A model generated the notes under the pieces. The model had not been told where the DNA came from and searched no databases. It was given only the letters and a program-made list of their open reading frames with translations. A DNA stretch of 64,000 nt from Salipaludibacillus agaradhaerens (lineage in GTDB: Bacteria > Bacillota > Bacilli > Bacillales > Salisediminibacteriaceae): NCBI RefSeq assembly GCF_002019735.1, contig NZ_KV917378.1:3560869-3624868 (forward strand), read 5' to 3'. The position numbers were made by a program, and so were the translations under genes. This document shows, in pieces, positions 1-64,000 of this stretch (position 1 is its first letter; each line of letters starts with the position of its first letter).

Positions 1-864
1 AAAGAAGGCAGCAAAAATATAATAAGAAATGGCTGGATGACATTTGCTTCTGTTAGTGCAGTGACTGTCATGCTATTGGTTGTGGGTGCATTCTTACTAC
101 TTATTATGAACGTTAATCATTTTGCTGACTCGCTAGAAGATGATGTAGAGGTAAGGGTCTTTATTGAACGGACAGCTGCCGAAGAAGAAAAGGAAGTACT
201 CTTAGACAATATTGAGGATATGACGAATATTGCTTCTGTCACCTTTATTCCGAAAGAAGAAGGGTTGGAACAATTTATTGATAGTCTCGGTGAGCAAGGG
301 GATTATTTCGAAGGTCTAAGAGACGAAAACCCTTTAAATGATGTTTACGTTGTTCGTGCTCAGCAACCGCATGAAACTGAAATGATCGCAGAAGAAATCG
401 AGCAATTTGACTATGTAGAAGGTGTAGAATACGGGCGAGATATTTTCGACCAGTTATTTACGGCTACTGACTTTATTCGAATAGCGGGAACGGTGCTTAT
501 TGTTGGGTTGCTCTTTACAGCTATATTCCTGATCGCTAACACAATTAAACTAACTATTATTGCCAGAAAGCGCGAAATTCAGATAATGAAACTCGTAGGT
601 GCTACTAACGGCTTTATCCGCTGGCCTTTCTTTGTTGAAGGATTGTTATTAGGGACCGTAGGGGCAATTATTCCAATAAGTGCTTTAGGTTACGGCTATC
701 ACTATTTCTACAATACGATAGGTGAGCAGACTGGGATTGATTTCTTCCAATTCCTATCTCCTAATCCTCTGGTCGTTCAAATGGGGATTTTGTTATTAGT
801 TATCGGTGCCGTTGTCGGAGTTTGGGGAAGCTTGATGAGTGTCCGGAAATTCTTGAGAGTTTAG
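1..864 (+). CDS. ftsX: Cell division ABC-transporter-like permease FtsX (5' end cut off)
   Basis: FtsX is the membrane partner of the ATPase FtsE. In Bacillus, FtsEX activates the peptidoglycan endopeptidase CwlO at the cell wall. The reading frame is open from base 1, so the true start lies to the left; the first ATG in the window (37) is internal to the conserved N-terminus (RNGWMTFASVSAVT). One membrane segment follows (residues ~5-27 from that Met), then an extracellular domain of ~130 residues rich in Glu/Asp, then three more membrane segments with the FtsX signature around IIARKREIQIMKLVGAT. About 287 residues are visible, against ~295 for the family, so little is missing. The M23 gene follows after 73 bp, which fits the FtsEX-hydrolase partnership. 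Confidence 0.96.
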   Translation, partial: KEGSKNIIRNGWMTFASVSAVTVMLLVVGAFLLLIMNVNHFADSLEDDVEVRVFIERTAAEEEKEVLLDNIEDMTNIASVTFIPKEEGLEQFIDSLGEQGDYFEGLRDENPLNDVYVVRAQQPHETEMIAEEIEQFDYVEGVEYGRDIFDQLFTATDFIRIAGTVLIVGLLFTAIFLIANTIKLTIIARKREIQIMKLVGATNGFIRWPFFVEGLLLGTVGAIIPISALGYGYHYFYNTIGEQTGIDFFQFLSPNPLVVQMGILLLVIGAVVGVWGSLMSVRKFLRV

Positions 865-876
865 AATTTCCGGGAC
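841..876 (+). other. Hairpin overlapping the end of ftsX
   Basis: GGAAATTCT (845-853) pairs with AGAATTTCC (863-871), extended by GTCC/GGGAC with one bulge. The stem includes the ftsX stop codon. No T-run follows, so this may be a processing or partial-termination structure rather than a full terminator. Confidence 0.4.
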
Positions 877-937
877 TAACTCCCTTCCATATAGATTTCC
901 AAGGAAATAATTTGTGATTTAATAAGGAGGTTTATGC

Positions 938-2332
938 GTGATAAGAAAATTTTCGTTCACTATAGTGATTGCTGTATTGGTTTTTACAGCGCTTTCTGGC
1001 TCTTTGAATCTACATAATGAGACAGCATATGCGAATACAGGTGAAGACCTTGAAAGAGACATAGATTCATATAAACAGGAACAAACTGAAAAAGAACGTG
1101 AAGCTGCTGAAAAAGAAGAGGAATTAGAAAGTATTGAAGAAGAGATAGATGATGTTAAAGAAGAGATAAAACAATTAGATGATGAAGTAATAGAAACTAA
1201 TGAACACATTAGTACGAAAGAAGCGGAAGTAGAGGAAACAACAGCGAGAGTCGAACAATTACATGAAGATATAGAAGAGTTAGAGGAACGCATTGCTGCT
1301 CGTGATGAGCTATTAAAAGAACGAGTGAAGTCCATGTATCAAAATGGCGGTAACGTCAACTACCTTGAAGTTGTGCTTGGCGCGCAAAGCTTCGGGGATT
1401 TAGTAGAGCGTGTTTCTGCCCTAAATTCAATTGCTCAACAAGATCGTGCTATTCTAGAGGAGCATATTGAAGACATGGAAGCTCTTGAAATAGCTACAGA
1501 AGAACTAGAAAATGAATTAGCCAGCCTTGAAAACCAAATGGCTGAATTGGAAGTATTAAAAGATCAATTAGAGCAACAACTTGATGCTAAAGGTGTTTTA
1601 ATAGCTGATTTAGAAGCACAAGGATATGAAATTGAAGATAACCTCTTATCTATTGAAGAAGAAAGAGAGCTTCTGAAAGCGCAAGAAGAGGCAGCGAAAC
1701 AAGAACTGGCTGCTTGGGAAGAAGAACAAAAAAGATTAGAAGAAGAACGACGAAAGAAGGAAGAGGAAGAGCGACGTCAGCGTGAAGAGGCTGAACGGCA
1801 AGAAGCTGAACGAAAAGAAGCGGAAAAAGCGAGTCAATCAAGCGGCTCCTCATCTTCCAATAGTACAAGCTCATCGTCAAATAATAGTTCCAACGAAACA
1901 GCTTCATCGTCAAATGGAGGGTCTGCTACATTCCATAGACCAGCTAATGGGCGTGTGACGTCGGGATTTGGAAGTAGGACACATCCTGTTTATGGGACAA
2001 CACGCCAACATAATGGGATTGATTACGGACGAGATGGTGGAACAGGTATATTTGCTGCTGAAGCAGGGACAGTTGTTTCAGCGAGAAGTATGGGAGGATA
2101 TGGGAATACGATTATCATTACACATGTTATCGATGGTAAAACGTATGCCACGTTATATGCCCATCTAGCTTCTTTCAATGTGTCTGTTGGTGATCGCGTA
2201 AGTAGAGGTCAAAACATTGCGACAATGGGGACAACTGGAACTTCCACTGGGGTCCATCTTCATTTCGAAGTTCATCCTGGAGGCTATTCTGGAGGCTCAT
2301 CAGCAGTTAACCCTGCCCCTTATTTACCATAA
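938..2332 (+). CDS. Secreted coiled-coil M23 peptidase, EnvC/murein hydrolase activator type
   Basis: This protein is an extracellular peptidoglycan endopeptidase or hydrolase activator, expected to act under FtsEX control. It has a signal peptide (residues 1-~32, cut near AYA-NT), then a long Glu/Lys/Gln-rich coiled coil (~33-300), a Ser/Asn linker and a C-terminal LytM/M23 domain (~329-450). The zinc and catalytic residues are all present: HNGID (H358, D362), YAH (H409) and HLHF (H440, H442), so it may be catalytically active and not just an activator. The GTG start at 938 is chosen because AAGGAGG (924-930) lies 7 bp upstream; the ATG at 934 is out of frame. Its place between ftsX and an S41 protease is common in Bacillaceae. 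Confidence 0.93.
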   Translation: MIRKFSFTIVIAVLVFTALSGSLNLHNETAYANTGEDLERDIDSYKQEQTEKEREAAEKEEELESIEEEIDDVKEEIKQLDDEVIETNEHISTKEAEVEETTARVEQLHEDIEELEERIAARDELLKERVKSMYQNGGNVNYLEVVLGAQSFGDLVERVSALNSIAQQDRAILEEHIEDMEALEIATEELENELASLENQMAELEVLKDQLEQQLDAKGVLIADLEAQGYEIEDNLLSIEEERELLKAQEEAAKQELAAWEEEQKRLEEERRKKEEEERRQREEAERQEAERKEAEKASQSSGSSSSNSTSSSSNNSSNETASSSNGGSATFHRPANGRVTSGFGSRTHPVYGTTRQHNGIDYGRDGGTGIFAAEAGTVVSARSMGGYGNTIIITHVIDGKTYATLYAHLASFNVSVGDRVSRGQNIATMGTTGTSTGVHLHFEVHPGGYSGGSSAVNPAPYLP

Positions 2333-2353
2333 TAACAAGTGAAACTATGAATA

Positions 2354-2398
2354 AAAAAGAAGGTCCAATAGTATATTATACTGGACTCTTCTTTTTTT
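2354..2398 (+). terminator. Rho-independent terminator after the M23 gene
   Basis: AGAAGGTCCA pairs with TGGACTCTTCT around a short AT-rich palindrome (AGTATATTATACT), followed by a run of seven T. Confidence 0.85.
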
Positions 2399-2707
2399 GA
2401 TGATTAAATAGTTTGCTCCGATATAATGGAAAGTAATAACGGATGATCGTATGTATAGAAAAAGTTCACCCTTACTTTTTGCATAAAACATCGTCAAAGG
2501 CCTTTAATATGACCAGAGACAAAACATAAACTTCTAACATCGTATATTTTACGGGAGATGACTTAATAAAGATCTACATGTTAAAACATTCTTCAATTAC
2601 TTAAATGAAGTATTTCATAATTTAGGCTAACTTTGATATGATAAAGATAGCTTAGAGGGGGATTTCGACATCTTCCAAAGTTTAATTAGGGAAAAAGAGG
2701 TGGGAAA
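2399..2707. other. Intergenic region before ctpB
   Basis: Most of this stretch shows no gene. A TATGAT box at 2637-2642 with a weak TTCATA (2614-2619) 17 bp upstream could be the ctpB promoter. The ribosome binding site AGAGGTGGG lies just before the GTG at 2708. Confidence 0.35.
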
Positions 2708-4180
2708 GTGAATAAGAATAAAATACTCCTCCCGGTTGCGGTGGCGATCTCCCTCCTATTAGGAGCCGGTGGAATGTATACTGCTTTAGCAGCGATAGAT
2801 AATGATGAAGCAGCAATGGTAATGGAGTCAGGAAATAATGACAATTCTGAAGGTAATGAAGGACATGACCCAGAAATAACAGAAGATCAGTTAAAAAAAC
2901 TTGAGCGAGCTTTTGACATTATTTCTGAACAGTATGTGAATGAAGTTGATGAATCTGAGCTCCTTGATGGTGCAATCCATGGTATGTTAGAAGTATTAGA
3001 TGATCCTTACTCAGTATATATGGATGAAACAACTGCAAAAGAATTTATGGAGTCGTTAGACTCTTCTTTTGAAGGTATCGGGGCAGAAGTGAGTATGACA
3101 AATGGAAAGGTGACAATTGTAGCACCATTCCGCGACTCTCCTGCCGAAGAGGCTGGGCTAAGACCAAATGATCAAATTATTGAAATTGATGAGGAGAATA
3201 TTGAAGGGCTTTCTCTTTATGAGGCAGTGTCTAAAATTCGTGGGGAGAAAGGGACAACTGTCACATTAACTATAGAACGCCCAGGAGTAACAGATCCTAT
3301 ATCAATTGATGTTGTACGTGATGAAATTCCAATTGAAACAGTATACGGAGAGATTATTGAAGAAGAAGATCAATCAATTGGTTTAATAGAATTACGGTCT
3401 TTCTCGGAAAATACAGCAGAACGTTTTGAAGAGGAATTGATTAAACTAGAAGATGAAGGAATTGATGGTTTAATCATTGATGTGCGTGGTAATCCTGGAG
3501 GCTTTTTGCAAAGTGTTGAAGACATTGGCAGCCTGTTAATACCCGAGGGGGAAGCTATTGTACAAATAGAAGACCGAGAAGGTGAACGGATGCGTCATCT
3601 TTCAAATCTGGAAGAAGAAAAAGAATATCCAGTTGTCACTTTAGTTGATGAAGGAAGTGCTTCAGCTTCGGAAATTCTTGCAGCGGCATTGAAAGAGGCT
3701 GGTGGCTATGATGTTGTTGGAAAAAGTACATTTGGAAAAGGGACCGTTCAACAAACTCTGCCAATGGGTGATGGAAGTGAGATGAAATTAACGTTATTCA
3801 GATGGCTAACGTCGGACGGTAATGACATTAACGAGGAAGGTGTCGAGCCAACTGTTGAGGTAGAACAACCTGAGTTTTTCTACGTTTCCCCAATTGATGC
3901 TGAAGAGACACTAGTGATTGATATGACGAACGATCATATTGCAAGTGCTCAAATTATGCTTAAAGGGCTAGGGTATAAACCTGGAAGAACTGATGGCTAT
4001 TTTGATGAAACGACTGAAGACACCGTCTCCGACTTCCAAGATGATGAGGGACTTGACGTCACTGGTGAAATTAATGAGGAAACAGCTGACCGTTTGCAAG
4101 AGTTAATCATTGAAGCAGTTCAGAACAAGAAAAATGATAGACAACTCAAGAAAGCTTTAGAGCTTTTGACGAAAGAATAA
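2708..4180 (+). CDS. ctpB: S41 carboxy-terminal processing protease CtpB
   Basis: This is a PDZ-gated serine protease. In Bacillus sporulation CtpB cleaves SpoIVFA and helps activate pro-sigma-K. It has an N-terminal signal/anchor (residues ~5-30), then a PDZ domain (~105-190), an S41 catalytic domain with DVRGNPGG, and the Ser-Lys pair in GSASASE (Ser319) and FGKG (Lys344). The 25-residue Ser-Lys spacing is the family's usual one. A C-terminal peptidoglycan-binding domain (~415-475) ends the protein. The length of 490 aa is normal. The GTG start has a good ribosome binding site. It lies directly upstream of minJ, as in B. subtilis. Confidence 0.94.
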   Translation: MNKNKILLPVAVAISLLLGAGGMYTALAAIDNDEAAMVMESGNNDNSEGNEGHDPEITEDQLKKLERAFDIISEQYVNEVDESELLDGAIHGMLEVLDDPYSVYMDETTAKEFMESLDSSFEGIGAEVSMTNGKVTIVAPFRDSPAEEAGLRPNDQIIEIDEENIEGLSLYEAVSKIRGEKGTTVTLTIERPGVTDPISIDVVRDEIPIETVYGEIIEEEDQSIGLIELRSFSENTAERFEEELIKLEDEGIDGLIIDVRGNPGGFLQSVEDIGSLLIPEGEAIVQIEDREGERMRHLSNLEEEKEYPVVTLVDEGSASASEILAAALKEAGGYDVVGKSTFGKGTVQQTLPMGDGSEMKLTLFRWLTSDGNDINEEGVEPTVEVEQPEFFYVSPIDAEETLVIDMTNDHIASAQIMLKGLGYKPGRTDGYFDETTEDTVSDFQDDEGLDVTGEINEETADRLQELIIEAVQNKKNDRQLKKALELLTKE

Positions 4181-4187
4181 CTTGTTA

Positions 4188-4230
4188 TTAACCGGTCATC
4201 TCCTAAGATAGCCGGTTAATTTTTTATTTT
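4188..4230 (+). terminator. Terminator after ctpB
   Basis: TTAACCGG (4188-4195) pairs with CCGGTTAA (4212-4219), followed by TTTTTTATTTT. Confidence 0.85.
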
Positions 4231-4542
4231 GACAGTAAAGTGAAACTATTTTCCTCTATATAAGAACGGATTCAAATAATGATTTTTCTTTTTTAGTAAG
4301 AGGGATCAACTATGCTATCACAAATACAGGTTGACAAGGGTTCATACCCTTTTTTAACAGGGTGGAGAGAAAGAAGCACTTTCTTCTGAAGGAAATCAAT
4401 AATTTTATTAAAAAACAGCTTTTTTTTTCTGAAAATTCATTTACAATGAAAGGAAGGGACAGTTAGAATCAGTATGGGAGTTTATGTCACAACATGGCTA
4501 TTTTGTACGTAAGGTTCCTGTATGTTCGAGGAGGCAGTTATT
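4231..4542. other. Intergenic region between ctpB and minJ
   Basis: No gene is seen. TTGACA at 4331-4336 runs straight into a small AAGGGT/ACCCTT hairpin with a T-run (4336-4355). TACAAT at 4442-4447 is a possible -10 for minJ with a poor -35. Confidence 0.3.
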
Positions 4543-6141
4543 ATGGATGTAATAGGATTTGAAATACTTCAAGCAGTAGGTAGATTCTTTTTACACCCGC
4601 TTACATATGTGATCATACTCGTCATCTTTTTGTATAATTTACGGCGAGTGAAACGGGAGCGAAAGGATTTTCATACCCGTGTATATGATGTAGTTTCATG
4701 TGTGGTATCACCCTTAGGCATTTCCTTAATATTTACTATTCTAGTGTCGGCAGTGACACTATTACTAGGCATTTATTTACAACCCGGCTTTTTAATTTTA
4801 ATGTCATTGTTGTGGATAGTATTGATACCTTTTCGCAATGCTAGGTGGTTAAGTATGACGACCATCGTCTCACTAGGGATGCTTATCGTCTTCTTTCTAC
4901 CAGAACTCACATTCCAACATCCGTTAGTGAATAGCTGGTTAAATGATTTAGAGACAACCTCATTGTTAAATGTTGCGTTACTTATTACAGTGCTGCTTAT
5001 CGCTGAAGCGATCCTTGTATTAATAGACGGCTGGAAACAGACGTCACCAGCTATTATCAAAAGTAAGCGGGGAAAACTAGTTGGTGAACATCGAGCTTCG
5101 CGCTTTTGGTTTATCCCTGTTTTTTTAATTATTCCTGTTGGAGAATTAACTAGTGCAGGCTGGTGGCCAGTACTAGATATACCAGGGACATTTTTTGGGA
5201 TTGCCCTTCTCCCATTTGTGCTAGGATTCCGTTTAAACATACATGCCGAGTTACCAGTTCTAGGAGTGAAACGGGTTGGGAAACAGTTGTTGCTCTTGGC
5301 TCTAGGTGTCACCCCTTTGGCGATTATGTCCTATTTTTACCCATTAGTAGCAGTGCTAATTCCAGCTGTTGTTTTAATAGCGAGAGAATTAATTTTTGTA
5401 TTATATCATCGAAAAGATAAAGGTCAAACAAGTTTTTTTGCTCGCCGAGAGAGCGGCTTACGGATTGTAGGAGTATTACCTGGCTCTACAGCTGCAAAGA
5501 TGGGGTTGGAGATAGGTGAAATAATCGTTAAAACGAATGGACGTGAGGTCTATTCCCAGCGGAATTTCTATGATGCGCTACAGCAAAATTCTGCTTATTG
5601 TAAATTAGAGGTACTAGATACTAATGACGAATTACGCTTTGCCCAATCATCTATCTTTCAAGGCGATCATTTTCAAATAGGCTGTTTGTTTGTTCCAGAT
5701 GATGAGTTCGGAAATCTGTCGTACCGAGGTCTTCGCTCTTCTGTTGTCATTAACCAAGATAGATCAGAATTGACTGAGCACGAAAAGGAAAATGAGGGTG
5801 AGGAACACAGAGAAGATGAGGTAGTGGCTAGTGATCATGAAAAATCGAAGGAAAACGTTAGTTCTGAAAATGACGATACTTCTCATGAAGATGATGATCA
5901 TACTAGTGAGGATCAATCGGATCAACCCCATGTTTCTCAGGAAGAAGTTGTTGATAAAGAAGCTTTCTTTAAGTCAGCTAAAGATGCTTATGAAACAGGC
6001 AAACCTTACGGACAAGCTGAAGGATTAACCTCTTTTTATGACGAATTTCGAAAAATGAAGTCTGAAAGAAATAAATGGCGTCCTAAAATGGAAGACGAAA
6101 TAGAAGAAGAACAAGAGAAGAAGAAAGAATATAATGACTAA
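4543..6141 (+). CDS. minJ: MinJ-like topological determinant of cell division (multi-TM, PDZ)
   Basis: MinJ links DivIVA to MinD/MinC at the septum and poles and so helps place the division site. The protein (532 aa) has about six to eight membrane segments (residues ~5-290) and a cytoplasmic PDZ domain (~305-385, around GVLPGSTAAKMGLEIGEII). The last ~130 residues form a strongly acidic, Ser/His-rich tail that B. subtilis MinJ (~397 aa) does not have. The ATG at 4543 is chosen over the one at 4522 because GAGGAGG (4528-4534) sits 8 bp before it. Its identity rests on domain layout and the conserved place after ctpB. Confidence 0.82.
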   Translation: MDVIGFEILQAVGRFFLHPLTYVIILVIFLYNLRRVKRERKDFHTRVYDVVSCVVSPLGISLIFTILVSAVTLLLGIYLQPGFLILMSLLWIVLIPFRNARWLSMTTIVSLGMLIVFFLPELTFQHPLVNSWLNDLETTSLLNVALLITVLLIAEAILVLIDGWKQTSPAIIKSKRGKLVGEHRASRFWFIPVFLIIPVGELTSAGWWPVLDIPGTFFGIALLPFVLGFRLNIHAELPVLGVKRVGKQLLLLALGVTPLAIMSYFYPLVAVLIPAVVLIARELIFVLYHRKDKGQTSFFARRESGLRIVGVLPGSTAAKMGLEIGEIIVKTNGREVYSQRNFYDALQQNSAYCKLEVLDTNDELRFAQSSIFQGDHFQIGCLFVPDDEFGNLSYRGLRSSVVINQDRSELTEHEKENEGEEHREDEVVASDHEKSKENVSSENDDTSHEDDDHTSEDQSDQPHVSQEEVVDKEAFFKSAKDAYETGKPYGQAEGLTSFYDEFRKMKSERNKWRPKMEDEIEEEQEKKKEYND

Positions 6142-6146
6142 AAGTG

Positions 6147-6190
6147 TGGTTGGAAAACTGTCGAATGGCGGTTTATCAACCATTTTTTTT
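6147..6190 (+). terminator. Terminator after minJ
   Basis: TGGTTG (6147-6152) pairs with CAACCA (6177-6182) around a longer loop, followed by eight T. Confidence 0.7.
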
Positions 6191-6320
6191 ATCACAGATA
6201 ACCGTCCGTGAGGAGAGCGGCATTATTAGGAGAGAGATAACGTACGCTCATGTTATGATTCACGCAACTAACAATCAGTGGGAGAGGAACGAAAGCGCCC
6301 ACTGATTGAAGGGTTTTATT
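6191..6320 (+). repeat. Dispersed intergenic repeat, copy A
   Basis: This copy begins ATCACAGATAACCGTCCGT and ends with a perfect 11-bp hairpin, CAATCAGTGGG / CCCACTGATTG, then AAGGGTTTTATT. Related copies lie at 11806-11930, 18371-18515, 27740-27822 (minus strand) and 32334-32450. Confidence 0.75.
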
Positions 6321-6489
6321 GAGAGGCTTAAGACATTTAAAAAATGAGTGTTTTAAAAGAGAATGAGAGGTGTATTGTAAGAAATATAAGACCATGCTGT
6401 TAGTAATAAATAAACCACTGTTATACGTTATATTTTTGATTAGATAGATTACGTTTACGACGGGCTGTTCGGTTTTTTGATATTGAAGG
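6321..6489. other. Intergenic DNA without visible gene
   Basis: I see no gene or clear structure between repeat copy A and the uvrB control region. Confidence 0.4.
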
Positions 6490-6527
6490 GAATATTTGTT
6501 CGTGTTTTGTGTAAAATATGCTATAAT
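6490..6527 (+). promoter_or_regulatory. uvrB promoter with LexA-box-like operator
   Basis: GAAT-ATTT-GTTC (6490-6501) matches the Gram-positive SOS box GAAC-N4-GTTC at all but one base. It overlaps a candidate -35 TTCGTG (6499-6504). TATAAT (6522-6527) follows after 17 bp and is preceded by TGC, giving an extended -10. LexA control of uvrBA is known in B. subtilis; its presence here is inferred. Confidence 0.6.
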
Positions 6528-6759
6528 GAAAAATGTCATTGTAAGCAGAAAGTGAAGAAGCTACCTTATCAAGCGAAGTAATTGATTTTAATATATTAAA
6601 GAGATAACCTCGTTAAAAGATATAGAAGTTTATCTTAATTAGTGAAAAGTTGTTGAGCAACCTTAAAGTACTTAACTCAGATGTAAATGGTGTTATACCG
6701 CTGTTTTGTTAATTCATATACATAACCTGGTTTTATAGAGATGAAAAGGAGGAAGTGCT

Positions 6760-8757
6760 GTGTCTGGGAAATCTTTAACGCCTTTTGAGCTCGTTTCTGC
6801 ATACGACCCTCAAGGAGATCAGCCGCAAGCGATAAAAAAACTCGTTGAAGGGATTAAGAGCGGAGAAAAATATCAAACCCTACTTGGGGCCACTGGAACT
6901 GGTAAAACATTCACAATATCAAATGTGGTGAAGGAAGTAAATAAGCCTACATTAGTCATTGCTCACAATAAAACGTTAGCTGGCCAATTATATAGTGAGT
7001 TTAAAGAATTCTTCCCTAACAATCGGGTAGAGTATTTTGTGAGTTATTATGATTATTATCAACCAGAAGCTTATATTCCTCAATCAGATACATTCATTGA
7101 AAAAGATGCCAGTATAAACGATGAAATAGACAAGCTTAGGCACTCAGCAACAAGTTCATTGTTTGAAAGAAAAGATGTGATTATAGTAGCGAGTGTTTCG
7201 TGTATTTACGGTCTCGGTTCACCAGAGGAATATGGTGACCTAGTCGTATCGTTAAGAACTGGCATGGAACGTGAGCGCAATGACATTCTTAGACAGCTTG
7301 TTGATGTGCAATATGAACGAAACGACATCAATTTTACCCGGGGAACATTTCGTGTGCGGGGAGATGTGGTCGAAATTTTTCCAGCTTCAAGAGATGAACA
7401 TTGTTTGCGAGTCGAATTTTTTGGGGATGAAATAGACCGTATTACTGAAGTGGATGCGCTAACTGGCGAAATTCTCGGAGAACGGGAACACGTCGCGATT
7501 TTTCCAGCTTCCCACTTCGTCACTCGAGAAGAAAAACTAAAGCGAGCAATTGTTAATATTGAAAAGGAATTAGAAGAAACGCTTAAAACACTTCATGAAC
7601 AAGGAAAGCTGTTAGAAGCACAACGCCTTGAACAGCGGACTAGATATGATATTGAAATGATGCACGAGATGGGTTACTGTTCTGGCATTGAGAATTATTC
7701 CAGACACTTGACCTTCCGAGAAGCCGGTGCAACACCGTATACGTTACTCGATTATTTTCCAGAGGATTTTCTTATTGTAGTGGACGAATCTCACGTGACA
7801 CTTCCACAGGTACGGGGGATGTATAATGGGGACCAGGCACGTAAAAGTGTCCTTGTAGACCACGGTTTTCGTTTACCTTCTGCTAAAGACAACCGTCCTT
7901 TAAAATTTGAAGAATTCGAGAAACATATACATCAAACTATATTCGTCTCTGCCACACCTGGACCATATGAAATTGACCATTGTCCTGAAATGGTGGAGCA
8001 AATCATTCGACCTACCGGTTTGTTAGATCCATTGGTCGACATTCGCCCGATTGAAGGGCAAATTGATGATTTAATAGAAGAGATCCGATTGCGAAAGGAA
8101 AGGGAAGAACGAGTCCTTGTCACAACGTTAACGAAAAAGATGTCTGAAGATTTAACAGACTACTTTAAAGAAGTAGGTATTCGTGTTAAGTATTTACATT
8201 CGGATATTAAAACCCTAGAGCGCATTCAAATTATTCGTGAATTAAGAAAAGGAGAATTTGATGTCCTTGTCGGTATTAATCTATTGAGGGAAGGACTTGA
8301 TATTCCTGAAGTGTCACTCGTTGCCATATTGGATGCTGATAAAGAAGGCTTTTTAAGATCAGAGCGTTCCTTAATTCAAACGATGGGTAGGGCAGCAAGA
8401 AATGCGAATGGATACGTCATTATGTATGCTAATAAAATAACGAATTCTATGCAGATAGCACTAGAAGAAACAAAACGTCGCCGCAACATTCAAAAAGCAC
8501 ATAATGAAAAGCACGGTATTGTGCCTCAAACGATACAGAAAGCCATTCCTGAACTCATTCAAGCTACTTATGCTGCTGAAGAAGAAGAAGCGTACGAGGC
8601 TTTCACGAAAGCACCGAAACAAAAATTAAGCAAGAAAGATCGCGAACAAGTCATCGAGCGAATGGAAAAAGAAATGAAAGAAGCGGCTAAAAACCTGGAC
8701 TTCGAACGGGCAGCAGAGCTTCGCGATGTCATTATAGAATTGAAAGCGGAAGGGTGA
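6760..8757 (+). CDS. uvrB: Excinuclease ABC subunit B
   Basis: UvrB is the damage-verifying helicase-like subunit of nucleotide excision repair. It receives the lesion from UvrA and recruits UvrC. Visible motifs include Walker A GATGTGKT, the beta-hairpin region [12 protein letters not shown], Walker B VVDESH, helicase motif VI near QTMGRAARN, and the C-terminal UVR motif (last ~35 residues) that contacts UvrC. The length of 665 aa is normal. A GTG start is supported by AAAAGGAGG 7 bp upstream. The stop overlaps the region in front of uvrA, so the two genes form one operon. Confidence 0.98.
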
Positions 8758-8765
8758 ATGAACAT

Positions 8766-11645
8766 ATGGCATTAGACAATATAGTTGTTAAAGGGGCTCG
8801 CTCTCACAACTTGAAAAATATCGATGTGACAATCCCGCGGAATCAGCTTGTCGTTTTAACTGGACTGTCTGGTTCCGGGAAATCGTCCCTAGCATTTGAT
8901 ACGATCTATGCAGAAGGTCAGCGTCGCTATGTAGAGTCTCTTTCTGCTTATGCCCGCCAGTTCTTAGGGCAGATGGATAAACCTGATGTTGATGCTATAG
9001 AAGGTCTCTCTCCTGCTATTTCAATCGATCAAAAAACCACGAGTAAAAACCCTCGATCAACCGTGGGGACGGTGACAGAAATTTATGACTATCTTCGTTT
9101 ACTTTTTGCCCGTGTAGGGAGGCCGATTTGTCCGCGACATCATATTGAAATCAGTTCGCAGACTGTTCAACAAATGGTCGATAGACTGGTGGAGTACCCC
9201 GAACGAACCAAAATGCAAATACTAGCCCCGATGGTCTCTGGCCGAAAAGGGACACATGTTAAGGTATTAGAAGATATTAAGAAACAGGGCTATGTACGTG
9301 TAAGAGTGAATGGTGAGATGCGTGAAGTAGCTGAGGATATCACGTTAGACAAAAATAAAAAACATAATATTGAATTAGTGATTGATCGAATAGTAATGAA
9401 AGAGGGAATTGAATCTCGACTCACTGATTCTATGGAAACAGCGCTAAATTTAGCTGATGGTCGCGTTATCGTCGATGTCATCGGTGAAGAAGAACTATTA
9501 TTTAGTCAAAAACACGCCTGCCCTCATTGTGGATTTTCCGTCGGTGAGTTAGAACCTCGTATGTTTTCATTTAACAGCCCATTTGGTGCGTGTACATCGT
9601 GTGATGGATTAGGGCATAAGCTTGAGGTGGACCTTGAACTAGTTATTCCCGACCCTTCCCTAAGTTTAAAAGAAGATGCTATTATTCCTTGGAAGCCGGT
9701 AAGTTCCAGCTACTACCCATCATTACTTAAAAGCGTATGTGATCATTTTGGGATTGATATGGATGTCCCTGTGGAAAAGCTACCTAAAGAGCAAATGGAC
9801 AAAATCTTATATGGTAGCGGGAGTGAAAAAATCTATTTCCGATACGAAAATGAGTTTGGTCGCGTAAGAGAAAAAGAGATTTATTTTGAAGGTGTTTTAG
9901 AGAATATTTCTCGCCGTTATCATGAGACAGGATCGGATTATATTCGTGAACAAATGGAAGGGTACATGACCCAAAAGCCTTGCCCAACATGTAAAGGCAA
10001 TAGACTAACAAAAGAAGCATTGTCTGTTAAGATTAATGAACGTCATATTGGGCAAGTAACGAATCTTTCAATTACTGAAGCGAAAGCATTTATTGAGAAT
10101 CTCAGCTTAACTAATAAAGAAATGGCCATTGCTAAGATGATTTTACGAGAAATTGAAGAAAGACTAGGCTTTTTAATTAACGTAGGACTTGACTATCTAT
10201 CACTTTCTCGTGCGGCTGGCACACTTTCTGGTGGAGAAGCTCAGCGTATCAGACTGGCTACACAAATCGGATCATCATTAATGGGAGTACTCTATATCCT
10301 TGATGAGCCTTCAATTGGGCTTCATCAAAGAGATAACCATCGGCTTATAAAGACGCTAGAACGAATGCGTGATTTAGGGAATACACTAATCGTTGTTGAA
10401 CATGATGAGGACACGATGATGGCTGCAGATTATTTAATAGATGTTGGACCAGGTGCTGGGGCTCATGGAGGAGAAATTTGTTCAACAGGCACACCAGAAG
10501 AAGTGATGAAAGATCCCCATTCGTTAACAGGGCAATACTTATCAGGAGACAAATTTATCCCCTTGCCTGTGGAAAGGCGTCAGCCTGACGGAAGGAAGAT
10601 ACAGATAAAAGGGGCAGAAGAGAATAACCTTAAAAACACAAATGTGACTCTTCCACTAGGGGTGTTAATAGCTGTTACAGGTGTATCAGGCTCAGGAAAA
10701 AGTACCCTCATTAACGATATTTTGTACAAATCGTTGGCACAAAAATTGACTACTGCTAAAACGAAGCCTGGTAAAGTAAAAACTGTTGAGGGAATTGAAC
10801 AATTGGAGAAAGTTGTTGACATTAACCAATCCCCGATCGGCAGAACACCGCGATCAAATCCAGCAACTTATACGGGCGTTTTTGACGATATACGAGATAT
10901 GTTTGCCATGACAAATGAAGCGAAGGTGAGAGGGTATAAAAAAGGGCGTTTCAGCTTTAATGTGAAAGGCGGGCGGTGTGAAGCTTGCCGAGGTGATGGC
11001 ATTATAAAAATTGAGATGCATTTTCTCCCAGACGTTTATGTGCCATGTGAAGAGTGTCAAGGCAAACGCTATAACCGTGAAACGTTAGAGGTGACCTACA
11101 AAGGTAAAAATATTTCTGATGTTTTAGCGATGACGGTAGAGGAGTCGTTAGACTTTTTTGAAAATATTCCTCGTATTAAGCGAAAAGTCCAAACACTTTA
11201 TGATGTAGGCCTTGGCTATATGAAACTTGGACAGCCTGCTACAACCTTATCAGGAGGGGAAGCGCAGCGTGTTAAACTGGCTTCCCAACTGCACCGGCGT
11301 TCTAATGGAAAGACTTTTTATATTTTAGACGAACCAACCACGGGGTTACATGTGGCTGATATTGATCGCTTATTGAAAGTGCTCCAGCGCCTTGTAGATA
11401 ACGGGGATACAGTGCTTGTTATTGAGCATAATTTAGATGTGATTAAAACAGTGGATCACATTATTGACCTTGGACCAGAAGGTGGAGATAAAGGTGGAAC
11501 CTTAGTAGCACAAGGGACGCCTGAAGAAGTAGCTAAAGTGAAAGGATCCTATACAGGCGAATTTTTAAAGCCGGTACTCGAACGGGAACGGGCTAGAATG
11601 TCAGAAAGAATGAAGGAAAAAGAGCAGGCTGGATCCGCTTCATAA
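8766..11645 (+). CDS. uvrA: Excinuclease ABC subunit A
   Basis: UvrA is the dimeric ABC-type ATPase that finds DNA damage and loads UvrB. Two ABC modules are visible ([12 protein letters not shown] and [11 protein letters not shown] Walker A motifs; LSGGEAQR signatures twice), along with zinc-finger cysteines (CPHCGF...CTSCDG and CEACRGDG...CEECQG). The ATG at 8766 is preferred because family members begin MAx-D-x-I-x-V-KGA. A GTG at 8754, overlapping the uvrB stop, would add four residues and cannot be excluded. The product is 959 aa, the usual size. Confidence 0.98.
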
Positions 11646-11650
11646 CGAGT

Positions 11651-11685
11651 CCCTGGATACATAATGTATCCAGGGGTTCCTTTTA
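11651..11685 (+). terminator. Terminator of the uvrBA operon
   Basis: CCCTGGATACAT (11651-11662) and ATGTATCCAGGG (11664-11675) form a perfect 12-bp stem, followed by GTTCCTTTTA. Confidence 0.85.
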
Positions 11686-11805
11686 TGACAGTTGCAAAAC
11701 GACTAATGGTGTTTTTTAGTGTTAACTTTAGTAATATGACTTTATAATAGAAAGTGAAGAGGGTAAATACCTTATATGGCCAAAGCCTACCTATATATAC
11801 GATAT

Positions 11806-11930
11806 ATCACAGATCACCGTCTGTAAAACTCTGCTCAAAATAGAGAGGTGGTAGTAGACGCTAAGTCATGATTGACTCAACGTCCAATGAGTGGAAGAAG
11901 AAAAAAAAGCTCACTGATGAAAGGTTTGAT
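11806..11930 (+). repeat. Dispersed intergenic repeat, copy B
   Basis: This copy begins ATCACAGATCACCGTCTGT and ends near GCTCACTGATGAAAGG. It has the same left and right landmarks as copy A with a degenerate 3' hairpin. CGTCT near the left end pairs with AGACG at ~11857-11861. It fills most of the uvrA-yvlB gap; nothing else is visible there. Confidence 0.65.
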
Positions 11931-12001
11931 ATGTTTGCCTTTTGAAACCTCAACCTCTATTATGACGTAAATTATGATTAATAATAAAAGGAGGAATTCC
12001 C

Positions 12002-13168
12002 ATGCATGAAGAGAGAAAAATGATACTAAAGATGATTGAAGACGGGAAAATTTCAGCTGAGGAAGGGTTACAGCTCTTAAATGCATTAAAGGAAAATGGT
12101 AAGAGTGATGCCACACCAGAGCGGTCGAAAGGGGACGAACAAGCTAGAGGGCCTCATAGTGAGACCATGGACAGCGAAAAGGAGACAACGAAAAAACAGA
12201 CGGATTATTATATGACGAAAGATGTTAAGTGGGATAAAGAAGGCTATCGTCGGTCTCAAGAAAAAACCTCTTCTTTTGCTACGAAATTTTCAGAGTTTAT
12301 CGATGAAGCGGTTCATAAAATAAAGGAAGTAGATTTAGATTTTAATTTTGGGTCATCTGTTGACGTCCATCATATCTTTCAGCATCGCGATGCGCCTGTA
12401 AAGGATGTTGATATTCGTATAGAGAATGGGAATATTACCCTTCTTCCTTGGGGAGAAGAGGATATACGAGTGGAATGTCATGTGAAAGTGTATAAGGTAC
12501 GAGATACGGAAGAAGCACGACGACAATTTTTAAACGATGTGACGTTTGATTATAATGATGAAAAACTTAAGCTAGAATCTCGTAAAAAATCGATGAAAGT
12601 TAACACGATGATATATGTACCAAAAAAAGAACTGGAAAAAATCAAACTTTATGCGTTTAACGGCAAAATTGCAGGGGAAAATGTGGCAGTAAGGAGTATT
12701 GATAGTCGTACAGTCAACGGCAAAATCACGTTTAACGAGCTAAATGCTGAGAGTGTGCAGTTAGAAACGGTTAATGGCACGGTTTCACTTGATCACTTAA
12801 ATGCAGGACAATGCGATGTCAAAACAATGAATGGAACGGTTGCTCTCAAGACCGTAAGAGGAGATTTAGAAGCTGAAACACTTAATGGAACCATTCATTA
12901 TACCCTTCTAAAGACATCAGATGCCAGAGCATATATTAAAACCACTACTGGCAGTGTGAATGTGCATCTACCTGAGAATATTAAGGCAGAGGGAGAATTA
13001 AAGTCTTCTGTTGGAGGCATTAAATGTGATTTGCCAGCTATGTCAGTTATAGATGAAAAGAAAGAATTTGCGAGCAAAAAGATGTCTTTCCTCTCAAATA
13101 AACAGGCAGAAGCGAGCTTTTACATTGAGGCAGAAGCAGCTACAGGTACCATCTCTGTTCATAATTAA
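12002..13168 (+). CDS. yvlB: DUF4097-type protein, YvlB-like
   Basis: This protein combines a short N-terminal helical SHOCT-like segment (ERKMILKMIEDGKISAEEG, residues ~4-30), a charged linker and a C-terminal beta-helix-like DUF4097 adhesin domain (~130-385) with repeated TVNG/TMNG/TLNG turns. Relatives (YvlB, and LiaX in enterococci) take part in envelope-stress and antimicrobial-peptide responses; the biochemical role is not defined. Its start is well supported by AAAAGGAGG. It is followed directly by PspC and YvlD genes, the same trio as in B. subtilis upstream of hprK. Confidence 0.88.
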   Translation: MHEERKMILKMIEDGKISAEEGLQLLNALKENGKSDATPERSKGDEQARGPHSETMDSEKETTKKQTDYYMTKDVKWDKEGYRRSQEKTSSFATKFSEFIDEAVHKIKEVDLDFNFGSSVDVHHIFQHRDAPVKDVDIRIENGNITLLPWGEEDIRVECHVKVYKVRDTEEARRQFLNDVTFDYNDEKLKLESRKKSMKVNTMIYVPKKELEKIKLYAFNGKIAGENVAVRSIDSRTVNGKITFNELNAESVQLETVNGTVSLDHLNAGQCDVKTMNGTVALKTVRGDLEAETLNGTIHYTLLKTSDARAYIKTTTGSVNVHLPENIKAEGELKSSVGGIKCDLPAMSVIDEKKEFASKKMSFLSNKQAEASFYIEAEAATGTISVHN

Positions 13169-13195
13169 CTAAGTGTCAAAGGAGAGAAGTAGAAG

Positions 13196-13390
13196 ATGAA
13201 GCGCTTATATCGAACGAGTCATGACCGTAAACTTGCAGGAATATGTGGAGGATTAGGGCACTATTTTAATATTGATCCTACGATCGTCAGAATTGTATTA
13301 TTGCTTCTCATCATTCCATTTAATGTGGGGATTTTTTTAGCCTATATTATCGGGATATTTGTTATCCCAGATGAAATGGATGTGTCATAA
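13196..13390 (+). CDS. yvlC: PspC-domain small membrane protein, YvlC-like
   Basis: This is a 64-aa protein with the PspC pattern: a basic N-terminus (RLYRTSHDRKLAGICGGLGHYF), then IDPTIVRI and one long hydrophobic segment (~38-58). PspC domain proteins act in envelope stress in other bacteria. It starts 27 bp after yvlB with a good ribosome binding site (AAAGGAGAG), so it is cotranscribed. Confidence 0.88.
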   Translation: MKRLYRTSHDRKLAGICGGLGHYFNIDPTIVRIVLLLLIIPFNVGIFLAYIIGIFVIPDEMDVS

Positions 13391-13392
13391 GA

Positions 13393-13749
13393 ATGGGGTG
13401 GCTTCTCCAAATTATCGTAAACGCAGCGGTTCTTCTTATTATCGCTCATTTTTTTCAAGGTGTAGAAGTAGCAGGCATTTCCTCAGCAATAGTAGCAAGT
13501 GTTATCCTAGCTATCGTTAATTTAATCGTGAAACCGATCTTAGTCGTCTTGACTTTGCCCGTTACTGTTATGTCTCTCGGCTTATTCCTATTCGTTATTA
13601 ATGCCGTCACATTGATGCTTACTGCCTCTATTATGGGAAGTAGTTTTGTCATCGAAGGATTTGGTTTAGCCATTGTTGTAGCGATCATTTTCGCCATTCT
13701 CAGTGCGCTTATTCACTCATTTGTCGTGGATCCCTTTACAAAAAGATAA
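13393..13749 (+). CDS. yvlD: Phage holin superfamily IV-like membrane protein, YvlD-like
   Basis: This is a 118-aa protein with four predicted membrane segments and the family pattern IVNLIVKPILVVLTLPVTVMSLGLF in the middle (quoted in parts: IVNLIVKPIL, LTLPVTVMSLGLF). The family name comes from distant similarity to holins and does not imply lysis. Its ATG lies two bases after the yvlC stop with no strong ribosome binding site, which suggests translational coupling. Confidence 0.87.
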   Translation: MGWLLQIIVNAAVLLIIAHFFQGVEVAGISSAIVASVILAIVNLIVKPILVVLTLPVTVMSLGLFLFVINAVTLMLTASIMGSSFVIEGFGLAIVVAIIFAILSALIHSFVVDPFTKR

Positions 13750-13753
13750 CTCT

Positions 13754-13799
13754 AAAGACTCCGTTTGATTAAGATTCAACAGTCAAACGGAGTCTTTTA
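13754..13799 (+). terminator. Terminator of the yvlBCD operon
   Basis: AAAGACTCCGTTTGA (13754-13768) pairs perfectly with TCAAACGGAGTCTTT (13783-13797); the U-run is within the 3' arm. Confidence 0.88.
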
Positions 13800-13871
13800 G
13801 TATCAATTTATTTGCACGACTTATTTTAATTCTCAAGTGCCACAGCCATAGTCCATAGTAGTGTCAAAGTG

Positions 13872-13889
13872 ATACGCTGAATAGCGTAT
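13872..13889. repeat. Small perfect palindromic hairpin upstream of hprK
   Basis: ATACGCT-GAAT-AGCGTAT forms a 7-bp stem with a 4-base loop. No T-run follows. It could be an operator or a chance palindrome. Confidence 0.3.
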
Positions 13890-13960
13890 TCAATAGGATT
13901 ATGCACCTGGCGGCTAACCGTCTAAGATAAAATAATCTACTTTAAATTCAAGTTGATGTT

Positions 13961-13993
13961 TTGCAAACGGATAGATGATGGGTATGCTAAAAT
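13961..13993 (+). promoter_or_regulatory. Possible hprK promoter
   Basis: TTGCAA (13961-13966) is followed 16 bp later by TATGCT (13983-13988), which runs into TAAAAT. Confidence 0.4.
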
Positions 13994-14042
13994 AAACGTA
14001 GTGACTAAATAGATGCCATCAACTAGAAGGAGGCGCTTTTCT

Positions 14043-14981
14043 ATGGGAGAAGTGACAGCGAAAGATTTAATCAAAGAATTCAAATTTAAACTGTTAAATA
14101 ATGAAGAAGCAGTAGCGTTTCGACCAGTAACAACAAGTGATATATCACGGCCTGGTATGGAAATGGCCGGATATTTTACATACTATCCGGCTAAACGGAT
14201 TCAATTGTTAGGTAAAACAGAAATGTCGTTCTATGATGAATTAGATGAAGAGGCGAAAATTGATAGGATGGAAGGGCTATGTACATATGATACACCTGCA
14301 ATCATTCTTTCAAGAGGAATGGAAGCGCCTGAAAACCTCATTGAAGCGGCAGATAGAGTGGGAGTCCCTGTTCTTTCCTCTCCAATGACGACAACACGCT
14401 TGAGTAGTCAATTGACAACATTTTTAGAAAGCCGCTTAGCACCGATGACAGCAGTACATGGCGTGTTAATTGATATTTATGGCATAGGTGTTCTCATTAC
14501 TGGATCAAGTGGAGTAGGAAAAAGTGAAACGGCGTTGGATCTTGTTAGAAGGGGACATCGCCTCGTGGCAGATGATTCTGTAGAGATTAGAGAGGAACAT
14601 GATAATGTTCTTGTAGGAAGAGCTCCTGAATTGATTAAACACTTGTTAGAGATTCGTGGACTTGGGATTATCAACGTTATGACACTTTTTGGTGCAGGGT
14701 CTGTTAGGAACTTCAAGCGAATCGGATTAACGATAGACTTAGAAATATGGGATCAAAAAAAACAATACGATCGTCTTGGATTAGATGAAGAAACAATTAA
14801 AATTTTTGATACTGACTTACCTAAAATAACACTCCCTGTGAGACCTGGGCGAAATTTAGCTGTTATTATAGAAGTAGCAGCGATGAATTTTCGCTTGAAA
14901 CGGATGGGGATTAATGCAGCAGAACAGTTCTCTGAACGGCTTAATCATGTTATTGAAGAAAGTGACAGAGAAGAGTATTAA
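14043..14981 (+). CDS. hprK: HPr kinase/phosphorylase
   Basis: HprK phosphorylates and dephosphorylates Ser46 of HPr and Crh in response to fructose-1,6-bisphosphate and phosphate, thereby driving CcpA-dependent catabolite control. The N-terminal domain is followed by a P-loop (GSSGVGKSE, residues ~152-160) and the HprK signature [15 protein letters not shown]. The 312 aa length matches the family. The ATG at 14043 is chosen over 14013 because AGAAGGAGG (14025-14033) is placed correctly for it. Its substrate Crh is encoded in the same window (31985). Confidence 0.97.
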
Positions 14982-15236
14982 TGACAAGGGAACTTTTCAT
15001 AATTAAAACGGTTCACTTGTGAAAGAAAAGCTTTATTTTTATTTGAAGGTATTTTCTTCAACTATTTTTCACATGTATGATACATTATAAAATGAATGGA
15101 CAGTTGGCTGGCCTGCTGTCCTTGAAAATTTGGTCATAAAGGTATCACGGTCATTCTATGTTATTTACTTGTTCCATACAGAAGTGTGGCGTTATATAAC
15201 ATAGACATAGCTATTATAAGAAAAAGAGGTGTACAT

Positions 15237-16106
15237 ATGTTTATCGGAACGATCCAACCGTTGAATCCAGTTGCATTTGAACTTGGGCCCTTCACTGTTT
15301 ATTGGTACGGTTTATTAATTGGGCTTGGAGCTTTTATCGGTTACCTCATTGCTAATCGTGAGGCGAAGAAGCGGGGTATGCCTGCCGATATGTTTGCTGA
15401 TTTGCTCCTTTTCGCATTACCGGCGGCTATTGTAGGCGCTAGAATTTATTATGTCATTTTCCGTTGGGAGCAATTTGCGGAAAATCCGGTGCGGGTTTTT
15501 TATATTTGGGAAGGTGGTCTGGCCATTCATGGCGGATTAATAGGCGCTCTATTAACAGCCTATATCTATGCGAGAATAAAAGGCTTATCTTTTTGGAAGA
15601 TTGCAGATATTGCTGCACCGAGTATCATTTTAGGGCAGGCTATTGGGCGCTGGGGTAATTTTGTGAATCAGGAAGTTTACGGTGGTGAGGTATCTAGAAG
15701 TTTTTTAGAGAACTTAATGCTTCCAGACTTCATTATTAATCAAATGTATATACAAGGTGCTTATCATCATCCGACATTTCTATATGAATCTGTCTGGAAT
15801 ATTATCGGTTTTATACTCTTGCTCTGGTTACGTCGTGTTAACTTACGTCGTGGGGAATTATTCATCTCGTACGCTATATGGTATTCAGTAGGACGATTCT
15901 TTATCGAAGGTATTAGAACTGATAATTTACTGATTTTAGACGTGATAAGAACTGCTCAAATCGTTTCTATAATCACGGTGATCGGAGGTATTATTATTCT
16001 TATATACCGCCGAAAAACTGGGTTGTCAGCCCCGCGTTATTTAGATGATGGAACTACTTCTAAATCAAATAAACAAAAACGAAGTAAACCGAAGAAAAAG
16101 AAGTAA
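15237..16106 (+). CDS. lgt: Prolipoprotein diacylglyceryl transferase
   Basis: Lgt transfers a diacylglyceryl group from phosphatidylglycerol to the lipobox cysteine of prolipoproteins in the membrane. Seven membrane segments and the signatures HGGLIGA and [10 protein letters not shown] are visible. The C-terminus carries a short Lys-rich tail. The ATG at 15237 (after AAAGAGGTG) gives the standard N-terminus of 289 aa; an upstream GTG at 15186 lacks family support. The hprK-lgt pairing is conserved in Firmicutes. Confidence 0.97.
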
Positions 16107-16142
16107 CAGATTTGCTATGTCAACAGAAGGGGGGCCAGCCGG

Positions 16143-17111
16143 ATGAAAACATTAAAAAATGGTTTGAAGAGCGGTCTTCTGACGACATGGAAACTTGGGA
16201 AAATTATCTTTCCTGTCACATTGATTGTCACCATACTTGGCCATACAGTGGTGATGGATTGGTTAACAAAACTACTATCTCCTTTTATGGGATGGATCGG
16301 TTTAACTGGTGAAGCCGCTATTCCAATTGTTTTAGGGAATGTGCTCAATTTGTATGCAGGTATAGGCGCCATGTTGACAATGGATTTAACGGTGAAACAA
16401 GTTTTCATTCTAGCTGTGATGCTTTCATTTTCCCATAATCTCTTCATTGAATCAGCTGTGGCCAAACAAGTGGGTTTAAAAGTATCGATTGTATTATTAG
16501 TTCGTCTTGGACTTGCTTTTATATCTGCGTGGCTTATTCACTTGTTTTGGCAAGGCGGTGAAGAGAAAGCGACGTACGGTTTTATACCAGCCAGTGGATC
16601 AGAAACGATTGAAGGGTACGGTTATATTATCCTACATGGAATAGAGAGTGCTCTATTCGGAATTGGTCAACTTGCCATAATTGTGATTCCTATTATGCTT
16701 TTTATTCAAATAATGAAAGATTTACAGTGGCTGCCTGTTTTTTCAAAATGGATGAGTCCATTTACAAAGCTGCTTGGTGTCAAACCTAATACAGCGACAA
16801 CGTTGGCGTCTGGATTAGTGTTTGGATTAGCGTACGGTGCAGGGGTTATGATTCAGGCGGTTAAAGAGGACGGGGTAAGTAAAAAGGATCTCTATCTCGT
16901 GTTTATTTTTTTAGTAGCATGTCATGCTGTTATTGAGGATACTCTTATTTTTGCACCATTAGGTATCCCGCTTTGGCCGTTACTTGCCGTTCGCCTTATC
17001 GTAGCTACTTTGTTGACAGTGACGGTTGCTTTTGTGTGGAACAGACTCGAAAAAAAGAAGTTAAAACACGAAGAGCAATCAGCTATCTCTTATTCTCATC
17101 GTTCGTCATAA
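16143..17111 (+). CDS. yvoD: Nucleoside-recognition (Gate) domain membrane protein, YvoD-like
   Basis: This is a 322-aa polytopic membrane protein with two Gate/nucleoside-recognition-like regions (residues ~20-140 and ~165-300), as found in spore proteins such as SpoIIIAE-linked SpmA/SpmB and in YvoD. No transported substrate is known. It follows lgt by 36 bp with a strong AAGGGGGG ribosome binding site and precedes ppaX, the B. subtilis order. Confidence 0.82.
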   Translation: MKTLKNGLKSGLLTTWKLGKIIFPVTLIVTILGHTVVMDWLTKLLSPFMGWIGLTGEAAIPIVLGNVLNLYAGIGAMLTMDLTVKQVFILAVMLSFSHNLFIESAVAKQVGLKVSIVLLVRLGLAFISAWLIHLFWQGGEEKATYGFIPASGSETIEGYGYIILHGIESALFGIGQLAIIVIPIMLFIQIMKDLQWLPVFSKWMSPFTKLLGVKPNTATTLASGLVFGLAYGAGVMIQAVKEDGVSKKDLYLVFIFLVACHAVIEDTLIFAPLGIPLWPLLAVRLIVATLLTVTVAFVWNRLEKKKLKHEEQSAISYSHRSS

Positions 17112-17143
17112 GCTAGCTTTGAATTATGAAAGGATGTTAACGT

Positions 17144-17806
17144 ATGGTACAACGCAAAAGCATAAATACAGTCTTATTTGATCTCGACGGTACATTAATC
17201 AATACCATTGATTTAATAATTGCTTCGTTTCTTCACACGATGGATACTTATTACCCGGGGCAATACACACGAGATGATGTAATTTCGTTTATTGGTCCTC
17301 CCCTTTCTGAAACCTTTTCTAAACTTGATCATAGTAAATTAGATGAGATGACGACCACCTATCGCACGTTCAACCATGCACAACATGATGCGCTTGTAAA
17401 AAAATATGAAGGTGTTTCAGAAACACTAGTCGCATTAAGAAATGAAGGCTATAAGATGGCGATTGTGACCACGAAGCGACGAGATACGGCGATACGTGGT
17501 TTAGAGCTCATGGAATTAGATCAATTCTTCGACGTTATTATTTCATTGGATGAAGTAGAGAAATATAAACCGGATCCAGAGCCATTATTAAAAGCGTTAA
17601 GAGCCCTTAAAGCAACACCAGATCAAGCCATAATGGTAGGGGATAGCGAGCATGATATTCTCGGTGGCAAAAATACTGGAACAAAAACTGCAGGTGTCGC
17701 TTGGAGTGTTAAAGGAAGCGACCATTTAGCATCTTTTGAGCCGGATATTATGCTCAACAACATGACGGATTTACTGACATATTTAGAAGTAACGTCGTCT
17801 AAATAA
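17144..17806 (+). CDS. ppaX: Pyrophosphatase PpaX (HAD family)
   Basis: PpaX hydrolyses the pyrophosphate released when HprK uses inorganic phosphate for HPr dephosphorylation. HAD motifs are clear: FDLDGT (Asp13 nucleophile, Asp15), a Thr in VTTKRRDT, Lys in KPDPEP and GDSEHD. The 220 aa length is typical. Phosphoglycolate phosphatase would be the other annotation for this subfamily, but the hprK neighbourhood supports PpaX. Confidence 0.9.
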
Positions 17807-17834
17807 TCCATACAAGTTAGGCAGGTGGGGGGCT

Positions 17835-18335
17835 ATGGGCAGAAAAACAGAGCGTTACCCTGTCAGTGAGGCGAACTCATTGTGGCAAGTTTATAAAACA
17901 GTGCCTTTTTTTAAAGTAGTAAAGAATTTTATTGTCATACAAGTGGCACGATATACACCTTTTCTTGGAGTTAAGAACTGGTTATATCGAACTTTTTTAC
18001 GTATGGAAGTAGGGGACAAAGCAGCTGTCGCGTTAATGGTGATGATGGATGTAATGTTTCCTGAAAAAATTACGATAGGTAAAAACTCGGTCATTGGGTA
18101 CAACACGACCATTTTGGCCCATGAATATTTAATTAAAGAATATCGGCTTGGACGTGTCACGATTGGAAATAATGTCATGATCGGAGCAAATACAACTATT
18201 CTCCCGGGGGTCACGATTGGAGATGGTGCAATCGTATCAGCAGGGACTCTTGTTCATAAAGATGTTCCACCGGGATACTTTGTTGGTGGTAATCCTATGC
18301 AACTTATAAAAGAAACAGAAGGCAGCCATGAATAA
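17835..18335 (+). CDS. yvoF: Left-handed beta-helix acyltransferase, YvoF-like
   Basis: This is a 166-aa protein with hexapeptide repeats (e.g. [47 protein letters not shown]) that form a left-handed beta-helix, as in acetyltransferases of the maltose/galactoside O-acetyltransferase group. The acceptor is unknown. The ribosome binding site AGGTGGGGGG is strong. The last codons and stop lie inside the terminator hairpin. Confidence 0.85.
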
Positions 18336-18359
18336 GTGATTATTCAGCTGCTTTTTTTT
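18322..18359 (+). terminator. Terminator overlapping the yvoF stop codon
   Basis: GCAGC and TGAATAA pair with TTATTCA and GCTGC across a GTGA loop (18336-18339), followed by eight T. Confidence 0.88.
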
Positions 18360-18370
18360 ATCCCCTCTTA

Positions 18371-18515
18371 AGAGGCAGTAAAATCCCCACCTGAAAACTT
18401 AAGAAGATCGAAAAGTTTAAGTGGGGGATAAACTGCCTCTAAAGGCCCGATAAGTTAAACTAACAATCCGAGGGGGATGAAGGCAAACGCCCACTGATTG
18501 AAGCTTAGATTTATA
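18371..18515 (+). repeat. Long hairpin plus dispersed repeat, copy D
   Basis: AGAGGCAGT (18371-18379) pairs perfectly with ACTGCCTCT (18432-18440), and CCCCAC (18385-18390) with GTGGGG (18421-18426). Directly after comes the right-hand module of the dispersed repeat (AACTAACAATCC..., CGCCCACTGATTGAAG). From 18516 to 18720 nothing else is visible except the hisZ ribosome binding site. Confidence 0.6.
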
Positions 18516-18720
18516 CAAAAAGGTTTATCGTTTGAAATAAGATGAGCAGTTTAAAGGAACTTTAATATTGACGTAATGCTATTTCCCTTGTAGACTACTC
18601 TTAAGGTCTTTATTACTCTATCACATTAGCGAAATAAAGTGAAGTTGTTAAAAATGATGTCTGAAATCGTCAAGTTGTTAATATACAAACTAAATGAAAG
18701 CGGAGAAGGTGAGGGACGTC

Positions 18721-19911
18721 ATGTCAAAGCTATTTATGTTCGAAAAACCGTTAGGAATGAGAGATACGCTCCCAGAGCTTTATCAACTAAAAAAACAGGT
18801 TAAAGAAGCCATCTCTAAAGAAATGGGACAATGGGGGTATGTGCCAATTGAAACACCTACCTTGGAGTTTCACGAAACGGTGGGATCAGTCTCTGCGATT
18901 CTTGATCAACAGTTATTTAAGCTGTTAGATCAACAAGGTAATACGCTTGTGCTCCGGCCTGATATGACAGCACCCATTGCAAGAATTGCGGCTTCCACCT
19001 TGAAGAGTGCTAATCGGCCATTACGTTTAACGTACGATGCACCAGTATTTCGTGCTCAACAAATCGAAGGGGGAAGACCAGCTGAATTTGAACAAGTTGG
19101 TGTTGAGCTTATCGGTGATCAGTCTAGCAGTGCTGATGCTGAGGTGATTTCCCTGATGATGGCGTCCCTTCATTGTGCAGGCGCATCTCAAAGCAAAGTT
19201 GCTATTGGTCATATCGGTTTTGTAAATGCCTTTCTAATGGAAGTACTAGGAAATGAAGCGCGTGTGAATCACTTTAGACGTTACCTATACGAAAAAAATT
19301 ATGTTGGTTTCCGAAAAGAAGTTGAACAATTGTCTCTTTCTTCAATTGATAAGCAACGGCTTTTCAAATTATTACGATTAAAAGGTGGCCCAGATATTAT
19401 TTTAGAAGCGGAAGAAATTGCTGAATCTGAGGAAGCGCTTAACGCATTGAAACAACTTAAACATTTATTTTCTATACTTAATACCTATGAATTAGAGGCA
19501 AATTTAATCGTAGATCTAAATCTTGTGATGCATATGAGTTATTATACTGGAACCGTATTTGAGGCGTATAGTGAACGACTTGGATATCCGGTAGGAAGTG
19601 GCGGACGTTATGATCATTTACTTAATGAGTTTGATCACCCTGAAGCAGCTACGGGCTTTGGGCTGAGACTTGATCGTCTAACGGAAGCGATTGGTCAAAG
19701 TGAAGTATCTATTAATCAAGATGTTTGCCTAATTTTCAGCCATGATCGCCGAAAGGAAGCGATGAAAAAAACAAAGGAACTACGTCTGCAAGGTTACTCA
19801 GTAGTGATGCAAGAGTTAAGCGGTATTAAGGATGTGGATGCGTATTCTGCTCAGTTTGAAGATGTGATCTACTTCGTTGGCACGAATGGAAAAGGGGGGA
19901 CGACTTCATGA
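18721..19911 (+). CDS. hisZ: ATP phosphoribosyltransferase regulatory subunit HisZ
   Basis: HisZ is a histidyl-tRNA-synthetase-like protein lacking aminoacylation. It pairs with the short HisG to form the first enzyme of histidine synthesis and confers feedback control. Class II synthetase-like motifs are present (MRDTLPELY at the N-terminus, [19 protein letters not shown] near the C-terminus). The ATG at 18721 gives the usual N-terminus and follows AAGGTGAGGG; an upstream ATG at 18694 has no ribosome binding site. The end overlaps hisG by 4 bp (ATGA). Confidence 0.96.
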
Positions 19912-20558
19912 GCAAAGAATGTTTAACGGTAGCGATGCCTAAAGGCCGCATATTTGAAGAAGCAGTTGAATTGCTTAGAGAAGCAGGATACCCTTTACCG
20001 CCAGAATTCGAGGACTCACGAAAGCTTATCATTGAAGTCCCTGAGGCGAAAATGCGTTTTATTCTGGCGAAACCCATGGATGTCCCAACCTATGTTGAAC
20101 ATGGTGCAGCAGATGTAGGTGTGGCTGGTAAAGATGTAATGATTGAGGAAAAGCGAGATGTTTATGAAGTGCTTGATTTAAAAATTAGTGCTTGTTACAT
20201 GGCAGTTGCGGCTTTACCTACCTATAATAGGGGTTGCGAAGTTGCTCCTAAAATCGCATCTAAATATCCTAATCTTGCTAGTGAATACTTTCGGGAACAA
20301 GGTGAACAAGTGGAGATAATCAAACTTAATGGTTCAATAGAACTGGCCCCGATTATTGGTCTTGCAGATCGGATTGTTGATATTGTGTCCACAGGACAAA
20401 CCTTGAAAGAAAATGGACTAGTAGAAGTAGAGACAATGATGCCTATTACTTCACGCTTTATTGTCAACCCTGTAAGCTATCGCACGAAGTCAAACGACAT
20501 TGATGATATGGTAGACAGGTTGGCTGATGTCATTGATGCGAAAGAGAGGAGTCTATAA
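19908..20558 (+). CDS. hisG: ATP phosphoribosyltransferase catalytic subunit (short form)
   Basis: HisG condenses ATP with PRPP, the first step of histidine biosynthesis. At 216 aa it is the short type, without the C-terminal regulatory domain, consistent with the adjacent hisZ. The N-terminus [15 protein letters not shown] and the PRPP-binding loop region near [13 protein letters not shown] are typical. It overlaps hisZ by four bases and lies 2 bp from hisD. Confidence 0.97.
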
Positions 20559-20560
20559 CC

Positions 20561-21829
20561 GTGAAGATAATACCTCTTAAAGAGACAGTTTCACTTAAAC
20601 GCGCCATTAATCAAGGAACTGATAAACAACGTCAAACGGTGGCTGCTATTCTCGAAGATGTAAAGAAAAAGGGGGATGAAGCCCTTCAAAAGTATACATT
20701 CATGTTTGATAAAGTAGAAATAACGGATACCCTCGTATCACCTGAAGAAATCTCCGAGGCGTATGACGCTGTTTCTCAAGATACGTTAACCATTATACGA
20801 GAAGCCATTAACAATATCCGAGATTTTCATGCTCGCCAAGTTCAACAATCGTGGATGACCACGAAAGAGGATGGCACTATACTGGGTCAGAAAGTGACGT
20901 CTCTAGATGCTGTTGGTGTGTACGTGCCTGGAGGTAGAGCCGCCTACCCGTCTTCGATTATTATGAACGTCGTACCAGCTCAAGTTGCAGGAGTCAAGCG
21001 TATCGTCATGACATCGCCACCTCAGAAAAATAATACATTAGATAATATCGTGCTCGTGACAGCTCATGAATTAGGCGTAAAAGAAATTCACAAAGTAGGT
21101 GGTGCTCAAGCAATTGGGGCGTTAGCTTACGGAACGGATTCTATACAGCCTGTAGATAAAATTGTCGGACCGGGAAATATTTATGTGGCACTTGCTAAAC
21201 AACTTGTGTTCGGTGTTGTAGCCATTGATATGATTGCCGGTCCTAGTGAGATCGCTGTTTTAGCCGATCGTACGGCTAACTCAGCTTATATAGCGGCAGA
21301 TTTATTATCACAAGCAGAGCACGATCCAATGGCTACAGCTATTCTTGTTACAACTGACCATTCTTTAGCAGAGAAAGTAGCTCAAGAAGTATCGGAACAG
21401 TTAGCCACCCTGCCAAAAAAAGCAATAGCAGAGGAAGCGATACAACATTATGGCGCCATTTATTTAGCTGAAACGATGGAACAAGCTGTTGAAGCAGTCA
21501 ATGAATTAGCCGCAGAACACTTGGAGATCCAAACGGAAGATCCGTGGGCAATTTTACCAAGTATCCGGCATGCAGGCGCTATCTTTCTCGGGGAGCATAG
21601 CTCGGAGCCAGTGGGAGATTACTTTGCTGGACCTAACCACGTTCTTCCCACAAATGGCACTGCACGATTTTCAAGTCCATTAACAGTTGAAGATTTTACG
21701 AAAAAATCAAGCATCATTTCCTATAGTAAACAGGCGATTCAGTCACAGGCAGCTAAAATTGCAACCTTTGCTCGACTTGAACATCTGGAAGCTCACGCTC
21801 GAGCTGTGGAGAAGAGATTGGAGGATTAA
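20561..21829 (+). CDS. hisD: Histidinol dehydrogenase
   Basis: HisD oxidises L-histidinol to L-histidine in two NAD-dependent steps and needs zinc. Characteristic stretches include [56 protein letters not shown] and [14 protein letters not shown]. The 422 aa length is normal. It starts with GTG after AGAGAGGAG. Confidence 0.97.
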
Positions 21830-21835
21830 GGAAAT

Positions 21836-22429
21836 ATGGAAAAGCGACAAGTAAGTAAAAGGCGAAAAACAAACGAAACAACGATTGAGCTAACATATTC
21901 AATTGATGGGAACGGAACAGCTGATTTAATGACAGATATCCCTTTTATGACTCATATGCTCGATTTATTTACAAAGCATGGGTTATTTGATCTCAGCTTA
22001 ACAGCAAACGGGGATGTGGACATTGATGACCATCATACAACAGAAGATATAGGAATCGTGCTAGGAGAAGCATTGAAAGAAGCATTAGCTGATAAAAAAG
22101 GGATTCGTCGCTATGGCAATGCTTTTGTTCCAATGGATGATGCTTTAGCCCAAGTAGTGATTGACTTGAGCAATCGTCCCCACTTTGAATTGCGTGGTGA
22201 ATTGCCTAAAGCAAAAGTGGGTACGTTCGACACTGAGTTAGTCGAAGAGTTTTTATGGAAACTAGCTTTAGAAGCCCGTATGAATCTCCACGTAATCATT
22301 CACTACGGGACGAATACTCATCACATTATTGAAGCCATTTTTAAAGCACTCGGTCGTGCTTTAGATGAAGCAACACAATTAGACCCTCGAGTAAAAGGGA
22401 TTCCTTCAACAAAAGGAAGTTTATCATGA
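21836..22429 (+). CDS. hisB: Imidazoleglycerol-phosphate dehydratase
   Basis: This monofunctional HisB dehydrates imidazoleglycerol phosphate. The manganese-binding His clusters are visible (DDHHTTED and, near the end, [16 protein letters not shown]). The 197 aa length is as expected for Gram-positive HisB, without the phosphatase domain. It overlaps hisH by 4 bp. Confidence 0.97.
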
Positions 22430-23052
22430 TCGGCATTATTGACTATGGTATGGGGAACTTACACAGTGTCACAAAAGCGCTTGAAAGACTGGGGCATAGG
22501 TGCTTTCTTTCTGAAAAGCCTCACGATCTGGAAAAGGCTACACAGCTCATATTACCAGGAGTAGGCTCCTTTAAAGATGGCATGATTGAACTTGAAAAGA
22601 GGCAGCTTGATGTGTTTATTAAAGACTGGGCAGGGAAAGGCAATCCCTTGCTCGGTATTTGTTTAGGCATGCAGTTATTATTTGAAAAAAGTGAGGAAAA
22701 TGGTCTTTCAAATGGCTTGAACTTACTTCCTGGACACGTGACACGTTTTAAAGAAGGTGCTTATAAAATCCCTCATATGGGGTGGAATCGATTAACATTT
22801 AATGATCCTACCCATCCAATCCTTCATGATGTCCCAGAAGGACACGTCTATTTCGTCCATTCTTATTTCGTTAATGCAAAAGAACGTGATGTTCTCGTGG
22901 CTACAGCTAATTATGGTGGGGAGCAAGTACCAGCAGTCGTGGCGAAGAAATCGGTTTGGGGGACGCAATTTCATCCGGAAAAAAGCAGTGAGGTCGGGAT
23001 GCGCATGCTGAGAAACTATGTGAATCAAAAAGGGGTGGCAACCTATGAGTAA
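22426..23052 (+). CDS. hisH: Imidazole glycerol phosphate synthase glutaminase subunit
   Basis: HisH is a class I glutamine amidotransferase that feeds ammonia to HisF. The nucleophile lies in [10 protein letters not shown], and the His-Glu pair in FHPEKSS. The [11 protein letters not shown]-terminus is typical. The 208 aa length is normal. It overlaps hisA by 8 bp. Confidence 0.97.
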
Positions 23053-23782
23053 GTTTACAATTTATCCAGCTATCGATATACGTGGGGGCAAATGTGTCCG
23101 CCTTATACAAGGGGATTATGATAAAGAAACGATCTATGGTGACTCTCCTTATGACATGGCAGCACGTTTTGAAAATAAAGGTGCTGACTGGATCCATATG
23201 GTTGATCTAGATGGAGCAAAAGAAGGTCACCCAGTTAATCATGCAGAAGTGATAAAAACAGCACGTGAGCTTTCTGCAAATATTCAAATTGGCGGAGGGA
23301 TTCGACGCCAAGAAGATATAGAGACCTATCTAGAAGCAGGTGTCTCTCGTGTCATTCTGGGAAGTTCGGCTATTTCTGACCCCGAATTTGTTAAAAACAT
23401 GCTTCATGTATATGGCGGGAAGCGTATTGCAATCGGGATTGATGCAAGGGATGGCTATGTTGCGACGCATGGTTGGCTACAAACATCTCAAGTAAAAGCA
23501 GAAGAGCTTGGGAAAGTATTGGCTGGGGAAGGTGCAGAAACGTTTATTATGACGGATATATCTAGAGACGGCATGCTATCAGGGCCAAATGTTGCGGCGA
23601 TTGCTAGCTTAGGGCAAGCAACAAACAAGCAGGTCATTGCTTCAGGCGGAGTCAGTGATTTAACCGATTTAAAAGAACTTTTAGCTAACAAGGATAGTGG
23701 TATAGCAGGTGCCATTATTGGAAAAGCACTCTACACTAACCGTATTCATCTTGAAGTGGCTTTAAATGAGGTGAATCGTTAA
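23045..23782 (+). CDS. hisA: ProFAR isomerase
   Basis: HisA isomerises ProFAR to PRFAR on a TIM barrel. The catalytic Asp11 sits in PAIDIRGG, and the second in TDISRDGML; phosphate-binding loops are GGGIR and ASGGV. The 245 aa length is typical. It overlaps hisF by one base (TAATG). Confidence 0.97.
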
Positions 23783-24540
23783 TGCTTACGAAACGAATCA
23801 TCCCATGTCTTGATGTGAAAGAGGGAAGGGTCGTAAAAGGCGTCAAGTTTGTCAACTTACGTGACGCTGGAGACCCTGTTGAATTAGCTGCCTTTTATGA
23901 TGAGCAAGGGGCGGATGAATTAGTATTTCTTGACATTTCAGCATCACATGAAGGCCGGGAAACAATGGTGGATGTAGTTGAAGAGGTGGCAGGAACACTT
24001 GCTATTCCATTTACCGTCGGTGGCGGCATTAATACGCTGGAAGATATGAAACGTATTTTAAGAGCAGGAGCGGATAAAGTATCGTTAAACACAGCAGCGG
24101 TGACAAGGCCGGAGCTTATTCGTGAAGGCGCAGATTTTTTCGGTTCACAATGCATTGTTGTGGCGATCGATGCGAAATGGGATGATAGACTATCGTCTTG
24201 GATTGTCTATACGCACGGTGGACGAAGAAAGACTGAGCGCGACGTTATCACTTGGGCACAAGAAGCTGTCTCTAAAGGTGCAGGAGAACTTTTAGTCACC
24301 AGTATGGATGAAGATGGGGAAAAGCAAGGGTTTGATGAGACACTAACGGAAAAAGTAAGTGAGGCAGTATCTGTTCCGGTTATCGCCTCTGGTGGTGCCG
24401 GTAACCAACAACATTTTTACGATGTATTTACGAACGGCAAAGCAGATGCAGCTTTAGCAGCCTCTATTTTTCATTACCGAGAGACGTCAGTAGCTGAAGT
24501 GAAAAAGTTCTTAAGAGAAAAGGGGCTGGAAATTCGATGA
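23782..24540 (+). CDS. hisF: Imidazole glycerol phosphate synthase cyclase subunit
   Basis: HisF closes the imidazole ring, yielding IGP and AICAR. The catalytic residues are Asp11 ([14 protein letters not shown]) and the Asp in VVAIDAK; the barrel phosphate sites are VGGGI and ASGGAG. The length is 252 aa. It overlaps hisI by 4 bp. Confidence 0.97.
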
Positions 24541-25181
24541 ACATTGATCACCTTACGTTTGACGAGAGTGGATTAATTCCTGCTATTGTCCAAGATAATC
24601 AAACAAAGCAAGTACTCACTTTGGCTTATATGTCAAAAACATCACTAATGAAAACAGTTGAAACAGGTGAAACGTGGTTTTACAGCCGATCACGTCAAGA
24701 ATTATGGCATAAAGGTGCCACGTCTGGTAATACACAAACTGTGAATAAAATTTACTATGATTGTGATCAAGACGCTCTTGTTGTTTTAGTAACACCTAAA
24801 GGGCCAGCCTGCCATAAAGGAGATGTGAGCTGCTTCTCTGAGCAGCTTTGGTCATTGGACGATGGACATGGGGGCGAGTCCTCTAAAAGGTTCGCCATTA
24901 TTGAGGAGCTTGAACGGGTTATTGCTGAGAGAGAAGTAACTCGGCCAGAAGGTGCATACACAACATATCTATTCGATGAAGGTGTGGATAAAATTTTAAA
25001 AAAAGTTGGAGAAGAAGCGGCTGAAGTCATTATAGCGGCCAAAAATCGTGATAAAGAAGAGCTCACTTGGGAGAGTGCTGATTTCCTTTACCATTGGCTT
25101 GTTCTTCTTCAAGAACAAAAGCTTTCCCTTGATGATGTTTTACAGAGGTTAGAAGACCGTCATGGGGGGAACAAAAAGTGA
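24537..25181 (+). CDS. hisI: Bifunctional phosphoribosyl-AMP cyclohydrolase / phosphoribosyl-ATP pyrophosphatase
   Basis: This HisIE fusion carries out the second and third steps of histidine synthesis. The N-terminal cyclohydrolase half (to ~residue 110) has the metal ligands in CHKGDVSCF. The C-terminal half (~120-214) has the pyrophosphohydrolase pattern with [15 protein letters not shown]. It is the last gene of the overlapping operon. Confidence 0.96.
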
Positions 25182-25184
25182 TTA

Positions 25185-25225
25185 TTAACCACTCGGGAAA
25201 CCGTTTCCGAGTGGTTAATCTTGCT
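25185..25225 (+). terminator. Hairpin ending the his operon
   Basis: TTAACCACTCGG (25185-25196) pairs perfectly with CCGAGTGGTTAA (25207-25218). The tail (TCTTGCTCC) has few T, so termination may be partial. Confidence 0.65.
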
Positions 25226-25338
25226 CCTGTAAATGCCCATTATCTAAATCGTTATGACATACGACCTTGATTTCGTCGTTAATATTGTTTAAAAGTCAAT
25301 GAATCTTCATTGTTCGGCTTTCTTTTGAGTAGGATTCG

Positions 25339-25367
25339 TTGTTACACTACTATAAGCGTGTTATACT
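25339..25367 (+). promoter_or_regulatory. Sigma-A-type promoter for the TPR gene
   Basis: TTGTTA (25339-25344), a 17-bp spacer and TATACT (25362-25367), about 85 bp before the chosen start. Confidence 0.65.
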
Positions 25368-25451
25368 GCAAATAGAATAGGCGAAATATGGGGAAATAAG
25401 TCAATTTAACGCTCTTTTATGAGTGAAGCGAAAGAATGGGGGCACACATAT

Positions 25452-26501
25452 ATGCCAGAAATTGAAACAAGGGCAAAAAAAGGGCGCGTGATCCCTTTTA
25501 TACAAGATGGCGGTTATTTTTATAAAAAAGGAATTGAAGCTTACCAAAATAAGCAAATCGAAAAAGCTATTATGTACTTTGAACGGGCTATCCGCTTAGA
25601 TCCGGAAGAGCCTGTTTTTATGTGTCAGCTTGCTATTGTGTTATCAGAACAAGGAAATTACGACCGTTCAAATGAATGGCTTCATAAAATTAAGTTTGAC
25701 GTCGCTCCTGATATGAGTGAATGCTATTTCTTTATCGCTAACAATCTTGCACATTTAGGGGAATTTGAAGAGGCGAAAGAAAACTTAGAAGAATATTTAA
25801 AAATGGATGAGGATGGAGAGTTTGCGGACGATGCTGAATCGCTTCTCGACATGATTGAAAGACAAAAAGATCCGGCACGTGAATTTTCACCTGAGCAGCA
25901 AAAGATGCATGGCGGGTTCCACCTGATTGCATTATTAAATCGTGGAGATTTCTCAGAAGCTGAGCAGGAGGCACGGAAGCTAATTGGAGAAGAACCTGAT
26001 AATTGGAATATGTATGTTTATCTTGCTGAATCCTTAATTTACCAGAATCAATGGGAAGATGCAGAGAATATCTTGCAGAATTTATTGTTAAAAGAAGAAC
26101 CTAATTTTCTTGCTCAGTGTTTGATGGCGGTGCTACTCCATTTGAAGAGAGAACCAGAGGCAGCAACGTGGGTGAAAAACCTTGTGAACTTGCGGCCTAT
26201 CGATACGTGGGATTGTCATTATTTAGCGAGGGCATTAAGTATGACAGGGGAGTATAAAATTGCTTTTGCATGGTATGATAAATTACTTGGCGACTATTCT
26301 CTACCAAAATTACCTCATATCACGCATCAAATGGCGATCCTTTCCTGGCATTGTGGTGATTTACAGACTGCAAAGCACATTTGGGAAGATATCCGTCAAG
26401 AAGACGTTAAGAAGCAAGGATTAATAACGTATTTATTGAGCGAGATTGAGAAAGGCAAAAAACCTTCTCATGATAGAAGACAATTCCTTTACCGCTCATA
26501 G
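25452..26501 (+). CDS. TPR-repeat protein, YvcD-like
   Basis: This is a cytoplasmic tetratricopeptide protein of ~349 aa with no catalytic domain. TPR-like helices run from residue ~20 (YKKGIEAYQNKQIEKAIMYFERAI) to ~330. A protein of this type lies between the his operon and trxB in B. subtilis (YvcD); no function is known to me. The ATG at 25452 is preferred to 25419 because AATGGGGG precedes it, but the evidence is modest. Confidence 0.75.
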   Translation: MPEIETRAKKGRVIPFIQDGGYFYKKGIEAYQNKQIEKAIMYFERAIRLDPEEPVFMCQLAIVLSEQGNYDRSNEWLHKIKFDVAPDMSECYFFIANNLAHLGEFEEAKENLEEYLKMDEDGEFADDAESLLDMIERQKDPAREFSPEQQKMHGGFHLIALLNRGDFSEAEQEARKLIGEEPDNWNMYVYLAESLIYQNQWEDAENILQNLLLKEEPNFLAQCLMAVLLHLKREPEAATWVKNLVNLRPIDTWDCHYLARALSMTGEYKIAFAWYDKLLGDYSLPKLPHITHQMAILSWHCGDLQTAKHIWEDIRQEDVKKQGLITYLLSEIEKGKKPSHDRRQFLYRS

Positions 26502-26642
26502 AAGTGGTGAGCTAAAAAGTAGCATGAACTGGTTCACAACCGTTTAAACTAGAAAACAAATGACGGACTACTATGTGAGCAACTTCTTGGACTTCTTTTA
26601 TTAAATTGAATAGTATAAACATGACAAGAAAACAACGAATGA

Positions 26643-27620
<978 letters not shown>

Positions 27621-27661
27621 GTTGAATGTGGGACGGTCTTCTAAGACGTTAAAATAGGCTG

Positions 27662-27698
27662 AACGAGACAAGATAGTGACTCTTCGTCTCGTTTTTTG
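27662..27698 (+). terminator. Terminator of trxB
   Basis: AACGAGAC (27662-27669) pairs with GTCTCGTT (27686-27693), followed by TTTTG. Confidence 0.8.
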
Positions 27699-27739
27699 TG
27701 TGGTCTAAATAATTGACAAAGTGAATGCTCATGAAAGAA

Positions 27740-27822
27740 GATTAATAAAACGAACCATCAATCAGTGGGGGTTTTTGTTCTGGTTCCATTTATTGTTAGT
27801 TGAGTCAATAAGGATCTGTGAT
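27740..27822 (-). repeat. Dispersed intergenic repeat, copy E (inverted orientation)
   Basis: On the minus strand this begins ATCACAGATCC (27822), contains CAACTAACAAT and ends CCCCCACTGATTGATGG. These are the same landmarks, in the same order, as copies A and D, but shorter in the middle. Confidence 0.65.
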
Positions 27823-28565
27823 AAATGTTACAACAAAGTAAAAAAAGAACGAATAATTTTTTGGTGAAATTGACACATTTATTGGCGATTAAACCCGACT
27901 GAAATGAAAATATATTGGAAAAAAGAACAAAAGACCTGGTACCTGTACCATATGCCTAGGTCCATCTGTTATAGTTGAGGTTACTTTTTTTGGAATGCTA
28001 CAACCCCAATGAATACAAGCAACTCACGAAATTTCATAAAAAGTAATTGTCACTTAACTCTTCTGTAACAATGCTGAAATAAAGAAAGGTTATTATATAG
28101 TTAGTAATTGACCCCCTTTTTATATATTACTTTTTGGCACAGGCAAAAGCCTGTGTCCTTTTTTTGTTTTTAGGAAGGCTATGGATAATGAGAAAACTGA
28201 AGTACTGGTTCATTCTTACTTACGCGATCTATCACAGATAAAACGAAGTTAATCGAAGGGCGAAAGTTAATAGATTACCGGCTCTCTCAATGAACGATTT
28301 ACTTTATAGGTTCGATATTGGTCGTATTATAAGAGTTGTAGTATACTGATAGCGACCTCTGTTTCGTGATGATGATAGAAAATGTGATTAGATTTTCATG
28401 CAAAGTTAGAACGTTTTCTTTTTATTAATGATAAAATAAAAGAGAATAAAGAGGTTCTAATGTTATTCATCTGTTCGCATGTTTTTATACAAATAAATAT
28501 GGCAGTATGACAATAAGCTTAAACACACAATGATAAACGAAACTTCCCTTGCGAGGTGATGGAAG
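27823..28565. other. Intergenic region with orphan terminator, no visible CDS
   Basis: No convincing gene is seen between trxB and the nudix gene. The stretch contains repeat copy E's right flank, a strong terminator at 28136-28167 with no gene in front of it, and an ATCACAGAT motif at 28230-28238 that may be a truncated left end of the dispersed repeat. A short untranslated RNA before the terminator is possible. Confidence 0.4.
28136..28167 (+). terminator. Orphan terminator
   Basis: GGCACAGGC-AAAA-GCCTGTGTCC followed by seven T. The nearest upstream gene (trxB) already has its own terminator ~440 bp earlier. Confidence 0.8.
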
Positions 28566-29051
28566 ATGCAACGTGTCACAAATAGTATATTGGTAAAAGA
28601 TGGTGAAGTTTTGTTGTTAAAAAAACCGAGCCGAGGCTGGTGGGTGGCCCCAGGAGGGAAAATGGAGTTAAGAGAATCCATTTTAGAAAGTGCCACAAGA
28701 GAATACAAAGAAGAAACAGGAATATTATTACAAGATCCACAGTTAAGAGGGATTTTTACCTTTGTGATCGAAGAAAATGGTGAAGTGGTAAACGAATGGA
28801 TGATGTTTACTTTTCGATCCAGCGATTTTTCCGGTCATTTACTCCCTGTATCACCAGAAGGTGAGCTAGCTTGGGTCCCTATAGAGGAAATTACTGACTT
28901 GCCTATGGCAATGGGCGATTACCTTATTTTTGAACATATACTGACAAAGCAAGGGATGTTGTACGGGACGTTTACGTACAATACAGATATGGAGCTGCTC
29001 TCCTACCGTTTGGAGGCAGAAGGAGAAATTGCAAAAACATTCAAGTCATAA
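28566..29051 (+). CDS. yvcI: Nudix hydrolase, YvcI-like
   Basis: This is a 161-aa Nudix protein with the box [20 protein letters not shown] extended by ETG (residues ~37-59), which fits GX5EX7REUXEEXGU. Nudix enzymes hydrolyse nucleoside diphosphates linked to another moiety; the substrate is not known here. It is the first gene of the conserved yvcI-rapZ-glmR-whiA-crh cluster. GCGAGGTGATGG serves as ribosome binding site. Confidence 0.9.
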
Positions 29052-29073
29052 GAAGGACAAGGGGGGAAGCCAT

Positions 29074-29970
29074 ATGACAGAACAACGGTCAATGAACGAG
29101 ATAGAATTAGTCATTATAACTGGTATGTCAGGGGCTGGAAAAACGGTTGCAGTACAGAGTTTTGAAGATATGGGTTACTTTTGTGTCGATAATCTGCCAC
29201 CAGCTTTAATTCCAAAGTTTATTGATTTAGTGGAAGGATCAGGAGGGAAAATGCAAAAGGTCGCTCTCGTCATTGACTTGAGAGGTCGAGAATTTTTTGA
29301 TGATTTATTTGAGTCAATTAATACTTTATCATCTGATTCAGCCGTCACACCGCAAATTGTTTTCTTAGACTCAAAAGATGCAACTTTAGTGAGGCGTTAT
29401 AAAGAAACAAGACGATCTCACCCTCTCGCTGAAAGTGGTGGGCCTTTGGAAGGGATAACAGCCGAAAGACGTATTTTAAATGATTTAAAAGGCCAAGCGC
29501 AAATCATCATTGATACGAGTGATCTTAAACCTCTTGAATTACGTGAACGCATTATACAACGTTTTTCTTCTGGGACTAAGGAAACTTTCAGTGTTCATCT
29601 CCTGTCATTCGGTTATAAACATGGCATCCCAATTGATGCAGATTTGGTTATTGATGTACGTTTTCTCCCAAACCCGCATTATATCGATCACATGCGTCCG
29701 AAAACTGGACTTGATAAAGAAGTGTCAGATTATGTATTGAAATGGAATGAAACCCAGCAATTTATTCAAAAATTAGATGACCTACTACAATATATGCTCC
29801 CTCACTACAAACGGGAGGGTAAAAGCCAACTCATATTAGCCATTGGGTGTACGGGTGGTAAACACCGCTCTGTGACACTTGCTGAACATTTTAAGAAACG
29901 ACTCTCTGATTTAGATTTTTATACGTATGTGACACACCGAGATGCTGAAAAAGGTAAACGAGAGACGTGA
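29074..29970 (+). CDS. rapZ: RapZ-family nucleotide-binding protein, YvcJ
   Basis: This protein is a P-loop ATP/GTP-binding protein (GMSGAGKT near residue 17) with the conserved C-terminal domain ([16 protein letters not shown]). In E. coli RapZ controls GlmZ sRNA decay; in B. subtilis YvcJ affects competence. The ATG at 29074 after AAGGGGGGAA is chosen; a TTG 45 bp upstream lies inside the preceding gene and lacks a site. It overlaps glmR by 4 bp. The length is 298 aa. Confidence 0.94.
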
Positions 29971-30911
29971 AGAAAGCGAAAGTAACAGTTCTTGGAGGAG
30001 GAACTGGATTATCAGTTCTTCTTCGTGGTTTAAAAACATTTCCAGTTGAAATCTCTGCAATCGTCACAGTTGCGGATGATGGTGGAAGTTCAGGTAGACT
30101 ACGTAAGGAATTAAATATTCCGCCTCCTGGAGATATACGTAATGTTTTAGTCTCTTTATCAGAAGTAGAACCCCTTGTAGAGGAACTTTTTCAACATCGC
30201 TTTGAAGATGGAAATGGTTTATCTGGTCATTCACTAGGCAACTTACTGTTAGCAGGAATGACCTCAATCACCGGTGATTTTGCTCAAGGAGTACAGGAAA
30301 TCAGTCGTGTATTAAATGTTAAAGGAAATGTCTTACCGGCTTCAAATGAGCATCTCACTTTATTTGCAGAGTATACGGATGGCAGTTTAACTGAAGGAGA
30401 ATCAAATATTCCTACGATTGGGAAGAAAATTAAACGTGTATTTTTAGAGCCGAAAAATCCCCAGCCTATGCCAGAAGCACTTCAAGCGATCGAGCAATCC
30501 GATTTAATTGTTCTTGGGCCGGGCAGCTTATATACAAGTGTGATCCCTAACCTCCTTGTCCCGGGGATGAAAGAAGCTCTTCTTCGCACAAATGCTATGA
30601 AAGTTTATATCTGCAATGTCATGACTCAGCCGGGGGAAACAGATGGTTATACGGTGTCAGATCATGTTCAGGCGATTGATGAGCATATTGGAGAACCAAT
30701 CGTTGATGCGGTATTATTTAATAAACAACCTATACCGTATTCTTATGCAGAACGTTATAAAGAAGAAGGGGCAGCAGAAGTTCCGTTAGATGAGCAGGCA
30801 TTAAAGGAATTAGATGTGCTTATGATCGGTGATGACCTTTTATATTTTGATAATGACTTATTGAGACATGATGCATTAAAGGTATCACAAAGGTTAGTAT
30901 CCTTACTGTAA
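29967..30911 (+). CDS. glmR: Gluconeogenesis/cell-envelope factor GlmR (YvcK)
   Basis: GlmR (YvcK) binds UDP-GlcNAc and stimulates GlmS, linking carbon flux to peptidoglycan precursor synthesis. The Rossmann-like N-terminus [16 protein letters not shown] and the signatures [10 protein letters not shown] and GHSLGNLLL are diagnostic. The 314 aa length is normal. GTG start overlaps the rapZ stop. Confidence 0.95.
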
Positions 30912-30973
30912 GTGTTCATCATACTATTCATGAGACGAGAAAAAATGTCACAGTTTATTTGGAGGTGAAACTA

Positions 30974-31915
30974 GTGTCGTTTGCTTCCATGACAAAAAAA
31001 GAACTAACGCAAATGGATGTGAAGGATTGCTGTTCAAAAGCGGAATTAGCAGCATTAATTCGAATGAACGGGGCTATATCTATTCGTAATATGCAAATTA
31101 CATTAGATATTCAAACTGAAAATGCGGCCATTGCAAGACGCATATACACATTACTGAAAAAACATTTTCCTGTTCATGTAGAGTTGCTAGTAAGGAAAAA
31201 AATGCGATTGAAAAAAAACAATGTCTATGTCGTTAGAATATCGAAAGAGGCGAGACAAATTCTCGAATCTCTTCACATCGTCGATAATACGTTTACTTTC
31301 ACACGTGAAATATCAGAGGACCTAGTGAAAAAAGACTGTTGTAAACGATCTTATTTGCGAGGAGCTTTTTTAGCGGGAGGATCAGTGAATCATCCGGAAA
31401 CATCCTCATATCATTTAGAAATTTTTTCACTATATGAGGAACATAACCGTTCATTATGTGAGCTTATGGATCAGTTCCATATTAGTGCGAAAATGATTGA
31501 AAGAAAGAAAGGGTTTATACTGTACTTAAAAGAAGGAGAGAAGATTAGCGAATTTCTTAATGTTATTGGGGCTCATCAAGCATTACTTCGCTTTGAAGAC
31601 GTGAGAATCATGAAAGATATGCGTAACTCAGTCAACAGATTGGTGAACTGTGAGACCGCTAATTTAAACAAAACAGTTGGTGCAGCATTAAGGCAAGTTG
31701 AGAATATACGTTATATTAAGGAAGAAGTAGGACTAGAGGCACTTCCTGAGAAGCTACAAGAAATAGCAAGACTGAGGGTGGAGCATCAGGAAGTAACATT
31801 AAAAGAGCTTGGAGAAATGGTTTCTGGAGGGAAAGTTAGTAAATCAGGTGTCAATCACCGCCTTCGGAAAATAGAAGAGTTCGCTAATAAACTTCGCGCA
31901 GGGGAAAAAGTGTAG
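30974..31915 (+). CDS. whiA: DNA-binding protein WhiA
   Basis: WhiA has an N-terminal LAGLIDADG-homing-endonuclease-like domain (residues ~20-200, catalytic residues absent in the family) and a C-terminal helix-turn-helix (~220-310, with [20 protein letters not shown] in parts). In Bacillus it affects division and chromosome segregation. GTG at 30974 is chosen because GGAGGTG (30961-30967) lies 6 bp upstream and the product then begins (V)[10 protein letters not shown], matching the family. The length is 313 aa. Confidence 0.95.
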
Positions 31916-31940
31916 CATCCCCTGTTTTCTTACACATCTA

Positions 31941-31954
31941 TGAAAGCGCTTGAA
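31941..31954 (+). promoter_or_regulatory. cre-like site before crh
   Basis: TGAAAGCGCTTGAA agrees with the CcpA cre consensus (TGWAARCGYTTWCW) at 12 of 14 positions. It sits ~30 bp before the crh start. It is only a sequence match. Confidence 0.3.
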
Positions 31955-31984
31955 TAGAAAGATATAAAGAAGGAGGAGAAAGGG

Positions 31985-32242
31985 ATGGTTGAACAAACAG
32001 TTACAATTAAAAGGAAAGCTGGTCTACAAGCTAGACCGGCAGCATTATTTGTACAGGAAGCAAATAAATTTGCCTCCGATATATTTATTGAGAAGGATGG
32101 AAAAAATGTTAACGCTAAAAGCATAATGGGAATTATGAGTCTTGGGGCCGCTGTTAACAAAAAAGTCCATTTAAGAGCAGAAGGCCCGGATGAGCAAATT
32201 GCCCTTAACACATTAGTTTCATTTATGGAAAAAGAGGATTAG
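31985..32242 (+). CDS. crh: HPr-like catabolite repression protein Crh
   Basis: Crh is an HPr paralogue that acts as a CcpA co-repressor when phosphorylated on Ser46 by HprK and takes no part in sugar transport. Gln15 (GLQARPA) replaces the active-site His15 of HPr, and Ser46 is kept in NAKSIMGIMSLG. The 85 aa length and the place after whiA confirm it. The ribosome binding site GAAGGAGG is strong. Confidence 0.97.
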   Translation: MVEQTVTIKRKAGLQARPAALFVQEANKFASDIFIEKDGKNVNAKSIMGIMSLGAAVNKKVHLRAEGPDEQIALNTLVSFMEKED

Positions 32243-32333
32243 CTAGTTAAAGATATTTAAAAGGTAAAATTCAGTTTTGTAAAAGAGTGATTTAAGAGGG
32301 CAAAAAGCAGTAGTAGGCATGATTATTTTATTT

Positions 32334-32450
32334 TTCACAGCTAAGTGTCCGTAAAACTCTCCTCTCAAAATAGAGAAGAAAGTTAACTCTATTTAGGTGG
32401 GAGCTAACGGACGCTAATTCCTGGTCACTGATTGAAAGCTCGTTTTATCC
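32334..32450 (+). repeat. Dispersed intergenic repeat, copy C
   Basis: Left end TCACAGCTAAGTGTCCGT, right end GTCACTGATTGAAAGC. GTCCGT near the left end pairs with ACGGAC near 32405-32410. Confidence 0.6.
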
Positions 32451-32454
32451 AAAG

Positions 32455-32488
32455 AAAAAGAGCGGTAACTACTCTTCCGCTCTTTTTT
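32455..32488 (-). terminator. Terminator of clpP (possibly bidirectional)
   Basis: AAAAAGAGCGG (32455-32465) pairs with CCGCTCTTTTT (32477-32487); T-runs occur on both strands, so it could also stop crh transcription. Confidence 0.8.
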
Positions 32489-32498
32489 ATCGCATATA

Positions 32499-33095
32499 TT
32501 ATTTTGTGATATCCGCTTTCTTTTCCATAACATCATCAATTAAACCATATTTTTTAGCAGCAAAGGCATCCATAAAGTTATCGCGATCCGTATCTTTTCG
32601 GATCGTTTCAATTGGTTGACCAGTGCGTTCAGATAAGATTTGGTTAAGCTTCTCTTTCATTTCGATGATACGCTTAGCGTGAATTTCAATATCTGAAGCT
32701 TGCCCTTGAGCACCGCCTAATGGTTGGTGAATCATCACTTCACTGTTAGGTAGGGCAAATCGCTTACCAGGTTCACCAGCAGCAAGTAAAAAAGCCCCCA
32801 TAGATGCCGCCATACCGATACAAATCGTTTGAACTTTAGGACCTATGAATTGCATGGTGTCATAAATCGCCATTCCGGCTGTAATTGAGCCACCAGGACT
32901 ATTAATATAGAGCGAAATATCTTTCTCAGGATCATCGGCAGCAAGAAACAGTAATTGCGCCACGATAGAGTTTGACACAGTGTCATCAATCGGTGTTCCT
33001 AACATAATAATTCGGTCTTTCAAGAGACGGGAATAAATATCGTATGCGCGCTCTCCACGATTTGTTTGTTCAATAACCGTTGGGACTAGATTCAT
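32499..33095 (-). CDS. clpP: ATP-dependent Clp protease proteolytic subunit
   Basis: ClpP forms the tetradecameric serine protease chamber fed by ClpC, ClpX or ClpE. The catalytic triad is visible: Ser98 (GMAASMG), His123 (VMIHQPLGG) and the Asp in DRDNF (~172). The 198 aa length is usual. It is transcribed against its neighbours, with AAAGGAGG before the ATG on the minus strand and a CtsR operator upstream. Confidence 0.98.
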
Positions 33096-33327
33096 AATTA
33101 GTTCCTCCTTTTTTTGTTCGTAAAATAAACGTGATTGCAGACAAACTCCATGATAAGAATGTCAATTAAGTAATGTTAAATAAAGCTGAGTGAAAAAGTA
33201 TCATGCTCCTTAGAAACTTCAGGTAACCATATTATTTTTTCACTTATGTCTTTAGAATCGCGCTAAAATGGCTTGGGGTATGCTGACTAAAGCGAATGGG
33301 CCAAACGCAACTTCTAATTATGCTACC

Positions 33328-33357
33328 ATCATAACCTTAATGGTCAATGAAGGTCAA
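33328..33357 (-). promoter_or_regulatory. clpP promoter
   Basis: On the minus strand TTGACC (33352-33357), an 18-bp spacer and TATGAT (33328-33333). Transcription would start near 33321, giving a ~225-nt leader. Confidence 0.65.
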
Positions 33358-33358
33358 A
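33342..33358. promoter_or_regulatory. CtsR operator
   Basis: GGTCAAT-GAA-GGTCAAA is a direct heptad repeat with 3-bp spacing, matching the CtsR consensus (RGTCAAA NAN RGTCAAA). It covers the -35 and spacer of the clpP promoter. CtsR control of clpP is well established in Bacillaceae. Confidence 0.85.
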
Positions 33359-33832
33359 TATTTTACATTACAAATAAATCTCTTTTTACTCCCAGTTTCA
33401 TCATAACCGTTCTTGTTTAGTTTCAAACAACTATTGTTCTTTTTACAGTTTACTCAACACGGCGACTTACAGATAGCTTTCAGCCATACAATTATATGAT
33501 AGCGGTTTTATCATGAGACCATATAGTTATTCATATCCGATAGTTGTAGACCTACACATATTTAATGTTTTTCTTAAAAACGATTGACTGATTGTTCCAC
33601 AATCGAGGGTATATGCTCAACTCGGATGAAATTCTCTGTACATGGCGCATGTCTAGAGGAGTTTGTCTCATTAACATTGGAGGGGCGGCCAAACCAAAAA
33701 CAAGGAATAAGGCACAGAGGAACATTGTTAAATTATTTAACATAGAAATAGTATAATCCTATTAAAACCTTGTCGCTCAGCCACAAACAAGAGATCGGAT
33801 CATGTATAATAAGGTGAAGGGGGCTTGATCGG

Positions 33833-35170
33833 ATGAGTATGGATTTTGGATTATATCAACAACAATCAATGAAACTAATTATGACGAATGAACTTCGACA
33901 AGCTATAACCATTCTCCAATATTCCGTTTCAGAGCTAAACGCTTACTTACATGAACAACAGCTTGAAAATCCTTTAATGGACTTTACAAACGAACAAGTC
34001 GTCGTAGAAACGGGGACACAAGATAGGCTATCAATGTATGATTATCCCTCTTTTCATGAAGGTGAAAATGATTATTCCTTGTTAGATCATATCAGTGATG
34101 AGACAGAGGGGTTGCAAGATTATGTGTTAAATCAAATTGGCATGATAAACTTAACTGACCATATGAGGCGTATTGTCACATACCTTTCTTTAAGTTTGGA
34201 TGAGAACGGTTATTTAGCTCATTCAGCATTGGAACTGGCAGAAGACATGACAGAATGTATCAGTGATGTTCAGCAAGGGATTGCGATCATTCAATCGCTT
34301 GAACCATATGGAATAGGGGCTTGTAACTTAAAAGAATGTCTATTAATTCAACTTACTCATATGGAAGTTAAAGATCCGCTTACTGAGGCGGTTATTAAGA
34401 ACCACTTGGATCTTTTGGCCAAAAATAAATATAAAGATATTGCTAAAAAAGAAAATGTGTCATTGGAAGAAGTACAGTATGTAGCTGATTTTATTCAAAC
34501 CTTAAATCCGAAGCCAGGGGCACTTTTTCACAAGGAACTAGCCCGTTATGTCGTACCAGATGTCACAGTATCCCTAATAAATGATAGGTTCGTGGTGAAG
34601 TTAAATGAAGAAAGCAGGCCCAAGGTACGAATTAATCGTGACTATAAACGCCTGTTAACAAACCAGGAACAGCATGTTCAAACTTATATCAAACAAAAAT
34701 ATGACCAGGTACAGTGGCTCTCTCGCAGTATTGAACAACGTCATCAGACAATATTGAAAGTGATGAAGTGTATCGTTCAGAAACAATACAGTTTTTTTAA
34801 GCATGGTCCTGCGTACTTAGAGCCAATGACATTAAAAGACATATCATTAGAAGTTGGGATTCATGAATCTACAGTGTCGAGAGCTACTGTAAAAAAATAT
34901 GTTCAAACTTCTTGGGGCCTTTATGAATTGAAATATTTCTTTAATGCTGCAGTAGGGAAAAAAACGTTCTCAGCAGCTTCTTCCGAACGTGTGAAAATTT
35001 ATTTAAAGCGCTTAATTAATGAAGAGAACAAACAAAAGCCATTATCGGATCAAAAAATAGCTGATATTTTAAAAGAAGAGTATTTTATGAATGTATCAAG
35101 AAGGACCGTTGCTAAATATAGAGAAGAATTGCATATTCCTTCGTCATCTCAACGCAAACGATTTTCATAA
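33833..35170 (+). CDS. rpoN: RNA polymerase sigma-54 factor
   Basis: Sigma-54 (SigL in B. subtilis) directs transcription that needs enhancer-binding activators, e.g. for arginine, acetoin or levan genes. It has a Gln-rich N-terminal region I with ELRQAITILQYS, the core-binding region, the helix-turn-helix region around STVSRATVKKYVQTSWG and the RpoN box RRTVAKYREE near the C-terminus. The 445 aa length is typical. A near-alternative ATG lies 6 bp downstream. The place between clpP and cggR matches B. subtilis sigL. Confidence 0.95.
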   Translation: MSMDFGLYQQQSMKLIMTNELRQAITILQYSVSELNAYLHEQQLENPLMDFTNEQVVVETGTQDRLSMYDYPSFHEGENDYSLLDHISDETEGLQDYVLNQIGMINLTDHMRRIVTYLSLSLDENGYLAHSALELAEDMTECISDVQQGIAIIQSLEPYGIGACNLKECLLIQLTHMEVKDPLTEAVIKNHLDLLAKNKYKDIAKKENVSLEEVQYVADFIQTLNPKPGALFHKELARYVVPDVTVSLINDRFVVKLNEESRPKVRINRDYKRLLTNQEQHVQTYIKQKYDQVQWLSRSIEQRHQTILKVMKCIVQKQYSFFKHGPAYLEPMTLKDISLEVGIHESTVSRATVKKYVQTSWGLYELKYFFNAAVGKKTFSAASSERVKIYLKRLINEENKQKPLSDQKIADILKEEYFMNVSRRTVAKYREELHIPSSSQRKRFS

Positions 35171-35183
35171 AGGAGCGATTTAG

Positions 35184-35432
35184 TTGACCATCTATTTTTA
35201 TACAAAGAGCGACTGCTCATTATGTGATGAAGGGTTTGAGACACTTCGAATATTACAAAACAAACATCACTTTTCAATTGAAAAAAGGGATATTTATACA
35301 CAGGATGAATGGCTTGAAAAATATCAGATCCGTATTCCTGTTATTGAGACGGAGGATGGAATCGTTTTAGATGAAGGGATCATCTCTATTAATCACTTAG
35401 AAGAAAAATTCAATCATCTGTTTTCAATTTGA
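35184..35432 (+). CDS. Glutaredoxin-like thiol protein
   Basis: This is an 82-aa thioredoxin-fold protein with a CxxC motif (CSLC, residues 11-14, in YTKSDCSLCDEG) and the cis-Pro in RIPVIE. It belongs to the glutaredoxin-like DUF836 group. It lies 13 bp after rpoN with AAAGGAG before a TTG start, so it is cotranscribed. The substrate is unknown. Confidence 0.85.
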   Translation: MTIYFYTKSDCSLCDEGFETLRILQNKHHFSIEKRDIYTQDEWLEKYQIRIPVIETEDGIVLDEGIISINHLEEKFNHLFSI

Positions 35433-35475
35433 ACCTATTTCATAAATTAAAATACACTTAAAAACGCCTAATATA

Positions 35476-35605
35476 GTGATCTCCCACTACAGACAAACGC
35501 TCACTAGAGGACTTCAGGTAAATGATGCGAGGAAACTGTTCACATCATTTACTTGAAGGTGTCGCTGTACTCTGGGAGTCACAGTGTTTCACTGTAGTCC
35601 TTTTT
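35476..35605 (+). other. Large nested RNA-like structure ending in a terminator
   Basis: GTGATCTCCCA (35476-35486) pairs with TGGGAGTCAC (35573-35582). Inside, TACAG pairs with CTGTA, and ACTTCAGGTAAATGATG (35511-35527) pairs with a near-perfect partner at 35543-35560. The 3' arm of the outer stem overlaps a terminator hairpin (ACAGTG-TTT-CACTGT, then CCTTTTT). At minimum it terminates the rpoN-glutaredoxin transcript. Confidence 0.65.
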
Positions 35606-35693
35606 ATAACGATCATGTGACAGCAACTATTTAATTTCTTGTTCGTCAATTGGAATATTCATTTTAGTTACAAAATGTTCACAAACAAACTTG

Positions 35694-35722
35694 TTGCTAA
35701 CATTCCTTTTCCTTGCTACAAT
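35694..35722 (+). promoter_or_regulatory. cggR promoter
   Basis: TTGCTA (35694-35699), 17 bp, TACAAT (35717-35722) preceded by TGC (extended -10). Confidence 0.6.
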
Positions 35723-35840
35723 AAACATGTACGTAGTAAAAGTATGGCGTAAATGTATTGTTAGGAAACTTTACGCTTATCTAATCTACACATACTATCG
35801 TGGTTGTTTTTAAATGAAAGGGTCTTTTTTTCGCCTGGGT

Positions 35841-35877
35841 GGGACATAATATGTCTATAAGGGACCTGATGAGTCCC
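35841..35877. promoter_or_regulatory. Tandem CggR operator
   Basis: GGGAC-N6-TGTC at 35841-35855 and GGGAC-N6-AGTCC at 35861-35876, 20 bp apart, match the two half-operators bound by CggR. The operator lies ~120 bp downstream of the promoter and ~30 bp before cggR, the roadblock layout known from B. subtilis. Confidence 0.85.
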
Positions 35878-35908
35878 GAAAATTTGAGCGATGAAAAGGA
35901 GAATACCG

Positions 35909-36931
35909 ATGAACATGCTGTTAGACTTGCAAAAAAAATTATTGCCTGACTTAGTAGATGTTCTCGGGCAACGATACCGTATATTACGGTTTATCCGCTT
36001 AATGCAACCCATTGGGCGGCGCACGCTAGCCAGTAATTTAGAAATGTCAGAAAGAGTTTTGCGGAGCGAAGTCACTTTCCTTAAAGATCAAGGTCTCGTT
36101 GAATTTGCTTCAACTGGAATGACATTATCCCATGAAGGGAATAATTTACTTGGTCAGCTGGAAGTGGTTATGAAAGACGTCTTTCACACAAGGACAATGG
36201 AAGAAGAGTTAAAAAGTAAATTAAACGTTCAAGAGGTTCATATCGTACCCGGGGATAGCGATGAATATCCATGGGTTCAAAAAGAAATGGGGCGTGCTTG
36301 TGTTAACCTCATTAAACAGAACCTTTCGCCGCATAACAATATTATTGCGGTCACAGGTGGCACATCTGTAGCAGCCGTGGCCGAAATGCTTATACCAGAC
36401 TCAGATCTAAAAGAGACGCTTTTTGTTCCTGCTAGAGGTGGCCTTGGTGAACAGGTTGAAAACCAGGCTAACACGATATGTGCTACAATGGCGAGAAAAG
36501 CGATGGGAACGTATAAGTTACTTCACGTTCCTGACCAGCTGAGTAAGGAAGCATATGAATCTCTTGTGAGTGAGCCTTCGGTTCAAGAAATACTTGAGCT
36601 CATCCATTCAGCCACATTGGTTATTCATGGCATTGGTGAAGCTGAAACGATGGCAGTCAGACGCAACTCGTCTACTGATGTGTTAAAAAAATTACATGAA
36701 AAAAATGCAGTTGCAGAGGCATTTGGTTATTATTTTAATCACACAGGAGACATTATACATAAGGTCCGAACCATTGGCTTGCAGCTTGAGGATTTGGAAA
36801 ATATTCCAACCATTATTTCAATAGCTGGTGGCGCATCAAAGGCACGAGCGATTGATGCTTATATGAAGCAGCGACCGAGTCAAACACTCGTCACTGATGA
36901 AGGGGCAGCAAGAGCCCTGTTAAAAAAATAA
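35909..36931 (+). CDS. cggR: Central glycolytic genes regulator CggR
   Basis: CggR is a SorC-family repressor of the gapA operon, relieved by fructose-1,6-bisphosphate. It has an N-terminal winged helix-turn-helix (residues ~20-75, with EPIGRR-type motif QPIGRRTLA and ERVLRSEV) and a C-terminal sugar-phosphate-binding domain (~90-340). The ATG at 35909 follows AAAAGGAG and gives the family N-terminus MNMLLDLQKKLLPDL. It heads the glycolytic operon and is autoregulated through the tandem operator just upstream. Confidence 0.95.
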   Translation: MNMLLDLQKKLLPDLVDVLGQRYRILRFIRLMQPIGRRTLASNLEMSERVLRSEVTFLKDQGLVEFASTGMTLSHEGNNLLGQLEVVMKDVFHTRTMEEELKSKLNVQEVHIVPGDSDEYPWVQKEMGRACVNLIKQNLSPHNNIIAVTGGTSVAAVAEMLIPDSDLKETLFVPARGGLGEQVENQANTICATMARKAMGTYKLLHVPDQLSKEAYESLVSEPSVQEILELIHSATLVIHGIGEAETMAVRRNSSTDVLKKLHEKNAVAEAFGYYFNHTGDIIHKVRTIGLQLEDLENIPTIISIAGGASKARAIDAYMKQRPSQTLVTDEGAARALLKK

Positions 36932-36980
36932 GTTTAGATCAGACTATATAAGATAATAGGAAATATGGGTGATTTTATTC

Positions 36981-37000
36981 AAGGGATTTATCTTTCCCTT
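36981..37000 (+). other. Stem-loop in the cggR-gapA intercistronic region
   Basis: AAGGGA (36981-36986) pairs with TCCCTT just before the gapA ribosome binding site. In B. subtilis the cggR-gapA message is cleaved here and the stable gapA part accumulates; this hairpin is in the corresponding place. Confidence 0.4.
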
Positions 37001-37003
37001 TGA

Positions 37004-38053
<1,050 letters not shown>

Positions 38054-38088
38054 TTTAACACGATTTATCGATCCTGGCGTTTGCCACT

Positions 38089-38123
38089 TTAAAGGAGACG
38101 GGCACGTGTCCTGTCTCCTTTAA
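38089..38123 (+). other. Strong intercistronic hairpin between gapA and pgk
   Basis: TTAAAGGAGAC (38089-38099) pairs perfectly with GTCTCCTTTAA (38113-38123), with a further CACGTG palindrome in the loop. No T-run follows. It may limit read-through or protect the 3' end of gapA mRNA. Confidence 0.6.
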
Positions 38124-38210
38124 CTTATTACCTTGGGATCTTTCTTTTACCTAATGCTTAATAAAAAGGTTTGACAGACACTTGACCCACCCTAAAGGAG
38201 GCAACTTCCG

Positions 38211-39395
38211 ATGAATAAAAAGTCAATTAGAGATATAGATGTAAAAGGAAAGCGCGTATTTTGCCGTGTGGACTTTAACGTACCAATGAGTAACGGAGAA
38301 GTAACGGATGATACGCGTATTCGTGCTGCACTCCCTACAATTCAGCTCCTTATTGAAAAAGGGGCAAAAGTGATTCTTGCTAGTCACTTAGGTCGTCCTA
38401 AAGGCGAAGCAGTTGATGAACTAAGGTTAGACCCTGTAGCAAAGCGCCTAAGTGATTTACTCGGACAAACTGTTATTAAAACAGATACGGTTGTGGGAGA
38501 AGAACCACAAAAAGCCGTTTCACAATTAAACGACGGCGATGTTGTATTAATTGAGAATGTCCGTTTTGAAGCAGGCGAAGAGAAAAATGATGGAGATCTT
38601 GCGAAACAAATGGCAGAGCTTGCTGATGTTTATGTAAATGATGCATTCGGTGCTGCACACCGTGCCCACGCTTCTACAGAAGGGATTGCAAAGCACCTTC
38701 CAGCTGTAGCAGGCCTTTTGATGGAAAAGGAACTAGAGGTACTAGGGAAAGCAATGGCAAATCCAGAGCGTCCATTTACAGCGATCATCGGTGGGGCAAA
38801 AGTTAAGGATAAAATCGGTGTGATCGATAACCTTTTAGACAAGGTTGATAACCTAATCATCGGTGGTGGACTTGCCTACACATTCATCAAAGCTCAAGGA
38901 CACGAAATTGGCGAATCCTTACTAGAAGAAGATAAAATTGATTTAGCGAAGCAGTTCATGGAGAAAGCTGAAAAGAAAGGTGTTAAATTCTATATGCCTA
39001 TCGATGGTGTTATCGCTGATAAGTTTGGCGAGGATGCCAATACACAAGTCGTTGCAATCGATGCGATACCTTCAGATTGGCAAGCATTAGATATTGGTCC
39101 TAAAACACTCGAAACATACCGTGATGTTGTAAAAAGTTCCAAACTCGTCATTTGGAACGGACCTATGGGCGTCTTTGAAATGGAGAAATTCGCTCAAGGT
39201 ACAAAAGGTGTGGCAGAAGCTTTAGCAGATGCGGATAATACGTATACTGTAATCGGTGGTGGTGACTCTGCAGCAGCTGTTGAAAAATTTGACTACGCAG
39301 ATAAAATGGACCACATCTCAACAGGTGGCGGTGCTTCCCTAGAGTTCATCGAAGGTAAAGAACTCCCTGGTGTTGTGGCATTAAACGATAAATAA
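38211..39395 (+). CDS. pgk: Phosphoglycerate kinase
   Basis: Pgk makes ATP from 1,3-bisphosphoglycerate. The signature RVDFNVPM is near the N-terminus, with [16 protein letters not shown] and the C-terminal nucleotide site [12 protein letters not shown]. The 394 aa length is typical. AAAGGAGG precedes the ATG. It lies 157 bp after gapA in the glycolytic operon. Confidence 0.98.
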
Positions 39396-41703
<2,308 letters not shown>

Positions 41704-41728
41704 TAATAGAACTATGATTTAGACAAAA

Positions 41729-41830
41729 TTATTAACTTTGGATAAGTTCCTGTACAATGGTAACCGTAAGGTAAAACAGTATAAGGCTCTCTGAGCAACT
41801 TATGGTTTGCGATGATGGGACCATACTGTT
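41729..41830 (+). promoter_or_regulatory. Possible eno promoter and structured leader
   Basis: TTATTA (41729-41734) and TACAAT (41753-41758) are spaced by 18 bp. In the leader AACAGTAT (41775-41782) can pair with ATACTGTT (41823-41830). Both are modest signals; eno may also be read through from gpmI. Confidence 0.35.
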
Positions 41831-41876
41831 CTACACTACATTGCCAATCCGAATCTTATTCTATAGTCCAAACTAA

Positions 41877-43175
<1,299 letters not shown>

Positions 43176-43193
43176 TTAAGATGAAACATTGAT

Positions 43194-43220
43194 GAAACCC
43201 TCGGCTAAGCCGGGGGTTTC
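43194..43220 (+). terminator. Hairpin after eno
   Basis: GAAACCCTCGGCT pairs with AGCCGGGGGTTTC. There is no clean T-run, so termination strength is uncertain. Confidence 0.6.
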
Positions 43221-43382
43221 AACGTTTGGTTTGATTTTTGATTAGATTGAGATTAATGAATACCCTGTAAACCTTCATATGACAGCAGCGACAGGCGAAT
43301 ATTTCGAAAGCAGGGGCAAAGTCATCCTACAATGTATTCAAAAAAACTTGCACGTCATAATTGTTGAAAGGTTTTAACTAAA

Positions 43383-43562
43383 GATTCTGCTGGAATAGCG
43401 GAGACGCCTGCGGAAAACGAAGTAAGGCGGAGCTTTGGGAGGATGGGCCAGCTTCTCCACGGACTAGAAAGCCAAAGTGATAACCTTGGGTGAAAGCGAC
43501 GTCTGAAAATCCATTCTGACTGAGCTTTGCAAAGGAAGAATGAGTTGAAGACGATCCATACG
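43383..43562. repeat. Degenerate Bacillaceae intergenic repeat
   Basis: The stretch begins GATTCTGCTGGAATAGCGG and continues AGACGCCTGCGG, resembling a widespread Bacillaceae intergenic element with the core TAGCGGAGACTCCTGCGGG. It is non-coding. The rest of the eno-secG gap (43221-43382 and 43563-43777) shows no gene. Confidence 0.55.
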
Positions 43563-43790
43563 GAACATCAATTGTAGTGGGGATGAGTCATAACATAACG
43601 TTTGGAAATAACGATACAACCTGATTTATGAAATTGATTCATATAAGAACTAATATTAAAAAATTGGATTAACTAAGAAGTGCAGTGATAGTTGTCTAAA
43701 GTGAAGCTTTGTACTGACTTAGTCTTGCAGAGATACCTATTTCATGGTATATTTTTAGAAGGTTTAGATGTCCATTTGGAGGTGTAAAGT

Positions 43791-44021
43791 TTGGGAGCTG
43801 TTGCATCCGTTTTACTTGTCATCGTATCACTTTTGTTAATTGCTGTTGTATTATTACAATCAGGTAAAAGTGCTGGATTGTCTGGCGCCATCTCTGGTGG
43901 TGCAGAACAATTAGTCGGAAAACAAAAAGCACGAGGATTGGAAGCTGTTTTAAACAAAGCAACCGTTGTTCTTGGTGTTCTTTTCTTTTTACTGACGTTA
44001 GCCGTTGCATTCTTTGTATAA
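43791..44021 (+). CDS. secG: Preprotein translocase subunit SecG
   Basis: SecG is a small subunit of the SecYEG channel. It has two membrane segments (residues ~3-24 and ~52-75) with the signature LLQSGKSAGLSGAISGGAEQ between them. It starts with TTG after GGAGGTG (43778-43784). The 76 aa length matches the family. The secG-rnr-smpB-ssrA order is conserved. Confidence 0.95.
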   Translation: MGAVASVLLVIVSLLLIAVVLLQSGKSAGLSGAISGGAEQLVGKQKARGLEAVLNKATVVLGVLFFLLTLAVAFFV

Positions 44022-44036
44022 TGACGATAATTTCAG

Positions 44037-44063
44037 GCAGCAGACATGAGTCTGCTGCTTTTT
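44037..44063 (+). terminator. Terminator of secG
   Basis: GCAGCAGAC (44037-44045) pairs with GTCTGCTGC (44050-44058), then TTTTT. Confidence 0.88.
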
Positions 44064-44357
44064 GCATGTGTAAGTCGTGATGAGAGAGGCCATTTAAAAC
44101 TATGGGAAAGACATGGTTTCTTTCGATATGGATTGGGGCGGTAAGTTACCTCCAAACACTAAATTGTTTGCCTATTCCTGTTTTTGTATCTCTTCTTAGA
44201 ATATATGTCACCACAACTCATACAGTGCTTCTTTGAAGGTTAAAGCTTATACCATAAGGGAATAAAAGAAAAAAGAAGGATATTCAAAACGGACTGCGTG
44301 ACAAAGATACCTGTCATTTCATAAAATTAAAAAAGGGAAGCAACAGGAGTGATAGTC
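44064..44357. other. Intergenic region secG to esterase
   Basis: I see no gene, RNA or clear structure here apart from the ribosome binding site of the next gene. Confidence 0.35.
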
Positions 44358-45044
44358 ATGATAGGATGTCTTATTGTACACGGGTTTGTAGGAACTCCAG
44401 ATGAAACAGCAGAAATAGAGCATCACCTAAAGGATAAGAACTGGCTCGTATACTGTCCTGAATTACCAGGTCATGATGGCACAAAGGAAGGATTAAAATC
44501 GGTCACGTATAAGCATTGGCTGTATAAAGCAGAGGTTGCTATGAAGGAATTGCTGAACCGCTGTGATAAAGTGTATGTCATCGGCTTTTCCATGGGCGGT
44601 GTCATTGCAAGCTACCTCGCTTCTAAATATCCAGTGGAGAGATTAGTCCTTATAAGTTCAGCTATTTACTATTTGAACATTAAGCAACTTATGCAAGATA
44701 TGAGAGGCTGGTTGATTGAAAGTATCCGCGGGGATTTAGATGATGATGATATCTATCAATTTTATAAAGCGAAAATTCAGCGTTTGCCGATGACAGCTAC
44801 ATTTGAATTTGCCAAAATGGTTAAACGGTTACGACCTCATGTAGATGAAATCACGGCTCCGACACTCGTTATCCAAGGTAAAAATGATGGTCTTGTACCT
44901 GAGAAGAGTGCAGAATATATTTATGAACATATTCAATCAAAAGAGAAAGAACTTTTTTATTTTCCAGAGGCAAAGCATTACATTTGGTTTGGTGACGAGA
45001 AAGATGAACTTTTAAAGATGATAGATGATTTTTTTCATAAATAA
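44358..45044 (+). CDS. Alpha/beta hydrolase, carboxylesterase-like
   Basis: This ~228-aa cytoplasmic hydrolase has the nucleophile in GFSMGG (residue ~79), the Asp in GKNDGLVP and the His in AKHYIW. The oxyanion HGF is near the N-terminus (LIVHGFVGTP). It resembles the monoacylglycerol-lipase/Est30 branch but is clearly distinct from the next gene. ATG at 44358 follows CAGGAG; a GTG 9 bp upstream is the alternative. The substrate is unknown. Confidence 0.8.
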   Translation: MIGCLIVHGFVGTPDETAEIEHHLKDKNWLVYCPELPGHDGTKEGLKSVTYKHWLYKAEVAMKELLNRCDKVYVIGFSMGGVIASYLASKYPVERLVLISSAIYYLNIKQLMQDMRGWLIESIRGDLDDDDIYQFYKAKIQRLPMTATFEFAKMVKRLRPHVDEITAPTLVIQGKNDGLVPEKSAEYIYEHIQSKEKELFYFPEAKHYIWFGDEKDELLKMIDDFFHK

Positions 45045-45230
45045 GTTGATATTCTATAATACACTTATACGTTAACTGGATAGCTAATAGACGTTTTTAT
45101 CAGTGTACGAATGACGATGATTTAACTGATATTCAACCTAATTAGTTATTAGAGTTGGCAATTCGTGAGTTCTCCTTATTCCCAATTCCAAAATATATTG
45201 AGATAACGATCATGAAAGGACGTTTGCATA

Positions 45231-45980
45231 ATGATGAAAGTCGCACAACCAAAACCATTTACATTTGAAGCAGGAGAACGTGCGGTGCTTTTATTACATG
45301 GCTTTACTGGCAATTCTGCCGATGTAAGAATGCTCGGGCGCTTTTTAGAAAAAAAGGGGTACACATCGCATGCCCCCCATATGAAAGGCCATGGTGTACC
45401 ACCAGAGGAATTAGTTCAAACTGGGCCTGATGATTGGTGGAAAGATGTTCAAGATGGATACAATCATTTAAAAGAAATGGGGCACAAAGACATCGCTGTT
45501 GCCGGTTTGTCATTAGGGGGTGTATTTTCCTTAAAGCTCGGGTACACACTACCTGTGAAGGGCATAATTCCCATGTGTGCCCCAATGCATATTAAAAGTG
45601 AAGAAACAATGTATCAAGGTGTGCTCGCATATGCGAGAAAGTATAAAAAATGGGAAGGGAAAGATGATAAACAAATCGAAAAGGAAATGGAAAAATTTAA
45701 AGAAACACCGATGACGACATTAAAGGCTTTGCAAAAGCTAAACAAAGAAGTGAGAGATCATATTGATATGATCTATGCTCCAACATTTGTCGTACAAGCT
45801 CGTCATGATGACATGATTAATACAGACAGTGCTAACATTATCCACAATGAGATTGAAAGTCATCATAAGCAATTAAAATGGTACGAAGAATCGGGCCATG
45901 TTATTACATTAGACAAAGAGCGGGATCAGCTACATGAGGATATTTATGCATTTTTAGAGGAACTGGACTGGAACGACTAA
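45231..45980 (+). CDS. est: Carboxylesterase Est30/YvaK type
   Basis: This is a 249-aa carboxylesterase of the Est30 family (B. subtilis YvaK), which hydrolyses short-chain acyl esters. The catalytic residues are in GLSLGG (Ser ~95), ARHDDMI (Asp) and SGHVITLD (His), and LLLHGFTG is the oxyanion region. It stands 42 bp upstream of rnr, the B. subtilis order, and is probably cotranscribed with it. Confidence 0.92.
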
Positions 45981-46022
45981 TTAGCATCCACCCCTCTCCC
46001 GCCAAGAAAGGAGAAAGCCATT

Positions 46023-48326
46023 ATGACAGATACAACAAAAGAAGGAATCCTCCATTATATGAAACATGACGCTGACAAGCCATTATCCATAAAAGAAATG
46101 GAAGAAGCGTTTGGATTAGAAGATTCCAGCCATTTTAAAGAATTCGTCAAAACATTAAATGAACTAGAAGAACAAGGTGATATCGTCCGTACACGTACGA
46201 ATCGTTATGGCCTGCCAGAAAAAATGGATCTTATTCGTGGAGAGGTCATTATGCATCCCAAAGGGTTTGCCTTCGTGAAAACGGATGAGGGGATGGATGA
46301 TATTTTTATTGCGGGTACTGAAATGAACAACGCCATGAATAAAGACAAAGTCCTCGTGAGATTGCAGAGAAAATCTAATGGGGCACGACCAGAAGGGACC
46401 ATTATCCGTATTTTACAACGAGGGGTTACACAAACGGTCGGCACGTATGTGGATGATAAACATTACGGGGTTGTCGTTTCTGATGATAAGCGAATCCCGG
46501 CTGATATTTTAATCCCGAAAGGCCAGGAACTGGGCGCTGTTGATGGCCATAAGGTTCTTGTGGAAATAACGAAGCACCCTGAAAGCCGTATGAGCGCTGA
46601 AGGTCATGTTATTAAAGTTCTGGGCCATAAAAATGATCCAGGTGTCGATATTCTATCAGTCATTCATAAGCACGGACTACCAGGAGAATTCCCACAGGAT
46701 GCTCTTGACCAGGCGAACGATGTGCCAGATGAGATAGCTGAAGAAGACTTGGCTGGTCGAAGAGATTTGCGAGAAGAAACAATCGTGACGATTGACGGAG
46801 CTGATGCTAAAGATTTAGATGATGCTGTTCAGGTAAAAAAATTAGAGAACGGCAACTATTTACTTGGTGTTCATATTGCTGACGTTAGTCATTATGTCAA
46901 AGAAGGATCACCGATTGATGTGGAAGCCTACGACCGTGCAACAAGCTGTTATTTGGTTGATAGAGTGATCCCGATGATTCCTCACCGTTTATCCAATGGA
47001 ATCTGCTCACTTAATCCGCAAGTGGACCGTCTTACTCTATCGTGTGATATGGAAATCTCGGCGAATGGGGAAGTTGTCAACCATGACATCTATCAAAGTG
47101 TCATCCGCACAAATGAACGGATGACCTATACAGATGTTAGGAAAATTTTATTAGACGAAGATGATGAGGTAAAACAACGTTATGAATCGCTTATTCCATT
47201 TTTTAAAGACATGGAGGAGCTAGCGGAAATTCTTCGAAAGAAACGATTCTCCCGCGGTGCAATCGACTTTGATTTTAAGGAAGCGAAAGTGCTTGTTAAT
47301 GACGAAGGAACACCAACGGATGTCGTACTCCGCGACCGATCAGTTGCTGAGCGGCTAATTGAAGAATTTATGTTAGCGGCGAACGAAACAGTGGCAGAGC
47401 ATTTTCATTGGATGAAAACACCGTTTGTCTACCGGATTCATGAAGATCCAGATGAAGATAAATTGAATCAATTCCTCGAATTCATTACCAACTTCGGATA
47501 TGTGGTGAAAGGAAAAGGGAATGAGATTCATCCGCGCGCCCTTCAGGAACTTCTCCAAGAAGTAAAAGGAGAGCCAGAGGAAGCGGTAATCAGCCAAGTG
47601 ATGTTGCGCTCCATGAAGCAAGCACGCTATGACCCACAAAATGCAGGACATTTCGGTTTATCGGCAGATTTCTATACCCATTTTACATCACCTATTCGTC
47701 GATACCCTGACTTAATTGTTCACCGGCTTATTAGAACCTATCTCATTGAAGGGAAAACAGACGAAGACACGCTGGAAAAATGGAGTGAAAAGCTTCCTGA
47801 ATTAACGCGTCATTCATCTGAAATGGAACGTCGGGCAGAGGACGCTTCACGAGAAACGGACGAGCTGAAAAAGGTTCAATTCATGGAAGATAAAGTTGGG
47901 CAAGAATATGACGGCATTATTAGCGGCGTGACAAACTTTGGTCTATTTGTAGAACTTCCGAATACAATTGAAGGTCTTGTTCATGTCAGCTATCTCACTG
48001 ACGATTACTACCATTACGATGAAAAACGTTACGCTATGATTGGAGAACGAACCGGCAATGTTTTCCGGATCGGGGATGAAATCGAAGTCCGTGTCACTAA
48101 CGTCAACGTCGACGAACGCGCAATTGACTTTGAAGTTGTGGGAATGAAACCGCGAAAAGCCCGCAAAAAAGAGGCGCCACGCGTCATTGAAGGCGGTAGT
48201 CGCCGTCAAAAGAAAGACGACAAAGACAAGGAATACTCCGGGCGAAAGAAAAAACGTAAGAAAAAAGCTTTTTACGAAAACGCTCCTAAAAACAAACGAT
48301 TAAAAGGTAAGAAAAAGAAGAAATAA
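46023..48326 (+). CDS. rnr: Ribonuclease R
   Basis: RNase R is a processive 3'-5' exoribonuclease that degrades structured and tmRNA-tagged messages. It has an N-terminal winged helix (residues ~1-70), cold-shock domains (~70-230), the RNB catalytic domain (~250-590, with [14 protein letters not shown]), an S1 domain (~635-720) and a Lys-rich C-terminal tail (~725-767). The 767 aa length is typical. It is functionally tied to SmpB and tmRNA downstream. Confidence 0.97.
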
Positions 48327-48336
48327 CCGAATAAGT

Positions 48337-48369
48337 GAGAGCCCACCTATTGAGGTGAGCTCTTTTTTT
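48337..48369 (+). terminator. Terminator of rnr
   Basis: GAGCCCACCT pairs with AGGTGAGCTC, followed by seven T. Confidence 0.87.
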
Positions 48370-48401
48370 GGGCCGAGCTGTGGAAGTGAGATTGAGAATG
48401 T

Positions 48402-48548
48402 TGCTGAAAAACTGGAGGAAGATGTGTGGAAAAGGGGTGGAGCTGCTGAAAAAATGCAGGTTGATGCGTGAAAAAAGGGGAGAGATGCGTGAAAAGTGAA
48501 TGCTAATGCTGAAAACTCGGCTATTGTTGCTGAAAAATAAAGATTTCC
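48402..48548. repeat. Seven-unit array with exact 21-bp period
   Basis: Seven consecutive 21-bp units start at 48402, 48423, 48444, 48465, 48486, 48507 and 48528. Each opens with TGCTGAAAA or a close variant (TGTGTGGAAAA, TGCGTGAAAA), while the remaining ~11 bases differ. It occupies most of the rnr-smpB gap. Confidence 0.7.
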
Positions 48549-48623
48549 CTTAAACAAATTGAAGCTATCACCGAAATTTGGTATTATGAATGTCACGAGG
48601 GTGTCGGAAAGGATGCAATAACT

Positions 48624-49091
48624 ATGGCAACAGAAGGAAAACTCATCGCACAAAATAAAAAAGCACGCCATGATTTTCATATTGAAGAAACGTATGAAGC
48701 AGGTATGGTTCTTACTGGGACAGAAATTAAATCGATTCGTAACAGACGCGTCAACATGAAAGATTCATTTGCACGTGTGGCACAGGGAGAAGCATGGCTT
48801 CATAATCTACACATTAGTCCATATGAGCAAGGAAACCGTTATAACCATGATCCAGTACGCACACGTAAACTTTTACTTCACCGCAAACAAATAAACCAAT
48901 TAATCGGACTTACTCAGCAAAAAGGCTACACACTCGTTCCATTGAAAATTTATATTAAAAACGGTGTGGCAAAAGTATTAATTGGACTCGGAAAAGGGAA
49001 GAAAAAGTATGATAAACGCGAAGACCTTAAGCAAAAAGATGCAAAGCGTGAAATCCAGCGAGCTTTTAAGGATAATCAATTAGGAAGATAA
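48624..49091 (+). CDS. smpB: SsrA-binding protein SmpB
   Basis: SmpB binds tmRNA and brings it to stalled ribosomes. Features include [20 protein letters not shown], the conserved GTEIKSIR and the basic C-terminal tail [20 protein letters not shown] that occupies the mRNA channel. The 155 aa length is normal. The next transcript is tmRNA itself. Confidence 0.97.
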
Positions 49092-49109
49092 GCTGGTGAA
49101 GCTTACCAT

Positions 49110-49137
49110 TTGACCGCCAATCTATATATGTTATAAT
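49110..49137 (+). promoter_or_regulatory. ssrA promoter
   Basis: TTGACC (49110-49115), 16 bp, TATAAT (49132-49137) preceded by TGT (extended -10). It gives a ~50-nt precursor leader. Confidence 0.75.
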
Positions 49138-49193
49138 AATAATTACCGTTAAGGAACTGAATAATGACTTATACCCTTAACGTTCTCTTACAT

Positions 49194-49560
49194 GGGGACG
49201 TTCTGGATTCGACAGGGGTAGGTCGAGCTTAAGTTGCGAGTCGAGCTGGGTGTCCTCGTATAAAACGCCCATCGCCTATAGTTGGCAAAGAAGATAACAA
49301 CTTCGCTTTAGCAGCGGCGTAAAAACCCTGCTAGCGGTTCCTCCCTTCATCGCCCATGTGAAGGATCAGGGACTCACTTATAGTGGGATACGCCATGAAT
49401 CCACCACCTGAGGACGATTGGAAGAGATTAATCAGGTTAGCCTCATAGAAGCCTGTTAGTTGGCTGACGTGATGGCGAATTTCTAATAAACTAACTACGC
49501 TCGTAGACGCTTAAGTATCGTTATCTCTGGACGTGGGTTCGATTCCCACCGTCTCCACCA
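49194..49560 (+). ncRNA. ssrA: Transfer-messenger RNA (tmRNA)
   Basis: The 5' end GGGGACGTTCTGGATTCGAC and the 3' end GTTCGATTCCCACCGTCTCC-ACCA are those of tmRNA, with CCA encoded. The tag reading frame runs from 49284 to the TAA at 49320-49322 and reads GKEDNNFALAAA, preceded by the Ala charged on tmRNA. The tag marks stalled proteins for ClpXP and other proteases. SmpB is encoded immediately upstream. Confidence 0.97.
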
Positions 49561-49604
49561 AATGATTATTATGGTGGATATACATATATGTATGAACAGT
49601 TATG

Positions 49605-49642
49605 GAAGTCGTCCTTCTTTTGGGGGGCGGCTTCTTTCTTGC
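49605..49642 (+). terminator. Terminator of ssrA
   Basis: GGAAGTCGTCC pairs (with G-U pairs) with GGGCGGCTTC, then TTTCTT. Confidence 0.65.
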
Positions 49643-49835
49643 GCACTAGGGTAAAAATATCTGATAAAGGTTCATTTAACCTGATTTATATCACTATTTG
49701 GACTCACAGACAGTTTATATAGTATAAGAGGAAACGAAGGCTGTACTTTTATATTTTTAAAATAAAAACACTATTTTAATAGATATTAAGAAAGTTAATA
49801 TAGAATTATTATTCTAGTACTAGGGGGTAAACAAC

Positions 49836-50663
49836 ATGATTAATGAGTTTGAGAGATATAGAATAGATTTTGCGGATTTAAATAATTTCACTATACAATT
49901 AAATTCACCTTTTATTCTATCTATCACAAAAGACGAAGTAGACTTTGACTTTTTAATAAGAGTAAAAAAAAGAAATGATAAGGCAATTATTTTTGGTTCG
50001 GGTGCTTATGATGCTAGCTCAGAGCTAGAACCGCCTATTTTTCAAAGACATAAATGGATGGAGCATTTCGATGAGACGCTAATATTTTATAATGATCCAA
50101 CTTTATATTTAGGGGAAATTAACATAGGCTGGGGGTTTGGCACTGGGGACAGACACTATTTAACAGAAATAGCAGAAATATTAGAGATTCTTTTAGAGAA
50201 AATTAACCTTAAAAAAGAGAAAACTCTGTTCTATGGAAGCTCTGCTGGTGGTTTTATGTCATTATTACTGGGAGGCTTACTAAAAGGTTCAAAAGTGTTA
50301 GTAAATAATCCTCAAACTATAGTTTGGAACTACTATGATCGTCATGTTAATGCTATGTTTGAAACTACGAAACCATCTTTATCACGAAAAGAAATTATCG
50401 AAAGTTACTCTGAAAAATTAAATGTACGGGATTTTTATAAAAAAATAAAGTATGTACCAGAAATCACTTATTTACAAAATGTAACCAGTGGAAGAGACTT
50501 AACTCACCATCTAAATCCATTTATTTTGGGATTATCTCACCTTAGTGATGATTATTATACAAAAGAAATGAAGATACAGTTATATTCAGATATAAAACGT
50601 GGGCATAATCCTATTGGAATTAATGAGACTATATATCGAATTAAAAATACTATTAATAATTAG
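49836..50663 (+). CDS. Alpha/beta-hydrolase-like protein of unknown function
   Basis: This 275-aa protein is not firmly recognised. A GSSAGGF motif (residue ~132) after a hydrophobic strand looks like a hydrolase nucleophile elbow, and a late His (RGHNP, ~257) could complete a triad. The N-terminal half (~1-100) looks like a beta-rich lid region. Distant resemblance to polysaccharide-linked acyl hydrolases is possible. No signal peptide is seen. The gene is markedly AT-rich compared with the core genome and is the first gene after ssrA, which suggests transfer. Confidence 0.6.
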   Translation: MINEFERYRIDFADLNNFTIQLNSPFILSITKDEVDFDFLIRVKKRNDKAIIFGSGAYDASSELEPPIFQRHKWMEHFDETLIFYNDPTLYLGEINIGWGFGTGDRHYLTEIAEILEILLEKINLKKEKTLFYGSSAGGFMSLLLGGLLKGSKVLVNNPQTIVWNYYDRHVNAMFETTKPSLSRKEIIESYSEKLNVRDFYKKIKYVPEITYLQNVTSGRDLTHHLNPFILGLSHLSDDYYTKEMKIQLYSDIKRGHNPIGINETIYRIKNTINN

Positions 50664-50778
50664 AAGTCTATTAAGATATTGAATGTTAATTAAACTTAGA
50701 CTCACGTTTGAGACTTTTATTTTATGGAATATAACAGTCCAATCAGCGAGTCTCTTTATCCTACGGGCGATAACCTCA

Positions 50779-50824
50779 GATTATCACACTGGCTTTAATT
50801 TGGAGTAGAGCCAGTGTGATAATC
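50779..50824. repeat. Perfect 16-bp inverted repeat
   Basis: GATTATCACACTGGCT (50779-50794) and AGCCAGTGTGATAATC (50809-50824) with a 14-bp loop. No T-run on either side. Nothing else is visible in the surrounding gap (50664-50959). Confidence 0.7.
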
Positions 50825-50959
50825 GAAATCAACCACCAAAACAAATCACATACAAAAATTCTATAATTTTATAATATTTTCTTTAACTTTCCATTTTTGT
50901 TACCGATATAAGGAAGGGAGTTCCTTTTTGGTGATAAAATAAATGGGAGGCAAGGACAA

Positions 50960-51787
50960 ATGAAAAAAAGTTTGTTTCTGTTAATGTTCAGTTTATTTTT
51001 GATGGCAATCTCAGCAATGTCGGTTTCGGCAAATGTATACGAAGATGAATATGAACCAAATAATTCTTTTGCTGAAGCTTATGATTTAGGACTGTGGAAG
51101 TACAAGACGATTTCTGCAACGATTCATAGTGAAAGCGATAGGGATTATTACAAGTTTTATGCCACCAAGGGAGAACAGCTTGCCATTCACCTAAAGAACA
51201 TCCCAGCAAATACCGATTATGATTTATATTTATTTAAGGATTCTTACGGCTATCCTGCGGTAGGATCTTCTGAAAGAATGGGAAATAAAAACGAGATTAT
51301 TCGCTTGGATGTTCCGGAGACAGGCAGGTACATTGCTGTCGTCATATCTAAAGATGGTTCATTTGACGGATGGGGATTTTATAGACTTGAATTTATCGAT
51401 AGAATGAAAAGTGGTACTTATACGGCGAATCTGTCCCCGTCATCCATTTCAAGCCCTGGACAAGGAGTTGTGTCGCCGATTGCCGTCGTTAATCTTGCAA
51501 ATGTCTCGGCTATTCCTGATGGGGCGATTGTAAGAAGTGTTTCCGCTGAGGGAACGATTTCTCCGAGTCTTGGCCACACCTACAGAGAAGTGCTGAACAA
51601 GGAAGAAGGCGTCTGGCATACATCGGTTTCAGGTGGGACATTGTTTCCGGACTTAAAGCATGAACTTGCACTCCCAGTCAAAACGACATGGAATGTCCGT
51701 TACTACTCACTTGCTTGGAGCAGTTCAACATGGAGATCACCACAACTAAAGTTCAATTATCAATACGATTCAACATACGGTTGGTAA
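50960..51787 (+). CDS. Secreted protein with pre-peptidase C-terminal (PPC) domain
   Basis: This 275-aa protein has a signal peptide (residues 1-~25, cut after SVSA) and a PPC-like beta-sandwich (~30-140) with EPNNSFAEAYDLG and SDRDYYKFYATKG. The rest (~150-275) is beta-rich and not recognised. PPC domains usually accompany secreted proteases, but no protease domain is present, so this is a stand-alone binding or surface protein. Ribosome binding site GGGAGG is good. Confidence 0.72.
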   Translation: MKKSLFLLMFSLFLMAISAMSVSANVYEDEYEPNNSFAEAYDLGLWKYKTISATIHSESDRDYYKFYATKGEQLAIHLKNIPANTDYDLYLFKDSYGYPAVGSSERMGNKNEIIRLDVPETGRYIAVVISKDGSFDGWGFYRLEFIDRMKSGTYTANLSPSSISSPGQGVVSPIAVVNLANVSAIPDGAIVRSVSAEGTISPSLGHTYREVLNKEEGVWHTSVSGGTLFPDLKHELALPVKTTWNVRYYSLAWSSSTWRSPQLKFNYQYDSTYGW

Positions 51788-51848
51788 AAAGATTCAAATA
51801 TAGACCGATATAAAACAAAATAATGTCATTGCCATGAAAGGAGCTCCC

Positions 51849-52679
51849 ATGAATATTAGAGACAGTGTAAAGTATTCGCTTTATTCAGACCAACTGCTGC
51901 AGTTGGTAGCCAAGAATAGTTCGGAAAAAACAAAAGGTTCACAATCGCAGGAGATCAGACAAAAAGACACCCTCTCCATCAGCAAGCAGGCTGCTGAAGC
52001 AGCCCAAAATAACGCACCGACAGTACGGTCACAAATGAATGGTGTTCAATTTGAAATTTACAATCTTTATATGGACAGGCAGCGTCTAAACAGCCAGATC
52101 GATGAGGTTTTACAAGAGAGTGGCATCTCCCTTTCCAAACACGAAAATCTGACTTTGCATGTTGACGGAAATAACCACATTACAGTTGAAGGCATTCAAG
52201 ACGAACAAAAAAAAGCACAAATCGAATCTGTCTTAAATGACAGCGATAAACGGTTTGGTGCGCGCCTTTTAAACCACACGGAGCTGATCGGTGAACAAAA
52301 CGGCACACCGTTAAATAAAGACGCATACGAAAAATGGCATGTGAATGAGTTTTTGAACACAACCACTGGGTTGACCTTGTCAGATGTCACCTTGAATGAA
52401 TATGGTGAGATCGTAGGAGGAAACGAACGACTTGATCGAGTGATTGAAGCGGCTAAAAATCCGAAAAACGACTTGGAAAAAAGCTTTCAAAACATGCTGA
52501 AAAAGCTGAAGAATGTCCTAGAAAAAGGACCTGATACAATAGCAGACAGGTCGGCATCTTTCGGCTATTCTGGTGGAACGCTTATTGACCTTAATGTTTC
52601 AAAAGGATTCTCCACAGGACAGATAAACGAGTGGCTGGATGATCCGTTTTTAAAAGAGATCTTGTTAAGTAACTCTTAA
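51849..52679 (+). CDS. Uncharacterised protein (DTLSISK motif)
   Basis: This 276-aa protein is soluble and mostly helical, with a charged, low-complexity N-terminus (~20-45) ending in KDTLSISKQAAEAA. No membrane segment or catalytic motif is visible. Similar-sized uncharacterised proteins occur in Bacillus. The start at 51849 follows AAAGGAG (51837-51843); an ATG 15 bp upstream has no site. It sits 61 bp after the secreted PPC gene and before a terminator, so the two may be one unit. Confidence 0.6.
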   Translation: MNIRDSVKYSLYSDQLLQLVAKNSSEKTKGSQSQEIRQKDTLSISKQAAEAAQNNAPTVRSQMNGVQFEIYNLYMDRQRLNSQIDEVLQESGISLSKHENLTLHVDGNNHITVEGIQDEQKKAQIESVLNDSDKRFGARLLNHTELIGEQNGTPLNKDAYEKWHVNEFLNTTTGLTLSDVTLNEYGEIVGGNERLDRVIEAAKNPKNDLEKSFQNMLKKLKNVLEKGPDTIADRSASFGYSGGTLIDLNVSKGFSTGQINEWLDDPFLKEILLSNS

Positions 52680-52682
52680 AGA

Positions 52683-52708
52683 CCTGGCATTTTGCCGGGT
52701 TTTTATTA
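52683..52708 (+). terminator. Terminator after the uncharacterised gene
   Basis: CCTGGC-ATTTT-GCCGGG followed by TTTTTATT. Confidence 0.85.
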
Positions 52709-52923
52709 TTAAGTTTATCTTGAACTATCCTCTTATTTTAATAACATACCTTAATTATTGTAAAAAACAAAATATTCCTTTATAGTAATAAGCCACCATG
52801 AAATATTGGAGATTTAGAAAGCTTATTTTTATTACATGAGAAATCACACGTACAGTAGACGAACGAGTTGGTGATAAAAACGAAGGAACTACTTACAAAA
52901 AATCAATGGAGGATAAAGAGCCG

Positions 52924-53316
52924 ATGACAAAAAAGTTTCTCAATCCAGAAAACATGCCGAAAACAGCAGGATACACCCACGTAGTAGATGCTAGACATTC
53001 ACGAACCATTTATATTTCAGGGCAAATAGCTTTTGACGAAAATGGGGAAGTTGTCGGTGTTGGAAATTTAGCCGAGCAAACAAGACAAGTATTTGAAAAT
53101 ATTCATATAGCGTTAAAAGCAGCTGGATTAACTTTTGATGACGTCGTAAAATTGACATTCTTTTTAACTGATATATCGCAAATGAAGGCTGTCAGAGAAA
53201 TCCGAGATCAGTACATTAATACAAAAAATCCACCAGCTAGTTCGGCTGTAGAGGTGAGTAGGCTTATTACGGACGATTTGTTAATTGAGATTGAAGCCAT
53301 AGCTGTAGCTGACTAA
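52924..53316 (+). CDS. RidA family reactive intermediate/imine deaminase
   Basis: RidA proteins hydrolyse reactive enamine/imine intermediates. The 130-aa protein has the family pattern: ISGQIAFDENGEVVG, QVFENIHIALKAAGLTFDDVVK and a C-terminal LIEIEAIAV. The conserved Arg of canonical RidA near PARS is replaced by PASSAVEV, so it may be a non-canonical subgroup with unknown activity. The start at 52924 is favoured by GGAGG (52908-52912); the ATG at 52906 overlaps that site. Confidence 0.85.
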   Translation: MTKKFLNPENMPKTAGYTHVVDARHSRTIYISGQIAFDENGEVVGVGNLAEQTRQVFENIHIALKAAGLTFDDVVKLTFFLTDISQMKAVREIRDQYINTKNPPASSAVEVSRLITDDLLIEIEAIAVAD

Positions 53317-53354
53317 TATAAAACATCAAACGTCGGAGAGTTTTTTAAGGGAGA

Positions 53355-53390
53355 GAAAAGGCGTCCAGCCACAGGCTGAACGCCTTTTCA
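53355..53390. terminator. Bidirectional terminator between ridA-like gene and the Asn-rich gene
   Basis: AAAAGGCGTCCAGCC pairs with GGCTGAACGCCTTTT with one internal mismatch; A/T runs on both sides suit both strands. Confidence 0.8.
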
Positions 53391-53401
53391 TGTGCTAGGT
53401 A

Positions 53402-53575
53402 TTAGTTGTTGTTATTACGGTTATTTCTGTTATTACGATTGTTGCGGTTGTTTACATCTTGGGCATCATTCTCATTTGCAAACTCTTCATTTACATTGTT
53501 TACATTGAGGTTGTTATTGTTATTATTGTTGTTATTACGGTTGTTTCTGTTGTTATTATTGTTGTTGTTCGCCAT
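53402..53575 (-). CDS. Asn-rich small protein, gamma-type SASP-like
   Basis: This 57-aa protein consists mostly of Asn with Arg, flanking a central segment VNEEFANENDAQDV. That segment matches the repeat motif of gamma-type small acid-soluble spore proteins (EFASETNAQQV-like), which act as amino acid stores degraded at germination. Only one motif copy is present, where SspE usually has two. The ATG at 53575 follows AAGGGGG on the minus strand. The assignment rests on this short motif and composition. Confidence 0.6.
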   Translation of the reverse strand: MANNNNNNNRNNRNNNNNNNNNLNVNNVNEEFANENDAQDVNNRNNRNNRNNRNNNN

Positions 53576-54021
53576 CTGTCTCACCCCCTTATAACCTTAT
53601 GGTTAGTATGTCAATTAACCAAAAAATTAAACTAATGATTGAAATTTTTTTATGGAATATTTGGGATATGAGGAAGTGAATGATGAATAACGAAAAAAAA
53701 CAAAAAAATTATCAACAGATGGCGACAAAATATCTCTACATTGATTGACTTAAATTTCTAAAAGAGTGCATATAGCATTAGCAATGATGATGAAAAGAGT
53801 AGTCACTTCATGTCATTAAAAGCTAGCAGTGAAAATGTTTGAACATGCTAAGTTATTAGAAGGTGTATCGATGAATGGATAAATAAGGTCTGCTGAATAA
53901 CCTCACCTTTGAAACCAGAGGTACCGCAAACACACCTTATGCAACTTGCTGCTGCTTTTGGCTAGCACAAATTCAATTGAGGGTGAGTTTTGAAGCATTG
54001 TAAACGAGAATAGTAAGAAAA
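53576..54021. other. Intergenic DNA with possible gene remnants
   Basis: No intact gene is seen. A short open stretch near 53905-53955 reads KPEVPQTHLMQLAAAFG before a stop, which may be a fragment of a lost gene. Confidence 0.3.
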
Positions 54022-54025
54022 GTGT

Positions 54026-54176
54026 ACTTTCGCTCGTTCCCCTGTGCCATATCTAACATTAAAGATAAAATGGTAAAGCAAAATCCATTAGGTTTTCAAC
54101 ATTAGAGTGAATATGTAAGGCATTGGACTGCCAACCAGGAGATATTTTAAAATACGAAGATGAAGACATAAAATAA
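54026..54176 (+). pseudogene. Decayed Cro/CI-type HTH regulator fragment
   Basis: In one frame 54026-54070 reads TFARSPVPYLTLKIK. After a one-base shift 54072-54107 reads GKAKSIRFSTLE, then an in-frame TGA (54108-54110), then ICKALDCQPGDILKYEDED to the TAA at 54174. The pattern (STLExICKALDCQPGDIL) is the C-terminal half of a small YozG/HTH_26-type regulator. At least one frameshift and one stop break it, and the N-terminal half is not found. Confidence 0.7.
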
Positions 54177-54205
54177 ACATTGTAAAAAATACACATAAGC
54201 TAACG

Positions 54206-54242
54206 GATGGCGATGCTGAATAAAGGTAATCGCCTTTTTCTT
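54206..54242 (+). terminator. Terminator behind the HTH pseudogene
   Basis: GGCGAT pairs with ATCGCC across a ~14-base loop, followed by TTTTTC. AAGCTAACGG precedes it, as it does the terminator at 55070. Confidence 0.6.
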
Positions 54243-54310
54243 GTTGATCGGGTAGTTTTGTTGAAGAAGAGTTATTTAATGCGATTAATAGAACGAGAGG
54301 AACGGATAAA

Positions 54311-55036
54311 ATGATAAAAGAGATGTTGATACCAATAAAAAATTGTAAACTATATGCCAAATTAGTTGGTAAAAATAATGGTAAACCAACTATAATAATG
54401 GAATCTGGTTATGGGGATTATTCAAAGGCTTGGGATTCAGTAATAGCAGAAATTTCAATGCTTTCGAATGTTCTAATTTACGATAGAGCAGGACTTGGGA
54501 AGAGTGAACCAAGTCCTAACTCAAGAACAAGCAGTGAGATGGTAAAAGAATTAAAAGCCCTTCTTATTAAAGCGAAGATAGAACCGCCGTACATATTAGT
54601 CGGTCATTCATTTGGAGGAGTTAATTTACGATTATATGCAACTGAATATCCCAATGAGGTTTGTGGACTTATCTTGGTTGATTCTACGCCTGAAGATTAT
54701 ATAGAAAGGCTTCTCCCTACAATGACTAAAGAATTTCAACAAGCATATAACAAACAATTTGTTTACGAAGGAAATTATGATGAATTTATGGAAAGTTTAA
54801 AACAACTAAAAGAATCCAAAAGACAATTAGATGTACCATTAGTTGTTCTATCGGCAGGAAAGAAAGCCCATTACTCAGAGAAATCACAAATGTTATGGAA
54901 TGAAATGCAGAAAGAGATTTCTAAAACATCATCAAAAGGTCAGTTCTTAATTGCTGAAAATAGTACCCATTATATACAAAATGATAAACCAGAAGTTGTA
55001 GTTAATGCAATAAAAGCATTGGTAGACAACATTTAG
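54311..55036 (+). CDS. Alpha/beta fold hydrolase
   Basis: This 241-aa hydrolase has the nucleophile in GHSFGG (residue ~99), oxyanion-type strand IIMESGYGDYSKAW, YDRAGLGKSEPS and a late His in NSTHYIQ. It belongs to the broad alpha/beta hydrolase family with no predictable substrate. It is AT-rich like its neighbours. GAGAGGA is the ribosome binding site. Confidence 0.82.
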   Translation: MIKEMLIPIKNCKLYAKLVGKNNGKPTIIMESGYGDYSKAWDSVIAEISMLSNVLIYDRAGLGKSEPSPNSRTSSEMVKELKALLIKAKIEPPYILVGHSFGGVNLRLYATEYPNEVCGLILVDSTPEDYIERLLPTMTKEFQQAYNKQFVYEGNYDEFMESLKQLKESKRQLDVPLVVLSAGKKAHYSEKSQMLWNEMQKEISKTSSKGQFLIAENSTHYIQNDKPEVVVNAIKALVDNI

Positions 55037-55067
55037 AATTAGATTGTGAAAGGTTGTGCTTAAGCTA

Positions 55068-55106
55068 ACGGGGAGCGTTTCTTTAATAAGAAATGTTCTT
55101 TTTTAT
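55068..55106 (+). terminator. Terminator after the hydrolase
   Basis: GCGTTTCTT pairs (one G-U) with AAGAAATGTTC, then TTTTTTA. Confidence 0.65.
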
Positions 55107-55173
55107 CCAGTTAAAAGGAAATGAATGTATATTAAAAGATTCCCAATCAGTAAATTGAAATGAGGGAAGGCTC

Positions 55174-56022
55174 TTGAAATTAACTGAACGTACTTTAAGA
55201 ATAATTAAAAACGCGGAAAAAGAAGCTGAAAAGACAACTAAAGTTGTTCATCCAATTCATTTACTTTTAGGTATATTGTTGGTAAGGACAAGTGTGTGTG
55301 CTGAGCTAAATAATAACCACCCCGATCTTTGGGATAAATTAAATAGACGAGCAAAAGATATAAATTTTACTAACGAACACGGGATAAGTTATGGACCTTT
55401 TACAAGAAAAATTGCTTTATCCACTAAAGAGGTGATGGATAATGCAAATAAGCTAATGAAACGGTACAAACAGATTTATTTAAATGAAGGACATATTGTT
55501 GAGGCAATTTTTAGTAGCAATGACTACTCAACAAAGATTATAATTGATGGATTGGATGTTCCTCGTATCCTTGAAATCGTCGCTTTTCCGAGAGATATGA
55601 TTGTTTCATTGAGGAATTATTCGTTTCCAGATATTCAAACAAACGATATAATTTTTAGAAGAGCAGAGCAAAATGATGTTATTTCTTTAATGAACTTTAT
55701 AAAAGAAGAATTTGGAAATGAATGGTTAGACTCCCTTGAAAACGGGTTTTTAAAAGACAAGATTCCTATTTTTATTGCTTTAGGTGATAAAGAAATTCTA
55801 GGTTTTTCTTGCTTTGATGTTGTTCGACATAAAAAGGGATTGTTTGGTCCAATGGGAACTACTCATTCAAAAAGGGTACAAGGTATAGGATACACCTTGC
55901 TTCATATGTGCTTAAGAGAAATGAAAGAAATAGGATATGAATATGCTGTAATTGGAGAAGCGGGACCACTTGAATTTTATGAAAAAGCTTGCAATGCGGT
56001 TGTAATTCCTAAACCTATGTAA
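55174..56022 (+). CDS. Clp N-terminal domain fused to GNAT acetyltransferase
   Basis: The N-terminal ~145 residues resemble a Clp_N double repeat: LTERTLRIIKNAEKEAEK, VHPIHLLLGILLV, then ALSTKEVMDNANKLMK and LNEGHIVEAIFSS. The C-terminal ~125 residues (~155-282) resemble a GNAT N-acetyltransferase: IIFRRAEQNDV, an acetyl-CoA-type loop near KRVQGIGYTLLHMCL and GPLEFYEKACN. No ATPase module is present. A TTG start follows GAGGGAAGG. Clp_N normally binds adaptors or substrates such as McsB or arginine-phosphorylated proteins, so the fusion might target acetylation; this is inference. Confidence 0.75.
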   Translation: MKLTERTLRIIKNAEKEAEKTTKVVHPIHLLLGILLVRTSVCAELNNNHPDLWDKLNRRAKDINFTNEHGISYGPFTRKIALSTKEVMDNANKLMKRYKQIYLNEGHIVEAIFSSNDYSTKIIIDGLDVPRILEIVAFPRDMIVSLRNYSFPDIQTNDIIFRRAEQNDVISLMNFIKEEFGNEWLDSLENGFLKDKIPIFIALGDKEILGFSCFDVVRHKKGLFGPMGTTHSKRVQGIGYTLLHMCLREMKEIGYEYAVIGEAGPLEFYEKACNAVVIPKPM

Positions 56023-56087
56023 AATTAAATGTAAAAACAGAGATTGAATGTCACAAAAATTTAAAACTTTTATTATACAAATAGTGG

Positions 56088-56115
56088 TTGTAAATGATGG
56101 AATATGTAGTAAAAT
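56088..56115 (+). promoter_or_regulatory. rap promoter
   Basis: TTGTAA (56088-56093), 16 bp, TAAAAT (56110-56115). It lies inside the extended reading frame that begins at 56048, which argues for a downstream start. Confidence 0.55.
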
Positions 56116-56173
56116 GACATTAAATAGAAAAAAGAGTGGGGAAGTGTATATTCAAGGAGAGGATGAAGGAATT

Positions 56174-57274
56174 TTGATAGAAAAAATAGCATCCGAAAAC
56201 GTAGCTGAAATGCTCAATGAATGGTATAGCATGATTGTACAGCATAATGTTAAAAAAGCTGTAGAAATTAAAAATGAAATTGAACAGACGTTGCCGTTTA
56301 TGGAAGAAAATCAAAATTTGGTGATATACTTCACCCTCTTAGACTTCCGACACAAAATGATGATAAGGAACATCCACGATTTGAAGGATGATTTAAATTA
56401 TTTTGAAGAACAAAATATTAATCAAACAGATACAATAATAGAATATTATTATTATTTTTTTGCGGGACAATACAATTTTTACAATAGAAACTTTATGCAA
56501 GCAATTAAAAATTACGAATTAGCTGAAAATAAGCTAAAACTTGTGTCAGACCCAATCGAAGAGGCAGAATTTCATTATCATCTGGGACAAGCATACTATC
56601 GAATTGAGCAACATTTTTTATCATTAAATCATGCAAAAAAAGCATTAAAAATTTTCGGAGAATTTGAAAATTACTTGGAGAAAGAATTAAATAGTGAAAT
56701 GCTTTTAGCTGCTAACTTAGTAGATCTATGCCATTATGATAAAGCTTACTCATACTATTATACGGCTTTAAAGAAAGCGGAGGAAGGGAACTTTAAACTT
56801 TCTATTGCATTAGCAAATTTTAATTTAGGTTTATGCTATCAACGGCAAATGACGTATGACCTTTCAATTACACATTTTGAAGAAGCTTTAAAAATTTCGG
56901 AATATAGCGAATCAAGTAGAGGAGTAAGAGGTATATATGAATTAGCTTATACGTTATATAAGGCTAAAAGAAATGAAGAAGGCCATCAATTACTTTTATC
57001 TGGAATGGAAAGGGCTAAAAGAGAAGAACAGAAAGAGGCTTTAACAAAATTTAAGGTGATTCATGCGTGTTATGAGTTACAGTCGATTCCAATAATTATT
57101 TCTTTATTGGATGAACTTGGGAAGTTTCAATTATGGACAGATGTAGTGGAATTATCTTACGAAATTGGAGTTGTTTTTGAAGAAAGGGGGAATTACGAAG
57201 GGGCGATGAAATTTTATAAAAAGGCTGTGCAAGCTAAAACGGAAGTACACAAAATGAGTGAGGTGATAATATGA
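56174..57274 (+). CDS. Rap-family response-regulator phosphatase / RRNPP regulator
   Basis: Rap proteins are TPR proteins that dephosphorylate response regulators such as Spo0F or block ComA-type regulators, and are inhibited by Phr peptides. The N-terminal helices match Rap (IASENVAEMLNEWY, FMEENQNLVIYFTLLDFRH), followed by about six TPRs (~residues 95-350). The TTG at 56174 gives 366 aa, the usual size, and begins as Rap proteins do; the frame is open to an ATG at 56048, but a promoter lies between. The last bases overlap a small exported-peptide gene. Confidence 0.85.
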   Translation: MIEKIASENVAEMLNEWYSMIVQHNVKKAVEIKNEIEQTLPFMEENQNLVIYFTLLDFRHKMMIRNIHDLKDDLNYFEEQNINQTDTIIEYYYYFFAGQYNFYNRNFMQAIKNYELAENKLKLVSDPIEEAEFHYHLGQAYYRIEQHFLSLNHAKKALKIFGEFENYLEKELNSEMLLAANLVDLCHYDKAYSYYYTALKKAEEGNFKLSIALANFNLGLCYQRQMTYDLSITHFEEALKISEYSESSRGVRGIYELAYTLYKAKRNEEGHQLLLSGMERAKREEQKEALTKFKVIHACYELQSIPIIISLLDELGKFQLWTDVVELSYEIGVVFEERGNYEGAMKFYKKAVQAKTEVHKMSEVII

Positions 57275-57411
57275 AAAGGTATTTAATGATTTTAAGTTTA
57301 ATCTCTTGTTTCGTAGCGGGGATTTTAGTTTTTTCTACAAGTGATTACTTAGAGTTCTCTTCTTCTTTATTAAACATTTCACCACAAGGGAAAATCGACT
57401 TAATAAGTTAA
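57271..57411 (+). CDS. Phr-like pre-peptide
   Basis: This 46-codon gene overlaps the rap stop codon by four bases (ATGA). It begins MKRYLMILSLISCF, a signal-peptide-like basic plus hydrophobic N-terminus (to ~residue 22), and ends in SPQGKIDLIS. That is the layout of Phr genes, whose C-terminal 5-7 residues are exported, processed and re-imported to inhibit the cognate Rap. The mature peptide cannot be defined from sequence alone. Confidence 0.75.
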   Translation: MKRYLMILSLISCFVAGILVFSTSDYLEFSSSLLNISPQGKIDLIS

Positions 57412-57467
57412 TAAAAGACGATTATTCCAATTTGTGTTTCATTAAAAGTATGATGCTAAATTAATTC

Positions 57468-57503
57468 AAACCGTTAGTGCAAGTACACACTAACGGTTTT
57501 TAT
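57468..57503 (+). terminator. Terminator of the rap-phr operon
   Basis: AAACCGTTAGTG (57468-57479) pairs with CACTAACGGTTT (from 57488), then TTTA. Confidence 0.85.
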
Positions 57504-57822
57504 ATATTATTATAATTAGCAATGAGTAGAAATCAATTTAGTAGGAAGTTAAGATATCAAACAAAAAAAGGATTTTTTGAACACCTTGACATGTTTTAAA
57601 ATGACAAGCGAATCTCTTTTAGACAAATGCACTACATGTCACTAATACTTAAGAAAGAAGGGGATTAAAAGTCAAAAGTAAATGACGTTAAGGTTTTACA
57701 TAGAGGGCAATGAGATCAAGAATAACAGAAAGCCCGTTTTTCATGGAATCGCTCAAGATGTGTAATTTACAAATATGGAGAGAGATTTAGTTTAAAGCAA
57801 ATGTACGAATACTCCTTAAATA
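57504..57822. other. Intergenic DNA without visible gene
   Basis: No gene or clear structure is seen between the phr terminator and the toxin promoter. Confidence 0.4.
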
Positions 57823-57831
57823 TGGTATAAT
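57823..57831 (+). promoter_or_regulatory. Promoter of the holin-like toxin
   Basis: TGGTATAAT is an extended -10. No good -35 is seen. The transcript would start near 57838. Confidence 0.6.
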
Positions 57832-57869
57832 TTTCATGTGGTAGTTTAGTAACTCATAGGGGGTTGGCG

Positions 57870-57888
57870 CACCTTCCGAAAGGAGGTG
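57870..57888 (+). promoter_or_regulatory. Hairpin hiding the toxin ribosome binding site
   Basis: CACCTTCC-GAAA-GGAGGTG: the Shine-Dalgarno GGAGGTG (57882-57888) pairs with the upstream arm across a GNRA-type GAAA loop. This should lower toxin translation. Confidence 0.6.
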
Positions 57889-57896
57889 ATGCCTAT

Positions 57897-57983
57897 ATGG
57901 TGAGTGTGACAGAAGCGTTAACATTAATGATCTCGTTTGGGATGTTAATCGTGGCGTTGTTGACATTCGATCATAAAAAATAA
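57897..57983 (+). CDS. Holin-like (TxpA/Hol_Tox-type) type I toxin
   Basis: This 28-codon gene begins MVSVTEALTLMISFGMLIVA and ends TFDHKK: one membrane helix followed by a short charged end. It matches the 'putative holin-like toxin' family of Firmicutes, related to TxpA and BsrG-type membrane toxins of type I systems. A perfect AAAGGAGGTGAT lies 7 bp upstream but is folded into a hairpin. An antisense promoter and terminator on the opposite strand cover the 3' half of the transcript. Confidence 0.8.
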   Translation: MVSVTEALTLMISFGMLIVALLTFDHKK

Positions 57984-58124
57984 GCCCCCACATGTATGAG
58001 TTAACGGCTCTGTGGGAAGGCTTATTTGTCTAACCCTTTGCCAATCCCCTTTGAAGGGAACTGAGCTATTACGGACCGTTAGTGTTAGCCGCACTAGCGG
58101 TCTTTTTTATCATACGATTTTCTT
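57973..58124 (-). ncRNA. Candidate antisense antitoxin RNA
   Basis: On the minus strand TTGATT (58155-58160), 18 bp, TATAAT (58131-58136) give a start near 58124. The RNA would run leftwards through the toxin mRNA 3' end and stop at a minus-strand terminator: AAGCC...CCCAC paired with GTGGG...GGCTT, then ATTTTTTAT (57973-57981). It would be ~150 nt, overlapping the toxin stop codon and 3' UTR, as RatA overlaps txpA. Confidence 0.65.
58073..58110 (+). terminator. Terminator of the toxin mRNA
   Basis: GACCGTTAGTG pairs with CACTAGCGGTC across TTAGCCG, then TTTTTTAT. Confidence 0.88.
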
Positions 58125-58208
58125 AATGTTATTATACCCTAATTAAATAACATTAATCAAGATGGTGACTTTAAGAGGAGATTTTAGGTGCAATAATAAG
58201 AAAATGAG

Positions 58209-59207
58209 TTAGGGTGTCGTCTCAGCTTGTTTCGCTCTAATGTCTGCTAATAATGTGAGGGCCTCTTCTTTAGTATCAGTATCGTTCTCATTGGAATCAC
58301 CTTGACTTTTTTCAATAGCTTTCTCAGCATCAATCAAAGCTTGATCCGGGTATCCCATGGCTAAAAATGTGCGTGCGCGAAGCAGAAAAATATGAGCGTC
58401 TCCTATATAGGTTTGTTGTGTTTCACTTATATCTTTTAGTGCTTCGCGATAATGACCTAAATGATAGTGACAGATAGCTCGCTGATATAAAATAGCTGCT
58501 TTGTTCTCGTCTTCAGTAAGGGACACAGCCTTATTGATATAGGTTAGGGCAGTAGTATAAGCGTGTTGTTCGATGTGAAGTATACCTAAGTAGATATAAC
58601 CAGAAGCATGTTCTGGTGACGTTTCAATTGCTTTAAGATAATCGGCTTGTGCTTTTTCCACTTCTCCAATAGTGTGATAGACATTCCCACGACTAATATA
58701 ATTTTCCGTGACGGGATGTTTATCTAGTAATTTTGTTAGATAGTTAATCTTTTTTTCATCTGTCATACGATAAAACTTATTATGTCGGGTATTTAGCTTT
58801 TTAGCTAGCAGAGGGTCCTGATACACAGCACGAACTAATGTGATATATAAATAATAGAGTATAACACCTTTGATTGCTGATACTATATAGCGAAAAAATG
58901 GGCTATAAGAATCAAAAAAGGGCGAGACTGTATCCAGAATGATAATGAGTTGTGGGAATGTCAGGAAAAGCCATGTTAGCCGTTTATCAATGATCCATCC
59001 GATAAGGAATACAAGCGCCATGAGATAGTAAATCACTAAATAATTAACCAAATTAAAAATGGATAGAACATGTAATGCTGAGATGGTAGTGAAAATTAAA
59101 AATCCCTTTTTAAATGTATGAACATAAAAATAGGTAAAGTAAGCTGTTAAAAAAATAAAGAAACATTTGTAAAAATAAACGATTGTATCGAGGTTTATTA
59201 GCATCAC
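58209..59207 (-). CDS. Membrane-anchored TPR protein
   Basis: This 332-aa protein has five or so membrane segments in the first ~125 residues, then a cytoplasmic TPR domain (~155-325; e.g. ENYISRGNVYHTIGEVEKA and GYIYLGILHIEQHAYTTAL). No enzyme motif is seen. It is the last gene of the leftward operon behind the Rhs gene, 39 bp after the preceding TPR gene. It could be part of the immunity or processing machinery for the toxin; the function is unknown. Confidence 0.75.
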   Translation of the reverse strand: MMLINLDTIVYFYKCFFIFLTAYFTYFYVHTFKKGFLIFTTISALHVLSIFNLVNYLVIYYLMALVFLIGWIIDKRLTWLFLTFPQLIIILDTVSPFFDSYSPFFRYIVSAIKGVILYYLYITLVRAVYQDPLLAKKLNTRHNKFYRMTDEKKINYLTKLLDKHPVTENYISRGNVYHTIGEVEKAQADYLKAIETSPEHASGYIYLGILHIEQHAYTTALTYINKAVSLTEDENKAAILYQRAICHYHLGHYREALKDISETQQTYIGDAHIFLLRARTFLAMGYPDQALIDAEKAIEKSQGDSNENDTDTKEEALTLLADIRAKQAETTP

Positions 59208-59246
59208 AATCAGTCACTTTCTAAATTAAATGAATAAGCCGTTTAC

Positions 59247-60488
59247 TTATATGGTGTAGGTTTCCATCAGTGATTTAAACTGGTCATGCTCAAAATAAGG
59301 TTTAAAATAGGGCGTTTCTAAGCATGTCTTTGTGGAATGGCCTAACTGCAGAGCTTTCTCTAAGTACTTAAATAGTAAGTCAGTTTCTTGTAACTCTGCA
59401 TTAATTTCTGCCAGGGTAGAATAAGGTGTTTCTAGATCTGGATCAAGTGATAAGGCGTATTTGGCTTCTTTAATGGCTTCTTCATAGTTTTTTAAGGACA
59501 ACAAAATACATCCTCGTAAGTTGTAGAACTCTGGCTCAGTAGGGTCTAATGATATAGCTTTGTTAATATCTTTCATGGCGATATCACATTGGTTTAAATC
59601 GTGATATAAAGAAGCTCTATGGAAATAGCCCCAAGCATGGTTTGGCTCACGGTTTAATAAGAAATTTAGATCCTGTAAAGCCTCATTATAATTCTCCACC
59701 TTTACATACGCGAAGGATCTATTTAGATAGGTCGATGAGTTACCACCATGATCAATGGCCATCGTATATGCATCTATAGCTTTAGTATAATCATGTAATT
59801 CATCATATATGTTTCCTATATTGTGATAAGCTTTCCAATCAGAGCCTAATATATCAAGATATAAATAATAGTATTTAAGGGACTTATCATAGTCAGTTAA
59901 TGAATTGTGTATGCGTCCAAGTAAAAAATAGGCGTCAACGTATGCAGGATCTTGTTCAATAATTTTTTCACAACACGTGATTCCTTTATTTGTATTTCCT
60001 AGCTGGAAATAAATTGAGGCCATATTATAATAGGCGTCTAAATAAGTCTCGTCAATTTCAATTGCGTTATTATAGTCAGCTAAGGCGCTTGTATAATCTT
60101 CTAAACTCTCATATAAGGTCCCTCTATTAAAGAAAGGGAGTGGATTATGAGGGGATAGATGAATGATCGTTGTATAATCTTCTATAGCTTGTTTAGTATA
60201 ATTAAGATTGGAAAAAGCCAGAGCTCTATAGAAATAGAGCTCTTCATTATCTGAAAATAATGAAATAGCCTTAGTAAAATCATCTATGGTCGCTTCATTA
60301 TCTTCCAAATCTAAATAAATTAATCCACGCTCAAAATAGCCTTCATAATGTGATGGATAATTGTCAATTAAATGTGATAACATGTTTATTTTTTCCTGTT
60401 TATTAGGTTCGTTTCTGGCCTCTTCTATGAAGACGTTTAATTGATTTACTCGATTTTTCTTAAATAATTTTTGATATAATTTTTTCAT
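59247..60488 (-). CDS. TPR protein, tandem duplicate A
   Basis: This 413-aa protein consists of about ten tetratricopeptide repeats (residues ~20-395) with no signal peptide, membrane segment or enzyme domain. It is ~95.6% identical (18 differences) to the next gene upstream in the operon. The ATG at 60488 follows AAAAGGACC and matches the start of the duplicate; a longer start at 60509 has no support. Its position behind an Rhs toxin suggests an immunity or chaperone role, which is inference. Confidence 0.85.
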   Translation of the reverse strand: MKKLYQKLFKKNRVNQLNVFIEEARNEPNKQEKINMLSHLIDNYPSHYEGYFERGLIYLDLEDNEATIDDFTKAISLFSDNEELYFYRALAFSNLNYTKQAIEDYTTIIHLSPHNPLPFFNRGTLYESLEDYTSALADYNNAIEIDETYLDAYYNMASIYFQLGNTNKGITCCEKIIEQDPAYVDAYFLLGRIHNSLTDYDKSLKYYYLYLDILGSDWKAYHNIGNIYDELHDYTKAIDAYTMAIDHGGNSSTYLNRSFAYVKVENYNEALQDLNFLLNREPNHAWGYFHRASLYHDLNQCDIAMKDINKAISLDPTEPEFYNLRGCILLSLKNYEEAIKEAKYALSLDPDLETPYSTLAEINAELQETDLLFKYLEKALQLGHSTKTCLETPYFKPYFEHDQFKSLMETYTI

Positions 60489-60526
60489 ATGACTAGGGTC
60501 CTTTTCCAAATTAATGAGTTGTTTAC

Positions 60527-61768
60527 TTATATGGTGTAGGTTTCCATCAGTGATTTGAACTGGTCATGTTCAAAATAAGGTTTAAAATAGGACGTTTCTA
60601 AGCATTTCTGAGGAGAATAACCTAACTGCAGAGCTTTTTCTAAGTACTTAAATAGTAAATCAGTTTCTTGTAACTCTGCATTAATTTCTGCTAGGGTAGA
60701 ATAAGTTATTTCTAGATCTGGATCAAGTGATAAGGCGTATTTGGCTTCTTTAATGGCTTCTTCATAGTTTTTTAAGGACAACAAAATACATCCTCGTAAG
60801 TTGTAGAACTCTGGCTCAGTAGGGTCTAATGATATAGCTTTGTTAATATCTTGCATGGCGATATCACATTGGTTTAAATCGTGATATAAAGAAGCTCTAT
60901 GGTAGTAGGCCCAAGCATGGTTTGGCTCACGATTTAATAGGAAATTTAGATCCTGTAAAGCCTCATTATAATTCTCCACCTTTACATAAGTGAAGGATCT
61001 ATTTAGGTAGGTTGATGAATTACCGCCCTGATCAATGGCCATCGTATATGCTTCTATAGCTTTAGTATAATCATGTAATTCATCATATATGTTTCCTATA
61101 TTGTGATAAGCTTTCCAATCAGAGCCTAATATATCAAGATATAAATAATAGTATTTAAGGGACTTATCATAGTCAGTTAATGAATTGTGTATGCGTCCAA
61201 GTAAAAAATAGGCGTCAACGTATGCAGGATCTTGTTCAATAATTTTTTCACAACACGTGATTCCTTTATTTGTATTTCCTAGCTGGAAATAAATTGAGGC
61301 CATATTATAATAGGCGTCTAAATAAGTCTCGTCAATTTCAATTGCGTTATTATAGTCAGCTAAGGCGCTTGTATAATCTTCTAAACTCTCATATAAGGTC
61401 CCTCTATTAAAGAAAGGGAGTGGATTATGAGGGGATAGATGAATGAAAGTCGTAAAATCTTCTATAGCTTGTTTAGTATAATTAAGATTGGAAAAAGCCA
61501 GAGCTCTATAGAAATAGAGCTCTTCATTATCTGAAGATAATGAAATAGCCTTAGTAAAATCATCTATGGCCGCTTCATTATCTTCCAAATCTAAATAAAT
61601 TAATCCACGCTCAAAATAGCCTTCATAATGTGATGGATAATTGTCAATTAAATGTGATAACATGTTTATTTTTTCCTGTTTATTAGGTTCGTTTCTGGCC
61701 TCTTCTATGAAGACGTTAAATTGATTTACTCGATTTTTCTTAAATAATTTTTGATATAATTTTTTCAT
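60527..61768 (-). CDS. TPR protein, tandem duplicate B
   Basis: This is the 413-aa sister of the preceding entry, with the same TPR layout and same start (MKKLYQKLFKKNRVNQ) after AGAAAGGATG. It begins only 20 bp after the Rhs stop codon, the usual place of an immunity gene. A 394-bp stretch (61053-61446) is identical in the two copies, while the rest differs by several percent. Substitutions cluster towards the C-terminus (e.g. SPQKCLET against STKTCLET). Confidence 0.87.
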   Translation of the reverse strand: MKKLYQKLFKKNRVNQFNVFIEEARNEPNKQEKINMLSHLIDNYPSHYEGYFERGLIYLDLEDNEAAIDDFTKAISLSSDNEELYFYRALAFSNLNYTKQAIEDFTTFIHLSPHNPLPFFNRGTLYESLEDYTSALADYNNAIEIDETYLDAYYNMASIYFQLGNTNKGITCCEKIIEQDPAYVDAYFLLGRIHNSLTDYDKSLKYYYLYLDILGSDWKAYHNIGNIYDELHDYTKAIEAYTMAIDQGGNSSTYLNRSFTYVKVENYNEALQDLNFLLNREPNHAWAYYHRASLYHDLNQCDIAMQDINKAISLDPTEPEFYNLRGCILLSLKNYEEAIKEAKYALSLDPDLEITYSTLAEINAELQETDLLFKYLEKALQLGYSPQKCLETSYFKPYFEHDQFKSLMETYTI

Positions 61769-61788
61769 ATGATAGCATCCTTTCTAAA

Positions 61789-64000
61789 TTAGTTTTGTCC
61801 TTTCCAGTTTTCCTTATAGTACTGCTCTGCGAATTGTAAATTTTCTTTAGCTTTATTTTGCCTGTTCATAAGCTCGACATAACCATCTCCAAAAGCAACT
61901 CCGCTAACTGTAAAAATACCGACTAATCCCCCCCATTTTGGTCCTCCCGGTATTTTAGAGTGGGCGGAAAGACCAGTGAAAGGATCAACTGGAGGATTTG
62001 TAGCTTGTTGTTGAATATAACGTTCATGTGCCCCACTATGGTTAATTCCTTTTTTAGGAACATTTGGAGGTACGCCTGGTATTTTTTTGCGTTCTTTTCC
62101 ATTGACCAAAGTATTTTTTAACCTTTTATTGTGAGTGGCTACCTCCCCTTTGGTTGGTGCATTTTTTCCTATATATGCTTCCACGCTTGCTAAATCATCT
62201 GCAGACAATCCACCTACGTTATTATTCGAATCAGCAATTATTCTTTCTTTTAACTCAGGGGTTGTCAGTTCTTCCCATTCAGTTAATTGGGGATTTCCTG
62301 TTAAGGCTCGTGGGACATATACATTATCCCAATTCCCTGCGAAGCCTGAGGCTACTGTTCCTCCAAATCCTATAACTCCCGCGGCACCCGCAAGTCCTGC
62401 ACCAGCAGCTATTCCAGCCCCAGTCCCAGCTGTAGTACCACCTAAACTGTGCCAAATACCAGGGTTAAGTGCAGGGGCAGCAATGACTGTGTTCATGGAA
62501 GTATTGTTGGAGCTTATGTCAAGGTCCTGAGTAGGGTCATAACAAGTAATGGACTCATCTCTGTTTTCTGTACAGTAACCCCTTGTTGAATTTTCTGGTT
62601 TTTGACCAGAAGTATCAGTGTAAGTCATTGGTTGATTCACTACATAAGGATAAGGATTTGTAGTATTTGGATGTAACATGTGACCTTCCCAAGAATCCTC
62701 AGAAATAAACCTTCCAGTATTGGGCATGTAATAGCGGGCTTGAGCATAATAAAGCCCCGTTTCTTTATCATAAGGAAGTCCTGTATAAGAATAATGGTGA
62801 GCTCCATCTAAAATAGTATCACTATCTTTCAATATAGGAGATCCAAAGGTATCATATTTCATATGTTTAGATTCTTCTGTTTTTAGACGTACACTTGATA
62901 CAATGCTTCCTTGTTCGTTATGTTTAAAGGAGTAAGTATCTAATGATTCTTGTGTGTTGGTATTAGAAGCATTACCATTTTTTAATGTTGATGTTAAAAT
63001 ATCTTCTTTAATTAGATTGATTCCATATGTGTAACGGTGAACCTTGTTATCGCCAGTTGTTTTTGTTAGTACATGATTAGCGGGGGATAAGATATCTTGA
63101 ATAAAACGTTCTTCTAAAAGAATATCTGGATTGGTTACCTCTTTATTACGTAAAAGCTGATGTGTCTCCTTTGTTGGTGAGTTTGAGATTGTCTTTTGAA
63201 TTCGCTGTCCTAACCCATTATATGTGAATTTTGATTCCACATCCATGTTAGTCCATGCCTCTACGAGTTGATTAGTAGCATCAAATGTATGTTTCTGAGT
63301 TAAATGATCCCCTTGAAAGATTTCTAATAAGTTTCCTCGATTATCATACGAGTAGTAATTCTTATCTAGTGTCATAATATCCATGCGTTGTTTCATGCGA
63401 TTTAATCTATCGTAGTTAAACACATAGCCGGATTGAGTGGTTTGATTATTTTGAGTAAGCTCAGCTAATCTATTTCCAGTCATATCATAGAAAAAACGAG
63501 TATGTTGACCAGATACTCCTTTAACCTCAGTAATTTGGTTTAAAGCATCGTAGCTATATTCAATCTTGTCTGACGGCTTTTCATCTCTCGAAAATATTAT
63601 AGCCTTTTTTCTATTCCCAACTGGATCGTATTCATAAATGTGTTTTTCGGTCACCATATCTTGGGAGTTTAAATAGGACAATTCTGTGACTCGAGATAAT
63701 GGGTCATATTTAAAAGTTGTTAGACTTCCATCATGTAGGCTAACGGATGCAAGGTCGCCATTTTCATCATAACTATAATTTGTGGCACATTTTAATGAGT
63801 CTGTTACTTTTACTAACTGCCCGAGGGAATTATACTCATTGCCAACTTCATAGCCATCAGGATACGTTGTAAATGCTCGTTGTCCTTGAGCTGTCCACTT
63901 ATAATGAATACTTTCATTGTTGGGTGTTTTGACAGTAATCAGTTGCCCTAGAGAATTATATTCAAAATGTGTAGTCCCTGACCAATCTTCAATCTCTGAA
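61789..64000 (-). CDS. Rhs/WapA-type polymorphic toxin (N-terminal part beyond window)
   Basis: The frame is open to the right edge, so the start lies outside. The visible part begins with YD/RHS repeats (e.g. YNSLGQLVKVTDS, YDALNQITEV, YDMTGNRLAELT, YDNRGNLLEI) that form the beta-cage. It then shows the conserved Rhs end YYMPNTGRFISEDSWEGH and NPYPYVVNQPMTYTDTSG. The last ~270 residues are variable: a Gly/Ala-rich hydrophobic stretch and a tail with NHSGAHERYIQQ and KIPGGPKWGGLVG. I do not recognise the toxin family. WapA/Rhs proteins mediate contact-dependent competition and are neutralised by a downstream immunity protein. Confidence 0.88.
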   Translation of the reverse strand, partial: SEIEDWSGTTHFEYNSLGQLITVKTPNNESIHYKWTAQGQRAFTTYPDGYEVGNEYNSLGQLVKVTDSLKCATNYSYDENGDLASVSLHDGSLTTFKYDPLSRVTELSYLNSQDMVTEKHIYEYDPVGNRKKAIIFSRDEKPSDKIEYSYDALNQITEVKGVSGQHTRFFYDMTGNRLAELTQNNQTTQSGYVFNYDRLNRMKQRMDIMTLDKNYYSYDNRGNLLEIFQGDHLTQKHTFDATNQLVEAWTNMDVESKFTYNGLGQRIQKTISNSPTKETHQLLRNKEVTNPDILLEERFIQDILSPANHVLTKTTGDNKVHRYTYGINLIKEDILTSTLKNGNASNTNTQESLDTYSFKHNEQGSIVSSVRLKTEESKHMKYDTFGSPILKDSDTILDGAHHYSYTGLPYDKETGLYYAQARYYMPNTGRFISEDSWEGHMLHPNTTNPYPYVVNQPMTYTDTSGQKPENSTRGYCTENRDESITCYDPTQDLDISSNNTSMNTVIAAPALNPGIWHSLGGTTAGTGAGIAAGAGLAGAAGVIGFGGTVASGFAGNWDNVYVPRALTGNPQLTEWEELTTPELKERIIADSNNNVGGLSADDLASVEAYIGKNAPTKGEVATHNKRLKNTLVNGKERKKIPGVPPNVPKKGINHSGAHERYIQQQATNPPVDPFTGLSAHSKIPGGPKWGGLVGIFTVSGVAFGDGYVELMNRQNKAKENLQFAEQYYKENWKGQN

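What the first reader, a model, noticed from the sequence alone, without database searches (positions are those of the whole stretch)
58209..64000. Rhs toxin operon with two near-identical TPR genes in the immunity position
A leftward four-gene operon runs Rhs toxin, TPR-B (20 bp gap), TPR-A (38 bp) and membrane-TPR (39 bp). Immunity genes normally follow Rhs/WapA toxins directly and are often duplicated. TPR-only proteins of 413 aa are not among the immunity families I know for WapA. They could be immunity proteins, or chaperones/adaptors for toxin folding or export, with the membrane-TPR protein as anchor. This is the best candidate for an undescribed system in the window.
Basis: partly seen in the sequence, partly recalled or inferred. 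Interest (0 to 1): 0.75.

Follow-up and report, generated by a model that had tools for sequence, protein, structure and literature searches.

The report
Type VII Rhs toxin with TPR guardians
A bacterium carries a giant predicted antibacterial toxin, built for the type VII secretion route, followed by three helical-repeat proteins (two soluble, one in the membrane) that most likely protect the producer; two close relatives lack the toxin but keep a version of the membrane one, as bacteria do with spare immunity genes.

Summary
The four-gene operon is real, with the stated gaps, but begins outside the window. The complete toxin is 1962 aa with an N-terminal LXG domain and a DUF5344 partner gene 17 bp upstream: a predicted type VIIb effector, not a Sec/WapA toxin. 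Its 261-aa tail is an orphan with a glycine-rich hydrophobic stretch. TPR-A and TPR-B are 97% identical in DNA. The third protein has five predicted membrane helices, then TPRs. In two same-genus genomes the same site holds only a 35-37% identical relative of the membrane-TPR protein, without toxin or soluble pair. This resembles EsxX, where soluble ExiAB stays with the toxin and membrane ExiCD also occurs as orphans. In 74 other LXG loci, hydrophobic toxin tails go with membrane-protein genes (23/24 versus 4/50), which favours a membrane-acting tail, though the window's stretch lies unusually far from the C-terminus and its membrane gene is third, not first. None of 78 surveyed loci had a convincing TPR gene. 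Best reading: two-compartment immunity built from TPR proteins. Toxicity, export and the role of each TPR protein are inferred, not shown. New variant of a known kind.

The parts
61789..64000 (-). C-terminal 736 residues of the LXG-Rhs toxin (1962 aa in full; the gene continues about 3.7 kb beyond the window, L008:4158-10046). The LXG domain and the DUF5344 partner gene (L008:10064-10336) lie outside the window.
   Evidence: Pfam LXG 2-201, DUF6531 370-442, 23 RHS_repeat stretches; Rhs_assc_core 1608-1692; LxG motif LKG at residue 44.
61789..62574 (-). Orphan C-terminal tail (261 aa), presumed toxin domain
   Evidence: No Pfam, NCBIfam or PDB match of note; no relative in 149 and in 396 other genomes, overlapping sets, in plasmids, phages or viral contigs (33).
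62338..62439 (-). Gly/Ala-rich hydrophobic stretch with GxxxGxxxGxxxG (glycine-zipper pattern), toxin residues from 1747
   Evidence: best 19-residue Kyte-Doolittle mean 1.56; the four-glycine pattern also arises in 4.9% of shuffled tails, so the pattern alone is weak.
60527..61768 (-). TPR-B, soluble TPR protein, 413 aa
   Evidence: TPR_1 E 5e-48; TPR_END_plus NF047558 90.4 bits against cut-off 32; 10 repeat matches to the session's own TPR model; maximum 19-residue hydrophobicity 0.35.
59247..60509 (-). TPR-A, tandem duplicate of TPR-B (413 aa from the ATG at 60488)
   Evidence: 97.1% nt identity; dN/dS about 0.24-0.35 and one 395-nt stretch free of differences, P = 6e-5 under uniform placement, suggesting gene conversion.
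58209..59207 (-). Membrane-TPR protein: five predicted membrane helices (about residues 6-130), then TPRs predicted to face the cytoplasm
   Evidence: AlphaFold2 model, mean pLDDT 77.9, lower (42-76) over the membrane helices; K/R counts of the loops; relatives at the syntenic site in G004 and G006.
58073..58103 (.). Terminator-like stem-loop, 105 bp past the operon's last stop; listed on the + strand and overlapping the neighbouring BsrG-like RNA, so its service to the operon is a guess

Best explanation
The locus encodes a polymorphic antibacterial toxin of the type VIIb secretion system with its own immunity set. The DUF5344 partner and the LXG domain target the toxin to the export machine. 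The Rhs region carries an orphan C-terminal tail that probably acts on the target cell's membrane. The membrane-TPR protein protects the cell envelope against incoming toxin from kin or rivals, so strains without the toxin can keep a version of it. The near-identical soluble TPR pair stays with the toxin gene and binds the toxin in the producer's cytoplasm before export, as antitoxin. Shown by sequence: LXG, DUF5344, Rhs, TPR and membrane architecture; gene order; restricted distribution; the toxin-free membrane-TPR relative at the syntenic site. Inferred: export, toxicity, membrane as target, and the role of each TPR protein.
For: LXG E 1.2e-65 and DUF5344 E 6.5e-17. DUF5344 proteins (LapA3, LapX3) go with LXG toxins (PMC12744356, passage; PMC9600955, passage). 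The genome encodes YukC/EssB. G004 and G006 carry only a membrane-TPR relative at the same site (37% over 313 and 35% over 310 columns, membrane region included). Both lack a TPR-B match at E<=1e-40 and the tail at E<=1e-3. DNA next to the cassette is 94-97% identical between G000 and G004. The two orphans have dN 0.064 and dS 0.284, so they are under constraint. Model: EsxX, with soluble ExiAB downstream of all esxX genes analysed and membrane ExiCD also as orphans (PMC12744356, passages). In other LXG loci, hydrophobic tails go with a polytopic gene among the first three downstream genes: 23 of 24 versus 4 of 50, Fisher 4.7e-14; one locus per tail cluster 5 of 5 versus 0 of 33. One surveyed locus (L185) carries a DUF5085 pair like ExiAB (one of the two above Pfam's cut-off, the other at E 0.0005), a positive control.
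Against: The window's hydrophobic stretch ends 191 residues before the C-terminus; only one surveyed locus (L135, with a polytopic gene) has its strongest stretch at 150-250 residues, and of 13 with it further away 11 lack a polytopic gene. The glycine pattern occurs in 4.9% of shuffled tails. In the survey the polytopic gene is usually the first downstream gene (23 of 24 hydrophobic loci); here it is third. The TPR domain of the membrane protein is predicted cytoplasmic, an odd side for meeting an incoming toxin. The concave positions of TPR-A/B are not unusually hydrophobic: 0.37, fourteenth of 20 ranked rows. The membrane-TPR relatives are only 35-37% identical to the window's and may answer a different toxin. 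No tail relative exists to test linkage. Nothing shows toxicity or export.
Confidence: 0.5

Rival explanations
1. The soluble TPR pair are export or folding chaperones for the giant toxin (keeping the Rhs region unfolded for a narrow channel), and only the membrane-TPR protein gives immunity.
For: Listeria LrhA is argued to be too large for folded export through the type VIIb channel (PMC10327511, passage). A chaperone serving the hydrophobic T3SS translocators, SycD, is a TPR protein (PMC3443056, start of abstract in the search listing; its TPR nature recalled and borne out by the term count). The soluble pair was not found where the toxin was not found.
Against: None of 78 surveyed LXG loci has a convincing TPR gene, but none of those toxins is Rhs-sized either. 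The match to the LcrH/SycD model is far under its cut-off, 59.1 against 104.8 bits. Tight duplication is more typical of immunity genes (recalled).
Confidence: 0.25
2. The tail is an enzyme acting in the cytoplasm, the hydrophobic stretch is only a translocation or pre-toxin segment, the soluble TPR proteins are ordinary cytoplasmic immunity proteins, and the membrane-TPR gene is an unrelated or older immunity gene at a hot spot.
For: About 190 residues follow the hydrophobic stretch, room for an enzyme. Of 13 surveyed loci whose strongest stretch lies more than 250 residues from the end, 11 have no polytopic gene (the other two, L180 and L188, also have a stretch nearer the end), so such stretches can go with soluble immunity. 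Salmonella Rhs effectors with a GH-E nuclease domain have a TPR protein as putative immunity (PMC11669294, passages). The membrane-TPR alleles differ strongly between closely similar flanks.
Against: No enzyme family matches the tail at a useful score. The membrane-TPR gene is the operon's last gene, 39 bp from TPR-A on the same strand; the bases before its start codon resemble those before the orphans, so it was not placed there at random.
Confidence: 0.2
3. The TPR genes are unrelated cargo that happens to follow the toxin gene.
For: TPR proteins are common, and distant relatives lie away from any toxin gene in the five neighbourhoods read.
Against: Same strand, 20-39 bp spacing, purifying selection between the two copies, and no TPR-B match at E<=1e-40 in the 7 other genus genomes, none of which has the toxin tail.
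Confidence: 0.05

Closest known systems
EsxX with ExiAB and ExiCD (Staphylococcus aureus ST398; PMC12744356, summary and passages seen)
   Same: LXG toxin with a DUF5344 partner; soluble pair that stays with the toxin plus polytopic membrane proteins that also occur without it; glycine-zipper pattern in the toxin.
   Different: Here the toxin carries an Rhs region and an unrelated tail; the soluble pair are TPR proteins, not DUF5085; one five-helix TPR membrane protein stands in for ExiC and ExiD; no second partner gene was listed directly upstream (ORFs of 60 aa or more); the zipper is far from the C-terminus.
LrhA/LrhI Rhs toxin of Listeria monocytogenes essC8 (PMC10327511, abstract and passages seen)
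   Same: Rhs toxin with DUF6531 assigned to the type VIIb system, with small partner proteins and a membrane-anchored putative immunity protein.
   Different: LrhA lies at the ess locus with LxpABC partners and is not described as carrying an LXG domain in the passages seen; its candidate immunity gene encodes 261 aa with one membrane helix and no assigned family.
TelE/TipE of Streptococcus gallolyticus (PMC10434224, abstract and passages seen)
   Same: LXG toxin with a glycine zipper, a soluble immunity protein, and a six-helix membrane protein gene next to the toxin.
   Different: TipE is DUF5085; no Rhs region is described; the zipper lies at the C-terminus.
Salmonella PAAR-RhsA effectors with a TPR putative immunity protein (PMC11669294, passages seen)
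   Same: TPR protein in the immunity position of an Rhs toxin.
   Different: Type VI secretion, nuclease tail in the GH-E case, one TPR gene, prediction only in the passages seen.
WapA/WapI of Bacillus subtilis (PMC8321402, passage seen)
   Same: Rhs repeats, variable C-terminal toxin, immunity gene directly downstream.
   Different: WapA has a signal sequence; this protein has an LXG domain instead.

Membership tests
LXG effector of the type VIIb secretion system | N-terminal LXG domain with LxG motif | tested here: met
   PF04740 residues 2-201, 221.6 bits against cut-off 26.5; LKG at residue 44.
LXG effector of the type VIIb secretion system | Small helical partner gene upstream | tested here: met
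   DUF5344 E 6.5e-17, 17 bp upstream. Only one partner found; its C-terminal arm reads MxxxD where FxxxD is described for LapX3.
LXG effector of the type VIIb secretion system | Secretion machine in the same genome | tested here: met
   YukC/EssB E 1.3e-123 at C1:3343386. EssC and the other parts were not searched for.
LXG effector of the type VIIb secretion system | Demonstrated secretion | not testable with these tools
   Needs a yukC or essC deletion and a secretion assay.
EsxX/ExiABCD compartment-specific immunity | Soluble pair of the DUF5085 family | tested here: not met
   The pair are TPR proteins. Not filed as a member; only the arrangement is alike.
EsxX/ExiABCD compartment-specific immunity | Membrane component also present without the toxin | tested here: met
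   Syntenic site in G004 and G006, a divergent allele at 35-37% identity. Of 8 genus genomes examined, 3 (the window's included) carry the family.
EsxX/ExiABCD compartment-specific immunity | Soluble pair neutralises in the cytoplasm, membrane component outside | not testable with these tools
   Needs expression tests.
Glycine-zipper membrane toxin | GxxxGxxxG repeats in a hydrophobic stretch near the C-terminus | tested here: inconclusive
   Pattern present, but 191 residues from the C-terminus and expected in 4.9% of shuffled tails.
WapA-type Rhs toxin | N-terminal signal sequence | tested here: not met
   The N-terminus is an LXG domain; no 19-residue window above 1.4 before residue 249. 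No signal-peptide program was run.
LcrH/SycD class TPR secretion chaperone | Score above the family's curated cut-off | tested here: not met
   59.1 and 58.1 bits against 104.8.

The most novel reading that the evidence does not exclude
A two-compartment immunity system made of TPR proteins throughout: a duplicated soluble TPR superhelix holds the membrane-active tail of a type VII Rhs toxin in the producer, and a five-helix membrane protein with a cytoplasmic TPR domain, versions of which are kept alone by toxin-free relatives, guards the envelope. This would be a second, unrelated protein solution to the problem that ExiAB and ExiCD solve, and, as far as the paper searches show, the first TPR immunity set tied to an LXG toxin.
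Probability: 0.4. Interest if true: 0.65.

Novelty: new variant of a known kind. Interest (0 to 1): 0.5.

Why it matters
Compartment-specific immunity is described for the type VII toxin EsxX, with DUF5085 and DUF5079/DUF5080 proteins (PMC12744356). If this locus works the same way with unrelated TPR proteins, the division into cytoplasmic and envelope immunity is a general answer to membrane-acting type VII toxins. The association between hydrophobic toxin tails and downstream membrane-protein genes (23 of 24 versus 4 of 50) gives a simple rule for guessing the target of orphan LXG tails. The locus also offers an LXG-Rhs toxin with all its candidate immunity genes in one short operon, and close relatives with only a membrane-TPR gene at the same site: a ready natural comparison.

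Tried and rejected
WapA reading: rejected because of the LXG domain. Known toxin family for the tail: no usable match in Pfam, NCBIfam or PDB sequences, and none by phmmer at E<=10 among the LXG proteins and downstream genes of the surveyed and own-genome loci. Fold of the tail: mean pLDDT 41, not searched further. Relatives of TPR-B: 5 other genomes of 396 at E<=1e-15 (4 candidates scored per genome), best 36% identity; the five neighbourhoods, read by eye from ORF lengths and ends, show no LXG or Rhs gene. Plasmids: 18 records at E<=1e-20, all under 32% identity, of distant groups. Plasmid matches to the toxin's first 451 residues: 13 records, all limited to the LXG part (41-55% of the query). 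Relatives of TPR-B, the tail or the membrane region by peptide patterns in genome contigs or viral contigs: none confirmed; these scans reach mainly close relatives, and near records may be left out. Hydrophobic groove in TPR-A/B: not supported. Fold search with the membrane-TPR model: generic TPR structures among the 50 shown, plus one designed membrane protein. A weak TPR-like protein five genes after one surveyed LXG gene (L199 d5; E 0.0074 with my model; 1.4e-5 by phmmer to TPR-B) was not counted as convincing.

Limits of the survey: the 80 loci are my own selection from the rows, not all rows (own genome and many broken or contig-end loci left out). Two (L167, L168) gave no LXG ORF at the expected place and four (L132, L134, L146, L192) had no downstream gene, so n is 78 for the TPR count and 74 for the association. 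TPRs were sought with a model of my own, not with Pfam. Membrane helices were called by hydrophobicity alone. The 230-residue zone was chosen after seeing the window's tail; other settings are. With a 150-residue zone the window's tail would not count as hydrophobic.
Full report
Observation. TPR-A and TPR-B are a recent tandem duplication: 1206 of 1242 nt identical, 18 amino-acid differences, dN/dS about 0.24 (NG86) to 0.35 (YN00), and a 395-nt stretch without differences, which uniform placement reaches with frequency 6e-5 in 100,000 trials. The pair is therefore constrained and probably exchanges sequence.

What lies beyond the window. The window is part of a single 4.32-Mb contig. Reading on shows a toxin of 1962 aa with LXG (E 1.2e-65), DUF6531, 23 Rhs repeat stretches and the Rhs-associated core at 1608-1692. 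A 90-aa DUF5344 gene (E 6.5e-17) lies 17 bp upstream. DUF5344 proteins are the LapA3/LapX3 partners of LXG toxins (PMC12744356, passage; see also PMC9600955, passage). The genome encodes YukC/EssB about 280 kb away and has further LXG genes (9 match rows in all, some fragments). This is a predicted type VIIb effector. The organism was not identified.

How unusual it is. Of 72 LXG match rows in 120 genomes the window's is the only one in a frame of Rhs length, 1965 aa; the next longest frame is 743 aa. Among 279 genomes of the order, 42 of which match the toxin's first 451 residues, the next longest frame is 852 aa. LXG and RHS repeats are listed together for type VII toxins in tables of PMC3482391 (passages), so the combination is rare here but not new. 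The tail has no relative at E<=1e-3 in 149 and in 396 other genomes (overlapping sets), nor in plasmids, phages or viral contigs (33). TPR-B has no match at E<=1e-40 in 99 other genomes, 7 of them same-genus.

The syntenic site. A gene to the right of the operon is found in 3 of 8 genus genomes. In the other two, G006 (L115) and G004 (L116), the site between the small NTF2-like gene (name recalled, not scanned) and the Rap-like gene (RapH_N) holds one long gene where the window's genome has five. It encodes a 367- or 363-aa protein that aligns with the window's membrane-TPR protein over 310 and 313 columns, membrane region included, at 35% and 37% identity. The two orphans are 87% identical to each other, with dN 0.064 and dS 0.284. 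TPR-B finds only that gene's TPRs there, at 22-29% identity among the significant rows. Between G000 and G004 the DNA next to the cassette is 94-97% identical, and the flanking proteins are 99% (Rap), 97% (NTF2-like), 94% and 88% identical; between G000 and G006 they are 59%, 82%, 94% and 73%. A 63-nt stretch upstream of the DUF5344 gene has a 78% match upstream of the orphan in L115, and a 41-nt one in L116, and the bases just before the start codon are alike. So between similar flanks the cassette differs: toxin, soluble TPRs and one membrane-TPR allele in one species, another membrane-TPR allele alone in the others. Loss of the toxin or gain of a cassette are both possible. The orphans end in a motif like the C-terminus of TPR-B (QLG-S--K then KPY), which hints at common ancestry of the soluble and membrane proteins. 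The family's membrane region was found convincingly in 3 of 259 genomes, all of this genus; four further rows had E 0.0016-0.0034 and partial spans.

Membrane protein. The AlphaFold2 model (three sequences, mean pLDDT 77.9, lower over the membrane part) has five helices between residues 6 and 130, then TPR helices. Positive residues lie after helices 1, 3 and 5, so the TPR domain should face the cytoplasm. Its nearest solved structures are TPR proteins in general.

Survey of other LXG loci. I fetched 80 loci, of which 78 could be parsed and 74 had a downstream gene. A hydrophobic stretch in the last 230 residues of the toxin goes with a polytopic gene among the first three downstream genes in 23 of 24 loci, against 4 of 50 without such a stretch (Fisher 4.7e-14). 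The loci are not independent; one per tail cluster gives 5 of 5 and 0 of 33 (P 2e-6; 40 clusters, two of whose representatives have no downstream gene). The result holds at other zone widths and cut-offs, and weakens to 23 of 35 against 4 of 39 if the whole protein after residue 215 counts. A DUF5085 pair like ExiAB follows one of these toxins (L185; one member above Pfam's cut-off, the other at E 0.0005), which shows that the survey sees the known arrangement. Of 14 toxins with the four-glycine pattern 11 have a polytopic gene. No convincing TPR gene was found after any of the 78 toxins; one weak case is L199 d5. In the window's own genome two LXG toxins are followed by pairs of hydrophobic proteins (L033, L036; judged by eye), none with a Pfam match.

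Mechanism. The window's tail has a hydrophobic maximum of 1.56 and a glycine-zipper pattern, and the operon ends with a polytopic gene, so by the survey rule it belongs to the membrane-acting class. Two points weaken this: its stretch ends 191 residues from the C-terminus, where only one comparison locus (L135) lies, and the polytopic gene is third, not first. EsxX gives the model for the division of labour: ExiAB binds the zipper in the cytoplasm and lies downstream of all esxX genes analysed, while membrane ExiCD blocks extracellular toxin and also occurs as orphans (PMC12744356, passages). That paper also notes that Tse5, a type VI Rhs toxin, needs no cytoplasmic immunity because the Rhs shell encloses the toxin. 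A type VII Rhs toxin is probably exported unfolded (argued for LrhA in PMC10327511, passage), so it could need a cytoplasmic binder after all; that is my inference. Whether the soluble TPR pair is that antitoxin or a chaperone is open. Their concave positions are not especially hydrophobic.

Literature. TPR proteins as putative immunity to Rhs toxins are in print for Salmonella T6SS effectors (PMC11669294, passages), and an islet with an Rhs gene (SPC1575) and a TPR gene (SPC1576) is tabulated in PMC7400221 (passages). PMC3482391 lists ankyrin, HEAT and LRR immunity, and TPR as a fusion partner of Imm67 and Imm68, in the passages shown. Papers holding LXG, TPR and immunity as whole words numbered 4; passages of all four were seen and none describes TPR immunity for an LXG toxin. 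Two wider searches were seen as listings of 30 of 55 and 25 of 56 papers. Most subscription papers and all bioRxiv preprints as such are outside the library, so this is not proof of absence.

Noticed in passing
window 57834-58099 (+): BsrG-type type I toxin RNA (Rfam RF01412, 72.1 bits against gathering 55), convergent with the end of the operon, with a short hydrophobic peptide (39 aa from the first start codon). The peptide occurs twice in G006 (L115) and once in G004 (L116).
   Followed up: partly
L033:4399-8093: Another LXG toxin of the same genome (474 aa) with two small helical-looking genes upstream and two hydrophobic proteins of 240 and 253 aa downstream, without Pfam match.
   Followed up: partly
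L035:5616-7090: A broken LXG gene in the same genome: the LXG match is split over two adjoining ORFs.
   Followed up: no
L124, L129, L173, L180, L190: Soluble proteins of 234-269 aa follow the membrane-protein genes of several glycine-zipper LXG loci. The three scanned (from L124, L180, L129) have no Pfam match above its cut-off; they may be further soluble partners of the ExiAB kind.
   Followed up: partly
window 56048-57274 (+): Rap-type phosphatase gene (RapH_N E 6.6e-24) beside the toxin locus, 99% identical in protein to G004 but 59% to G006.
   Followed up: no
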